Assembly (NCBI GenBank): GCA_963169805.1
Contig: CAUJDY010000036.1
Span: 1-49,026, forward strand
Direction: 5' to 3'
DNA: 49,026 nt
Source of the DNA: Bdellovibrionota bacterium
GTDB taxonomy: Bacteria > Bdellovibrionota > Bdellovibrionia > Bdellovibrionales > JAEYZS01
A program made the position numbers and the translations under genes. Under the pieces are notes generated by a model. That model was not told the origin of the DNA and ran no database searches. It saw only the letters and a list, made by a program, of their open reading frames with translations. This document shows positions 1 through 49,026 of the stretch, one piece after another (position 1 is the stretch's first letter; every line of letters begins with the position of its first letter).

Positions 1-528
1 TTTCAAAGACAAATTCGGACTTGCCCTAAACCTGTTATTGCGATGGTTGCAGGTTATTGTGTTGGCGGAGGACATGTTCTTCATATGGTATGTGATCTAA
101 CTATCGCGGCAGACAATGCAATATTTGGTCAAACAGGCCCAAAAGTAGGATCTTTTGATGGAGGCTGGGGAGCAAGCTATATGGCTCGCATCGTAGGTCA
201 AAAGAAGGCAAGAGAAATTTGGTATCTCTGCCGACAATACAATGCTCAGGAAGCTCTTGATATGGGGTTAGTGAATACAGTTGTTCCGTATGCAGAACTT
301 GAAGCCGAGACTGTAAAATGGTGTCGTGAAATCCTCGAAAAATCACCTCTTGCAATTCGTTGTTTAAAAGCAGCTCTCAATGCAGATTGTGACGGACAAG
401 CAGGTCTTCAGGAGCTTGCTGGAAATGCAACTTTGCTCTATTACATGAGCGAAGAAGCGCAAGAAGGTAAAAAAGCATTTGTAGAAAAGCGAAAGCCACA
501 ATTTGATAAATTTGAGCGTCTTCCGTAA
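1..528 (+). CDS. menB: 1,4-dihydroxy-2-naphthoyl-CoA synthase, 5' end outside the window
   Basis: Crotonase-fold enzyme that closes the second ring of o-succinylbenzoyl-CoA to give DHNA-CoA in menaquinone synthesis. The reading frame is open from base 1 ([20 protein letters not shown]), so the start codon and roughly the first third lie upstream of the window; the ATG at 43 is internal. The block [13 protein letters not shown] is diagnostic for MenB. The QTG in it is the bicarbonate-binding form of type I enzymes (as in E. coli); type II enzymes have Asp at the Gly position. The family C-terminal block follows: a YY pair, then [14 protein letters not shown]. The stop codon TAA (526-528) abuts the menA ATG at 529, so the two are translated as an operon. 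Identification is near certain. Confidence 0.97.
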
Positions 529-1395
529 ATGAAAGTTTGGGTCTATGCGGCTCGCCTAAAAACATTAGCGAGCTCATTTTTTCCTGCAGCAATTGGAATT
601 CTTCTTGCAATGAGAGAGGACACCCTTGTTGTCCTCCCTGCACTTGCGACCCTCACGTGCGCTCTGGCTCTTCAAATTCTTACAAATTATGCCAATGACT
701 ATTTTGATTTCATAAAAGGTTCGGACACAGCAGAGCGTATTGGCCCAACACGTGTAACATCTGCTGGTTTGGTTTCAACAAGTCAAATGAAGCAAGCCAT
801 ACTATTGATTACAGCTTTTTGTTTTTTAAATGGAATGTATCTTGTTCATGTTGGTGGCTTTCCAATTTTAACGATTGGCCTTCTTTCTATTTTTTTTGCT
901 ATTGGTTATACGGCGGGTCCCTTTCCTCTTGCCTATATCGGATTAGGTGATGTCTTTGCATTTACATTTTTTGGTCCAGTTGCCACATTTGGAAGTTACT
1001 ATATTCAAACTCAACAAACGAGCTGGAGCCCCTGGATTGTAGGATCTCTTTTTGGCCTATTATCTGTATGCTTACTTGATGCAAATAATCTCAGAGATTT
1101 TGAACAAGACCGTAAAAACAATAAAAAAACAATTGTCGTACGTTTTGGCGAAACATTTGGAAAGAATGTGTACATTATTTCTCTTGCACTGAGCTTACTG
1201 CTCATCCCACTACTCTGCTATTTTGATTTTTTACCATGGTTGTCGCTAGCAGTTTTAATTCTTATTCCTAAAGCAAAAAAAAATATTATTTTTTGTAAGC
1301 AGCAATCTGGAGCTCAGATTATTCCTTTGCTACAGATGACAGCTCAGTACAAAATTCTATACGGAATAATTCTCTGTCTCTCGCTGTTAGTTTAA
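529..1395 (+). CDS. menA: 1,4-dihydroxy-2-naphthoate polyprenyltransferase
   Basis: UbiA-superfamily inner-membrane prenyltransferase that joins DHNA to a polyprenyl diphosphate to give demethylmenaquinone. The 288-residue product is hydrophobic with about eight or nine membrane segments. The first Asp-rich motif is N56-D57-Y-F-D60 with D66 close behind, followed by the MenA-typical TRVTSAGLVS. The second is D184-A-N-N-L-R-D190-F-E-Q-D194. Both motifs bind Mg-diphosphate in the family. The ATG directly follows the menB stop with no spacer, so translation is probably coupled. The prenyl donor could come from the polyprenyl synthase at 11603-12574 (inference). Confidence 0.95.
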   Translation: MKVWVYAARLKTLASSFFPAAIGILLAMREDTLVVLPALATLTCALALQILTNYANDYFDFIKGSDTAERIGPTRVTSAGLVSTSQMKQAILLITAFCFLNGMYLVHVGGFPILTIGLLSIFFAIGYTAGPFPLAYIGLGDVFAFTFFGPVATFGSYYIQTQQTSWSPWIVGSLFGLLSVCLLDANNLRDFEQDRKNNKKTIVVRFGETFGKNVYIISLALSLLLIPLLCYFDFLPWLSLAVLILIPKAKKNIIFCKQQSGAQIIPLLQMTAQYKILYGIILCLSLLV

Positions 1396-1419
1396 AACGA
1401 AACCCCAAAGGTGGGCATT

Positions 1420-2331
1420 ATGTTTTTAAAAATAGAAGAGTTCGAACTTGAATTAAAAGAACCTGTCAAAGCCTACAAACGTTCTATAAAATCAAAATAT
1501 GGCTATGTAGTTTCACTTGAGTACAACGGACAAATACAAAAAGCAGAAGCCAGCACGTGGGATATTACAAAGCACTCAAAAATCAAAAAAGAACTCTTGA
1601 ACGAGAAACATAAGCAGAAACTATTAGAATCAATTCAAAATAAACTTTCAATTTGGCAGTTCAAAGTTGATTCCGATGAAGAGAGTGTTCGATTCGCCTA
1701 TTCTAGCCTCTATTTGCAAATTTGTTCACCTGAGATAAAAGAGTGCCGCATCAATGGCTTATTAGATGCAGATGATCCCCACGTCATTAAAAAGGCCACG
1801 GCCATGACCCATTATCCTGTTACTAAATTAAAAGTTCTTCCAAAAACTGAACATAAACTCTCCCTTCTTGAGCTTCTACGTAAGACACAACTAAAATTTA
1901 GACTCGATGGAAATAGGAATTTTTCACTCGAAGAAGCTCTGCAATTTTGCACCGACCTACCCTCAGACCGCATTGACTATTTTGAGGATCCTCTTCAAAC
2001 ACCAGTACTTCTTGAAGAGTTTTACAAAAAATCTCAAATTCGATATTCGCTTGATGAAAGCAAAGACTTACTCAGTCAGCATCACTCCGGAATACATTCA
2101 TTCATACTGAAGCCAATGTTGTTAGGTGATTTTACAGATATCAAAAAGTACATGGGCTCTATACCTGTTGTTATCAGTTCTACTTATGAATCTGAGATTG
2201 GCTTAAAAAATCTAATTCAATGGGCTCATCACCTCAATCCTAGTGGCATTCATGGACTAGGGACACATGATGTATTTAAAAAGCCTCTCAACCTTTTCGT
2301 CAAAGATGGAGTCCTGTCTTATGAAGAATAA
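1420..2331 (+). CDS. menC: o-succinylbenzoate synthase (enolase superfamily)
   Basis: Dehydrates SHCHC to o-succinylbenzoate in menaquinone synthesis. The frame is open from a GTG at 1411, but the ATG at 1420 is preferred because AAAGGTGG (1406-1413) is then a ribosome-binding site at normal distance. The 303-residue product keeps the MenC catalytic set with near E. coli spacing: K136-x-K138, metal ligands D163 (RLDGNRNF), E189 (YFEDPL) and D212, and the second base K231 (LKPMLLGD). Overall identity to textbook MenC looks low, so the residue set and the position between menA and menE carry the call. The 3' end overlaps menE by 11 bases. Confidence 0.9.
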   Translation: MFLKIEEFELELKEPVKAYKRSIKSKYGYVVSLEYNGQIQKAEASTWDITKHSKIKKELLNEKHKQKLLESIQNKLSIWQFKVDSDEESVRFAYSSLYLQICSPEIKECRINGLLDADDPHVIKKATAMTHYPVTKLKVLPKTEHKLSLLELLRKTQLKFRLDGNRNFSLEEALQFCTDLPSDRIDYFEDPLQTPVLLEEFYKKSQIRYSLDESKDLLSQHHSGIHSFILKPMLLGDFTDIKKYMGSIPVVISSTYESEIGLKNLIQWAHHLNPSGIHGLGTHDVFKKPLNLFVKDGVLSYEE

Positions 2332-3583
2332 ACTAAATTTTTCATTAGAAGATTTATTCAGCTCACACCATATGTTTTACAGAGGAAAATCTTTTTCTGA
2401 CTTTAAAAATCGAATTCTCAGAAGATCTTCTATTATCCGCAATCTATACACGGGAAAAAGAATCTTGATCGATGAACCCGATGCAGAGATCTTCTTAGAA
2501 CTTACCTTTGCCGTTTTGAATAGCGGAAATACTCCATGTCTTTGGAATTGGTATTTCAATGATACTCAAAAGCAGCACGCTTTAGCTCAAAACTCTTATG
2601 CTGCAGTTATTTCTACAAACGACTCTTGGGGAACATTAAAACGTTTACCGGCAGAAAGTCTTAATGGAGAAAGGTTAGATTCTTTTCATCTCAATCCAAC
2701 TCAAAATATTATTTTTTATACGTCAGGAACGATTGCGCCAAAAGCGTGTGTACTGAGCTTGGAAAGTCTCTTAATAAATGCACTTGGAGCCAACTCCGCA
2801 ATTTTATTTCAACCCGGCGATGTTTGGGGACTATGTCTTCCACATTTTCATGTGGGTGGATTTTCTATTTTCATTCGAGCGTTATTAAATGGAGCGCAAG
2901 TAGAAGATGCGGATCTCAAAACGACAAGTTCAATCACACATCTCTCCCTTGTTCCAACACAACTTCAAAGAATGGAAAAAAACCCCTATCCCAAGCTGAG
3001 ATATTGCATGATTGGTGGAAGTTCAATTTTACAAGATCTTGTTTCTCAAAAGTATCGTGATTTTCCTCTTTATTTAAGCTACGGAATGACAGAGATGGGA
3101 TCTGTTGTTGCAATAACAGATAAAATTACAGATCCATGTGATTTCCGTATGAAGCCACTTCCCTACAGGGATGTGCAAATACGAGATGGACTTATCTCTG
3201 TAGGAGGAGATTGCCTCTTTGAGGGATATCTACAAGATGACCAAATCCAAAAAGCAGAAAAAATATTTTTAACATCTGATCTAGGAGAACTGAGTGGAGG
3301 CAATCTCATTGTAAAAGGACGCAAAGATCGTATTTTTCAAAGCGGTGGAGAAAACATCTCCTGTGATTTTATTGAAAAAGAAATTTCAAAACTGATGGGT
3401 GTTAAAAACATTCGCATTGAAGCAGAACAAGATTCTGAATATGGAATGATACCTGTAGCTTATATTCATCTTGAGAATAGAACCGTTGAAGATCTACAGA
3501 AAGAACTAATCGCACTCTTACCGGGCCTCATGCGGCCCCGCAAGTACTATCCCTTCCAAGTCAAAACCTGGAAAGGTCGTTAG
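2321..3583 (+). CDS. menE: o-succinylbenzoate-CoA ligase
   Basis: ANL-superfamily adenylate-forming enzyme that makes o-succinylbenzoyl-CoA, the MenB substrate. The frame is open from 2267, but the ATG at 2321 (MKNKLNFSLE) is chosen: it has ATGGAG (2306-2311) upstream and overlaps menC by only 11 bases. Visible motifs are the phosphate-binding loop YTSGTIAPK (133-141), YGMTEMG (254-260), the hinge/ribose region SDLGEL with D320, and GRKDRIFQSGGENIS. At 420 residues it is compact for the family. The phosphate loop is short compared with the usual TSGTTGxPKG, and the likely catalytic C-terminal Lys (K418) lies three residues from the end. Ends 5 bp from the stop of the opposing gene. Confidence 0.92.
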   Translation: MKNKLNFSLEDLFSSHHMFYRGKSFSDFKNRILRRSSIIRNLYTGKRILIDEPDAEIFLELTFAVLNSGNTPCLWNWYFNDTQKQHALAQNSYAAVISTNDSWGTLKRLPAESLNGERLDSFHLNPTQNIIFYTSGTIAPKACVLSLESLLINALGANSAILFQPGDVWGLCLPHFHVGGFSIFIRALLNGAQVEDADLKTTSSITHLSLVPTQLQRMEKNPYPKLRYCMIGGSSILQDLVSQKYRDFPLYLSYGMTEMGSVVAITDKITDPCDFRMKPLPYRDVQIRDGLISVGGDCLFEGYLQDDQIQKAEKIFLTSDLGELSGGNLIVKGRKDRIFQSGGENISCDFIEKEISKLMGVKNIRIEAEQDSEYGMIPVAYIHLENRTVEDLQKELIALLPGLMRPRKYYPFQVKTWKGR

Positions 3584-3588
3584 GTATT

Positions 3589-4215
3589 TTATTTAAGCGT
3601 GGTTGAATCAATTACTTTTTCTACTAAACTCTTTTGAACTTCAACCTCTTCCTTTTCCGCATGACTTGTAGTTATGTTCGATTTTACGCTTACTCCTAAT
3701 TCCGAAAAATGCTTTCGACCGTACCTATCTCTGAATGGTGTAGGAGCAGTATACGTAGTGCCATTCGCATGAATTACACATTCATTCAAAACAACAACGA
3801 CTTGAATCTCACCTGGTGAACGTATTCCATCTAAACTGTTATCTTCTGAAAATTTCATTTCACATTCAAGAGTTCCACGATTTTTTATACCTGTAATATA
3901 AGGGCTGTCCTTATTCTCAAAAACATAAACATCTGCTGTAACTGTATACTTTGACCAATTTGTCCACCATTGTGCAATCTGAAGAGTTTTTGTATCTAAT
4001 AATATACTATTTTTACAAAGGTCACTAAATTGACAATCGTAGCTGGAATGCCCACTATCAAGAATGTATCGGAGTTGAGGATTAATATCAAATTTAACCC
4101 AATTGCCTTGAATCAAATCAATCTCATCTGCAAGTGCCTTTGCAACTGAGGCTGTGTCAATGGCATGAGCATTAGACACTATTAAAAAAACAGACACGAT
4201 CATAAACTTTAGCAT
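3589..4215 (-). CDS. secreted protein of unknown function
   Basis: Not recognised. The 208-residue product starts with a clear Sec signal peptide (MLKFMIVSVFLIVSNAHA, then ID), so it should reach the periplasm or beyond. The mature part is soluble with four cysteines (YDCQF, DLCKN, LECEM, NECVI), enough for two disulfides, and has a charged C-terminal tail. Upstream is AAGGAGATTTT before the ATG. An isolated TATAAT lies at 4262-4267 (minus strand) without a convincing -35 box. It converges with menE across 5 bp and appears monocistronic. Confidence 0.75.
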   Translation of the reverse strand: MLKFMIVSVFLIVSNAHAIDTASVAKALADEIDLIQGNWVKFDINPQLRYILDSGHSSYDCQFSDLCKNSILLDTKTLQIAQWWTNWSKYTVTADVYVFENKDSPYITGIKNRGTLECEMKFSEDNSLDGIRSPGEIQVVVVLNECVIHANGTTYTAPTPFRDRYGRKHFSELGVSVKSNITTSHAEKEEVEVQKSLVEKVIDSTTLK

Positions 4216-4340
4216 AAAATCTCCTTCATATGAGCATAAAAATCCTGCTAAAAGGCATTTTATTATAAAATATAATTAAAAAACAGATGTTATAATTTTG
4301 TACACAAGAAACTTTGCATTGATATATAAGTATCTGTACG

Positions 4341-4367
4341 AATGCGTATTCAATTAGAATACGCATT
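4341..4367. repeat. perfect hairpin, candidate terminator or operator
   Basis: Perfect 11-bp inverted repeat with arms AATGCGTATTC (4341-4351) and GAATACGCATT (4357-4367) around a 5-nt loop. It lies in the 204-bp gap 4216-4419, downstream of the hydrolase gene and upstream of the secreted-protein gene (both minus strand). No T-run follows on the minus strand, so a classic intrinsic terminator is not certain. A second palindrome, GAGGATATATCCTC, begins within the hydrolase stop region. Confidence 0.5.
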
Positions 4368-4419
4368 TATATACAAATTTTGAAATTTCTTTTTACCTTA
4401 GAATATCGAGGATATATCC

Positions 4420-5235
4420 TCACTTAAAAATAAATTCCTCTATCTCTCCCCACTCTTTATCAGAGAGAAGATTGTTATGACCAGCTCCAGGAACTGTAAC
4501 AAGCGTTTTATCTGAACTGGCAAATGCGTTGAGCATATTAATACCCATTGAATAAGGAATTGTCTCATCCTTATCCCCATGGTGTATCAACACTGGGCGT
4601 GTAATATTTTTTGCTGCAACCTCAGACTCATACTCATTCCCTTTAGCTGCTTTTTTAGCTGCAGAGTCAGGCAGACCCGATTTTACTTTCGCCAGCTTCC
4701 AGAAAGAATCCCAAGGGCTTGTTAAAATGAGCTTTGAGATAATAGAGTGATTCTTCTCTGTAAGTAAAGTTGCCGGGGCTGCCCCAAGAGAGCGTCCCCA
4801 TAAAATGATTTTTGATTGTGGGAACATTTGTTTTGCAAAATCAACTGCGTTCTGTCCACTCTGTAATACACCTTTTTGATTAAGCTCACCTGTTGATAAT
4901 CCATACTTTGGATAATCAAATAGTACAAAATGCAAATTCATCACTCTTAGTTTTTCTGTAAACCCAGCATTATGCATACTTTGAATATTAGAGCCATTAC
5001 CATGAAAGAAAACGACCACTGGCACTCTTGGACTTGGATGCTGATAGTACCAAATGTTGGTCATAGAACCATCTGCGTTAGTGGCATCGATTCTCTTAAG
5101 AGGATCAGGTGCAATGTCAGATACTTGTGTTTCATTTGCAATATCATTTTGATAAAGAATATTAGATGCAAGTTGATTTAGACAGCTCACTAGAAAAACT
5201 GCGGCTACTGCCAATGCAATTAAGTGCTTTCTCAT
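4420..5235 (-). CDS. alpha/beta-hydrolase lipoprotein
   Basis: Serine hydrolase of the alpha/beta fold, of the BEM46/ABHD-like kind, probably lipid-anchored. The frame is open to 5289, but the ATG at 5235 is preferred: AAGGAG lies 8-9 bases upstream and the protein then begins with a lipoprotein signal, MRKHLIALAVAAVFLVSC, with lipobox LVSC and Cys18. The catalytic set is complete: oxyanion loop FFHGNGSN, nucleophile elbow GRSLGAA, acid HHGDKDETIP and His in PGAGHNNLL. Length is 271 residues. The natural substrate cannot be told from sequence. It follows the aro operon on the same strand, separated by a 180-bp gap. Confidence 0.85.
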   Translation of the reverse strand: MRKHLIALAVAAVFLVSCLNQLASNILYQNDIANETQVSDIAPDPLKRIDATNADGSMTNIWYYQHPSPRVPVVVFFHGNGSNIQSMHNAGFTEKLRVMNLHFVLFDYPKYGLSTGELNQKGVLQSGQNAVDFAKQMFPQSKIILWGRSLGAAPATLLTEKNHSIISKLILTSPWDSFWKLAKVKSGLPDSAAKKAAKGNEYESEVAAKNITRPVLIHHGDKDETIPYSMGINMLNAFASSDKTLVTVPGAGHNNLLSDKEWGEIEEFIFK

Positions 5236-5330
5236 AGTTGATACTCCTTGAGGATTCAGAATATCAAAAAAGTCACACAGCATTTGCATGAACCTTGAAA
5301 TCTAGACTTGTTCTAGGCTAAAGACATCCT

Positions 5331-5357
5331 ACCAAAAGGTACGGCGCCACCGTTGGT
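5331..5357. repeat. imperfect hairpin after aroQ, contains AAAAGGTACGGCG
   Basis: ACCAA (5331-5335) pairs with TTGGT (5353-5357), and inner GGT pairs with ACC around a GGCGCC core. The left side, AAAAGGTACGGCG, is identical to the left side of the 3'-end hairpin at 25042-25062. It lies about 60 bp past the aroQ stop (minus strand) and may end the aro transcript, though no T-run follows. The rest of 5236-5414 shows only a weak stem GTCAT...ATGAC at 5368-5383. Confidence 0.4.
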
Positions 5358-5414
5358 TTAGCTTTGTGTCATACTTGAATGACGCTCTGGTCATCAAAAA
5401 GTCGGCAGGCGCCT

Positions 5415-5855
5415 TTATTGGCTCTTGAGAATTTGCACAAGATGCTTGAGGGCTTTTCTATACGATTCTGCCCCCTCTCCCATGAAAGTTGCAGCACAAA
5501 CACCTTTGACTACACTGATCTTTCTGAAGTCCTCTCTTTTTGTAATATCTGTCAAATGTACTTCCACAACAGGAATCTTTATTGCAGAAATTGCATCTCT
5601 GAGCGCAACAGATGTATGCGTATAAGCACCTGGGTTTAAAACAACACCAAGTACTTTTTTTCGATTCTCATGAAGAACATCAATTAACACACCTTCATGA
5701 TTGGATTGAAAAAACTGAGTCTTATAACCCAACTCATCCGCAAGATCTTCTAGGTTTTCATTAATTTGCTCTAAAGTCTGAGAACCATAAATTTCTGGCT
5801 CGCGCTCCCCCAAGAGATTTAAATTTGGCCCATGTAACACTAAGATTTTATTCAC
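5415..5855 (-). CDS. aroQ: 3-dehydroquinate dehydratase, type II
   Basis: Third step of the shikimate pathway: dehydrates 3-dehydroquinate to 3-dehydroshikimate. The 146-residue product has the usual type II length and begins KILVLHGPNLNLLGERE. Catalytic residues are present: R18 and Y23 in GEREPEIYG, N74 in LNPGAYTHTS, and H100 in VEVHLTDI. The start is GTG (5853-5855), supported by GAGG 7 nt upstream; the aroB stop is 10 bp before. It is the last gene of the eight-gene minus-strand operon. Confidence 0.96.
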   Translation of the reverse strand: MNKILVLHGPNLNLLGEREPEIYGSQTLEQINENLEDLADELGYKTQFFQSNHEGVLIDVLHENRKKVLGVVLNPGAYTHTSVALRDAISAIKIPVVEVHLTDITKREDFRKISVVKGVCAATFMGEGAESYRKALKHLVQILKSQ

Positions 5856-5865
5856 AAGAATACCT

Positions 5866-6921
5866 CTAGTAGTGTAGCTTCAGTTGTTCATACGCGGTTA
5901 AAAACTCTTCTTTCGTTACAGATATAGAATTACGTATTTTTCCCTTTTTTTCTAGTAATACCATTTTTATTTCACCAGAAATTGATTTTTTGTCTTTTTG
6001 AGCAAGCCTATAAAGCTCTTCCCCAGACAGAGATCGAGGAATTCGAGGCAATTCAACATCCATTAAATTGCTTCTGTAAGTTTCATAAAGAGAATCTTTT
6101 AATAGCCCCTTATTTTTTGAAACAATCAGAGCAAATCTAATTCCATGGATAACAGCCTCACCGTGGCGAAATTTCCTAAAGTTTGTTGCTGTCTCAAGAG
6201 AATGAGCAAATGTGTGACCGAAATTGAGTTTTTGCCTCACACCTAAGATATCTAACGGGTCTCTACAAACCAGACTCATTTTGTAGTTTAAGCACTCAGA
6301 AGTCATTTTCGAAATTTTCTTATAATTTCTCGCTTTAAAATCACTTACATTTACACGAATGCGATTTGTCAAATACGTGTACTTTAAAGCCTCACCCAAA
6401 CCTGATGTTATTTCTCTCTCCGGAAGAGTTTTAAAAAAATCGGCTGACAGATAGCATATACGAGGTTGATAAACTGTCCCAATAATATTTTTTGAATAAT
6501 TGGTATTGATTGCATTTTTTCCGCCAACACCGGAATCCAACTGGCTTAAAAGAGTTGTTGGAATAGAAACCCAAGAAACTCCACGCATATAGGTATGACA
6601 AACAAATCCAACAAGATCACCTACAACTCCCCCTCCAACTGCTAGTACGACTGATTTTCTATCTAAATTCCATTTATAGAATTGCTTTTGCAGTTGCATC
6701 CACATATTGATGGATTTGGATGACTCTTGAATATTTAGAAAAATACTTTTTCTAACTTGCAAACTACGTGTGATCGAACGAACAATATTCTGAACTTTCT
6801 TATCGCATACCAGAACAATCTGTGATGGCTTTAAAAGTTCAATTTGTTTTTTAAGAATCAAAAGATCATCTTGTACTAAAATACACTCACTCTGAGTTTT
6901 AATAATGTACTTATTTTTCAC
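5866..6921 (-). CDS. aroB: 3-dehydroquinate synthase
   Basis: Second step of the shikimate pathway: cyclises DAHP to 3-dehydroquinate using NAD and a metal. The frame runs open to 7023, which would overlap aroK by 113 bases and add an unconserved leader. The GTG at 6921 (KNKYIIKTQ) gives a normal 351-residue enzyme with only an 11-base overlap with aroK, so it is chosen. Motifs: NAD loop GGGVVGD (96-102), SQLDSGVGGKNAIN with K135, and metal ligands E177 (GLGEALKY), H236 (NFGHTFAH) and H253 (RHGEAV). Confidence 0.94.
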   Translation of the reverse strand: MKNKYIIKTQSECILVQDDLLILKKQIELLKPSQIVLVCDKKVQNIVRSITRSLQVRKSIFLNIQESSKSINMWMQLQKQFYKWNLDRKSVVLAVGGGVVGDLVGFVCHTYMRGVSWVSIPTTLLSQLDSGVGGKNAINTNYSKNIIGTVYQPRICYLSADFFKTLPEREITSGLGEALKYTYLTNRIRVNVSDFKARNYKKISKMTSECLNYKMSLVCRDPLDILGVRQKLNFGHTFAHSLETATNFRKFRHGEAVIHGIRFALIVSKNKGLLKDSLYETYRSNLMDVELPRIPRSLSGEELYRLAQKDKKSISGEIKMVLLEKKGKIRNSISVTKEEFLTAYEQLKLHY

Positions 6922-7420
6922 TGCAAATCTCTTTTGTAATCTGATCGACAACGCTTTCTGCTGTTTGATAATCACAGTCGACAACAATGTGTGCATGAGA
7001 GTACCCCTCTGCTCGCTCTTCAAACAAGATTTGAAATGTATTTTTATCTAAATCTTTCAAAAGTGGTCGACGTTTTATTCTTTTTAGGTTCCCTAATAGT
7101 AAATTGGAATCCCATCTTAAATAGATTAGTATGCCGTTTTTAAGAACTTGCTTAAGGTTCTGTGGAGCAATGAGGGTTCCTCCACCAAGACTCACAACTA
7201 CATTTTCTTTTTGACTGATTGTCGCCAATTTTTGATTTTCAATTCTTCTAAAATACTCAATACCAAATTTTTCGATAATATCAAATGTTGTCATAGAGAA
7301 ATCAGATTCTATAAGGTCATCTGTATCAATGAAAGTCATACCTAATCTTTTAGCTAAAAGTTTTCCGCAGGTACTCTTTCCGCTGCCCATAAAGCCTGTT
7401 AGGTAAATACTGTTCTTCAT
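6911..7420 (-). CDS. aroK: shikimate kinase
   Basis: ATP-dependent 3-phosphorylation of shikimate, fifth step of the pathway. The 169-residue product has Walker A GFMGSGKS (9-16), the shikimate/Mg-binding D34 in DTDD, R58 (FRRIE), the glycine patch SLGGG (79-81) and the lid arginines in KRRPLL. The ATG overlaps the aroC stop codon as ATGA, and the 3' end overlaps aroB by 11 bases, so it is translationally coupled on both sides. Confidence 0.95.
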   Translation of the reverse strand: MKNSIYLTGFMGSGKSTCGKLLAKRLGMTFIDTDDLIESDFSMTTFDIIEKFGIEYFRRIENQKLATISQKENVVVSLGGGTLIAPQNLKQVLKNGILIYLRWDSNLLLGNLKRIKRRPLLKDLDKNTFQILFEERAEGYSHAHIVVDCDYQTAESVVDQITKEICSEK

Positions 7421-8571
7421 AAAAACTTATCTTTTTCTTTCCATTCACGAATACGTGGGATTAACTCTTCCATTGAATCACCGCCAAACTTCTTTAAAAT
7501 TTCTTCTGCTAAAACAAGAGCAACCAAACTCTCTCCGATGACTGCTGCAGATGGAACTGCACAAACATCGGATCGTTCAAAATGAGCTGGTGATGATTCG
7601 AGAGTTGTCATGTTGACTGAATTTAAAGGAGTTTTTAATGTTGAAAGAGGTTTCATATGGGCTCTCAATAAGATAGCCTCCCCCGAACTCATTCCCGCTT
7701 GAATTCCTCCAGAGCGGTTTGAGGCATAGCCAATCCCTCGGTCTTTTCGTACAATTTCATCATGCGCCTCAGATCCGCGCAATTTTGCAACTTCATGTCC
7801 AATTCCCAAATCCACACTTTTAATTGCGTTTAAACTCATGAGGCATTGAGCAAGTTTTCCATCAAGCTTTCGATCCCAGTGCACATAACTTCCTAAGCCG
7901 ACTGGAACCCCAATTGCTGCAACTTCAAACGACCCACCTAGAGTATCCCCTGCCTCGCCTGCATTTCTTATTTCTTCGACTGCACGAGTTTCTGCATCTG
8001 ATGACACCATACGCACAGAGGAGGCCTCAACTTTTTCAAGAAGCCCCTCAGACCACTCTTCAATTAAAACGTCCTGAACACTTCCAATTTGAGTCACTCG
8101 GCTGTAAATTTGCACTCCGCACTCTTTTAAAAAAATTCTTGCGATTGATCCAATTGCCACTCTCATTGTTGTTTCACGAGCAGACGCACGCTCCAGCACA
8201 TTTCTCATATCCTCAAAACCATATTTTTGCGCACCCGTGAGATCTGCGTGGCCTGGCCGAGGAATTTCAACTTTTCTTTCTGAACTTTGATCTTCCTCTT
8301 TAACACTCATAATTTTTTGCCAGTTTTTCCAATCTTTATTCTCAATCAAAAGTGAAATTGGACTCCCTAAGGTTTTTCCAAAACGAACTCCTGAAAGAAT
8401 CTGAACAGCATCTAGCTCTATATTTTGACGATCCCCGCGACCGTAGCCCTTTTTACGACGAATCAACTCTTTTTGAATATCTTCCGCTTTCAAACAGAGT
8501 CCCGCAGGGACACCATCTAGAATTCCCACAAGTGCTTGCCCGTGACTTTCTCCAGCTGTTAAAAATCTCAT
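7417..8571 (-). CDS. aroC: chorismate synthase
   Basis: Final step of the common aromatic pathway: FMN-dependent elimination of phosphate from EPSP to give chorismate. The 384-residue product opens with MRFLTAGESHG and contains RRKKGYGRGDR, RPGHADLTG with H108, the ERASARETT block (127-135) and RSGGIQAGMSSGE. These FMN- and substrate-binding arginines and histidines are all in place. It is joined to aroE upstream and aroK downstream by 4-base ATGA overlaps. Chorismate is also the entry point to the menaquinone branch represented at 1-3583. Confidence 0.96.
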   Translation of the reverse strand: MRFLTAGESHGQALVGILDGVPAGLCLKAEDIQKELIRRKKGYGRGDRQNIELDAVQILSGVRFGKTLGSPISLLIENKDWKNWQKIMSVKEEDQSSERKVEIPRPGHADLTGAQKYGFEDMRNVLERASARETTMRVAIGSIARIFLKECGVQIYSRVTQIGSVQDVLIEEWSEGLLEKVEASSVRMVSSDAETRAVEEIRNAGEAGDTLGGSFEVAAIGVPVGLGSYVHWDRKLDGKLAQCLMSLNAIKSVDLGIGHEVAKLRGSEAHDEIVRKDRGIGYASNRSGGIQAGMSSGEAILLRAHMKPLSTLKTPLNSVNMTTLESSPAHFERSDVCAVPSAAVIGESLVALVLAEEILKKFGGDSMEELIPRIREWKEKDKFL

Positions 8572-9329
8572 AAAATATTCTCCCGTAATTCTTTATGGAG
8601 GTCTTTTTTATCTAAGACTGTGTGAAACCATATTTCCCATGTGATAAGAGCTTGATAAATTAACATCGAAAGTCCATCTCGCCTTTTAGGATGATCTTTC
8701 AAAAACCCATCGCCTGCGTAATTCACATCGTAGACCAATGAGTCTTTTGAAACTCCTCTGAGATCTATCCTTGCGTTTAGTGGAGCTGTATTAATAATGA
8801 TGTCTTCAGAAAGTATTCCTTGGGGCATAGCACGTATCATTATTTGCGTTCTTGGAAAATCTCTTTGAAAACTTTTAGCAAGCTCCAAGAATTTCGGAGT
8901 TCTCATAGCTATATCTACTTGAGGTGTGCCCATCTGACAAAGAGCATATAAGACAGAGCGAGCCGTGCTTCCAAACCCAATAATCAGCGCCTTCTCTGGG
9001 GCCTCCCCTAGGGATTCTTTAAAACCCATCCAATCTGTGTTGTAAAAGTGAAGTTTTCCCTCTTTATGAAAAATCATATTTGAAGCTTGTAAGAAACGCA
9101 CATCTCTAGATAAGAGTTCTTCACCTAGTAGAATCTCTTCTTTAAATGGATACGTGACATTACATCCAATCACGTCACTTTTAAAATAATCTTTTTTAAA
9201 TGCTCTTACGTCTTGAACACATTTTTTTTCATATTGAATGGGAACATCTAATTTTTTTGATAAATATCTAAAAATTGTAGGAGATAGGGAATGTTCAATA
9301 GGATTTCCAACCACACATGCTTTTTTCAT
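8568..9329 (-). CDS. aroE: shikimate dehydrogenase
   Basis: NADPH-dependent reduction of 3-dehydroshikimate. A TTG at 9344 is possible, but the ATG at 9329 has GGGAG 8 nt upstream and forms an ATGA overlap with the aroA stop, so it is chosen (253 residues, slightly short). Motifs: substrate loop NPIEHSLSP (9-17), catalytic K63 in NVTYPFKEE, D99 in YNTDW, and dinucleotide loop GFGSTAR (118-124). Trp replaces the usual Gly in NTDG, and the loop is GFGST rather than GAGG, so this is a divergent but complete AroE. Confidence 0.93.
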   Translation of the reverse strand: MKKACVVGNPIEHSLSPTIFRYLSKKLDVPIQYEKKCVQDVRAFKKDYFKSDVIGCNVTYPFKEEILLGEELLSRDVRFLQASNMIFHKEGKLHFYNTDWMGFKESLGEAPEKALIIGFGSTARSVLYALCQMGTPQVDIAMRTPKFLELAKSFQRDFPRTQIMIRAMPQGILSEDIIINTAPLNARIDLRGVSKDSLVYDVNYAGDGFLKDHPKRRDGLSMLIYQALITWEIWFHTVLDKKDLHKELRENIL

Positions 9330-10594
9330 CTGAAGTTCTCCCAAAAATAGGAGTCTGATATAGCTGCGGTTTCAGCACCTCTGATTTCAATTTCTGCTTG
9401 TGCTGCAAAAGAGGCTATGGCTGCAGACATTGCAATTCGATGGTCACCAAATGCCTCCACAACTCCACCTCGAATGATTTGTTTCCCAGGAATTCTCAGA
9501 GTATCCGCTTCCACGGTCATTTTTAAACCTAAAGCTTCAAACATTTTCTGAGTTGTAAGAATACGATCTGTTTCTTTGAATCTGAGTTCTTTTGCATTGT
9601 GTATCACACTCTCTGAGCGAGCTTGAGTGGCCAGAATAGCAAGTACTGGAATCTCATCAATGAGCGACGGTAATTGCTCCTCCAGAATTTCAAACCCATC
9701 AAAATCTTGAGGGTGTACAACAAGAGTCCCTACAAGCTCGGGAAATTGTTGCTGAATGGTCTTATCTATACGAATTCCTAAATTTTGTAGTGTATGAATT
9801 GCCCCAAGCCTTGTTGGATTCAAGCAAAGAGAGTGAAGCTCCACACTTTGACCTGAAATTAAACTCGCAACAATCCAAAAAGCAGCAGCTGAAGGATCAC
9901 TCGGGATTTTATATTCTGCTGATTTCAATTTTGGCTGTGGATAAAGTTGAATGGTTTGATCTAATATTTCAGTTGGAACTCCAAAGAGTGGAAAGAGCCT
10001 TTCTGTATGGTCTCGCGTTTTGTATTTTAAACTGAGCCTTAGTGGCTCTTGCATATAAAACGATGCAAACATAAGCGCTGATTTTACCTGAGCCGATGGA
10101 CTTTCTAAATAAAACTCTCCACCCGATAATGAGGATGGAACTATTGTGATTGGCGCTTTATATTCTATCAATTCAATATTTGCGCCAAAATTTCGCAGCG
10201 GCTCAGCAACACGATCCATTGGACGGCTCATGAGCGATACATCACCCGTCAATCGAGATATAAATTTTTGACCGCTTAAGACACCTGCCATTAAACGCAT
10301 AAGCGTTCCTGCATTTTCACAGTCAAGCTCTACGGCTCCATTTGATTTTGGGTCAAAATACAATCCTTTTCCAATAACTTGAACAGAACTCTCAATTGGA
10401 TCTACGCCTTCAATATGGACTCCTAGTTTTTTTAAAACTTTTTGAGTTGCTCGAACATCCATACCACCAGAGATATTTTGAAACGAAGACGCTCCTTCTG
10501 CAAGAGCTGCTAGAATAAGACATCGATGAGAAATAGATTTATCCCCAGGCAGCTGGATATCTTTTGGAATTTTGTTTTGAGATAATAATCTCAT
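9326..10594 (-). CDS. aroA: 3-phosphoshikimate 1-carboxyvinyltransferase (EPSP synthase)
   Basis: Transfers enolpyruvate from PEP to shikimate-3-phosphate, sixth step of the pathway. The 422-residue product has LPGDKSISHR with K19, ENAGTLMR (93-100), SPSAQVKSA, TRDHTERL, the catalytic acidic pair D313-E314 (LIDEIP), KELRFKETDR (335-344) and FGDHRIAMS near the end. The PEP-pocket motif reads NAGT, with Gly as in ordinary glyphosate-sensitive enzymes rather than the Ala of class II. ATGA overlaps join it to the DAHP synthase gene upstream and aroE downstream. Confidence 0.96.
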   Translation of the reverse strand: MRLLSQNKIPKDIQLPGDKSISHRCLILAALAEGASSFQNISGGMDVRATQKVLKKLGVHIEGVDPIESSVQVIGKGLYFDPKSNGAVELDCENAGTLMRLMAGVLSGQKFISRLTGDVSLMSRPMDRVAEPLRNFGANIELIEYKAPITIVPSSLSGGEFYLESPSAQVKSALMFASFYMQEPLRLSLKYKTRDHTERLFPLFGVPTEILDQTIQLYPQPKLKSAEYKIPSDPSAAAFWIVASLISGQSVELHSLCLNPTRLGAIHTLQNLGIRIDKTIQQQFPELVGTLVVHPQDFDGFEILEEQLPSLIDEIPVLAILATQARSESVIHNAKELRFKETDRILTTQKMFEALGLKMTVEADTLRIPGKQIIRGGVVEAFGDHRIAMSAAIASFAAQAEIEIRGAETAAISDSYFWENFR

Positions 10595-11601
10595 GGATAC
10601 GAGAGATCAAAAGTTCCGGCTATCTTTTTCACTTTTGAAATGACAGCCTCAAAACTTGAGTAGCTCAATGCTTGAGCTCCATCTGATAGAGCTTTATGAG
10701 GCTCATCATGCACCTCAATCATGAGTCCGTCAGCACCAGCGGCAATGGCTGCAAGACTCATAGGCTCAATCAAATCTCTTCTGCCCAGAGCATGACTTGG
10801 ATCTACAATGACTGGCAAATGACTGAGTTGCTTAACCAAAGGGACTGCTGAAAGATCCAATAAATTTCGTGTTTCAGAATCAAAAGAGCGAATTCCTCGT
10901 TCACAGAGAATGACATTAGGATTCCCCTGATTCAAAATATACTCGGCACTGAGTAACCACTCTTTTACAGTTGCAGATAAACCTCTTTTCAAAAGTACTG
11001 GTTTATTTATTTTTCCAACTTCTTTTAAAAGACTGAAGTTTTGCATATTACGAGTTCCAATTTGCAAGATATCTGCCACTTCACATGTTTCTTGAGCTTC
11101 TCGTGCATCCATCAGTTCTGTAATCACTGGCATCTGAACATCTTTTTTGACTCGGTTGAGAATGCGCAGCCCCTCTTGTCCAAGCCCTTGAAATGAATAA
11201 GGTGATGTTCTTGGTTTAAAGGCTCCTCCACGCAATATGTGAGCACCGGCTTTTTTAACTGCCCGTGCGATTGCAAGAGCTTGTTCTTCAGACTCAATTG
11301 AACAAGGGCCTGCTATCATCAGAATTTGGGACGGTCCAAATTGATAAGGACCAACTTGAATTTTTGTTTTTTCAGATTTTATCTTGGATGATGTTAATGG
11401 ATATTCCTGTCTGCTTATAATAACTTTTGCAACACCATCCATATTTGCAAAATCAAAGGGAACTTCTTTATCTTCGGTAAAGAAGATCGCTTCCGTTTGA
11501 TCTACAGATTGTACAGACGGTTCGTAGCCTAGTTTTTTGATTTCACCAAATATGAAACTTTTCTGCTCGTCCGAAAGATTTTTCTTAAGTAGAAGTATCA
11601 T
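10591..11601 (-). CDS. aroF: 3-deoxy-7-phosphoheptulonate (DAHP) synthase, type I-beta
   Basis: First and usually feedback-controlled step of the shikimate pathway: condenses PEP with erythrose 4-phosphate. Residues 1 to about 70 look like the small ferredoxin-like regulatory domain of the Thermotoga-type enzymes; the TIM barrel follows with IAGPCSIES (metal ligand C100), GGAFKPRTSPYSFQG, QIGTRNMQN, LLKRG, CERGIR and VDPSHALGRR. The N-terminal domain and 336-residue length mark the I-beta class related to KDO8P synthase, not the E. coli AroFGH class. The ATG lies one base after the polyprenyl synthase stop, and the stop overlaps aroA as ATGA. Confidence 0.95.
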   Translation of the reverse strand: MILLLKKNLSDEQKSFIFGEIKKLGYEPSVQSVDQTEAIFFTEDKEVPFDFANMDGVAKVIISRQEYPLTSSKIKSEKTKIQVGPYQFGPSQILMIAGPCSIESEEQALAIARAVKKAGAHILRGGAFKPRTSPYSFQGLGQEGLRILNRVKKDVQMPVITELMDAREAQETCEVADILQIGTRNMQNFSLLKEVGKINKPVLLKRGLSATVKEWLLSAEYILNQGNPNVILCERGIRSFDSETRNLLDLSAVPLVKQLSHLPVIVDPSHALGRRDLIEPMSLAAIAAGADGLMIEVHDEPHKALSDGAQALSYSSFEAVISKVKKIAGTFDLSYP

Positions 11602-11602
11602 A

Positions 11603-12574
11603 TTAATTCTGCCTCATGGTCATATAATCAACAAGACCCTCAAGTGATGTGAAGCTTTGCAAAGAGGGTCCGTCCTTAGGCTGAGCAATTTGTTTAATTT
11701 GAGAAAGATTCTCTTTTGCGGCCATAAGAAATTGCGTAGCGTGCTGGCGAACGTTTTCAACGGAGGTAAACAAATCATCCTCTGTCCAAGGCCAAACTTG
11801 CGTATCCGATTTACCCAGGATATCCGAAACAGGCTTTTGTAGCTGAGGTTTTCTTGCTAGAAGATCAGACATAACATAGTTAACTAAGCCTTCTTTGATG
11901 TCTTTTGCGTAGTCTTTTTCACCCATGGATTGGAAATCAATCACATCATCCATCATTTGAAATGCAATTCCCAGATTTTCACCAAAGGCAGCTGCATGTT
12001 TCATAAGTTCAGATCGAGACTCCTCATAAGAGGAAACTCTTGCTGCTACTTTACAACACCAGCTCATGAGGCTAGCTGTTTTTCTTTTAGAAACTTCGAT
12101 GAGTTTATCTGAAGTGGTATTGATTTGACCACGCAAGTCCATCTGAAGCCATTCCCCATTTACAAGGTCTTCAACAACAAGAGAAAGATCATGAATAATT
12201 TCAACATCACCTTGCTCAGAGAGCTCAACCATGACACGTGCTAAGAGTAAGTCTCCAGCCAAAACTGCTTTTTTATTGGAAGATTCAGCATTGATTGTTT
12301 TATAGTGCCTTCTCATCACAGCGCTATCCACCACATCATCATGAGCTAAAGAAGCAGAGTGGGTAAATTCGGCCGCTCTTGCAAATGGGTACATACGTTC
12401 TGCAGAGACGCCAAGGGCTTGACCCATTAAAAAACACAGTGCGGGCCTGAGCCTTTTCCCACCAACTAAAACAGTACGGTTTAGTAAATGGGGAATTTCT
12501 GGTATGGAGTGGTTTGTTCGTAGAACCAGATCTAGTGAATGTATGGAGTGTTGTATAGGTGCTAAAAAATCCAA
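11603..12574 (-). CDS. long-chain polyprenyl diphosphate synthase (IspB/HepT-like)
   Basis: All-trans isoprenyl diphosphate synthase that probably makes the menaquinone side chain. The 323-residue product has GGKRLRP (38-44), the first Asp-rich motif D79-D80-V-V-D83 (LAHDDVVD) with RRH behind it, and the second D209-D210-V-I-D213 (FQMMDDVIDF). The usual GKDxxEGK block is degenerate (AKDIKEGL). The start is TTG (12572-12574), supported by GAGG six bases upstream; no ATG nearby gives the conserved N-terminus. It is the first gene of the aro operon. Chain length cannot be read with confidence. Confidence 0.9.
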   Translation of the reverse strand: MDFLAPIQHSIHSLDLVLRTNHSIPEIPHLLNRTVLVGGKRLRPALCFLMGQALGVSAERMYPFARAAEFTHSASLAHDDVVDSAVMRRHYKTINAESSNKKAVLAGDLLLARVMVELSEQGDVEIIHDLSLVVEDLVNGEWLQMDLRGQINTTSDKLIEVSKRKTASLMSWCCKVAARVSSYEESRSELMKHAAAFGENLGIAFQMMDDVIDFQSMGEKDYAKDIKEGLVNYVMSDLLARKPQLQKPVSDILGKSDTQVWPWTEDDLFTSVENVRQHATQFLMAAKENLSQIKQIAQPKDGPSLQSFTSLEGLVDYMTMRQN

Positions 12575-12684
12575 TTTCTACCTCAAAAAAACAAGTGCCC
12601 AATGTACATAAAACTCTTGCGATATACAAAGCGAATATTTGACCATGAAGGAGTTCATCTCACTCTATATAACGCGCAGAGCTA

Positions 12685-12713
12685 ATTATACACTAATTCT
12701 TTCCAAAGTTTAA
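12685..12713 (-). promoter_or_regulatory. candidate sigma-70 promoter of the polyprenyl synthase-aro operon
   Basis: On the minus strand a perfect TATAAT (12685-12690) follows TTAAAC (12708-12713) at 17-bp spacing. The -35 box is weak. It lies about 110 bp before the TTG start of the first operon gene, within the 249-bp divergent gap to sdhC. No equally good promoter was found for sdhC. Confidence 0.5.
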
Positions 12714-12823
12714 GAAAATTTAAACTCAAGGCCTGATATTCTTATAGAAACTTGATCTGATTGTAAAACCATGTCATTTTGTGTAACTGATAGCGAATTG
12801 ATAAACAAGACGGAGATTCACCT

Positions 12824-13522
12824 ATGTTGTCGCGAATTCTGTGCTCTTCTGTATTCCAAAAAGTCATTATGGCAGTAACAGGGCTTTCACTTATTATCTT
12901 TGTGATTACCCACCTTTCAGGAAATATTACACTTTATTTTCCAGATGGGACCCCGTTCAATAAGTATGCTGATTTTCTAGCCTCACTTGGATGGCTGCTT
13001 TATGCAGCTGAAATCGGCCTAGTGGCAACATTTTTACTTCATATTGCAACAGCTATACAGCTGAAAATGAGTAACTCAAAAGCAAGGCCTGTAGGCTACA
13101 AGGTTTATCAATCTAAAGGTGGACCAAGTAAGGCAAACCTCTCCTCTCGCTTTATGATTGTATCTGGAATAGCTCTACTTGGTTTTTTAGTACTTCATAT
13201 CTGGCAATTTAAATATGGACCTGGAATTGAGCAGGGATATGTTGTTGATATTGACGGAAAACAAGTACGTGACCTTCACAGGTTAGTAATCGAGACATTT
13301 CAAAATCCACTTTATGTCGCAATCTATGTTATCAGCATGGTACTGCTGGGTTTTCACCTTCGACATGGATTTTGGAGCGCATTTCAATCACTGGGAATGA
13401 GAAACCCCGCTCTCCACTCAGCTCTTTATAAACTTGCATTCGTATTGGCTGTCTTAATTTCCCTTGGATTTCTAGGAATCCCTGTTTGGATTTACCTTAA
13501 CTCAACAGGAGTTGCATCATGA
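12824..13522 (+). CDS. sdhC: succinate dehydrogenase / fumarate reductase cytochrome b subunit
   Basis: Membrane anchor and diheme subunit that passes electrons between the SdhAB head and menaquinone. The 232-residue product has five membrane segments and is the single-subunit b558 type found in Wolinella and Bacteroidetes, which fits the absence of an sdhD gene. Histidines at 30 (VITHLSGN), 73, 125 (VLHIWQ) and 178 ([10 protein letters not shown]) are well placed as heme ligands. GGAG lies 9-10 bases before the ATG. The stop overlaps the sdhA start as ATGA. Confidence 0.93.
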
Positions 13523-15444
13523 GTACATTGAATTCAAAAGTTCCATCTGGTGACCTTAAAAATAAGTGGGATTCACATAAAGCAAATTTAAAACTCGTAA
13601 ATCCAAATAATAAACGCAAACACACAGTTATTGTTGTTGGAACAGGACTGGCCGGAGCCTCTGCCGCTGCATCACTAGCTGAACTAGGCTACAATGTTTT
13701 GAATTTTTGCGTACAAGATTCAGCTCGCAGAGCTCACAGTATTGCTGCTCAAGGCGGTATCAATGCATCCAAAAACTATCCAAATGATGGAGACAGTGTT
13801 TGGAGACTCTTTTACGATACCATTAAAGGCGGAGATTTTCGTGCACGTGAAGCAAATGTCTATCGACTTGCACAAGTGAGTGCAAACATTATTGATCAAT
13901 GTGTGGCTCAAGGTGTTCCGTTTGCACGCGAATATGGGGGAGCCCTAGCTAATAGATCATTTGGAGGAGCACAACTTTCTAGAACCTTCTATGCTCGAGG
14001 CCAAACAGGTCAGCAACTTTTATTAGGAGCTTATCAAGCACTCATGAAGAATACGAGCACGGGCAAAGTAAAAATGTTCTCTCGAAGGGAAATGTTAGAT
14101 CTTGTATTAGTAGATGGAAAAGCACGAGGAATTATTGCGCGTAACCTTGTGACGGGACAACTTGAGAAATATGCTGCCGATGCAGTCTGTATTGCAACTG
14201 GTGGATATGGGAGAGTTTACTTTCTTTCTACAAATGCATTTAACTCAAATGCAACTGCAGCATGGAGATGCTACAAACGCGGAGCTTATTTTGCTAACCC
14301 TTGTTATGTCCAAATTCACCCAACATGCATCCCCGTTTCTGGTCACTACCAATCTAAGCTCACTTTAATGTCTGAATCTCTTAGAAATGATGGACGAGTT
14401 TGGGTGCCTAAAAGAAAAGAAGATACAAAGAAAGACCCTAATACAATCGCAGAGAGTGAGCGTTATTATTATCTTGAAGAACGCTACCCATCTTTTGGTA
14501 ACTTAGTTCCAAGAGATGTGGCATCTCGCAATGCCAAAGATGTTTGTGACCAAGGTTTGGGAGTGGGAGCCTCTGGTCAGGCAGTATACTTAGATTTTAG
14601 AGATGCAATCCGAAGAGATTCCGAAAAAGTGATTCGCGAAAAATACGGGAATCTTTTTGATATGTACAAGCAGATCACAGGTGAAGATCCTTATAAAGTA
14701 CCAATGAAGATCTACCCAGCAGTTCACTATACTATGGGAGGTCTTTGGGTTGATTACAACTTGATGACAACTATCCCTGGTCTGTATGCACTCGGAGAGT
14801 CGAACTTTTCTGACCATGGAGCAAATCGCCTTGGAGCATCGGCGCTTATGCAAGGCCTTGCAGATGGATACTTTGTTATTCCATACACAATCGGCGACTA
14901 TATAGCCTCAGAAAAATTTAAACCTGTCACAACTGATTCGCCGGAATTTTTTGAAGCAGAAAAAAATGTAAGAGCAAATATCAACAAGCTCATGGATGTT
15001 GGAAGTCGCGGCAAAAAAACAGTTATAGAGTTCTACAAAGAACTGGGCCAACTCACTTGGGACAAAGTCGGTATGTCTCGAAATGCCGAGGGACTTAAGT
15101 TTGCTATCAACCGCTATCAAGAGTTACGTGAAGATTTTTGGTCCAACTTAAAACTGACAGGAACAAGCGAAGAATATAACAAGTATTTAGAACTGGCAGG
15201 ACGTGTTGCTGACTTCTTAGAGCTAGGTGAATTAATGGCAAGAGACGCACTTCACAGAGAAGAATCTTGCGGCGGGCACTTCCGCGAAGAGAGCCAAACA
15301 GCTGAAGGAGAAGCAAAGCGAAATGATAAAGATTTTTGTTATGTTGCTGCTTGGGAATACAAGGGCGCAAATCAAGAGCCGTCTTTGCATAAAGAAGATC
15401 TGTCGTTTGAAAATGTGAAACTCTCAGAGAGAAGTTATAAATAA
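13519..15444 (+). CDS. sdhA: succinate dehydrogenase / fumarate reductase flavoprotein subunit
   Basis: FAD-bearing catalytic subunit of complex II. The 641-residue product has the dinucleotide loop [11 protein letters not shown] (40-50), the covalent-FAD histidine H73 in [18 protein letters not shown] in the substrate region, and the C-terminal FAD block [10 protein letters not shown]. The sequence style ([17 protein letters not shown]) is that of the menaquinone-linked SdhA of Bacteroidetes and delta/epsilon groups. The ATG overlaps the sdhC stop by four bases. Direction of the reaction in vivo cannot be told from sequence. Confidence 0.96.
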
Positions 15445-15504
15445 CTGGAGACACGATACGAATCGCATCACCTGTAACTAATGAAGCATGAATAAGGAGA
15501 ATTT

Positions 15505-16281
15505 ATGAATTTAACTCTACAAGTATGGCGCCAAGAGAATGCAACAAAAGAAGGACGTTTTGTAACTTACAAAGCAGATGATATTTCTCCTGACATGTCG
15601 TTTTTGGAAATGCTTGATCTCGTTAATGAACGACTCATTAAGGCTGGCGAAAGACCGATTGAATTTGAAAGTGATTGCCGAGAAGGAATTTGCGGATCCT
15701 GTGGATGTGTTATTAATGGACAAGCTCACGGACCTCTCCGTGGAGTGACAACATGTCAGCTTCATATGCGATCATTCAAAGATGGAGATACCATAGTTAT
15801 AGAGCCGTTTCGTGCGAAGGCATTTCCTATTATAAAAGATCTTGTTGTGGACAGAGGTTCATTTGATCGTATTATCCAATCTGGAGGATACGTAACAGTC
15901 AAGACTGGCCCTCAACCTGATGGAAATGCAACTCCTATTGGAAAAGACGTTGCAGATAAAGCGATGGATGCAGCTGCATGTATCGGTTGCGGCGCTTGTG
16001 TTGCTGCCTGCCCAAATGCATCTGCTGCACTCTTTACATCTGCCAAAGTTGCTCATATGTCTTACCTCCCTCAAGGCCAGGTAGAAGCTCATAAGCGCGT
16101 TGTGAATATGATTGCACGACATGATGCTGAAGGATTTGGAAATTGCACAAACATCGGGGAGTGCCACGCTGCTTGTCCGAAAGAAATTTCCATCCAACAC
16201 ATTGCTATCATGAAGAAAGAGTATATTTGCGCAGCAGCCAACTACGAACCAGAAATTCAAAGATCCGAGGGAGCGATTTAG
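15505..16281 (+). CDS. sdhB: succinate dehydrogenase / fumarate reductase iron-sulfur subunit
   Basis: Electron-transfer subunit of complex II with three iron-sulfur clusters. The 258-residue product carries the [2Fe-2S] ligands C58, C63, C66 and C84 ([12 protein letters not shown] ... TTCQLHM), then C159-x2-C162-x2-C165-x3-C169 ([12 protein letters not shown]), then C214, C220 and C224 ([13 protein letters not shown]), which share out between the [4Fe-4S] and [3Fe-4S] clusters. AAGGAG precedes the ATG. It follows sdhA after 60 bp and ends the operon, 10 bp before the inverted-repeat element. Confidence 0.96.
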
Positions 16282-16291
16282 TTTAATCTGC

Positions 16292-16551
16292 TAGATTTTT
16301 TAATTTCTTTTTAAGAAAATTGTCTCTTAAATCTCAAACAGTCCTCGCAGAGATGAATTTCTTATTCATTATTATGAAAAGTATGCTTGCGAGGGCAGCT
16401 CAACCACATATGTGGTTGAGCGCATGGATGGCCCAAGCATATGGTCACCACGATGGTGACTGCATCTTTTCTATAATAAAAAATAAGAAATTCAGTCTGC
16501 TGCGGAAATCGTTTGAGAGACAATTTTCTTAAAAAGAAATTAAAAAATCTA
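16292..16551. mobile_element. 260-bp element with perfect 36-bp terminal inverted repeats, MITE-like
   Basis: Bases 16292-16327 and 16516-16551 are exact reverse complements over 36 bp (outer end TAGATTTTTT). Pairing continues inward with interruptions: CAAAC 16335-16339 with 16511-16515, and GAATTTCTTATT 16355-16366 with 16482-16493. The centre has two hairpins. One is closed by TATGCTTG (16382-16389) and CAAGCATA (16434-16441) and holds a perfect 24-bp palindrome (16398-16421). The other is GTCACCA-CGA-TGGTGAC (16444-16460). It fills the gap between convergent sdhB and the transporter gene, and its outer TA overlaps the transporter stop codon. No transposase is present. A non-autonomous TA-inserting element, a structured RNA or a large bidirectional terminator all fit. 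Confidence 0.8.
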
Positions 16552-17223
16552 TAAATTCTTGGGCTCTTTGAGACCTAAATATCTATCAATCCCATAATGA
16601 GCTAGATAGATGATTGGCGTAATTCCAATTGCGATTAAAACCTTGTAGGTATAATTCGTTACGGAAACTTGCAGAAACTGCTCCGTCGTCCATGTCCCCG
16701 GCAGCCAAAACGCTATGCCCAAAACAATAAATGTATCAATTAACTGAGAAATAACTGTTGAGCCCGTTGCACGCAACCAAAGCAAAGCACCTTTTGTTTT
16801 TGATTTAAAAAATAAGAAAATCATAACGTCGAGCAACTGACTCACCAAAAATGCAGTTACACTACCTACAATGATCCATAGTGATTGCCCAAAAACCTGA
16901 TTAAATAACTCTCCTGATACAGGAGAAAAAGGTGCGGCAGGAATCTGCATCGAAATAAATAGCAGAGCGAAGGCATATAAAATTAATCCCACAGTTAAAA
17001 AAGTAAGTCTTTTAACACCTGGTTTTCCATAGTACTCATTTAAAAGGTCAGTCGTAATAAATACGATTGGCCACGGTATTACTCCCATGGTCATAGTAAA
17101 GGGCCCAACTTGAATAAGTTTAACCCCAATGATCTCTGCCATTAGTGCATTTGTAATAAATAGCCCTGCTAGAATAAGGTATACAATACCTCTTCGATTA
17201 AAAAGATCATTTGCTATTTGCAT
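16549..17223 (-). CDS. yhhQ: queuosine precursor transporter (YhhQ/DUF165 family)
   Basis: Inner-membrane protein of 224 residues with about six segments, of the family that imports queuosine precursors. Family features are the N-terminal ALMAEIIGVKLIQVG, PWPIVFITTDLLNEYYG, VSQLLDVMIF with a conserved Asp, and RATGSTVISQLIDTF. It overlaps the upstream secreted-protein gene by 17 bases, so the two are co-transcribed. Its TAG stop (16549-16551) is formed by the outer edge of the inverted-repeat element, so the element may have set the present C-terminus (inference). Confidence 0.9.
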   Translation of the reverse strand: MQIANDLFNRRGIVYLILAGLFITNALMAEIIGVKLIQVGPFTMTMGVIPWPIVFITTDLLNEYYGKPGVKRLTFLTVGLILYAFALLFISMQIPAAPFSPVSGELFNQVFGQSLWIIVGSVTAFLVSQLLDVMIFLFFKSKTKGALLWLRATGSTVISQLIDTFIVLGIAFWLPGTWTTEQFLQVSVTNYTYKVLIAIGITPIIYLAHYGIDRYLGLKEPKNL

Positions 17224-17824
17224 AGTCCGTCAAATCCTTTTGAAATCTCTGATAATTTCTGAGTGCGTACTTGAGAGTTTCTTGGCCCTCTCTCAACTCC
17301 GTAGGAACAAGAGCTTTTATAGGCTCCGAGCTGCCGAAAATATCTCCCACCACTTGTCTGGCTCTATTTTGTGTATTCACAACAACATCATTCTCACCAT
17401 GATAAATCTGATCTAAGGAAACTAAAATTTGGTTTAGTATTCCATAGTAACGATATCTCATAGAGACAAGATTTGGATCGTTATCCGCAGACAAAAATTG
17501 AACATTCAGCTCAGCTGCAGTCAAAAAATCATAAGTCGATATCTGAGAGAAATCCAATGCGGCTGTACTTTCTAAGCGCTGACCAGATAACGGTTGATCA
17601 GTTTGAATTTTAAAAACAGAATTGTTTAACTGATTGTTTCTAATCTTGATTTGCTCTAGCAACTCAAAAGTACATATTTGAAAAGAGAGATCACTTGATA
17701 AATCATCGCACTCTGTCTTCTGCTGACTTGATTGAACCATTTTGTTTGGCTCAACAAACTCCAACTGAGCCCAAGAATTGGCACTATAGAATCCCGTCAA
17801 AGCGATGAAAAATAAATATCTCAT
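17207..17824 (-). CDS. secreted protein of unknown function
   Basis: Not recognised. The frame is open from a TTG at 17854, but the ATG at 17824 gives a clean Sec signal peptide (MRYLFFIALTGFYSANSWA, then QLEF) and is preferred. The mature protein of about 186 residues is polar, with two cysteines near its N-terminus (TECDD, FQICTF) and a mostly helical look. It overlaps the transporter gene by 17 bases. That gives no evident functional link to queuosine. Confidence 0.7.
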   Translation of the reverse strand: MRYLFFIALTGFYSANSWAQLEFVEPNKMVQSSQQKTECDDLSSDLSFQICTFELLEQIKIRNNQLNNSVFKIQTDQPLSGQRLESTAALDFSQISTYDFLTAAELNVQFLSADNDPNLVSMRYRYYGILNQILVSLDQIYHGENDVVVNTQNRARQVVGDIFGSSEPIKALVPTELREGQETLKYALRNYQRFQKDLTDYANSK

Positions 17825-17974
17825 ACTCAATTGATCCCTTTTTTGAAGTTGCAATATATGCCATACACTAGAAAAAAACCTAGTCTTATTAAAACCTTAT
17901 ATAATTATTCCATATCCAGAACCAATACTTCACATAGCTAAAATCTGAGGGTATTGGGTTGTTATGGAGTCCGT

Positions 17975-18427
17975 ATGAAATCAGATAAAATCAATCAAAT
18001 CGCAATGTACTGGCTGAAGCATCTTAAGAATAACTATTTAGGTGATAATTATAGCTGGGTAGGCATCTACTGGATGGAAAACTTTATTCATCCAGATTGT
18101 AAAGATTCAACAGATTTAGTTCTTGGACCCTATATTGGCTTTGAAACTCCCCATACACGCATTTCACTGCAGAAAGGACTCTGTGGCCGAGCCATACGAG
18201 AAAATAAAACACTCAATATTGATAATGTTCAGAGTAGCCCTGAGTATTTGTCATGCTCGATAGAAACAAAATCAGAAATCGTCATCCCTCTTCGACTTTC
18301 TGACGGTACTCCGTTTGGAGAGCTAGATGTGGATGCAAAGACACTATCTGCATTCTCTCCTGAATTAGAAAAGATCTTGGAAGAAGAATGCCAAAAGATA
18401 TCTCAAGAAATTTGTAAAATTTTATAA
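17975..18427 (+). CDS. GAF-domain protein, free methionine-(R)-sulfoxide reductase-like
   Basis: A 150-residue single-GAF protein resembling fRMsr (E. coli YebR/MsrC), which reduces free methionine R-sulfoxide. WVGIYW, GLCGRAIRENKT, YLSCSIETKSEIVIPL and GELDVDAKTLSAFS align with the family. C70 matches the GxCG cysteine and C94 the catalytic cysteine, but the third, resolving cysteine (ACT in E. coli) is His60 here (PHT). Either resolving chemistry differs or the protein is a sensor-type GAF. A TTG at 17954 is possible, but the ATG at 17975 has GGAG five bases upstream. It converges with the next gene with a 6-base overlap. Confidence 0.78.
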   Translation: MKSDKINQIAMYWLKHLKNNYLGDNYSWVGIYWMENFIHPDCKDSTDLVLGPYIGFETPHTRISLQKGLCGRAIRENKTLNIDNVQSSPEYLSCSIETKSEIVIPLRLSDGTPFGELDVDAKTLSAFSPELEKILEEECQKISQEICKIL

Positions 18428-18934
18428 AGTTCTTTGAAAGATACGTCGACCTTGCGAATCTGTCGTATAGCAGCCGATTGTTGCCGTTTGAAAAATATCA
18501 TCTTTTCGTCTTATATCGTCATCTGTTAGTCTTTTAAAAACAACTTTCTTATTAAGACCGTATGTAAACTCAACTTTATCTATTCCTTCTACAAATTGAT
18601 ATGTCAGGGATTCTACGTCAGAAAGGATTTGTCCTGCGGCGCAAGAGTTAGCAGAGAAAACAAATGTTAATCTTTGTAAATCTTTATCTTGATCACGTTT
18701 ATATAAACCTGATTTCATCTGAATACCATTCTGAAATGTATCGGAGTCATTTGATTCTACAACGCGTACACTCTCGTCTTCAAACTCATAGAGATAGGTT
18801 ATTTTCTCTTGTGTACGCACATCTGTCACAGAAGCTTCCCAAACACCATTCAGAGCCTTATCCATATCCTTCTCTTGTGAGCAACCCACAAAAGAAATGA
18901 TTGAAAGTGTTAGGATGAGGCGTCTTAAAAGCAT
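18422..18934 (-). CDS. lipoprotein of unknown function
   Basis: Not recognised. The frame is open to 19012, but the ATG at 18934 is chosen because AAGGAG lies six bases before it and the product then starts with a lipoprotein signal, MLLRRLILTLSIISFVGC (lipobox FVGC). The 170-residue protein reads as a small beta-rich domain beginning LNGVWEASVTDV, similar in style to lipocalin-like stress or assembly lipoproteins, but no family is claimed. The upstream lipoprotein gene ends 10 bp before, so the two form an operon. Confidence 0.72.
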   Translation of the reverse strand: MLLRRLILTLSIISFVGCSQEKDMDKALNGVWEASVTDVRTQEKITYLYEFEDESVRVVESNDSDTFQNGIQMKSGLYKRDQDKDLQRLTFVFSANSCAAGQILSDVESLTYQFVEGIDKVEFTYGLNKKVVFKRLTDDDIRRKDDIFQTATIGCYTTDSQGRRIFQRTL

Positions 18935-18944
18935 TTGATACTCC

Positions 18945-19769
18945 TTACTTACTTTGCTCACCGCAAACAATTGCAGATGACTTAAGTGTAAAGTCGATTC
19001 CTTCTTCTTCATTAAAGAGGTCTAATTCAAGATCTATTTTTTCTTGGTTGATAAAGAGAGTCTTACCATTAACAGTAAAATTTAAGTCTTTTAAGCCAAA
19101 GTGAATTTTTCTGATAACTTCTTGAGCCATATAGTCTTTTTCACTCTTAGCTCTTTCATGCACAACTTTTTGCAAATCAACATGTGATTCCTCAGGAACC
19201 AATATAAGGCCTAAGTCAGTATGATCAGAAATAGGTTCAATTTTCTTGATTGAAGTTACACTTCCATCACTTGATAAATCCACAGCGAGTCTAAGCATAA
19301 CAACACCCGTTCCATTAGGTGCCATTGTACACTTATCTTCTCCTTGAATCTCTTTATCAAGAAGTATGATTCTAATTTCATAAGTGCTTACGTTCTCATT
19401 TCCTCGATCTTCTAATGTTTTAACAATAATCTGCTTAGCTTCGAACTTTTTGTTATCAATAATTTGTTTGGATTCTCGTTCTTTTAAACAAGGATCGCTA
19501 GCAGACATATCATCATTTAATTTAAGACCACACGTTTGTTCAGATTGAGAGTCTTGATCTTGTTGCTTATTTCCATTGTTATCAGACTTTGAATCTGCTG
19601 TGGTTGCATCAGCGGAATCAGCTTTGTCTGGATCAACAAGCGCACTTGCACCCGACTTACCATTAGAAACTTTAACAGCTCTTTTATTGCTATCTTTTCC
19701 ACATGCCGAAATGATGACATTAAGAACAAACAACAACAACAGTACCAATGTGATTCTACCTAATTTCAT
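18945..19769 (-). CDS. lipoprotein of unknown function with acidic linker
   Basis: Not recognised. The ATG at 19769 is preferred over the open frame to 19829: GGAG lies seven bases upstream and the product starts as a lipoprotein, MKLGRITLVLLLLFVLNVIISAC (lipobox ISAC). After the Cys comes a long Ser/Asp/Lys/Gln-rich low-complexity linker (roughly residues 30-75), which would hold the C-terminal domain away from the membrane. The folded part of about 190 residues has four cysteines (QTCGL, DPCLK, DKCTM, IVCGE) that could pair. It leads a two-gene lipoprotein operon. Confidence 0.72.
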   Translation of the reverse strand: MKLGRITLVLLLLFVLNVIISACGKDSNKRAVKVSNGKSGASALVDPDKADSADATTADSKSDNNGNKQQDQDSQSEQTCGLKLNDDMSASDPCLKERESKQIIDNKKFEAKQIIVKTLEDRGNENVSTYEIRIILLDKEIQGEDKCTMAPNGTGVVMLRLAVDLSSDGSVTSIKKIEPISDHTDLGLILVPEESHVDLQKVVHERAKSEKDYMAQEVIRKIHFGLKDLNFTVNGKTLFINQEKIDLELDLFNEEEGIDFTLKSSAIVCGEQSK

Positions 19770-19962
19770 ATATTTACTCCGTAAATAAAGGTTTACGTGT
19801 ATATACTGAGCAAGTGTCATTCCAATCACTTAGATTTGATTTGGCTGTGAGTAAAAAGAGTGGCAACAATCAGACAATTATTTATGCCTTTTATTTGAAT
19901 TTGGCAGATCACCACTCCAACCCGATCACTAGTTCCGTGACACCCAAATACAAAAATTGTCC

Positions 19963-19987
19963 CTAAAAGGTAACAGTTACCTTTTAG
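19963..19987. terminator. perfect hairpin overlapping the icmF stop, AAAAGG/CCTTTT family
   Basis: Arms CTAAAAGGTAAC (19963-19974) and GTTACCTTTTAG (19976-19987) are perfect over 12 bp with a single-base centre. The hairpin starts at the icmF stop codon, so it lies at the end of the hbd-crt-icmF transcript. No long T-run follows beyond the CCTTTT of the arm. The remaining 19770-19962 shows no gene. Confidence 0.55.
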
Positions 19988-22900
19988 ACTGAGCGGCGAT
20001 ATTTTCCTCCGACTTCGTAAAGAGCTTGAGTCATTTGCCCTAGGGAACAATAACGAGCAGCCTTCATGAGAGCCGAGAAAACATTTTTTCCAGTCAAAGC
20101 CGTAATTTTTAGATCCTCTAAACACTGACGTGCCTTATCAGAATCTTGGTATACACTCACGCTCTCTAGTTGCTGCTTCTTCTCCTCCGGAGTTGCACGA
20201 GCAAGTTCGATCTTTGGAGGACGATAATTTGCGTCTAAAGTTTTTGGATCTATGTACGTATTAACCCCAACAATAGGCAGCTCACCCGTATGCTTCAAGG
20301 TTTCATAGTGGAAGGATTCATCCTGAATTTTGGATCTTTGGTACTGTGTCTCCATAGCTCCAAGCACACCACCTCGTTCATTGATTTTCAAAAACTCCTC
20401 GAGTACAGCTTCCTCTACCAAATCCGTTAACTCTTCAAAAAAGTAACTTCCTTGAAGTGTATTTTCATTCACAGCGGGCCCAAACTCTTTATTGATTATC
20501 ATCTGAATGGCCATAGCTCTTCTGACAGATTCTTCCGTTGGAGTTGTGATGGCTTCATCATATGCATTTGTATGAAGTGAATTACAGTTATCATAAATCG
20601 CAATCAGCGCCTGAAGTGTCGTTCGAATATCATTGAAATCAATTTCTTGCGCATGCAGAGAGCGCCCAGAAGTTTGAATATGATATTTTAATTTTTGAGA
20701 TCTGTCATTTGCACCATACAGATTCTTCATCGAAATCGCCCAAATACGACGAGCAACTCTACCTAAAACAGAATACTCAGGATCTAATCCGTTGCTAAAA
20801 AAGAATGAAAGATTTGGAGCGAAATCATCAATTTTCATTCCTCGCGATAAATAGTACTCAACATAAGTAAACCCATTCGACAATGTAAAAGCTAATTGGC
20901 TTATAGGATTAGCTCCCGCCTCAGCTATGTGATATCCAGATATACTAACAGAATAAAAATTTCGAACCTGATGGCTGATAAAATAAGACTGAATATCCCC
21001 CATCATTCTGAGTGCAAAGTCTGTTGAAAAAATACAGGTATTCTGTGCTTGATCTTCTTTTAGAATATCAGCTTGAACTGTTCCCCGTACCACACTTAAT
21101 GTTTGAGCTTTGACATCATTCCACTCCTCTGGAGTTAGAACTCTACCTAATTCAGATTCTTTTTTATCGACTTGCTGATCAATAGCCGCATTCATGAAAA
21201 AAGCCAATATAATCGGAGCAGGCCCATTAATTGTCATACTCACAGAAGTATTTGGTGCGCAGAGATCAAAACCCTCCAATAGTTTTTTCATATCATGAAG
21301 TGAGCAAATACTCACTCCACTCTCACCCACTTTACCATAAATGTCTGGTCTAATTGCAGGGTCCTCACCGTAAAGAGTCACACTGTCAAATGCTACTGAT
21401 AGCCTTTTTGCAGTATCATCCTTAGACAAGTAATGAAATCGACGATTTGTGCGCTCTGGAGATCCCTCTCCTGCAAACTGCCTCTTTGGATCCTCGCCTT
21501 CTCTCTTAAGCGGAAACACACCTGCTGTATACGGAAAATTTCCTGGAACATTTTCTAATTTTAAAAATTTGTATCGTTCTCCCCAGTCTTTAAACTTTGG
21601 AACTACAACTCTCTTTATCTGCAATCCACTCAAAGATGTCTTAACTAATGGTTGTTTAATAACTTTGTCTCGAACCTTATAAGAATACTCATCACCTGAA
21701 TACTGCTCTAAAAGTTCATCGTAATTTTGTAAGGCTTTAAAATCTTCGTTTTCAAGCTTTTCGATTCGCTTTTGCATTTCATTTTTAATATGAGTACTTG
21801 GGGCTATCTCTTGAGCAATCTGAAGGGCTGAAATTTCTGTCGCGATTTCTGCTCCTACACTCACCTTTTTTTTGTAATCTCTTACAGATTGCACAATCTG
21901 AGAGAGATAATTTTTTCTTTCGGCCGGAATAATGACTTGTTTTTCAGATGAACGAAGTCTTTGTTTAAGATCATCACTTACTTTATACCGATTCATTTCT
22001 AGTTTTTCTGAAACTAGATTTGATATTGAAAAAAACAAATTATTCACACCAGAGTCATTAAACTGCGAAGCTTGCGTTAAAAACACAGGAAGCTCTGAAT
22101 CCTCTTTTACATGAAAAAGTTTTCGTGACCTCCGGTACTGTTTTCGCACATCTCTTAAAGCATCAAGAGCGCCCTTGCGATCCGCTTTATTAATTGCGAT
22201 TAAATCTGCAAAGTCGATCATATCGATTTTTTCTAATTGTGACTGGGCTCCAAACTCGGACGTCATAACATACAAAGATAAATCCGAAAATTCTGTAATT
22301 GCACCATCCGCCTGCCCTATTCCAGAAGTTTCTGCAATGATGAGATCAAACAAATGGCTCTCGCGGGCATAATTTAGAATATTAGGAAGTGCATTTGAGA
22401 TTTCGCGGCCTGATCCGCGCGATGCGATTGATCGCATATACGCGTTCTCACTTTCAAGTGAATTCATACGTATTCGATCACCCAGAAGAGCTCCACCTGT
22501 TTTTCTCTTTGTGGGATCTACACAGAACACGCCTACATTTGAATCTTTAAAAATGTAATTCCAACGTAGAACTAGTTCATCTACAAGTGATGATTTTCCA
22601 GCTCCACCCGTTCCTGTAACACCCAGAACTAAAGCTTTTTCATTGGTGCGCGGTTTTATTTTTAAATTTGGCGATTTTCCTTCTTCTACACAAGATATCT
22701 GCAACCCAAGATTTCGCTCAAAAATAAGCTGTGAAATAAAAGAATCTGTAGATGATGGCTCGGAAATCTTGTGTGCTTCTTCTAATATATTAAAATCACA
22801 CCCCTGCACAATCATCTCTATCATGCCCTCAAGGCCTAGGCGTCTGCCATCATCTGGATGAAATATCTGTGCTATTCCATATCTCTCTAATTCCTGCTTT

Positions 22901-23214
22901 TCTTCGTGAACAATGACACCACCACCGCCGCCCCAGATTTGAACATACGGACTGCCTGCTTGATTTAAAAGATCTCGAGTATACTTGAAGTACTCCATGT
23001 GCCCGCCCTGGTAAGAGCTAATACAAATTCCTTGAGCACACTCTTGAAGAGCCGCACGTACGACATCATGAACGGATCGATTGTGCCCCAAATGGATAAC
23101 TTCACAACCAGCATCCTGAAGAATTCTCCTCATGATATTAATCGAAGCATCATGACCATCAAAAAGCGAAGCAGCTGTAATAATACGAATTTTATTTTTT
23201 GGTGTATAAGCCAT
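19984..23214 (-). CDS. icmF: fused isobutyryl-CoA mutase (B12 domain, G-protein chaperone, mutase)
   Basis: Adenosylcobalamin enzyme that interconverts isobutyryl-CoA and n-butyryl-CoA, with its own GTPase chaperone. Domain order in 1076 residues: an N-terminal B12-binding domain with D19-G-H21-D-A-S (H21 is the cobalt ligand) and IWGGGGGV; a MeaI-type GTPase with Walker A GTGGAGKS (201-208); and, from about residue 540, the mutase barrel with [25 protein letters not shown] and [13 protein letters not shown]. This order is specific to IcmF and distinguishes it from methylmalonyl-CoA mutase. It follows hbd and crt on the same strand after 90 bp. No clear ribosome-binding site precedes the ATG. 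Confidence 0.94.
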
Positions 23215-23304
23215 AGCTTAAAAATTTAATAGTTTTCATGGCTTATAGGCAATCTCTCAAGTAGATATGACGCACTCATTCCCGAAAAAAGAGCGTGTTG
23301 ATTC

Positions 23305-24066
23305 TTAGAATTGCGGCTTTCGCTTTTCAAGAAAAGCCGTTACGCCCTCAATTTGATCTTGAGAGCCAAATAAACTTGCAAACTCATGAGCCTCAATAGA
23401 AAGCCCTTCATCAAGACTCACATCAAAACCATTATTGAGAGCTTGTTTTGCATGGGCTATTCCAAGAGGACTTTTCGTTAAAATCATTTCACTAAATTTT
23501 AAAGTTTCTTCGACCAGATTGGATTCAAAAATATGATTCACAAGACCAAAACTAAGAGCTTCTTGAGCAGTATAGTGTTTGCCCGAGTAGACCATCTCTC
23601 GGGCCTTTTGAAGCCCAATATAACGACTTAATCTTTGTGTGCCACCGAATCCTGGAATTAACCCTAGGCTTACTTCTGGCAACCCAAATTTTGCATTGGG
23701 AGCACAGAAAAGAAAATCACAGGAAAGCGCTAGCTCAAGACCACCACCGAGTGCAAACCCATTTATAGCCCCAATAACGACTTGAGGTAATTTTTCAAAT
23801 TTTCTAAAAACAGATTGTCCTTTTAATGCAAACTCTTTTGCGGAATTTTTATCGAGCGTCGATATTTCTTTGATGTCCGCACCTGCAACGAAAGCCTTTT
23901 CTCCTGCACCAGTTAAAATAATTATGCGTGTGCCCTTCGAAACCGAGCTAGCATAGGAATCTAGTTCAGATAATACTTCAGAGTTTAAAGCATTCAAGGA
24001 CTGAGGACGATTGAGAGTCACAATATCAATGGCACCCTTTTTTTCTAAAATAATATTCTTATACAT
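23305..24066 (-). CDS. crt: enoyl-CoA hydratase / crotonase
   Basis: Hydrates short-chain enoyl-CoA such as crotonyl-CoA. The 253-residue product has the oxyanion loops AGADIKE (61-67) and GGGLELALS, and both catalytic glutamates, E111 and E131 (FGLPEVSLGLIPGFGG), so it is a true hydratase. The frame is open to 24096, but the ATG at 24066 is chosen: GAGG lies five to six bases upstream, and this start sits 7 bp after the hbd stop. It has the same crotonase C-terminal block (EKRKPQF) as MenB but lacks the MenB motif. The symbol rests on context. Confidence 0.92.
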   Translation of the reverse strand: MYKNIILEKKGAIDIVTLNRPQSLNALNSEVLSELDSYASSVSKGTRIIILTGAGEKAFVAGADIKEISTLDKNSAKEFALKGQSVFRKFEKLPQVVIGAINGFALGGGLELALSCDFLFCAPNAKFGLPEVSLGLIPGFGGTQRLSRYIGLQKAREMVYSGKHYTAQEALSFGLVNHIFESNLVEETLKFSEMILTKSPLGIAHAKQALNNGFDVSLDEGLSIEAHEFASLFGSQDQIEGVTAFLEKRKPQF

Positions 24067-24073
24067 TCCTACC

Positions 24074-24925
24074 TCACGTATATTTATAGAATCCACGGCC
24101 GGTCTTTTTACCTAGCCACCCTGCTTCTACATATTTTTTTAAAAGTGGGCAAGGACGATACTTCGTATCTCCTAAGCCCTCATGAAGTACATTCATGATT
24201 GCAAGGCACGTATCAAGTCCAATAAAATCAGCAAGAGTTAACGGCCCCATTGGCTGATTAGTCCCTAGCTTCATAGCAGAATCAATTTCTTCTACAGTCG
24301 CAATTCCCTCATACAAAGTAAATACAGCTTCATTAATCATTGGCATCAAAATACGATTCACTATAAATCCAGGCATATCACGAGACACAACAAAGGTTTT
24401 ACCCATTTTTTCTGCAAGGTTTTTAACGGTTGCAAATGTATCCTCTGAAGTTTGCAAGCCTTGAATTCCTTCTACTAATTTCATAAGAGGAACTGGATTC
24501 ATAAAATGCATCCCAGCAACTTTGTGAGGCTTTTGAGTCACTGAAGCTATTTTTGTAATAGAGATTGAAGATGTGTTAGAGCACAGAATACACTCTGGTG
24601 AAGTGATTTGATCTAAATCTTTAAAAATTTTGAGTTTAAGATCTAAGTTCTCAGTAGCAGCCTCAACAACCAAATCACAAGACTTCATATCCTCTAGCTT
24701 AAGAGTTGGCAAAATGTTTGAAAGCAACTTTTTTTTATCTTCTTCTTTCATCAGTTCTTTTTTGATAAGTCGGTCACAAGAGGCCGCAATAGTTTGCAAA
24801 CCTTTATCAAGAGAGGCCTGAGAAATATCAAATAATACTACTTTTAATTGAATACTTGCAGCAACTTGAGCAATACCATTTCCCATTTGCCCAGCACCAA
24901 CAACACCGATTGTTTTTACATTCAT
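24074..24925 (-). CDS. hbd: 3-hydroxybutyryl-CoA dehydrogenase
   Basis: NAD(P)-dependent oxidation or reduction at C3 of short 3-hydroxyacyl-CoA. The 283-residue product starts with the Rossmann loop [14 protein letters not shown] and has [21 protein letters not shown], the catalytic His in [16 protein letters not shown], and the C-terminal dimerisation domain ending [14 protein letters not shown]. That is the stand-alone Hbd length. GGAGG precedes the ATG. It is first of the hbd-crt-icmF operon, so with thiolase (41649-42926) it can move carbon between acetyl-CoA, crotonyl-CoA and the butyryl-CoA isomers (inference). Confidence 0.94.
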
Positions 24926-24969
24926 ATGTCCTCCACTACACTTCTTAATAAAATAGCTTATACGGCAGC

Positions 24970-24997
24970 ATTATATTCAGCTTCAAATGTAAGTGAA
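24970..24997 (-). promoter_or_regulatory. candidate sigma-70 promoter of hbd-crt-icmF
   Basis: On the minus strand TTCACT (24992-24997) and TATAAT (24970-24975) stand 16 bp apart, about 45 bp before the hbd start. The -10 is perfect and the -35 matches 4 of 6 positions. Confidence 0.5.
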
Positions 24998-25041
24998 TGT
25001 TTTTCTGATGAGTTTCACAAATTATGACGCGAATGTGGACA

Positions 25042-25062
25042 AAAAGGTACGGCGTACCTTTT
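25042..25062 (-). terminator. intrinsic terminator after the porin-like gene, AAAAGG/CCTTTT family
   Basis: Perfect 10-bp arms AAAAGGTACG and CGTACCTTTT with a one-base centre. They lie 5 bp past the porin stop and are followed on the minus strand by TTTTTG. The hairpin is symmetrical with A- and T-runs on both sides, so it could act in both directions. The left arm plus GCG is shared with the hairpin at 5331-5357. Confidence 0.7.
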
Positions 25063-25067
25063 ACCTT

Positions 25068-26096
25068 TTAAAATATGGAGAGGGAGCGCACTTTCCAGAC
25101 GATTTGAATTTCGTTGTTGTTAACCTCATTGGATTCTTCTTTGTTGATCAATCCCCAGATGTAGAGGTTTGAGGTTTTTAACTCATTAAAAAAAGCAAGC
25201 CCAGCAATGATCCTCTTCTCAACATCTCCTTCAACCGAATGATCGGGCTCGTAAACTTCATAGCGAAAAACACCATTCATTCGTGACGATAAGGGATGGC
25301 TAACATCTATGTGATAATCCCAAAACTTAACCTCTGTATTGCCTGACGTCTGCTCTGTCTCTTGCTTTGCATAAAATCCTTCTACTAAAACTAATAAACT
25401 TTGAAATTCAAAACTTAAGTAGGAGTTGAAATAGCTAAACGTCTCTTGAGGATCTAATTTTGATTTTTCATACTTGCCATTAGAAGCCGATACGGCCACA
25501 TCTACGCCGCGATCGTTTTTCCAACCAACCTTTGCCGTATGCCACATTTTCCCATCAACATCTTTGCCATTTTCCCCATTATGGAGAGCAAATTCTGTAT
25601 AAAAACCTGCAGAATCCACATGGTAAGAGGCCCCCATATCTCTAAATCCAAATTCATGATTTTCAAAAAACAAGGTGCGTGGAAAATACCACTCAGATTC
25701 TCGTCTTGCAGACTCCCACCCTAAAAACAAAGGGATTATACCAGCTCTAATATTTCCGTAACCCGAATCCCACTGAGCATATGCTTCAAAAAATCTCAAT
25801 TGATCATACTCTCCAGAAATGGAAACGTTTGTTGGCAGTCTTTCATTGATATTCATCAGTTCAAACTGACCAACTCCAAAATGAGTTGATAACTCGCGGC
25901 TCATTTTCCATGAAAAAAAGAAATAACTACGATCTAATTCAAATTTTTGCTGACCAGCTTCTTCTGCATAAAATCTTGGCTGCAGTAAAATATCAGATAA
26001 TGCAAGTTCACCCACAAGTTCTTTGTGACCCGTTTGAGCAAACACACTTGAGTTGCTAATCAACATAAGCAATAAAAAAAGAGAGATCTTTCGCAT
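25068..26096 (-). CDS. outer-membrane beta-barrel protein, porin-like
   Basis: A 342-residue protein with signal peptide MRKISLFLLLMLISNSSVFA, then QTGH. The body shows alternating aromatic beta-strand patterns (RSYFFFSWKM, RFFEAYAQWDSGYGNIRAG, FGFRDMGASYHVDSAGFYTEF) and ends in Phe, as barrel proteins do. It reads like a phosphate-selective or short-chain porin-type barrel. The substrate is not evident. It lies behind its own promoter (26105-26132) and has a terminator, so it is likely transcribed alone. No ribosome-binding site is seen. Confidence 0.75.
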   Translation of the reverse strand: MRKISLFLLLMLISNSSVFAQTGHKELVGELALSDILLQPRFYAEEAGQQKFELDRSYFFFSWKMSRELSTHFGVGQFELMNINERLPTNVSISGEYDQLRFFEAYAQWDSGYGNIRAGIIPLFLGWESARRESEWYFPRTLFFENHEFGFRDMGASYHVDSAGFYTEFALHNGENGKDVDGKMWHTAKVGWKNDRGVDVAVSASNGKYEKSKLDPQETFSYFNSYLSFEFQSLLVLVEGFYAKQETEQTSGNTEVKFWDYHIDVSHPLSSRMNGVFRYEVYEPDHSVEGDVEKRIIAGLAFFNELKTSNLYIWGLINKEESNEVNNNEIQIVWKVRSLSIF

Positions 26097-26104
26097 GTTT
26101 AAGT

Positions 26105-26132
26105 ATTATAGCATCGGATACGATGAGGTCGA
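26105..26132 (-). promoter_or_regulatory. candidate promoter with start site at or next to the porin ATG
   Basis: TATAAT (26105-26110, minus strand) with TCGACC (26127-26132) 16 bp upstream. Only eight bases separate the -10 box from the ATG at 26096, so the transcript would start about at the start codon (leaderless). This fits the absence of a Shine-Dalgarno sequence there. Confidence 0.45.
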
Positions 26133-26142
26133 CAGCAAAACG

Positions 26143-26865
26143 TTAACCCTGAGACTTTTGGAAAGCTTTTGACATTTTTTCATGTGCCAGAGTCTTCAAA
26201 TGATGCCGATCTTCTTCGTTTAGACCGGTTGTCGAAATCGGATCTAAAATCTGAATACGACAACTCCTTCTTTTGTCTAGTCTAAAGATATAATGACTTT
26301 TAGGAAGAATCTCGTGGGCACCCGTTAAGACCAGAGGAACGATTGGTACTTGAGCCTGAAGAGCTGTCACAAAAGGACCAGATTTAAACTCACCGACTCT
26401 CAGTTGAGTCTGTCGCGTTCCTTCTGGAGCTAAAATTATATTAAGTTGATCTCTTTTAATTTTCACAATTGCATTTCGAAGTGCCACAACTGCTTGCGCT
26501 CGATTTTTTCTATCAATAGGAATAATTCCCATCATTTTCATACCCCATCCAAATAGCGGAATATAGAAAAGCTCCTTTTTTGCACCGAATCTGAGCTTTC
26601 TGGGAATGCCTGCAAATATAATTGGGATATCAAACAAGCTGAGATGATTAAAAATATACAAACAGGGTTCTTGCGGCAGCTTTTCGATACCCTCCACAAC
26701 AACATCAACTCGAGACAAATAGTTAATGCTCTTTGCCCACCACTGTACAAAGTAGTCAACTTTGTCAGAAAAACCTGTGAACACAAATAGAACAACTAAT
26801 ATAGCTCCCATAAGAGTTAGTATTCCAGCAAGAATCATAGCCAAGACACCAACAACCTTAATCAT
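26143..26865 (-). CDS. plsC: 1-acyl-sn-glycerol-3-phosphate acyltransferase family protein
   Basis: Membrane acyltransferase that adds the second acyl chain in phospholipid synthesis, or a close relative. The 240-residue product has an N-terminal membrane segment (about 5-30), the catalytic H74-x4-D79 box (FNHLSLFD), RFGAKKELFYIPLFGW and the acyl-acceptor box E148-G-T-R (APEGTRQ), then VPIVPLVLTGAHEI. All four AGPAT motifs are recognisable. The ATG overlaps the nucleosidase stop as ATGA, so it is the third gene of a tight operon. Confidence 0.87.
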   Translation of the reverse strand: MIKVVGVLAMILAGILTLMGAILVVLFVFTGFSDKVDYFVQWWAKSINYLSRVDVVVEGIEKLPQEPCLYIFNHLSLFDIPIIFAGIPRKLRFGAKKELFYIPLFGWGMKMMGIIPIDRKNRAQAVVALRNAIVKIKRDQLNIILAPEGTRQTQLRVGEFKSGPFVTALQAQVPIVPLVLTGAHEILPKSHYIFRLDKRRSCRIQILDPISTTGLNEEDRHHLKTLAHEKMSKAFQKSQG

Positions 26866-27473
26866 AGAATCGCACCCTCTAAATATTTTTTAAATGCAGG
26901 AGTTATTTGCTTTAAATTATTCAAAAAAAATTGAAACTGAGGATCTTTACTTGAAAGATGCTCAGGTAGATCCATTTGAGCATCATCCATGACACATTTT
27001 ACAACTTGTACAGATAAATTTTTCTTCTCCTTACATTCCTGTAGAACGTAAAATGATTCCATATCAACAGCATCACAGCCGGTTTCAGTATATATTCTCT
27101 TTTTGTCTTCGCATTTTGTGATTGCCCTTGGAACAGTCAATAGCGTTAAATACGATTCTCCTGCAGAAGTCTCAATTTTACCACCTGCATGCAGATAAAC
27201 CTCCGCAGGATAAACCACATCACCAATCTTCAATTTTGGATTTAAAGCTCCGCAAAATCCAATCACAAGGACTTGAACAATTCCTTTTTCCTCGACAAAG
27301 ACACGTTCTATTGATTTTAAACAATTTTCTTTTCCCTGCCCTGTGTTCAGAAGATAGTAATACTGATTCTGGCGTGAACACTTAGATTCAAAACTTGAAA
27401 TTTTTTGAACTCTCTCCATCAGAGATTCTACTAATTTATATTCGTGTGGGAATGATGTAATAACAAGATTCAC
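26862..27473 (-). CDS. MTA/SAH nucleosidase-like phosphorylase-superfamily protein
   Basis: A short (203-residue) member of the purine nucleoside phosphorylase / MTA-SAH nucleosidase superfamily. Supporting features are VLVIGFCGALNPKLKIGDVVYP, the substrate-binding AVDMESFYVLQE (family DMEGAA-like) and CVMDDAQ in place of the SDxA catalytic Asp region. The N-terminal third is divergent, so the substrate is open; hopanoid-associated HpnG belongs to the same superfamily. The start is GTG (27471-27473), overlapping the preceding stop as GTGA. The stop overlaps plsC as ATGA. Confidence 0.7.
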   Translation of the reverse strand: MNLVITSFPHEYKLVESLMERVQKISSFESKCSRQNQYYYLLNTGQGKENCLKSIERVFVEEKGIVQVLVIGFCGALNPKLKIGDVVYPAEVYLHAGGKIETSAGESYLTLLTVPRAITKCEDKKRIYTETGCDAVDMESFYVLQECKEKKNLSVQVVKCVMDDAQMDLPEHLSSKDPQFQFFLNNLKQITPAFKKYLEGAIL

Positions 27474-28525
27474 TTTCGCCCAAGAACTCTCAGTCGTGTC
27501 GCCAACTTTTGTCTTTTTTTATACTCTTCGTGAGCCTGCGGACCCGATAGGCTTTTAATATAAGTCTCATAGTCCATAATTTGAATCTCAAAAGGAAAGA
27601 AGAAATGAATATTCTTGCCTCCCAACTCTAGCTCAACAAGATGACGACAAATAAATTTAATAAATCTATATTGATCAGAAGAAAATTCGTTACCTTTAAT
27701 ATTATACTCTGCTCTATTTTCACTTTGATTGAGCTTAAGCAAAAGTAATTCGTGAATCTTTGTTAAATCCGATTCGTTAGGATTTTCTCTTATCGTTTCA
27801 AAAAATAGATTAACTGGATATAAAGAATTATTCGATTGCTCAGGCATAATATTTGGCAAACTCACAACATTTTCTTTGAATAAAAAATCGATAACGCGAA
27901 AGACATCTGCTAAGTTTTTGGTTACAAATCTAACTCCCAATCTGTCCAAAAGAGAAATTGCAACTGCTTGTCTTTTGCTCAAGAGTTTAATAACGCTACT
28001 TGAAGATCTTTTAAATGGCTTAACTTCAAATTTACTCAGGGTTATTGCATTATCCTGCTTACCCATTCGTATTCCTGATACAGGGTCCTCTTGGACGTGA
28101 TTCTTAAAGTTTTTTAAAATTTGCTCCTGAATCTGATCTGAGTACTGACTAAAGAGATCATTTTGAATATGAGCATAGGCGTGCATCACCTTGAGAATTG
28201 CACAGGCCCAAACTGTATTCTCTGCATCTTTCTTGTTGCTCGCAATCAAAAGTAGATTTGAAATATCACCTAAAAGAGAAGGGTCCGCCAAATGCTCTGG
28301 AATTTTTTCTCCTTCATCCAAAATATGTTCTCGCAGTAATGAAACCGCTTTTCGATGAATTCCCCAAAGTTCTTCTAGATCTTCATTCTTGTTCGTATCG
28401 TAGCCATATGTTTTGATAAAAGCATCCGCCTGCTCAGACGTCATAGGATCTAAATGGTTCATATCGATAACTGAGTGACCAGAAAGAATACCTTTAATGA
28501 TTTGCTCTGAAAGACTTAACATCAT
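27470..28525 (-). CDS. RelA/SpoT-like nucleotidyltransferase-domain protein
   Basis: A 351-residue protein with an alpha-helical N-terminal half and, from about 165, a pattern like the RelA/SpoT synthetase fold: a basic/Ser patch FKRSSSSVIKLLSKRQ (171-186), D194-R-L-G-V-R199-FV, then F-E313-I-Q315-I and AHEEYKKRQ (331-339). These match, in order, the ATP-binding RxKxxxS/K region, DxxxxR, EVQI and the AHW-YK block of (p)ppGpp synthetases. A long insertion separates DRLGVR from EIQI. No HD hydrolase motif is seen. The frame is open to 28561, but that codon lies inside a terminator, so the ATG at 28525 is used. First gene of the operon with the nucleosidase and plsC. Confidence 0.7.
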   Translation of the reverse strand: MMLSLSEQIIKGILSGHSVIDMNHLDPMTSEQADAFIKTYGYDTNKNEDLEELWGIHRKAVSLLREHILDEGEKIPEHLADPSLLGDISNLLLIASNKKDAENTVWACAILKVMHAYAHIQNDLFSQYSDQIQEQILKNFKNHVQEDPVSGIRMGKQDNAITLSKFEVKPFKRSSSSVIKLLSKRQAVAISLLDRLGVRFVTKNLADVFRVIDFLFKENVVSLPNIMPEQSNNSLYPVNLFFETIRENPNESDLTKIHELLLLKLNQSENRAEYNIKGNEFSSDQYRFIKFICRHLVELELGGKNIHFFFPFEIQIMDYETYIKSLSGPQAHEEYKKRQKLATRLRVLGRK

Positions 28526-28531
28526 GGCTAC

Positions 28532-28561
28532 ATCATAAAAAATAAAAAAGCCTCTCGTCAA
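28532..28561 (-). promoter_or_regulatory. sigma-70 promoter overlapping the upstream terminator
   Basis: Minus strand TTGACG (28556-28561) and TATGAT (28532-28537) with an 18-bp spacer; each matches 5 of 6. The -35 box lies in the loop and stem of the terminator at 28538-28569. Only six bases (GTAGCC) separate the -10 box from the ATG at 28525, so the mRNA is predicted to be leaderless. Confidence 0.6.
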
Positions 28562-28569
28562 TGAGAGGC
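28538..28569 (-). terminator. intrinsic terminator of the lipoprotein gene
   Basis: On the minus strand a 7-bp GC-rich stem GCCTCTC / GAGAGGC with a six-base loop is followed by TTTTTTATTTTTT. It lies 30 bp past the stop codon at 28599. Confidence 0.88.
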
Positions 28570-28598
28570 TTGAGGGACTTATAAATTTAATTTTTATG

Positions 28599-29225
28599 TT
28601 ATAAAATCGTACCGTTTACATTTAAACGAAATGTACCAAGTGTTCCTCGATTACCGTTGTTACCAACGTATTCGATATCACCTACAAATTGGCCATTTTG
28701 AACACGACCATCAATAGTCACAGATCCGTACTCATCACTAAAAGTCACATTTGCCCATGAATAGTTGACTTGACCTCTAATATTTGATTGCACTTCAGGT
28801 CCAAAATAAACTGTCAAGGGCGCCGCACCAGATTGTGTGTAGCTGTCCCAAAACACAATTCCCAAACGTGAATTTTGCGTATCAATTGATCCATTTGCAC
28901 CACGAACAAGGTTCATTGCTACAACAACATTTGTTGGATACTCACCAGAAATTTCTCCAATTTCATCTTGAGGAACGCCTCCACTCATTAAGAAATCTGG
29001 CGCCACTTGCGACATATTATAATTGTAGACATCAGATTTTGGTGAGCTATCTAAAGCATCCCAACCACTTCCGTTTTGTATGCCTAATCCAGATTGCCCT
29101 GGAGATGTTCCTGCGTGATAACCACGATTTCCACGGCTTACCTTGGAGCCATCTTTCTTTTTGTTACAAGCCACCGCCCCTAGACCGAGTATGATGGCAG
29201 TTGTGAGTAATAAAAGTTTCTTCAT
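28599..29225 (-). CDS. lipoprotein of unknown function
   Basis: Not recognised. The 208-residue product has a classic lipoprotein signal, MKKLLLLTTAIILGLGAVAC (lipobox AVAC, Cys20), followed by NKKKDGSK and a Gly/Ser/Asn-rich spacer to about residue 65. The C-terminal part (VVVAMNLVRGANGS, GIVFWDSY, VTFSDEYGSVTIDGRV) reads as beta-sandwich strands. GAGGGAT stands seven bases before the ATG. It is monocistronic, with its own strong terminator. Confidence 0.75.
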   Translation of the reverse strand: MKKLLLLTTAIILGLGAVACNKKKDGSKVSRGNRGYHAGTSPGQSGLGIQNGSGWDALDSSPKSDVYNYNMSQVAPDFLMSGGVPQDEIGEISGEYPTNVVVAMNLVRGANGSIDTQNSRLGIVFWDSYTQSGAAPLTVYFGPEVQSNIRGQVNYSWANVTFSDEYGSVTIDGRVQNGQFVGDIEYVGNNGNRGTLGTFRLNVNGTIL

Positions 29226-29338
29226 ATATACTATCCCTCTAAAAGTTTAAAATCCGTCTAAACTCTTATAAGGCAATAGCAATGCCAGCAGAGACCTCAT
29301 AAATTCGATCTCATAAATTGCAAAATATGATATTAAAT

Positions 29339-29353
29339 AAAAGGACCTTTTTT
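29339..29353 (-). terminator. small AAAAGG/CCTTTT hairpin
   Basis: AAAAGG (29339-29344) and CCTTTT (29346-29351) around one base, 45 bp past the stop of the secreted-protein gene at 29397. Too short to be a strong terminator, but it has the same arm ends as the hairpins at 19963, 25042 and 37010. Confidence 0.3.
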
Positions 29354-29396
29354 GTACTCGCGTGTAAAGTTCTAAAAATCGACAACAGTTTAGCAA

Positions 29397-30158
29397 CTAT
29401 TTTAAGATCTCTCGAAGAAGATCGACAGCTGATAAGCTTGCGCTCGGATTGGTTTTATAAACCTCCCGGTAAAGCTCTCTCGCCAGAATGGAGGCATGTC
29501 TCTCCACAACCCATGCAGAAGAGCTGAGCAAGCCTGTTTGAGTTCTATGCAATGGATAGGTGTAGAGGGAGTTGAGTTGATTTGAAAACTCAGTAACACT
29601 CGCAAGATATTGTCCTTGTAATACTTGAAATTCTCCAGCTTGAGATGGATCTCTTCCATTCATCTCAAAGCGCAAAACACTCACTCCTCCGGACGTTGTC
29701 TCAACCATAATCTGAAACATTCTAGCAAGAGAAACATCGCTACTTATATCATCTCTAATTGCATACTTGACTTTAAAATTTGAACTCTCTGTTAAAAACT
29801 TGATAAATCCCTTAGAAGCTTTTCTAGAGCCTAAGTAAATCTCAAATTGAATATTACGATGAGAGAATGTTTCTAAAATCATTTTATAAAGCATCAAAGA
29901 ATTAAAGCTGGTAACTTCCATTTTTGGGATAATAACTCGCACTGTCGATCCACTGCGTGCGTTTCCAATGAGTCTTAAGAGAACTAAGCTTAATGTTTTA
30001 TTATCTAGAGTTTTATGAGAGTTTAAAACAAGGCCCTCTGAACCAAATGTAAAGCGATTCAAATTTTTTTGAATTTCTACATCTTTAAAATAGCCCTCAC
30101 ACGTTATCGCGTGCGAATAAGACATCCATAAAATAGACAACAATAATATCAACTTCAT
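29397..30158 (-). CDS. secreted protein of unknown function
   Basis: Not recognised. The frame is open to 30203, but the ATG at 30158 has GGAG five bases upstream and gives a proper signal peptide, MKLILLLSILWMSYSHA, then ITCEG. The mature protein of about 236 residues alternates strands and helices (STVRVIIPKMEV, NIQFEIYLGSRKASKGFIKFL, NFKVKYAIRDD), like a Rossmann-type or PLD-like fold, but no HKD or other catalytic motif is visible. The C-terminal 60 residues are helical. Transcribed alone; divergent from the REC-PilZ gene across a 301-bp gap (30159-30459) that is AT-rich and shows no convincing promoter. Confidence 0.7.
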   Translation of the reverse strand: MKLILLLSILWMSYSHAITCEGYFKDVEIQKNLNRFTFGSEGLVLNSHKTLDNKTLSLVLLRLIGNARSGSTVRVIIPKMEVTSFNSLMLYKMILETFSHRNIQFEIYLGSRKASKGFIKFLTESSNFKVKYAIRDDISSDVSLARMFQIMVETTSGGVSVLRFEMNGRDPSQAGEFQVLQGQYLASVTEFSNQLNSLYTYPLHRTQTGLLSSSAWVVERHASILARELYREVYKTNPSASLSAVDLLREILK

Positions 30159-30459
30159 AACAACTCCAAATAATCGAAGATATATTAGCAAAAACAAGAC
30201 CACACCATCTCAAACAAGAGTGGGAACTACTAAACTCTCTCTGATAAAAAATCAACAGAGCGACTATTTATGTTATTTTTTACATAAGAATGTTGCGAGA
30301 TTGTTGTATTCTCAGATTAAGATTTAACTGTCTTCTAATTAAGCAGTCTCATTTTGGAACTCTCATTTCTATATTATAAGTTATTAACTGTTCTAAACTA
30401 AAGTCCAAGTAAAGTATTTAGATCTATCCCCCGAAAAGTGACATTGAGGTTATAGATTT

Positions 30460-31248
30460 ATGGCAAGGGTCTTATTATTAGACAAAGATGAACAAAACTT
30501 AAAGCTTATTAAGGAAGCTCTAAGTTTAACTGGAACTGAGGATGAAGCTGCTTCATATCAGTCTGAGGATGTTCATTGCTTTGTTCAACCTGAACCACTT
30601 AAGCCAGAGGAAATACCAAAAGGTAAGCAACCTGATCCTTTCGATCACGTCATAAAAGCTCTCAATACAAAACCGTTTGATTTTATATTCATGGATGCTG
30701 CTGAGATTAAAGGAAATCCTCTCAAATGGACTGAGGAGTTTAGAAAAAAAATTACCCTCGAGCAAAACAAAGACATTCGAATTGTACTAACAAGCTACTC
30801 AGATGATTTAGACCTTGTAAGAAAACTTATTATTCAAGGTGCTTTTACAGATTATATTTTAAAACCAATTGAAGGACCTCTTTTTAGACAAAGATTTTCT
30901 TTATTATGCTCTAAGAATGCTTCTTACAAAAAAGAACTCTACACAATGGTTACTGAGCAACCTGTGAACGTTGCCTATAATTTTACAATTGAAGAAATAT
31001 CAGAGTTTGGACTGTCTTTAAAATCTAATCGCCCTTATCTTCCAGGTGAATTCGTCACGTTCTATTCTCCCGTATTTAAGACAGATAAAAAAGCTGAAAT
31101 AATTGGTCGCTGTTATAAATCAGAAAAGATTCAAAACTCAAATGAGCATAGATCTCAATTTGTATTTGTGGGCGCTGGAGATATCATTCGAAAACAAATT
31201 CGTTCATGGATGAAACTCGAATACGTCAAAAAGAAACAAGCTGCGTAA
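30460..31248 (+). CDS. response-regulator receiver with C-terminal PilZ-like domain
   Basis: A 262-residue two-domain protein. The receiver has acidic residues D8/D10 (LLLDKDEQN), phospho-acceptor D79 (FIFMDAAE), T111 (VLTSYSDD) and K135 (YILKPIE). Between beta1 and beta3 it carries an insertion of about 25 residues rich in Pro, Glu and Lys. Residues 158-255 look like a PilZ domain (IEEISEFGLSLKSNRPYLPGEFVTF), where the DxSxxG motif reads EISEFG and the upstream RxxxR is not evident, so c-di-GMP binding is doubtful. No histidine kinase lies nearby. GAGG stands 10 bases before the ATG. It converges with the subtilase gene. Confidence 0.78.
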   Translation: MARVLLLDKDEQNLKLIKEALSLTGTEDEAASYQSEDVHCFVQPEPLKPEEIPKGKQPDPFDHVIKALNTKPFDFIFMDAAEIKGNPLKWTEEFRKKITLEQNKDIRIVLTSYSDDLDLVRKLIIQGAFTDYILKPIEGPLFRQRFSLLCSKNASYKKELYTMVTEQPVNVAYNFTIEEISEFGLSLKSNRPYLPGEFVTFYSPVFKTDKKAEIIGRCYKSEKIQNSNEHRSQFVFVGAGDIIRKQIRSWMKLEYVKKKQAA

Positions 31249-31260
31249 TAGACTTCTCAA

Positions 31261-31288
31261 AACAAAACCCGCATTTTTAAACGCGGGC
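31261..31288 (-). terminator. intrinsic terminator of the subtilase gene, possibly bidirectional
   Basis: Stem CCCGC (31268-31272) / GCGGG (31283-31287) in the gap between convergent genes. On the minus strand it is followed by TTTTGTTTTG, so it should stop the subtilase transcript. On the plus strand the following CTTGTTG is a poor U-tract. Confidence 0.75.
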
Positions 31289-31319
31289 TTGTTGCACATT
31301 TCCTTAAATCAAATAGAAC

Positions 31320-32633
31320 TTACTTTGTATAGCTGTAAGCTTTTTCTCCTGCCTTTTTAAGATTCAAACGTCCGTTTGATACTGTTTTTCCTCTTAAATC
31401 TGCTACCTGATCAACTGTCGTTAAAAGAATCTTCTTCACCTCAAGCGCGCCTTGAGCAGGGCTTAGAATCATCATCTCTTGTAACTGAGGAGAAGCTACG
31501 CTGTGAACAAAGGCCACTGCACCTGCCACATGTGGTGTTGACATAGAAGTTCCAGTAAGAGCACGTGTTTGTTGATTCGGATATGTAGAGACAATATTTG
31601 TTCCAGGCGCACCCAAATCAATTGTTCTTGTTCCCCAACCTGCGCTTCCATTTCTATTATCTGTATTGGTTGTATTAGTAACTGTAATTAAAAAATCGCT
31701 TTCACAACCAGTAGGAACATCACCTGTCACATCAATATCCCATCCTGCATTTGCAGTTGCTGCAGCTGAAAGTATTCCGGCATTTCCCATTTCGTTATAA
31801 ATATCATTCCACGCTGGAAACGTGCCTGATTTGCAATCCGCTTTATCTACGCCAAAACTCGAATTTGTAACTACAACATTTGCACCTCTTTGACCTTGAG
31901 ATTCAAGCCATATCTTCTTTTGCTTAAGCGCATATCCATACGCCTTCAAGACAGTTGAAGTGTTTCCAGATGCTCCATTAATTGACATGATTTTTGCGTT
32001 CCAATTCACACCTACAACTTGCAAAGAATTATCTCCGCGAGCAGCTACAATTCCCGCTACATGTGTTGCATGATAATCTGCAGAAAGTGTTCCATTGCCA
32101 GCAATAGCATTCCATCCATTAATATCATCAACGTAGCCGTTTCCATCATCATCAACGCCGTTACCTGCTATCTCGCCTTTATTCACCCACAGATTTTGCT
32201 TCAGATCATTATGGGTAATATCAACTCCGCCGTCTACTACAGCGACAACAATATCATGTCCATATAAGTTTGTTCCTTTTGTTCCTAATGTCCAAGCTTC
32301 TGTTGCTTTTATATCTGCACCATTTGGATTTTTTAAACTCCACAGTTGCGCAAACTGCGGATCATTTGGAACAACTTCTCTCATTTTTACTTTATGATCC
32401 TCTTGAGAATACTTTACGTTCTCATTAGAAAAAATCTGCTGTGCTAATGATTTATTATCAATTGTTACTTTGTAGATTCCTAAATCTTCTACAAGTACTT
32501 CAACTTTCCCATTTGATTTTAGAATATTTAAGTAACCCGTTTTTGCCGCAGGAGTGTCTTTAAGACGTACAATATAATCCGCTGCAAATGTTGTTGTAGA
32601 TAACAATACAACACCAATAATAATTTTTTTCAT
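31320..32633 (-). CDS. secreted subtilisin-like serine protease (S8)
   Basis: A 437-residue exported protease. The signal peptide (1-17) is followed by an I9-type propeptide (about 18-85, DYIVRLKD start). The catalytic domain has D134 (VVDGGVD), H191 (HATHVAG), oxyanion N295 and S363 (GTSMSTPHVAGA). Between Asp and His is an Asp-rich insert, GNGVDDDGNGYVDDING (157-173), with a calcium-loop look; the second subtilase of this window has the same insert. The C-terminus is short with no extra domain. GGGGG stands before the ATG. Possible roles are nutrient or prey-protein digestion (inference). Confidence 0.93.
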   Translation of the reverse strand: MKKIIIGVVLLSTTTFAADYIVRLKDTPAAKTGYLNILKSNGKVEVLVEDLGIYKVTIDNKSLAQQIFSNENVKYSQEDHKVKMREVVPNDPQFAQLWSLKNPNGADIKATEAWTLGTKGTNLYGHDIVVAVVDGGVDITHNDLKQNLWVNKGEIAGNGVDDDGNGYVDDINGWNAIAGNGTLSADYHATHVAGIVAARGDNSLQVVGVNWNAKIMSINGASGNTSTVLKAYGYALKQKKIWLESQGQRGANVVVTNSSFGVDKADCKSGTFPAWNDIYNEMGNAGILSAAATANAGWDIDVTGDVPTGCESDFLITVTNTTNTDNRNGSAGWGTRTIDLGAPGTNIVSTYPNQQTRALTGTSMSTPHVAGAVAFVHSVASPQLQEMMILSPAQGALEVKKILLTTVDQVADLRGKTVSNGRLNLKKAGEKAYSYTK

Positions 32634-32865
32634 GAATCCCCCTCTTAGATGTACTTAGTAAGCCAAACAAAAAACGTCTTGGGGACGAAAAACGAGTCCA
32701 TTAGACTTTGGTCACATGAAAATTTATTCTTAAGTCTAGAGAAATAATCCTAAAATTATTGTTTCTTATTCTTCTAATAAATGTTTTTTTGATTACACTA
32801 GCTGATAGTCTAGATAGCGTATTATTATATAACCCAATCTGCGAAATTTATCAGATGATACATAC

Positions 32866-33126
32866 ATGAAATTACGAGTATTAGACGTTATTTTTCTACT
32901 AACATTTGTGCTGGCAATTTTTTTATTTATAAAAGGTGCAACTGGGCCTCTTGCAAATCATGGAAAAACGCCCCTACCCGAAGAACTTTTAGTTTACTGC
33001 ATATTTCCAATGGGAACTTCGTTTCTAACTGTTTTTCTATCGAAGGTTAAATATCTCACAATGACAGCTATAATTAGTTCTCTGGTTATGGCAGCGGTCT
33101 ACGGAAAAATGCTGCTCATTCCTTAA
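32866..33126 (+). CDS. small membrane protein of unknown function
   Basis: An 86-residue hydrophobic product with three likely membrane segments (about 7-24, 43-59, 65-84) and a polar loop GPLANHGKTPLPEE. Not recognised. No strong ribosome-binding site precedes the ATG. Its 3' end overlaps the photolyase 3' end by four bases. The gap 32634-32865 upstream is AT-rich and shows no other gene. The membrane pattern and the fit to its neighbour favour a real gene. Confidence 0.5.
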   Translation: MKLRVLDVIFLLTFVLAIFLFIKGATGPLANHGKTPLPEELLVYCIFPMGTSFLTVFLSKVKYLTMTAIISSLVMAAVYGKMLLIP

Positions 33127-34424
33127 GATTTTAAAACTTCAAAAGCTTTCAAAGCTCTATTCCGTGCAAACGCATGGTTCACAATTGGTTCTGCATACTT
33201 TTTTGTTTTATACTCAGGAACCCACTTTTCAATGTACTTAAAATCTTTGTCAAACTTCTCCTGTTGAGAATCTGGATTAAAAATTCGAAAGTACGGAGCC
33301 GCATCACACCCACAACCAGCAACCCACTGCCAGTTTCCATTGTTAGCAGACAAATCAAAATCAAATAGCTTTTCTGCAAAGTACTGCTCCCCTTTGCGCC
33401 AGTCTATTAGCAAATGCTTTACTAAAAAACTTGCTGTCACCATGCGCACACGATTGTGCATATGACCAGTGTTATTTAGCTCTCTCATTCCTGCGTCCAC
33501 AATAGGATATCCAGTGCGCCCTTCACACCATGCTAGAAAATCTTTTTCTGAGTCTCTCCACTTTATTTTTGAATACTTTTCTTTGAATGGCTCTCCTATG
33601 ACTCTTGGATTGTGCCATAAAATTTGCATGAAGAACTCTCTCCAAATGAGTTCACTGAGCCATGTTTCTGCTTTCAGCTCTATCGCTTTTTCTACAAGAT
33701 CTCTTACACTCACAGTTCCAAACCTGAGATGAACCCCCAAGTGCGATGTATGATCAAGCGCAGGGAAATCTCTTTTTTCTTTATAAGACAGCAATATATC
33801 TTTTTTGATTGTCTTTGCAGGAAGCGTAAGACCGGATTCAGAAAAACCAATGTCCTCAATTGAAAATGATTTTTTAGGCTTTAGAGAAGCTATTTTGTCT
33901 GTTTTTTTTTCGGATGGATAGCGGATAAATTTCGTTTTTTTAAAAACTTCCTTCCATTTTTTCATGTAAGGTGTGTAAACAGAATAAAATGACCCATCGT
34001 CTTTAACAACTTCATCCTTTTCAAAAATGACTTGGTCTTTAAATGTCTTGAATTCAATTCCATTTTGAGAGAGCAAATCTGCAATCAAGCGGTCTCTTTT
34101 TGTTGCATAAGGCTCATAGTCATGATTCGTAAATACAGTTCCTATCTTCCATTGTTTGATTATTTGCTTGTAGATCTCTATAGGATCACCATGAAAGACA
34201 TGCAGGTACGTGTTGGCTGTATTTAATTTTTGCTGTATCAAATTCAAATACGTGTGAATGAACTCAACTCTGTGATCTTTTTTGTTTTTCAGTTTTGAAA
34301 GTATGTTTGTATCAAAAATAAAAATAGGAATGACTGGTTTATCAGAGTTTAAAGCTTCAAATAACCCTCGGTTATCATGAAGTCGTAGATCTCTTCGAAA
34401 CCAAAATATATTATAATTCTGCAT
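33123..34424 (-). CDS. phrB: deoxyribodipyrimidine photolyase (class I-type CPD photolyase)
   Basis: Light-driven FAD enzyme that splits cyclobutane pyrimidine dimers. The 433-residue product begins NIFWFRRDLRLHDNRGL (antenna-domain signature) and has the FAD-binding blocks GRTGYPIVDAGMRELNNTG, MHNRVRMVTASFLVKHLL and DFDLSANNGNWQWVAG with the active-site Asn and Trp, then CDAAPYFRIFNP. These match bacterial CPD photolyases rather than CRY-DASH. The ATG lies 14 bases inside the regulator gene, and both follow the second photolyase-family gene, making a three-gene light-damage operon. Confidence 0.94.
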   Translation of the reverse strand: MQNYNIFWFRRDLRLHDNRGLFEALNSDKPVIPIFIFDTNILSKLKNKKDHRVEFIHTYLNLIQQKLNTANTYLHVFHGDPIEIYKQIIKQWKIGTVFTNHDYEPYATKRDRLIADLLSQNGIEFKTFKDQVIFEKDEVVKDDGSFYSVYTPYMKKWKEVFKKTKFIRYPSEKKTDKIASLKPKKSFSIEDIGFSESGLTLPAKTIKKDILLSYKEKRDFPALDHTSHLGVHLRFGTVSVRDLVEKAIELKAETWLSELIWREFFMQILWHNPRVIGEPFKEKYSKIKWRDSEKDFLAWCEGRTGYPIVDAGMRELNNTGHMHNRVRMVTASFLVKHLLIDWRKGEQYFAEKLFDFDLSANNGNWQWVAGCGCDAAPYFRIFNPDSQQEKFDKDFKYIEKWVPEYKTKKYAEPIVNHAFARNRALKAFEVLKS

Positions 34425-34932
34425 CTTCGATATCTTTCCATGAGGATAAGCTCAGCTCGCCAAGTGCAATCATACCTGTTAGGGTATTTTGTGCTTCTTT
34501 AATCATTCGACCCATAGTTCGAACACGCTTGTGATTTAAATTCATTTTCTTCTTATCATCTTGGCTCAAATCCCGAACCGATTTGCAAGACATCTCTATA
34601 TCAGAGAGCATTTTCCTTTCCCTCTTACGAAGAACATTTAATATCACCTCAACAACATTTGGATTTGGCTCATATAAGTAAGTTCCCTTCTCGGATTTGC
34701 CAATTTCCTTGATGACGTCGTATTCTAGTAAGTCCTTGATAGAGATACTAATCAATGCCTTCGAAACACCAATTCGATCGATAAGAGATTGTGCATCAAG
34801 CGGATCTTGAGATAGGAATATATGAGCCCAGATTTGCCCATGAATTCTTTTGAACCCCCAATAGTGCATAAAGTCCCCAATTTGTACTGTTAGCTTTTCA
34901 ACTTCTGGTCCTAAATTAACTTTCTTTGCCAT
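34411..34932 (-). CDS. GbsR/MarR-type winged-helix transcriptional regulator
   Basis: A 173-residue DNA-binding protein. The N-terminal half has the GbsR pattern: FMHYWGFKRIHGQIWAHIFL, then SQDPLDAQSLIDRIGVSKALISISIKDLLEYDVI as helix-turn-helix and recognition helix, and a wing around GKSEKGTYLYEPN. The C-terminal half is a long charged helix for dimerisation. It sits between two photolyase-family genes (9 bp after the first, overlapping phrB by 14 bases). It probably regulates this operon, perhaps autogenously (inference from position). The signal sensed is unknown. Confidence 0.82.
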   Translation of the reverse strand: MAKKVNLGPEVEKLTVQIGDFMHYWGFKRIHGQIWAHIFLSQDPLDAQSLIDRIGVSKALISISIKDLLEYDVIKEIGKSEKGTYLYEPNPNVVEVILNVLRKRERKMLSDIEMSCKSVRDLSQDDKKKMNLNHKRVRTMGRMIKEAQNTLTGMIALGELSLSSWKDIEDAEL

Positions 34933-34941
34933 AACTCATCC

Positions 34942-36411
34942 TTATATGAGGTGTTCATTTTTAAATTTTTTTGCTGCTTCAAAGAGTTTCTTTTTTCGCA
35001 CACGATCCATCTTATCTAGACTTCCAACCATGATGGACATTCTTGGATTTTGTAAGAAAAACTTCCTATTTTTGTCAATAAAAGACCAATAAAGCCCATC
35101 CATGATGTCGCACCAAGGTCCTTTCTTATAATCGCTCATTTTCATGATATAGTTACTGCCACAAATGTACGGCTTTGTTGCAAATATCCCGCCTTCACTC
35201 ATTTGCCCCATCCCATAGACATTTGCTGCCATCACCCAGTCTCCAGAATCTATGAACATTTCCATAAACCATTTATAGACTTCCTTAGGATGCACTTCAG
35301 ACAATAGCATGAGGTTGCTCACAATCATGAGTCTTTCGATGTGGTGGAGGTATCCGTATGTGCTCACTTTCTTAATGCAGTCATCAAGAGGTGGAATTCC
35401 AGTAGTGCCGCTGTACCAAGATGGGCCCAATTTTTGAGTATGCTTCCAAAAATTTTCTGTCTCCATTTTTTCTTCAAAATTGTGATAAATTCCTCGCACA
35501 AACTCTCTCCAACCGATGATCTGTCGAATAAATCCTTCAAGATGATTGATAGCAATTTTATTTTCTTTGGCGTACTGGAGTGTTAAACGAACGACATCTT
35601 TAGGAAGCAGTAATCCTGTGTTGAGAAAAGCTGATATTCCTGAGTGATATAATAACGGTGTTTGACTCGAAATTGCATCCTCATAAGTACCAAAATTTTT
35701 AAATCTTTCCTTTAAAAACAGTTCAAACCAACCCAAAGCATGTTTTCTTTCTACAGGCATCCAAAATTCCTTTGAATCACCCGGATGGGTTTTAAACTTT
35801 TTATCTACAAGAGACATGACTTCTTTTGTTATTGCAGAGGGCTTAGAGAATAATACAGCCTCAACATGATGATTTTTTGGAATTTTACTTCGATTATCTT
35901 CATCAAAGCTCCATTTACCACCTACAGGCTGCCCCTTCTCGTTCACAAGTAGAGAGAGCTTTTTTCTTCTTCTCTCATAAAATGTTTTCATAAATGGCTT
36001 TTTAACCTGCTTCAAATAATCTTGAAATTCTGATTTTGGCGTTAGGAACATTGGCGATAAATGTTCTTTTAGGTCAATTGACATTTTTTGAGCAAATAGC
36101 TGCATTCGTTTTCTCATAAAAGAATCTTCTATTTCAAAAATATGAATAACAGTGATTTTTTTTTGGACAACATAGGCCTTTAATTTATCAAAGTACTTTG
36201 TATCATCTAGTTCGTGATAGTCGACAGGGTATTTCTTGAGTGCTTGAGCATAAGTTCTCATTGCAGACAAAAAGAAAACAAGCTTATGTTTGTGAAACTT
36301 AAAGCGAGAGCAGAGCTCAATATCCTCTGCCATAAAAATACGATCTGGGCTTATTTTTTGAATGCAAGTATCCGGGAATAATTGGTCTCCTAGTAGAACT
36401 AATACTTGCAT
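34942..36411 (-). CDS. cryptochrome/photolyase-related protein, prokaryotic (6-4) photolyase family
   Basis: Photolyase-related protein of the FeS-BCP / deoxyribodipyrimidine-photolyase-related family, whose characterised members repair (6-4) photoproducts. From the ATG at 36411 (GGCGGA upstream; the frame is open to 36537) it has 490 residues. It starts VLVLLGDQLFPD and has IIGWREFVRGIYH, YLHHIERLMI with the paired His of the 6-4 active site, VMAANVYGMGQMSEGG and KPYICGSNYIMKMSDYKK. Where cluster-binding members have DYCxxC plus a later CPFN, this one reads DYKKGPWCD, so at least two of the four usual cluster cysteines are missing. First gene of the operon with the regulator and phrB. Confidence 0.87.
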   Translation of the reverse strand: MQVLVLLGDQLFPDTCIQKISPDRIFMAEDIELCSRFKFHKHKLVFFLSAMRTYAQALKKYPVDYHELDDTKYFDKLKAYVVQKKITVIHIFEIEDSFMRKRMQLFAQKMSIDLKEHLSPMFLTPKSEFQDYLKQVKKPFMKTFYERRRKKLSLLVNEKGQPVGGKWSFDEDNRSKIPKNHHVEAVLFSKPSAITKEVMSLVDKKFKTHPGDSKEFWMPVERKHALGWFELFLKERFKNFGTYEDAISSQTPLLYHSGISAFLNTGLLLPKDVVRLTLQYAKENKIAINHLEGFIRQIIGWREFVRGIYHNFEEKMETENFWKHTQKLGPSWYSGTTGIPPLDDCIKKVSTYGYLHHIERLMIVSNLMLLSEVHPKEVYKWFMEMFIDSGDWVMAANVYGMGQMSEGGIFATKPYICGSNYIMKMSDYKKGPWCDIMDGLYWSFIDKNRKFFLQNPRMSIMVGSLDKMDRVRKKKLFEAAKKFKNEHLI

Positions 36412-36686
36412 GTTTATTCCGCCTTGTAGTTTAAGAAAATATAAACTTATGAGAATTTTATCTATCTGGCAAGACGGCATTGGTGTCACTTTTTCCCGGC
36501 GACTATATTCATTCCTGTAATTTATTTTTTGCCGCACAATTTCATTTCTAGAAAAAAAATATAATTGGAGGACTTATCCACAATTTTGGCGCTGTTTTGA
36601 CACCAAACAGATATGGCATTCCTTGCATTTCCGTAAGACATCAATTGCTTATCATTTTATGTAAGCTTTAACCAATTGGGGGTTTT

Positions 36687-36995
36687 ATGAAGAAGTTCTT
36701 GTTAGGATTATCTCTTGTATTTGTAAGCGCATCTGCTCACGCAGATTACCGCGATAGAGATCGCCGTCCTTGGCCATGGCCACCGCAGCACAATGTTGCT
36801 GTTGAAAATGTTTACTGCGAAAGTCGTAGCTATAGATATAACGAATGCTATTCAAGCCTAAGACACGCTCGTATTCGATTAATCGCTCAGTATTCGCAGT
36901 CTCCTTGTATTGAAGGACAATCCTACGGGTTTAACTTCGGACGCGTCTGGGTGAGCAATGGCTGCAGAGGCTATTTCCGTCTTGTTGGGAGATAA
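36687..36995 (+). CDS. small secreted DUF3011-family protein
   Basis: A 102-residue exported protein with signal peptide MKKFLLGLSLVFVSASAHA, a basic, Pro/Trp-rich linker (RDRDRRPWPWPPQ) and one DUF3011 domain: VYCESRSYRYNEC, IRLIAQYSQSPCIEG, VWVSNGCRGYF. The four cysteines and the RVWVSNGCR block define the family, whose function is unknown. GGGGG stands before the ATG. A strong terminator follows 15 bp after the stop, so it is monocistronic. The gap upstream (36412-36686) shows a lone DnaA-box match at 36574 and no gene. Confidence 0.85.
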   Translation: MKKFLLGLSLVFVSASAHADYRDRDRRPWPWPPQHNVAVENVYCESRSYRYNECYSSLRHARIRLIAQYSQSPCIEGQSYGFNFGRVWVSNGCRGYFRLVGR

Positions 36996-37009
36996 TAGTA
37001 ATCTCTACA

Positions 37010-37038
37010 AAAAGGGAGACGATCTACGTCTCCCTTTT
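37010..37038 (+). terminator. strong intrinsic terminator of the DUF3011 gene
   Basis: Perfect 12-bp stem AAAAGGGAGACG / CGTCTCCCTTTT with a five-base loop, then ATTTTC. It separates the DUF3011 gene from the sigma-54-controlled unit downstream. Confidence 0.92.
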
Positions 37039-37069
37039 ATTTTCAAAGCTAAGATATTGCAGGTTAAAG

Positions 37070-37086
37070 TTGGCACCCGTATTGCT
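37070..37086 (+). promoter_or_regulatory. sigma-54 (-24/-12) promoter
   Basis: TTGGCAC-CCGTA-TTGCT gives TGGCAC (37071-37076) and TTGC (37082-37085) at exactly the 5-base spacing of the RpoN consensus, with no mismatch in the core. Transcription would start near 37097, upstream of a small ORF (37138) and the DUF3187 gene (37293). A stem AGCCATA-TTG-TATGGCT follows around 37101-37117. No enhancer-binding-protein gene is in the window. Confidence 0.78.
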
Positions 37087-37137
37087 CTAAGAGATGCACG
37101 AGCCATATTGTATGGCTGGGATAAATTTTGAGGATGT

Positions 37138-37251
37138 ATGAAATATCTAGTCGTTATATTTATTGTGTTTTCAATAATGAACTTTTTGGGTCCAAAATCA
37201 TCTCAAACAGTTCTTCGCAAACCTGCAAATATGGTTGTGGGGCTGAGATAA
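37138..37251 (+). CDS. possible small membrane or leader peptide, 37 residues
   Basis: ATG with TGAGG just upstream opens a 37-codon frame: a hydrophobic N-terminal segment (KYLVVIFIVFSIMNFLG) followed by a basic tail (KPANMVVGLR) and TAA. It lies about 40 bases after the predicted sigma-54 start site and 41 bases before the DUF3187 gene. It could be a small membrane protein or a translated leader that affects translation of the next gene. Only the ribosome-binding site, the hydrophobic pattern and the position support it. Confidence 0.4.
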   Translation: MKYLVVIFIVFSIMNFLGPKSSQTVLRKPANMVVGLR

Positions 37252-37271
37252 TTTAGTCGACTTCTTATAAG

Positions 37272-37309
37272 AAAATCGCCATACTGTGTCGCATGCGTTG
37301 GGCGATTTT
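37272..37309 (+). promoter_or_regulatory. hairpin enclosing the DUF3187 start codon
   Basis: AAAATCGCC (37272-37280) and GGCGATTTT (37301-37309) are perfect 9-bp complements. The 20-base loop between them contains the ATG at 37293, and no Shine-Dalgarno sequence is visible. Folded in the mRNA, this would put the start codon in a closed loop, a possible translational control site. Confidence 0.5.
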
Positions 37310-38384
37310 ATTTATTATATTCTCACATATTCTTTTTTTTATTCCCACACGAGCACAAGTTATAGCTCCTCGCCAAAGTCACCCCATTGCCAGCCAACAC
37401 TTTATCCCTGGCCCAGAAGCTCCAGGATGGCTTTCGTCCAAATGGTTTGATATCGAAATTGTTGAAGCAAACTTTTGGAATGCAGAGACCACTTTCATTA
37501 ACAGAAAAACAGGAAAAACTCTGACTCATGTTTCGGACTTCGAGCAGACTGTGATATTTATGGAGTATGGGCAAGCGATAAATCAAAAGTGGGCTTGGGC
37601 GATTGAGATTCCCTACTACTTAAGACACGAAGGTGATTTCTCAGATAAACTCATCGACGAATTTCATAAAGCATTTCATTTCTCCAGATACAGCAGACAT
37701 CTTTACCCAAGTGGGAGATACCTCCATTCAACTTCTGTCGATGGAGCTGTTCAAGGCCCACGAGATGCCCCCTCAGGAGTTGGGAATATCAAACTTAAAT
37801 TTAAGTATTGGGCTGTCAAAGGCAGAAAAAATACGGGCTTTGGCTGGAGCACACATTTTAAGATTCCTGTCGAAGACGAAACAAAAGGAACAACATCAGG
37901 AAGTGTTGATATCTCTCAAATGATTCATATAGGGATTCCGATCGGGCAAGAAAGTGCTGTTTTTATAAATGGAGGAATAACCTATGCCCACCGAAACTGG
38001 ATGTATAGCGAATGGCCTAGAAATAAAATCTTATGGATGGCGGATATCACTCTTGATTCTCGTGTGACAGAAAAAATGTCCATTCTCTTCTCTCTCTCTG
38101 CCTATTCCCCTCTCATGAAAAAAAGTGATCTTGAATTTGTGTATTCCACATCTGATGCTAAAGAACGAAAAGAATATGAAATTGCCTCTGGCTATAACGG
38201 ATTGGTTGAAATTAGAGGTCAACAAAGCTTAGGCCTAAAGTTTGACTTCAACCAAACAGATTCTTGGAGCGTCTTCTTTATCGAGGATTGGTGGTTTGGA
38301 GATAAAGACCAAAACGGAGACCCTGTCTATTCTCACAACCAACCTGACGTAGGCATTGGAACACGCCTGACATTTCAGTTTTAA
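37293..38384 (+). CDS. DUF3187-family outer-membrane protein
   Basis: A 363-residue exported barrel-like protein. It has signal peptide MRWAILFIIFSHILFFIPTRA, then a long run of amphipathic beta-strands (WAWAIEIPYYLRHEGDFSD, GVGNIKLKFKYWAVKG, GFGWSTHFKIPVE, SLGLKFDFNQTDSWSVFF) and a C-terminal Phe (GIGTRLTFQF). DAPSGVGNIKLKFKY with the early YYLRHEGDFSD pattern matches DUF3187, of unknown function. It lies behind the sigma-54 promoter and small ORF. It converges with the aldehyde dehydrogenase gene with 3 bp between stops. Confidence 0.8.
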   Translation: MRWAILFIIFSHILFFIPTRAQVIAPRQSHPIASQHFIPGPEAPGWLSSKWFDIEIVEANFWNAETTFINRKTGKTLTHVSDFEQTVIFMEYGQAINQKWAWAIEIPYYLRHEGDFSDKLIDEFHKAFHFSRYSRHLYPSGRYLHSTSVDGAVQGPRDAPSGVGNIKLKFKYWAVKGRKNTGFGWSTHFKIPVEDETKGTTSGSVDISQMIHIGIPIGQESAVFINGGITYAHRNWMYSEWPRNKILWMADITLDSRVTEKMSILFSLSAYSPLMKKSDLEFVYSTSDAKERKEYEIASGYNGLVEIRGQQSLGLKFDFNQTDSWSVFFIEDWWFGDKDQNGDPVYSHNQPDVGIGTRLTFQF

Positions 38385-38387
38385 GAT

Positions 38388-39722
38388 CTAATTTTTAAAA
38401 AGAAATCGAGCGATACCTTTGAGAGTATCTTTATAAGGTGGATACCTCAAATCCGGATCAATTCGACTCGATTTATGCAATATAGATTTTTGGTGGGAAA
38501 GCGTTTCAAAACCTCTTTGTCCATGGTAGGCACCGATTCCACTTGCCCCTACACCACCAAACGGAAGTTCAGAGCTTCCTAAATGTAACAAACAATCATT
38601 TATGCAACCTCCACCAAAGGAAATTTCTGAGAGGTAACGAGAAGCCTTTTCTTCTGACTCAGTAAAAAAGTAGGCTGAAAGTGGCTTGTCTAAACTTTGA
38701 ATAGCTGTAATTGCCTCTGATGATTTTTGAAATTTAAAGACTGGCAATATGGGACCAAATATTTCTTCTTTCATAGAAGGATGGGACCAGTCTCCCTTAA
38801 TAATTGTAGGTTGAATCTGACACTTACCAAGATCAACCTTCCCACCAATGATCACATCCGCATTTTGCAGCAGCGCTTCGAGTCTTTGGAGGTGTCGATT
38901 ATTAATAATCTTACCATAATCTTCCGCAGCTCCATTCTGATAATACTTCAGTGTCTTTTCTTTAAGGAGATTAATGAATTGATCATAAATTTTTTCGTGA
39001 ACCAAAAGATAATCTGGAGCAACACAGGTTTGACCAGCATTAAAAAACTTTCCCCAAGCTATTCTTTTTGCGGCAATTTCAATATTTGCATCATCTTCCA
39101 CAACGCATGGACTTTTTCCACCAAGCTCTAAACAAACCGGGGTTAAGTTCTCTGCAGCGGCCTTCATAATAATCTTTCCAACGACCGTACTTCCTGTAAA
39201 AAAAATAAAATCCCACTTTTCTTTGAGTAGATCTTGAGTGGCCTGAGGACCACCTGTTTTTACTTGTATATCACTTGGATCAAAATTCTTTGAAATCATC
39301 TCAAAAATAACTTTCTCAGTATTTTGAGAGACTTCAGAAGGCTTGAGGACAGCTGAATTACCGGCTGCTAACGCTGCGACAAGCGGAGAAAATAAAACCA
39401 TAAATGGATAGTTCCATGCCGCCAAAATGAGGACCCGCCCATACGGCTCAAATTGGATATAACTTCTTCCTGGTAAAAGCTTAATTGGAGTAGAAACCTT
39501 CTTGGGACTCATCCAGCTTTTAAGATTTTTGAGAGTGTGATCAATTTCATCAAGAACATAACCGACCTCTGATCCATGAGCTTCAAACATGGACTTTCCC
39601 AAGTCCTTGTTGAGTGAATCGTAGAGCTTCCCCTTACTTTCGACAATAACAGATTTAAGTTTTTCAAGTAACTCTACCCGGTATTTATAATCACGAAAAG
39701 TTTCAACTGCAGATTTTTTCAT
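38388..39722 (-). CDS. aldehyde dehydrogenase (class 3 / fatty-aldehyde type)
   Basis: NAD(P)-dependent oxidation of an aldehyde to an acid. The 444-residue length, the absence of the usual N-terminal arm, and the C-terminal block (SSRIDPDLRYPPYKDTLKG) mark the class 3 fatty-aldehyde/coniferyl-aldehyde group. Catalytic residues are present: Glu in CLELGGKSPC, nucleophile Cys in NAGQTCVAPDY, and AAWNYPF plus FFTGSTVVG for the cofactor. It follows the fatty-acid hydroxylase gene on the same strand after 27 bp. A role on long-chain or 2-hydroxy-fatty-acid-derived aldehydes is therefore plausible (inference). Confidence 0.93.
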   Translation of the reverse strand: MKKSAVETFRDYKYRVELLEKLKSVIVESKGKLYDSLNKDLGKSMFEAHGSEVGYVLDEIDHTLKNLKSWMSPKKVSTPIKLLPGRSYIQFEPYGRVLILAAWNYPFMVLFSPLVAALAAGNSAVLKPSEVSQNTEKVIFEMISKNFDPSDIQVKTGGPQATQDLLKEKWDFIFFTGSTVVGKIIMKAAAENLTPVCLELGGKSPCVVEDDANIEIAAKRIAWGKFFNAGQTCVAPDYLLVHEKIYDQFINLLKEKTLKYYQNGAAEDYGKIINNRHLQRLEALLQNADVIIGGKVDLGKCQIQPTIIKGDWSHPSMKEEIFGPILPVFKFQKSSEAITAIQSLDKPLSAYFFTESEEKASRYLSEISFGGGCINDCLLHLGSSELPFGGVGASGIGAYHGQRGFETLSHQKSILHKSSRIDPDLRYPPYKDTLKGIARFLFKN

Positions 39723-39749
39723 AAAGCTCCCGCGATTTTGTACTGTTTC

Positions 39750-40343
39750 TTACTTTTTGGTTTTAAACACGTAATCCCAAAGTGGGGAGCTTACGCCGTA
39801 GAGTGCATGAGGCTTGTTAAAATGATGAACCATATGCTGCTTTTGCAAGTGCTTCATAAAACCAGATTTATAACGGCCAAAGTGTGTGAAGAAATGGACG
39901 TAATCATAGCATAAGTATCCAATCAAAAAGCCTGAGAAAAATCCAAATACGTACTGGCTACCAAAAAATAAGTAAAATAGCCCAAAAAGAAGTGCTGCCA
40001 AAATAAATGCTGCCGAAAGCGGCATTAATAAACGACGTTGATCATCAGGATCATCATGATGAATGCCATGAATAAGATAAAAAAACTTTTTCCCGATTTC
40101 TGATCTTGCATGATAGTGAAAGAAAAATCTGTGGAGAGTGTACTCAGTAAAAGTCCATATAAAAAGACCTAAGAAAAATAACCCAACCGTCTCAATAAAC
40201 GTGTTTGCCTGAAGTGAATAAGCAAAACTAAAGATCGAGACAGGCATCCATACAGAAATAGGCATCCAAGGATGCACAAAAGTTAACTTTTCTAAAAAGT
40301 CGTTTTTAAAGAGACGTATGTTTTTACCGGCTTTAAGATTCAT
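39750..40343 (-). CDS. fatty-acid hydroxylase / sterol desaturase superfamily protein
   Basis: Membrane di-iron oxygenase of 197 residues with four membrane segments. The full histidine set is visible: HRFFFHYH, HGIHHDDP, HFFTHF and HLQKQHMVHHF. Length, spacing and HGIHHDDPDD resemble the fatty-acid 2-hydroxylases (Scs7/FA2H core) more than sterol desaturases. No cytochrome b5 domain is attached. It may make the 2-hydroxy acyl groups of sphingolipid-like envelope lipids (inference). Upstream of, and probably co-transcribed with, the aldehyde dehydrogenase gene. Confidence 0.87.
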   Translation of the reverse strand: MNLKAGKNIRLFKNDFLEKLTFVHPWMPISVWMPVSIFSFAYSLQANTFIETVGLFFLGLFIWTFTEYTLHRFFFHYHARSEIGKKFFYLIHGIHHDDPDDQRRLLMPLSAAFILAALLFGLFYLFFGSQYVFGFFSGFLIGYLCYDYVHFFTHFGRYKSGFMKHLQKQHMVHHFNKPHALYGVSSPLWDYVFKTKK

Positions 40344-40463
40344 GAAATAAAGCTAACAAATAATAGGAGATGATGTCAGGCTTAACGCGCCGAGGCTGAG
40401 TTTGATATGCCTTTTTGCACGAAATTCTTTAGACTTAAATGATACAAAATAAAGGTTCACGCT

Positions 40464-41636
40464 ATGTTTTTGTTTTTATTTTTTGGAATTCAGGCTTTAG
40501 GCCTTGTTTACCTTATTATCTCCCTGAGAAGACGCTATCAAATCAAACCGCTGGCAACTTATGCACTTAGCTTTATTTGTACACTTTACTTTGTTATGAA
40601 TTACCTGGCTTTTAAATTGAGACATTCCGGTAGTCTTGATTTTAGATCTGTTTCTTCTCAAATATTTTATTACACAACATATACACTTTTGACACTTTTT
40701 GCTTTTGCAATTTTTTACTCTGTATTCTTAGATTTATGCGAATTTATTTCCTCTTTTTCAAAGAAAATAAAAAAACCAATTATCATTGATGAAAATAAAA
40801 GACTGTTTCTCAAAAAATCGGCAAACATTGGCCTTCTAAGTGGAGTTCTAGGCAGCTCTGCAATTGGCATCGGGCAAGCACTTAGTGGACCAGAATATAA
40901 GTTTATTAGCATTCCAACTCAACACCAACAGATGAAGGGGCTTAAAATTGTTCAGGTGAGCGATCTTCATGTTGGTCCAATGATTGGGCGTGAATATGTC
41001 CAAAAGACAGTCGATCTTATTAATGCGCAAAATCCAGATCTTGTTGTTTTGACAGGTGATCTTGTAGATGGAACACCTGAGCAACTCATGAGAGATATGG
41101 AACCTCTCTCACAAATCAAATCCAAACTCGGTGTCTATGGGTGTCTTGGAAATCATGAACTCTATTCAGGACTATATGACTGGCTACCTCAGTTTGAACA
41201 ACTCAATATTAGAATGCTAAATAATGAACACACTATTATTGATTCGATCGAAAGAACTTTTGTTCTTGCTGGAGTCACTGATCCTCAGGTTGGACGGTCA
41301 ATGCCTGAGTTTACTCCTGATGCAGAAAAAGCTATTGAGTCCGCCCCTCAACATCTTTATAAAATTGTACTTGCCCACCAACCCTCTGCTTGTTTTGACT
41401 GTGCACGCGCTGGATTTGATTTGCAACTTTCAGGGCACACGCATGCCGGACAGTTTTTTCCATTTAGCCTACTTGTAAAGTTCGCACATCCCTATGTAAA
41501 AGGACTTAATTTACATCAAGAGAATCATCATAAAATGTGGGTGTATGTGAATCAGGCGACAGGCTATTGGGGACCGCCCAACCGATTTGCAATTCCCGCA
41601 GAAATAACAGTTTTAGAATTTGAAGACATCACATAA
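40464..41636 (+). CDS. membrane-anchored metallophosphoesterase (YkuE/LpxG-like)
   Basis: A 390-residue protein with about four N-terminal membrane segments (1-135) and a calcineurin-like phosphoesterase domain from about 155. The metal-binding blocks are all present: SDLHVG, TGDLVDG, GCLGNHELY, LAHQP and LSGHTHAGQ. This architecture occurs in YkuE-type phosphodiesterases and in LpxG, an alternative UDP-2,3-diacylglucosamine hydrolase, so a role in lipid A or phospholipid chemistry is possible but not shown. The thiolase gene follows after 12 bp, so they are co-transcribed. Confidence 0.88.
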   Translation: MFLFLFFGIQALGLVYLIISLRRRYQIKPLATYALSFICTLYFVMNYLAFKLRHSGSLDFRSVSSQIFYYTTYTLLTLFAFAIFYSVFLDLCEFISSFSKKIKKPIIIDENKRLFLKKSANIGLLSGVLGSSAIGIGQALSGPEYKFISIPTQHQQMKGLKIVQVSDLHVGPMIGREYVQKTVDLINAQNPDLVVLTGDLVDGTPEQLMRDMEPLSQIKSKLGVYGCLGNHELYSGLYDWLPQFEQLNIRMLNNEHTIIDSIERTFVLAGVTDPQVGRSMPEFTPDAEKAIESAPQHLYKIVLAHQPSACFDCARAGFDLQLSGHTHAGQFFPFSLLVKFAHPYVKGLNLHQENHHKMWVYVNQATGYWGPPNRFAIPAEITVLEFEDIT

Positions 41637-41648
41637 AAGGAGCTTAAA

Positions 41649-42926
41649 ATGAAATCGACTACACGCAAGGTTGCAATACTTGGAGGAACACGAACTCCCT
41701 TTGTAAAATCCTTTACCCACTACTCTCGTATTACCAACCAACAACTCATGACAGCTACACTGAATTCTCTTGTGGAGAAGTACAAACTTCAGGGAGAACT
41801 GATGGGAGATGTTGCTTTTGGGGCTGTAATGAAATCTTCAGAGGACTGGAATCTCGCACGTGAATGTATTTTGGGTTCCCCCCTTCATCCTTTTACACCT
41901 GGGTATGATGTTCAACGAGCTTGTGGAACAGGACTAGAGACGACATGGCACATTGCCCTTAAAATTGCCTGTGGTATGATCGAGAACGGAATTGCAGGAG
42001 GTTGCGATACAAACAGTGATCTACCCGTTTTATATCCACGCGAGTTTTCCTGGAAGCTTTTGGATTTGAATAAATCTCGAGGAACCATGGAGCAAATCAA
42101 AAACATGCTAAAATTCTCTTTAAGAGATTTGAAGCCACGAGTACCGGGCGTTGTTGAGCCACGCACAAAACTTTCAATGGGGCAACATACAGAGAAAATG
42201 GTTCAAGAGTGGAAAATATCACAAAAAGAACAAGACGAACTTGCACTTAAATCCCACCTCTCCGCAGAAAAAGCCTATCAAGAAGGTTTTTATAATGATC
42301 TTGTATTTGAATTTAATAAACTCAAAAAAGACACACTCGTTCGAGGAGAAACGACTCTTGAAAAACTAACCAAACTCAAACCTGCGTTTGATTTTACAGG
42401 TAAAGGAACCCTTACTGCAGGTAATAGCTCCCCTCTTACTGATGGTGCCTCTGCCGTTCTTCTGGGATCAGAGGAGTATGCTCAGAAAAAAGGGCTAGAT
42501 ATACTCGCCTATTTTGTAGACTGCGAAGTCTCTGCTGTAAATTATGTTGGTGGTGACGGTCTTTTGATGGCTCCTACGATTGCAGTTTCAAAGATGCTTG
42601 AGAGAAATAACTTATCTTTACAAGATTTTGATTTTTATGAAATTCACGAAGCTTTTGCCGGACAAGTTCTTTGTACACTAAAAGCATGGGAATCCTCTGA
42701 GTACTGCAAAAAATATTTAGGCCGCTCTCAGCCCCTTGGAAAAATTGATATATCTAAAATGAATATCAAAGGTGGAAGCGTAGCTCTAGGGCATCCCTTT
42801 GCAGCAACGGGCGGAAGAATTGTAACTTCACTTGCTAAAATGATTCATAAAAAAGGAAAAGGCCGTGGCTTAATTTCTATTTGCACGGCCGGTGGAATGG
42901 GTATTGCTGCTATTATTGAATTGTAA
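41649..42926 (+). CDS. acetyl-CoA acyltransferase (thiolase, FadI-like)
   Basis: Thiolytic cleavage of 3-ketoacyl-CoA, or condensation of acetyl-CoA. The 425-residue product begins KVAILGGTRTPFVKSF and has nucleophile C92 (VQRACGTGLE), YEIHEAFAGQ, GGSVALGHPFAATGGR with the catalytic His, and the second Cys in SICTAGGMG. The length and loop insert fit the FadI/SCP-type group rather than PhaA. AAAAGGAG precedes the ATG. It can close the cycle with Hbd and Crt (23305-24925) although unlinked. Its last 14 bases overlap the convergent subtilase gene. Confidence 0.93.
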   Translation: MKSTTRKVAILGGTRTPFVKSFTHYSRITNQQLMTATLNSLVEKYKLQGELMGDVAFGAVMKSSEDWNLARECILGSPLHPFTPGYDVQRACGTGLETTWHIALKIACGMIENGIAGGCDTNSDLPVLYPREFSWKLLDLNKSRGTMEQIKNMLKFSLRDLKPRVPGVVEPRTKLSMGQHTEKMVQEWKISQKEQDELALKSHLSAEKAYQEGFYNDLVFEFNKLKKDTLVRGETTLEKLTKLKPAFDFTGKGTLTAGNSSPLTDGASAVLLGSEEYAQKKGLDILAYFVDCEVSAVNYVGGDGLLMAPTIAVSKMLERNNLSLQDFDFYEIHEAFAGQVLCTLKAWESSEYCKKYLGRSQPLGKIDISKMNIKGGSVALGHPFAATGGRIVTSLAKMIHKKGKGRGLISICTAGGMGIAAIIEL

Positions 42927-44802
42927 AATCAAATTGAATACGTCGGTTGTTATTACCGCGGTCAATAGCTATGAATCGTACCTGTCCTCTTACAAGATAA
43001 GGATGACCATTCAAACGAAAGACACGTCCATTTGAGGTAGGTGTCCCAATAAATACCCATTTGTTATTTTGGTATTGCCACTCCGTATTTTGTCTTAAAT
43101 CAGACCACTGTGTAAGAGGTAGATTATCACAGGCATTAATATTCTGAGAAGGATGAGATGGATCTGTGGCGTCTGTTGTTGCACATGCAATCACATCGTT
43201 ACTCACATTCACCATCTCAGAACGTAATTCATCGGTGTTGTAGTTCAATGTTTGAACCTCTGGACCACTAACAGAAGCTAAAACACGAATTCTAGATTCA
43301 GGTGGAGTAGGCGTCTGATCTGGATAATCTCTTTCAAACCCAGAAATGAGAGAGCTCATATCTGTCACTCGTCCGCCTACAATTTTTGAATTGAGAGAGG
43401 CAACAACTCTTGAATTGTTTTTTAAGTAAGATTCTAACTGCGACGGTGAAAAATTTTGTCCTTTATGACGAGTCAATCCCGCGATAGCGGCTCCAAATGC
43501 CGCTGCGATGGGGCTGGACATCGACGTTCCAGCTAAATAGGCGTACTGAGCGCGACCTTGGCTATCTAAATTCCAGGTTGAAAGAATCCCTTCTCCAGGC
43601 CTTGTTGTATCACATCCAGGAGCTGCGATTTCAATAAAACTGGATGAGAAATTAGAAAAACCACACAAAACATCTGGATTGGAAGCATCTGTAGCCGCTA
43701 CAGAAATAAACCCTTCTACTTCCGGTGCATAGCCTGCAGGAACATAGAATCTGTTCGTTGTAATTTCAAAACCTTCTCCTGTTTGCTCATCACCATTACC
43801 TGCAGATGAAAAGTATGTCGTACCTTGTGCAACACCTGCAATAAATGCATTTTTGAAAGCTATGTTTGCTCCAGGCCCACCTAGACTTAAATTGGCTACC
43901 TTAGCACCCTTATTGGCTGCATACGCAATTGCATTTAGAATCGCAGTATCAGGGCAGTCAATTGCGTCTTCACCGTTAATCTCTGTGATATGGCAAACTT
44001 TAAGAACCATGATTTTAGCCTTTGAGTAGACACCGGCAACACCAATACTATTATTTGTTTGCGCAGCAATTAAACCAGCTACATGTGTTCCATGAGGATC
44101 TTCTGGATCCATGGGTGAAATATTGGCATCGTTATCAGCAAAGTCATAGCCATTCACATCATCAATATAGCCATTTCCGTCATTGTCTATACCATCTCCA
44201 GCCACTTCTCCAGCATTGACCCAAATCTGATTTCTAATATCTGGATGATTTAAGACAATACCATCATCAATAACGGCAACTACAACATCTTGTGCAATTT
44301 GTGCATCTTGAAAATAAGTGTAGCCACGCTCAAAGTTTAGCGCATTGAGATGCTTTTGTTCTGCAAGAAATGAATCATTAGGTAAGTCTGTTAACTTACG
44401 GGATCTTTCTGCACTGACCGAGTCAACACACTCATCTTCCTCAGCCATCGATTGAATTTCTGCAATTGTTGTTGAGGCCGGAACTCTGAGGCTTCTTGCA
44501 CGAAGAGAAATTCTCTGCTGCTGAGTATGCATGGGTGTGGCACTTGCAGTTAAAATTGTTGCATCAGAAGAGCTGCGCCGCTTTAAACATTCCTCATCAG
44601 ATACAACAACTAGATCTTGGTCGCCCACAGCCTGTTGAGAAACGTCCGTGGAACCTTCTGAACCATTGTTGTTATTAAAATCAGCCACATCGATCTTGGC
44701 CTTTTTAGAGGATCTAAAGAAGCCTAAATCCTGAATCTGTGAACATGCTGAATTGACTATAAGTAAAGCTGCTAACACAAAAAGTGTCTTAAGTTGAGAC
44801 AT
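42913..44802 (-). CDS. lipoprotein subtilisin-like serine protease (S8)
   Basis: A 629-residue protease with a lipoprotein signal, MSQLKTLFVLAALLIVNSAC (Cys20). A low-complexity Asn/Ser/Asp spacer and a pro-region follow up to about 150. The catalytic domain has D179 (VAVIDDGIV), H240 (HGTHVAG), oxyanion N336 (SSAGNG) and S427 (AGTSMSSP). The insert GDGIDNDGNGYIDDVNG (202-218) repeats the calcium-loop-like insert of the other subtilase. From about 490 comes a beta-rich C-terminal domain (SRIRVLASVSGPE ... FTIQ) of unknown type, which may bind substrate or surface. It is probably tethered to a membrane, unlike the soluble homologue at 31320-32633. Confidence 0.92.
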   Translation of the reverse strand: MSQLKTLFVLAALLIVNSACSQIQDLGFFRSSKKAKIDVADFNNNNGSEGSTDVSQQAVGDQDLVVVSDEECLKRRSSSDATILTASATPMHTQQQRISLRARSLRVPASTTIAEIQSMAEEDECVDSVSAERSRKLTDLPNDSFLAEQKHLNALNFERGYTYFQDAQIAQDVVVAVIDDGIVLNHPDIRNQIWVNAGEVAGDGIDNDGNGYIDDVNGYDFADNDANISPMDPEDPHGTHVAGLIAAQTNNSIGVAGVYSKAKIMVLKVCHITEINGEDAIDCPDTAILNAIAYAANKGAKVANLSLGGPGANIAFKNAFIAGVAQGTTYFSSAGNGDEQTGEGFEITTNRFYVPAGYAPEVEGFISVAATDASNPDVLCGFSNFSSSFIEIAAPGCDTTRPGEGILSTWNLDSQGRAQYAYLAGTSMSSPIAAAFGAAIAGLTRHKGQNFSPSQLESYLKNNSRVVASLNSKIVGGRVTDMSSLISGFERDYPDQTPTPPESRIRVLASVSGPEVQTLNYNTDELRSEMVNVSNDVIACATTDATDPSHPSQNINACDNLPLTQWSDLRQNTEWQYQNNKWVFIGTPTSNGRVFRLNGHPYLVRGQVRFIAIDRGNNNRRIQFDFTIQ

Positions 44803-44911
44803 ACCATCCCCCTGATGTTCCTTTTAGTCGTTGCAAGGATGGGCCCCATAAAATTTAGCAGTTTGTTTATTAAGTCAAAAAAGATGGGAGTGTTTAGTAA
44901 TGATACAACAG

Positions 44912-44933
44912 GTGTCTAAAATATTTTAGACAC
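44912..44933. promoter_or_regulatory. perfect 22-bp palindrome, candidate operator
   Basis: Arms GTGTCTAAAAT (44912-44922) and ATTTTAGACAC (44923-44933) with no spacer. It lies 8 bp past the FliG-like stop and 110 bp before the subtilase start on the minus strand. There is no T-run after it, and a zero-length loop is poor for an RNA hairpin, so binding by a dimeric regulator is the better reading. A TTGACT lies between it and the subtilase gene, with no good -10 box. Confidence 0.45.
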
Positions 44934-44940
44934 ACAACAA

Positions 44941-45612
44941 TTAAGCAATTTTTCGAATTTGATCGAGTTTCTCTTCTGCTTGCGTTAATTTTTGTTTGAG
45001 GGAATCATTTTCTTGTGTAAGTTGAGATACTTTTCTTCTGAGTGTTTCTAACTCTTGAGTATTAACCTTTTCACCAACAGGCGACGCCGCTTCTGATTTA
45101 GCAGGTTGAGCTCCATCATCATAATCAAAAAGTAATCCTGAAATTAGTTTTTCTTCAAAAACAGAGTCCCAGTGAAGCTCAGGATCGACCTTATCCAAAC
45201 GAATGTAGCCTTCGTTAATCATCTTTCTCACTTCTGTTAGAACCTGCATGAATGCAGAATTGGATTCACTTTGATTTGGTTTTTTTTCTTGGAGTATAAA
45301 GTCAATCTTCCTCTTGCGTGAGTGATCCATCAACTTGAAGAGCTTTTCTTTTTGTTTTTCATCAACACCTATCGATACAACTGCAACTGTAAGGTCATTT
45401 AGTGTGCCAACTACTTCTGCAACAGTGTTATCATCCCAAGAAAAGAAGCGCTGAATTGAAAGCATTTTTTGTTTTATGGCTTTTGCCCATGTGACATTCT
45501 CATCTTCAATGATTTTTAAGAACTTATCTTGCTTATCTTTACCACTTGTTTCCATAAGGGCTAATAGCTGCGCAAATCCACCCTTTTTCTTATAGCGATC
45601 GATCATTCCCAT
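44941..45612 (-). CDS. orphan FliG-like domain protein with C-terminal coiled coil
   Basis: A 223-residue soluble protein. Residues 10-110 follow the FliG middle/C-terminal repeat pattern: GGFAQLLALME, FLKIIEDENVTWAKAIKQKML, FFSWDDNTVAEVV (FliG LDDRxIQ-like), LTVAVVSIGVDEKQKEKLFKLM and RKRKIDFIL. A linker (165-185, Ala/Pro/Ser-rich) leads to a heptad-rich coiled coil (185-222). The frame is open to 45660, but the ATG at 45612 has AGGAG six bases upstream. No flagellar gene is nearby, and the charged torque helix of FliG is not obvious. It probably acts as a cytoplasmic assembly or scaffold factor (inference). Confidence 0.75.
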   Translation of the reverse strand: MGMIDRYKKKGGFAQLLALMETSGKDKQDKFLKIIEDENVTWAKAIKQKMLSIQRFFSWDDNTVAEVVGTLNDLTVAVVSIGVDEKQKEKLFKLMDHSRKRKIDFILQEKKPNQSESNSAFMQVLTEVRKMINEGYIRLDKVDPELHWDSVFEEKLISGLLFDYDDGAQPAKSEAASPVGEKVNTQELETLRRKVSQLTQENDSLKQKLTQAEEKLDQIRKIA

Positions 45613-45698
45613 GATGAACTCCTGATATGAGTTTATCGGAAATCTGACAATAGAATTCAATACTATTTCTATTTTTAAAACTAGACGTTTGTACTGGA

Positions 45699-46127
45699 TT
45701 ATATAAATTGAAATGGAGTATTACTGGGCTTTTGGTAACTGCGGTGCTCTTCCTTAATTAGATCAATAAAATACTCTTTATGATCTTCACAGCCTTTCAA
45801 AACAAGAAACCCTCCGCTCATACTGTAGTAAGCTTCTTTTGACTCTATTCTTCTAATTTCTTTTCCATTAAAACTATGAATTTCGACAACAGATCCTTTT
45901 GCAGATATTCCTTCCGATAAAAGACTTTCGACGGTACTATCAAATCGTATTACATATTTTTTACTTCTTCCAACAATGTGAAAAGTTAAATGAGTTCCAT
46001 TTATATAATTACTGCTACCTCTTGATATGATCATGGATGGTCTATCAAAATTAATTAAAAAACATGCACTCGTACATATAGAGAATACGAGTGCTGTGTA
46101 AATAAATACTTTATACTTTTTAATCAT
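45699..46127 (-). CDS. small exported or membrane-anchored protein of unknown function
   Basis: Not recognised. The 142-residue product has an N-terminal hydrophobic segment (VFIYTALVFSICTSACFLI) that may be a signal anchor or, through TSAC, a lipobox. The rest is a small beta-rich domain (THLTFHIVGRSKKYVIRF, SVVEIHSFNGKEIRRIE, GGFLVLKGCEDHKEYFIDLI). The upstream lipoprotein gene ends 2 bp before its start, so the pair is one transcript and may form an envelope complex. Confidence 0.7.
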   Translation of the reverse strand: MIKKYKVFIYTALVFSICTSACFLINFDRPSMIISRGSSNYINGTHLTFHIVGRSKKYVIRFDSTVESLLSEGISAKGSVVEIHSFNGKEIRRIESKEAYYSMSGGFLVLKGCEDHKEYFIDLIKEEHRSYQKPSNTPFQFI

Positions 46128-46129
46128 TC

Positions 46130-47683
46130 CTATTTTTTCTCAACCTCATACAAGTGCTGCTGATTTTCCGTCTTGTTAGATAGCGCTTTTACTATCTCAT
46201 TTAGATTGTCACTGGTTATAACTCCACTCGCTGATTGATCTTCAAATTGAATTCTACCAAAATCATCAAAAGAGGCCTTGAGCGACTGCAAGTCATTCAA
46301 GCTACCACCTATAAACTTCTGGCTATTAACAGCTACATCTACGAATGAATCTTCTTTGTTATTATAGACTTTAAATTTAGAGTCTTTTCCAGACAGTCCT
46401 TCTTCTATATCAGAAATAATATTTCCCGCTAACGTTGAAGATAAGCAGGCACCTCTTGCAAGCAAGTACCCTTCTCTCTGTTGATTTTGAAATTGCCCTG
46501 CAGGGCACCAGCGTTTCTGATTCTGCAATGCAATTCGTATTGCCGGAATTGCATTTGCACCAAGTGTATTAATGTATTCTAAATCTTTAAGATTTAAGCC
46601 CTTACCAAGATTCTGTTTTTCACTAATAAGATCTAGTGCTGAGCGCCTCGCAAATACGTCATGTGAATAGTGGTCTGTGCTATTATACTTATCATAAGCA
46701 TCATTACGCTTCTTAATCTCCCTTGCCGGGGCTGACGAATCTTCATCCTTAAACTCTTCAAGGACACTTATTGCTCCCTCTGTATTATATGCATTGGCAA
46801 TAATCATTTGAATAACAGCTCCAGCGGCTACCTGCTCCGCAGCTTCGAAGTCAGGCCTTACCAATGTGACAGGTTTCTGTTCGTAGTTGATGGATTCATT
46901 GCACGCAGTTTCGTACTCACCGTCATTTGCAATACGAGTTGTACAGTAAGTATAAATCATAGATCTCATATACATGAGATTAGTTGTAATATACTCCCAA
47001 TTAGAAATAGACTCAAACTTCTCTTGATCTGAATCTGTTGCTGTTTTTATCTCTAGGAGTGTATCCGTACCTTCTACAAAGTTCACGCGAGTTACAACCT
47101 TTACTTTGTTTGAGGTTAAGATAGGTACGTTGAGCGTTATTTTTTTATCTTTATTCTTTGAAAGAAAAACTCTTAAATTTTCTCTTTCTTGCTGGATAGA
47201 GCCAAGCAAGGATTGAACATCCTTTTCAGTTTTAATGTCGTAGCTTTCAGCATTATTTAAAAAAGTTTTAAGAGAATCATTTCGACCTAAGGTTTGTCCA
47301 ATTCTCTCCCTCAGTTCTTTTCCAGACTTAGTATGAGAAAAAATTGTACTGGATCTTTTTAACACTCCTTGCATTTTCATCTCTGGAGATAACAATGCAC
47401 CCAGAAGCTGGGCTCTGAAATTTGTAGAGTCATAGCTCAACGCTTTATTAACAAGTTCATTTGCAAACATAAAACCAGATGCTGTCATAAGCTTCTCTGC
47501 TTCTTGAGCAATAGCTTCTGCTTTTTGTTGAGCAGATAAATCTGAATCATTATCAATCTGGCTTACATTAGTCTTAACTACAATTTTATTGAGACTGATA
47601 TTATTCTCACTACCCTTTGGTAAGCAGCCAATAACTTGAAAGATTCCTATTAGTATCGGAAGCCATACAATTAGCTTTCTCAC
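46130..47683 (-). CDS. lipoprotein of unknown function, 517 residues
   Basis: Not recognised. It starts at GTG (47681-47683) with AAAGGAG seven bases upstream and carries a lipoprotein signal, RKLIVWLPILIGIFQVIGC (lipobox VIGC). Residues 45-100 contain helix pairs (AQQKAEAIAQEAEKLM, FANELVNKALSYDSTNFRAQ) that look like one or two TPR-type repeats. The remainder is mostly helical, with five cysteines in the mature part. Such long TPR-headed lipoproteins are common in Bdellovibrio-like genomes, but no function is known. A sigma-54-like site lies about 40 bp upstream. Confidence 0.72.
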   Translation of the reverse strand: MRKLIVWLPILIGIFQVIGCLPKGSENNISLNKIVVKTNVSQIDNDSDLSAQQKAEAIAQEAEKLMTASGFMFANELVNKALSYDSTNFRAQLLGALLSPEMKMQGVLKRSSTIFSHTKSGKELRERIGQTLGRNDSLKTFLNNAESYDIKTEKDVQSLLGSIQQERENLRVFLSKNKDKKITLNVPILTSNKVKVVTRVNFVEGTDTLLEIKTATDSDQEKFESISNWEYITTNLMYMRSMIYTYCTTRIANDGEYETACNESINYEQKPVTLVRPDFEAAEQVAAGAVIQMIIANAYNTEGAISVLEEFKDEDSSAPAREIKKRNDAYDKYNSTDHYSHDVFARRSALDLISEKQNLGKGLNLKDLEYINTLGANAIPAIRIALQNQKRWCPAGQFQNQQREGYLLARGACLSSTLAGNIISDIEEGLSGKDSKFKVYNNKEDSFVDVAVNSQKFIGGSLNDLQSLKASFDDFGRIQFEDQSASGVITSDNLNEIVKALSNKTENQQHLYEVEKK

Positions 47684-47721
47684 AGTCGTACTCCTTTAAA
47701 AAATTAAATTTTTTAAATAAT

Positions 47722-47740
47722 ATGCTAAACATGTGCCAGG
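47722..47740 (-). promoter_or_regulatory. sigma-54-like promoter, one mismatch in -12
   Basis: Minus strand CTGGCAC-ATGTT-TAGCA: TGGCAC is complete, the spacing is correct, and the -12 reads TAGC instead of TTGC. The invariant GG and GC are kept ten bases apart. The start site would fall about 28 bases before the GTG at 47683, leaving room for the AAAGGAG. Confidence 0.45.
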
Positions 47741-47927
47741 TTCATATTGGCTTAAATTACTTTTAACGGTGCTGATTTAAATATAAAATGACTTAATGTC
47801 ACTAAAATTTTATTCTAAAATATTGAATTTACTTACTATTCACATGTATGTCTCAGTTATTTTATCATGCCTTCAAATTGTCATAAAACTTGCCATATAA
47901 ACTCATTCAAGATATTTGGTGAGAGGT

Positions 47928-48791
47928 ATGCAACTGCCGTATTTTCCATTTGAAGTAATGAATGAAGCCTATAAGCCATCAATGGGCCTAAAGCCTTTGG
48001 ATTTATCCAGATGGATAGAAATTGATGAAACTTTTAAGACCCAGGTAGCAAAGAAAAAGGATATTCTTAAGAACCATCAAGATCTTGTGCTAAAAATTGA
48101 ACCCATGGCATCTCCAGCTGTACTTGAGACGCAAGAACTCCTCAAAGAGCATCTCCTCTCCTACTTTCCAAATAAATATTCTTTTGCAGATTCGATATTT
48201 AAAGTTGATTCAAATGACTCCTACAAAATCTCAAACGATCCAACAGAGGCCCTCAAAAACATGAGTCAGTGGGTGCAAGAGGATTTTGCTTTTATGAGCC
48301 CAGAATCTCCCTCTCGCCTGGTTGGGGGTTGTATTTGTTTTCCATCACGTTGGAATCTACCTCAAAAAATGAGCCTTGGATCTGATGCTATTCATGCGCC
48401 TGTTCCAAAATTCAAAGAGACTGTTGCAAAAGCAACGAATCAATTCTTAGAGCGTATTCAAGTTGAAAAACCTATGTGGAGACTGAACTGGACTCTTCAT
48501 GATTGCCCAGAGATTTTTACGCCATTCCCTGATGAAGGCAGAAGTGATCTTACGTCTTCTAATATTTTAGAACACACATACTTAAGAATGGAACGGCAAA
48601 CTCTCAGAAGGCTTCCAAAAACAAACTTTGTTCTGTTTACTATTCGCACTTATATCTTTCCATTAAAAGATGTTGTATCCGATCCCCAAAGAAAAATAGC
48701 CCTCAAAAGCACTCTCGACCACCTCCCAATTGAGACGGCCAATTACAAAGGTATGAGAAAGTTCTTTGATCTTCTCAAAAACTCTCTCTAA
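47928..48791 (+). CDS. DUF3445 / heme-dependent oxidative N-demethylase-like protein
   Basis: A soluble protein of about 287 residues matching the HODM alpha-subunit family (DUF3445), heme PAS-like enzymes that oxidatively demethylate secondary or tertiary amines. Family blocks are GGCICFPSRWNLPQKM, DAIHAPVPKF (His region), RLNWTLHDCPEIF and LRMERQTLRRLPKTNFVLF-TIRTYIFPL. The ATG at 47928 is chosen: GGTGAG lies just upstream, and the in-frame TTG 47916 and GTG 47919 are weaker. The NAD(P)H, FMN and ferredoxin partner subunits of characterised systems are not next to it. It converges with the next gene with 4 bp between stops. Confidence 0.85.
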   Translation: MQLPYFPFEVMNEAYKPSMGLKPLDLSRWIEIDETFKTQVAKKKDILKNHQDLVLKIEPMASPAVLETQELLKEHLLSYFPNKYSFADSIFKVDSNDSYKISNDPTEALKNMSQWVQEDFAFMSPESPSRLVGGCICFPSRWNLPQKMSLGSDAIHAPVPKFKETVAKATNQFLERIQVEKPMWRLNWTLHDCPEIFTPFPDEGRSDLTSSNILEHTYLRMERQTLRRLPKTNFVLFTIRTYIFPLKDVVSDPQRKIALKSTLDHLPIETANYKGMRKFFDLLKNSL

Positions 48792-48795
48792 CAAC

Positions 48796-49026
48796 TTATT
48801 CTTTTATAAGATTTTTAATATCTATGATGACAACAACAGGAAAGTGATCTGATGGCTGACGAGATCTTTCTTCATACGACTGCGGGATAGGCATAATGTT
48901 CCCATCCTTATCTGTATACCTGTAAATGTAAGTCCAAAGAGGCACACCAAAAGTAGAACTCATCATTAAGTCGTCAAACTGACTACGAACTGTTTTCCCT
49001 CCAGTAGGATGGTAGGTCTGAGTGAT
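48796..49026 (-). CDS. endonuclease/exonuclease/phosphatase-fold protein, 3' end only
   Basis: The minus-strand frame is open from the window edge to TAA at 48796-48798, giving the last 76 residues. It ends SRQPSDHFPVVVIIDIKN. The SDHFPV motif is the C-terminal catalytic His block of the EEP superfamily (DNase I, AP endonuclease, sphingomyelinase, inositol phosphatase). The preceding TGGKTVRSQFDDLMMSS fits an EEP lipid- or nucleotide-hydrolase, but the subgroup cannot be set without the rest. The final 4 bp before the neighbouring stop hold no terminator. Confidence 0.65.
   Translation of the reverse strand: MTQTYHPTGGKTVRSQFDDLMMSSTFGVPLWTYIYRYTDKDGNIMPIPQSYEERSRQPSDHFPVVVIIDIKNLIKE

Follow-up and report, generated by a model that had tools for sequence, protein, structure and literature searches.

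Is the 260-bp inverted repeat that separates two convergent genes at positions 16,292–16,551 of the window (the whole analysed stretch of 49,026 nucleotides) a mobile element, a terminator or a structured RNA? All three had been considered in a preliminary description of this DNA. The element wholly occupies the gap between the genes named there as sdhB (stop codon at 16,281) and yhhQ, both names being consistent with the translations, and the yhhQ stop codon (16,549–16,551, minus strand) falls inside the end of the outer 3′ arm, as described. It is the sole inverted repeat of such kind in the window. The perfect 36-bp terminal arms reported earlier were confirmed: positions 16,292–16,331 and 16,512–16,551, 40 nt each, are complementary at 39 of 40 positions (98%) in the order of 36 perfect pairs, one G·U and three further pairs. 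The calculated folding energy of the element amounts to −125.3 kcal/mol compared to −52.3 ± 4.8 kcal/mol for shuffled sequences (z = −15).

Along the plus strand, the outer 5′ arm (16,292–16,331), whose sequence is specific to this copy, is followed by the conserved junction block 1 (TCTCAAACAGTCCTCGCA, 16,332–16,349, delimited by the alignment of copies), the likewise copy-specific inner 5′ arm (16,350–16,382), a conserved RNA head (16,383–16,465), the inner 3′ arm (16,466–16,494), the conserved junction block 3 (beginning with CTGCGGAA, 16,495–16,511) and the outer 3′ arm (16,512–16,551). The 12-bp and 5-bp blocks noticed previously do pair, not as separate blocks but as parts of one interrupted inner stem (16,354–16,386 with 16,462–16,494), which is imperfect, 33 bp long and 82% complementary. 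The head is organized as a three-way junction of P1, P2–P3 and P4. Helix P2, the 5′ strand of which (16,388–16,396) pairs with 16,431–16,439, contains a GA/AN internal loop, and one of its pairs (alignment columns 13/52) alternates between A-U, G-C and C-G among copies. Helix P3 (16,398–16,421) is identical with the perfect 24-nt palindrome pointed out before; in the window copy the tandem G·A pairs present in other copies are lost, which creates the palindrome. It is followed by CATGGATG (16,423–16,430), a candidate CsrA site of the form CAnGGAnG, and by hairpin P4 (16,443–16,461) with the loop ACGA. The 7-bp stem of P4 had been recognized but placed at 16,444–16,460; it is actually built from GGTCACC (16,443–16,449) and GGTGACT (16,455–16,461). 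In most copies, TCCTCGC of block 1 (16,342–16,348) is complementary to GCGAGGG of the head (16,389–16,395), and an alternative fold or a contact between two molecules is possible; a pseudoknot of this kind shows weak covariation and would need to span the 33-bp helix.

A DNA search of the element's own genome (2.38 Mb), as suggested at the outset, yielded dispersed partial matches, each lying in a complete element organized like that in the window; extended to 60 relatives, it gave no match beyond the own genome, and covariance models were required to detect the copies of relatives. A model built on the head (R1) recovered twelve copies in the own genome with E-values between 4e-32 and 1e-10 and no weaker match up to E = 10; the window head is matched at 16,371–16,477 with 99.1 bits. 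Each copy is laid out as outer arm, block 1, inner arm, head, inner arm, block 3 and outer arm, and in one of them (C4) part of the head is missing. The outer arms mostly comprise 40–46 bp (32 bp in C38, less regular in C152), while inner arms of 30–35 nt are found in every copy. Inside each copy the inner arms are complementary in about 97% of the aligned letters. Compared between copies, however, the same arm shows an identity of 0.54 against 0.50 after shuffling, the heads averaging 0.73, and outer-arm scores reach a mean of 8.5 and a maximum of 12.5 across copies against 26.5–50 within them. Judged from these comparisons, the stems are best explained as sequence-indifferent scaffolds of which pairing and length alone would be kept. 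In two copies (C56 and C97; L005 and L006) the outer arm spans the last codons and the stop codon of the neighbouring gene, and the opposite arm repeats this coding sequence inversely; copying of the gene end may have lengthened such arms.

Outside the own genome, the only other convincing R1 match (L034, 1412–1689; C89 of G001) stems from another genus of the same family. This single, diverged copy has a 50-bp perfect outer stem and an inner perfect stem of ca. 40 bp, carries GGA in each of the three head hairpins, and lies between convergent genes at a distance of 4–6 nt from both stop codons. A further R1 match in G039 (24.1 bits) is devoid of a long stem and looks like chance. An exact pattern scan produced four matches in the genome contigs, about the chance expectation and scoring at most 19 bits with R1, and none in the viral contigs. 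An orthologous gap comparable to that at sdhB was not available because G001 lacks an sdhB match and G002 carries another gene, and no element, after sdhB.

The alignment of eleven heads indicates that the conserved structure is selected as RNA. Paired states occupy 98.2% of the alignment cells, a value which falls to 26–37% when the alignment is slid by one base, and 13 of 26 pairs have changes on both sides, a level reached by none of 500 shuffles. The variable wobbles consist of eight G·U and no A·C (one invariant G·U left out). This covariation and the preference of G·U over A·C imply that the plus strand is the one acting as RNA. Mispairs in the arms of the same genome have no such strand bias, G·U (13) and A·C (9) being about equally frequent. 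Thus, among the original proposals, the structured RNA gains support from the multi-copy family, the extensive covariation and the strand-specific wobbles, and on this comparative basis we consider the element very probably to be a selected structured RNA.

In an Rfam search nothing reached the gathering score. The only meaningful sub-threshold match was RF01731 (TwoAYGGAY), in the element's own orientation, with 36.1 bits for L034, 32.3 bits for L008 and, as best value in the whole own genome, 23.1 bits for one of the copies; these scores have to be read with the reservation that long perfect stems raise the score against any long-hairpin model. Matches to miRNA models stayed below the cut-offs and represent generic long-hairpin scores. 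The RF01731 gathering score of 43 bits was not reached in any genome searched, the highest value elsewhere in the order being 42.3 bits. TwoAYGGAY RNAs have been proposed to bind CsrA and are characterized by tandem G·A pairs and an unconserved outer stem (PMC4333381).

Screening the order with RF01731 revealed nine genomes with sub-threshold matches, and those inspected share the plan of a long stem and a head with GGA loops. Applied to 141 genomes, a second covariance model (R2), derived from four sequences and therefore yielding rough E-values, was matched in 33, most of them belonging to one genus; three complete genomes contain 32, 31 and 13 copies. All matches examined by eye were convincing. 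Six R2 matches outside the order were recorded in G328, a member of another order of the same phylum. Among 43 aligned copies of this related family, 39 of 41 pairs display double changes, all four Watson-Crick types occur with hardly any restriction in the outer 14 pairs, and the stem wobbles are again asymmetric with 19 G·U and one A·C. In the heads, 31 of the 43 copies (72%) carry GGA in loop 7 and 36 (84%) in loop 9, but none in loop 8, counts that are partly expected since the family was reached via a GGA-containing model. Such a search model explains neither the contrast from loop to loop nor the presence of GGA in the independently found family of the window.

Loci of the related family can be followed between species. 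Within the 400-kb sample of G069, R2 detected six elements, and G067 has a counterpart at the corresponding site for each of them; an additional G067 match at position 739,628 likely has its partner just beyond the G069 sample. Including the L075/L074 pair, seven of seven loci checked are common to two species. Between the orthologous copies the heads differ by 3.4% and the arms by 17.7%; the changed arm pairs comprise 25 double Watson-Crick compensations, 16 in which pairing is kept otherwise and 60 broken pairs. From the shared loci and the arm changes it follows that the stems change rapidly, the changes being compensated in part, and that at such distance the elements are inherited rather than hopping. 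Pairing may be restored by selection or by template switching. The earlier alternative that perfect arms reflect either recent origin or selection on pairing can therefore be narrowed: selection, or arm-to-arm correction, fits, whereas recent origin does not, as loci in the related genus are common to two species while their stems change with partial compensation.

Every one of the twelve copies in the own genome adjoins the 3′ end of a gene, and in most of them a stop codon is found within 30 nt of an arm. Five lie between convergent and seven between codirectional genes, and none between divergent ones. According to simple ORF calls, 13 of 26 related-family elements lie between convergent, 11 between codirectional and 2 between divergent genes. 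The right-hand gene and the element are convergent in 29 of 38 cases. Between codirectional genes the elements have no orientation bias, so that the adjacent genes do not ensure plus-strand transcription. Where two related-family elements lie at most 500 bp apart, they are arranged minus-then-plus with facing 5′ ends in 11 of 11 cases (G065, G062, G069, G070, G071, G074, G066, G067, G015 and G034), which suggests divergent transcription from a shared region. Gene position and back-to-back pairs together hint at independent transcription units; upstream of related-family elements promoter motifs were not in excess over controls.

This positional preference would also suit a bidirectional gene-end element, in which convergent transcripts form a duplex and either polymerase stops or RNase III sets the mRNA 3′ ends, the head having a different role, or none connected with CsrA. 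The placement of all twelve copies, the frequency of convergent and scarcity of divergent neighbours in both families and the ability of a palindromic stem to form from either strand speak in its favour. However, a plain terminator needs neither a head far more conserved than the stem nor a fixed strand, and the U-run of an intrinsic terminator, to be expected for the "extreme bidirectional terminator" originally envisaged, is absent in the copies read, i.e. after the stem of the window copy and in the downstream sequences of the related family. We regard a gene-end element as rather unlikely, yet deserving consideration. Dispersal over unrelated intergenic sites and copy numbers differing widely among genomes are reminiscent of a former or slow mobile element of no TA specificity, which spread as a palindrome, whose arms have since diverged and which is without present function. 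The lack of common termini, the persistence of all seven loci in two species, and the strong covariation and strand-specific wobbles, which mean that selection maintains an RNA, render this origin improbable.

The more specific idea of a TA-inserting (IS630/Tc1-like) MITE was founded on the TA at the outer ends, which is indeed present in the window copy. The other copies end in unrelated sequence; although they are dispersed as a MITE would be, they share neither the arm sequence nor terminal inverted repeats, and a TA target-site duplication is absent at their arm ends. As arms of different copies are hardly more alike than shuffled ones, a MITE defined by terminal repeats is ruled out, and we attribute next to no probability to the TA-inserting type. 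A feature of the DNA itself, e.g. a cruciform or single-stranded hairpin recognized by a recombinase or chromosome-organizing protein, could account for long near-perfect arms that change in concert, some of them in multi-base blocks, if replication template switching keeps the arms alike. Yet the excess of G·U over A·C, both in the heads and in the related-family stems, favours pairing of RNA, and we consider a DNA-level feature very unlikely.

For the structured RNA, the distribution of GGA motifs points to a possible partner. The motif CAnGGAnG, with varying n positions, is present in 12 of 12 copies, as part of an internal strand and not of a hairpin loop; elsewhere in the family GGA is found in the P4 loop of nine and in block 3 of eleven of the twelve copies. 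About one quarter of the candidate loops have CGA or a similar sequence in place of GGA, and these, including ACGA in P4 of the window copy, should not bind CsrA. The CsrA dimer has two RNA-binding surfaces, and CsrB and RsmZ titrate CsrA from one or two genes. The consensus obtained for CsrA by SELEX is RUACARGGAUGU, usually within a short hairpin loop (PMC7652899), and its GGA core is found in hairpin loops or single strands of both the twelve-copy and the related family. A csrA gene was identified in the own genome (PF02599 at C29, E = 1.4e-26) and in 20 of 20 genomes checked.

Transcription, CsrA binding and titration are inferred from sequence comparison, and we tentatively propose the following scenario. 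Transcription of the plus strand would generate a rod-shaped molecule in which the conserved internal loop connects two long duplexes of about 41 and 33 bp and the conserved three-way-junction head forms the cap. GGA motifs would thereby be exposed in loops and single strands of head and internal loop and might be bound by CsrA, such that the copies together titrate CsrA or position it at gene 3′ ends. On balance, we slightly favour a new TwoAYGGAY-like class of dispersed RNAs whose heads present GGA, probably to CsrA, and whose copies would jointly buffer it. A more elaborate version, a distributed CsrA sponge of a dozen to several dozen hairpin genes with two to three CsrA sites each, in which the duplex sequence drifts freely and arm-to-arm template switching keeps the pairing perfect, appears conceivable but is advanced with considerable reserve.

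The proposed class shares with TwoAYGGAY the long, poorly conserved closing stem, the three-way junction, GGA hairpin loops and tandem G·A pairs. L034 and most members of the related family (in their loops 7 and 9) possess two hairpins with loops of the AYGGAY type; the own genome has one site in an internal strand and GGA in P4 of nine of twelve copies. The proposed class deviates in the head layout, in the strictly conserved internal-strand GGA of the own genome, in a second long stem and a conserved junction block, and in its dispersed copies, which number from 12 in the own genome to 32 in the related genus. CsrB/CsrC and RsmX/Y/Z, to which the element has no Rfam match, would work alike by offering several GGA sites to CsrA, but they are encoded by one or few genes with many short hairpins each, in contrast to few sites per copy, many copies and very long stems. 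ERIC, REP/REPIN and NEMIS-type MITEs are likewise intergenic, multi-copy and hairpin-forming; their arm or terminal sequences are common to the copies, whereas here the arms are unrelated and conservation is limited to head and junctions. The idea of a sponge-like non-coding RNA has a counterpart in merRNA and other ncRNAs of Bdellovibrio, likely of the same order; in the passages searched of the respective report, merRNA is described as a single c-di-GMP riboswitch RNA and no repeat family was found (PMC3627812).

The elements form an abundant class of structured RNAs that Rfam 15 does not contain, and the order in which they occur probably includes Bdellovibrio. They allow the proposal of 2014 that TwoAYGGAY-type RNAs outside the Gammaproteobacteria bind CsrA to be tested directly, and their stems, free in sequence but not in pairing, provide a natural experiment on the maintenance of long palindromes.
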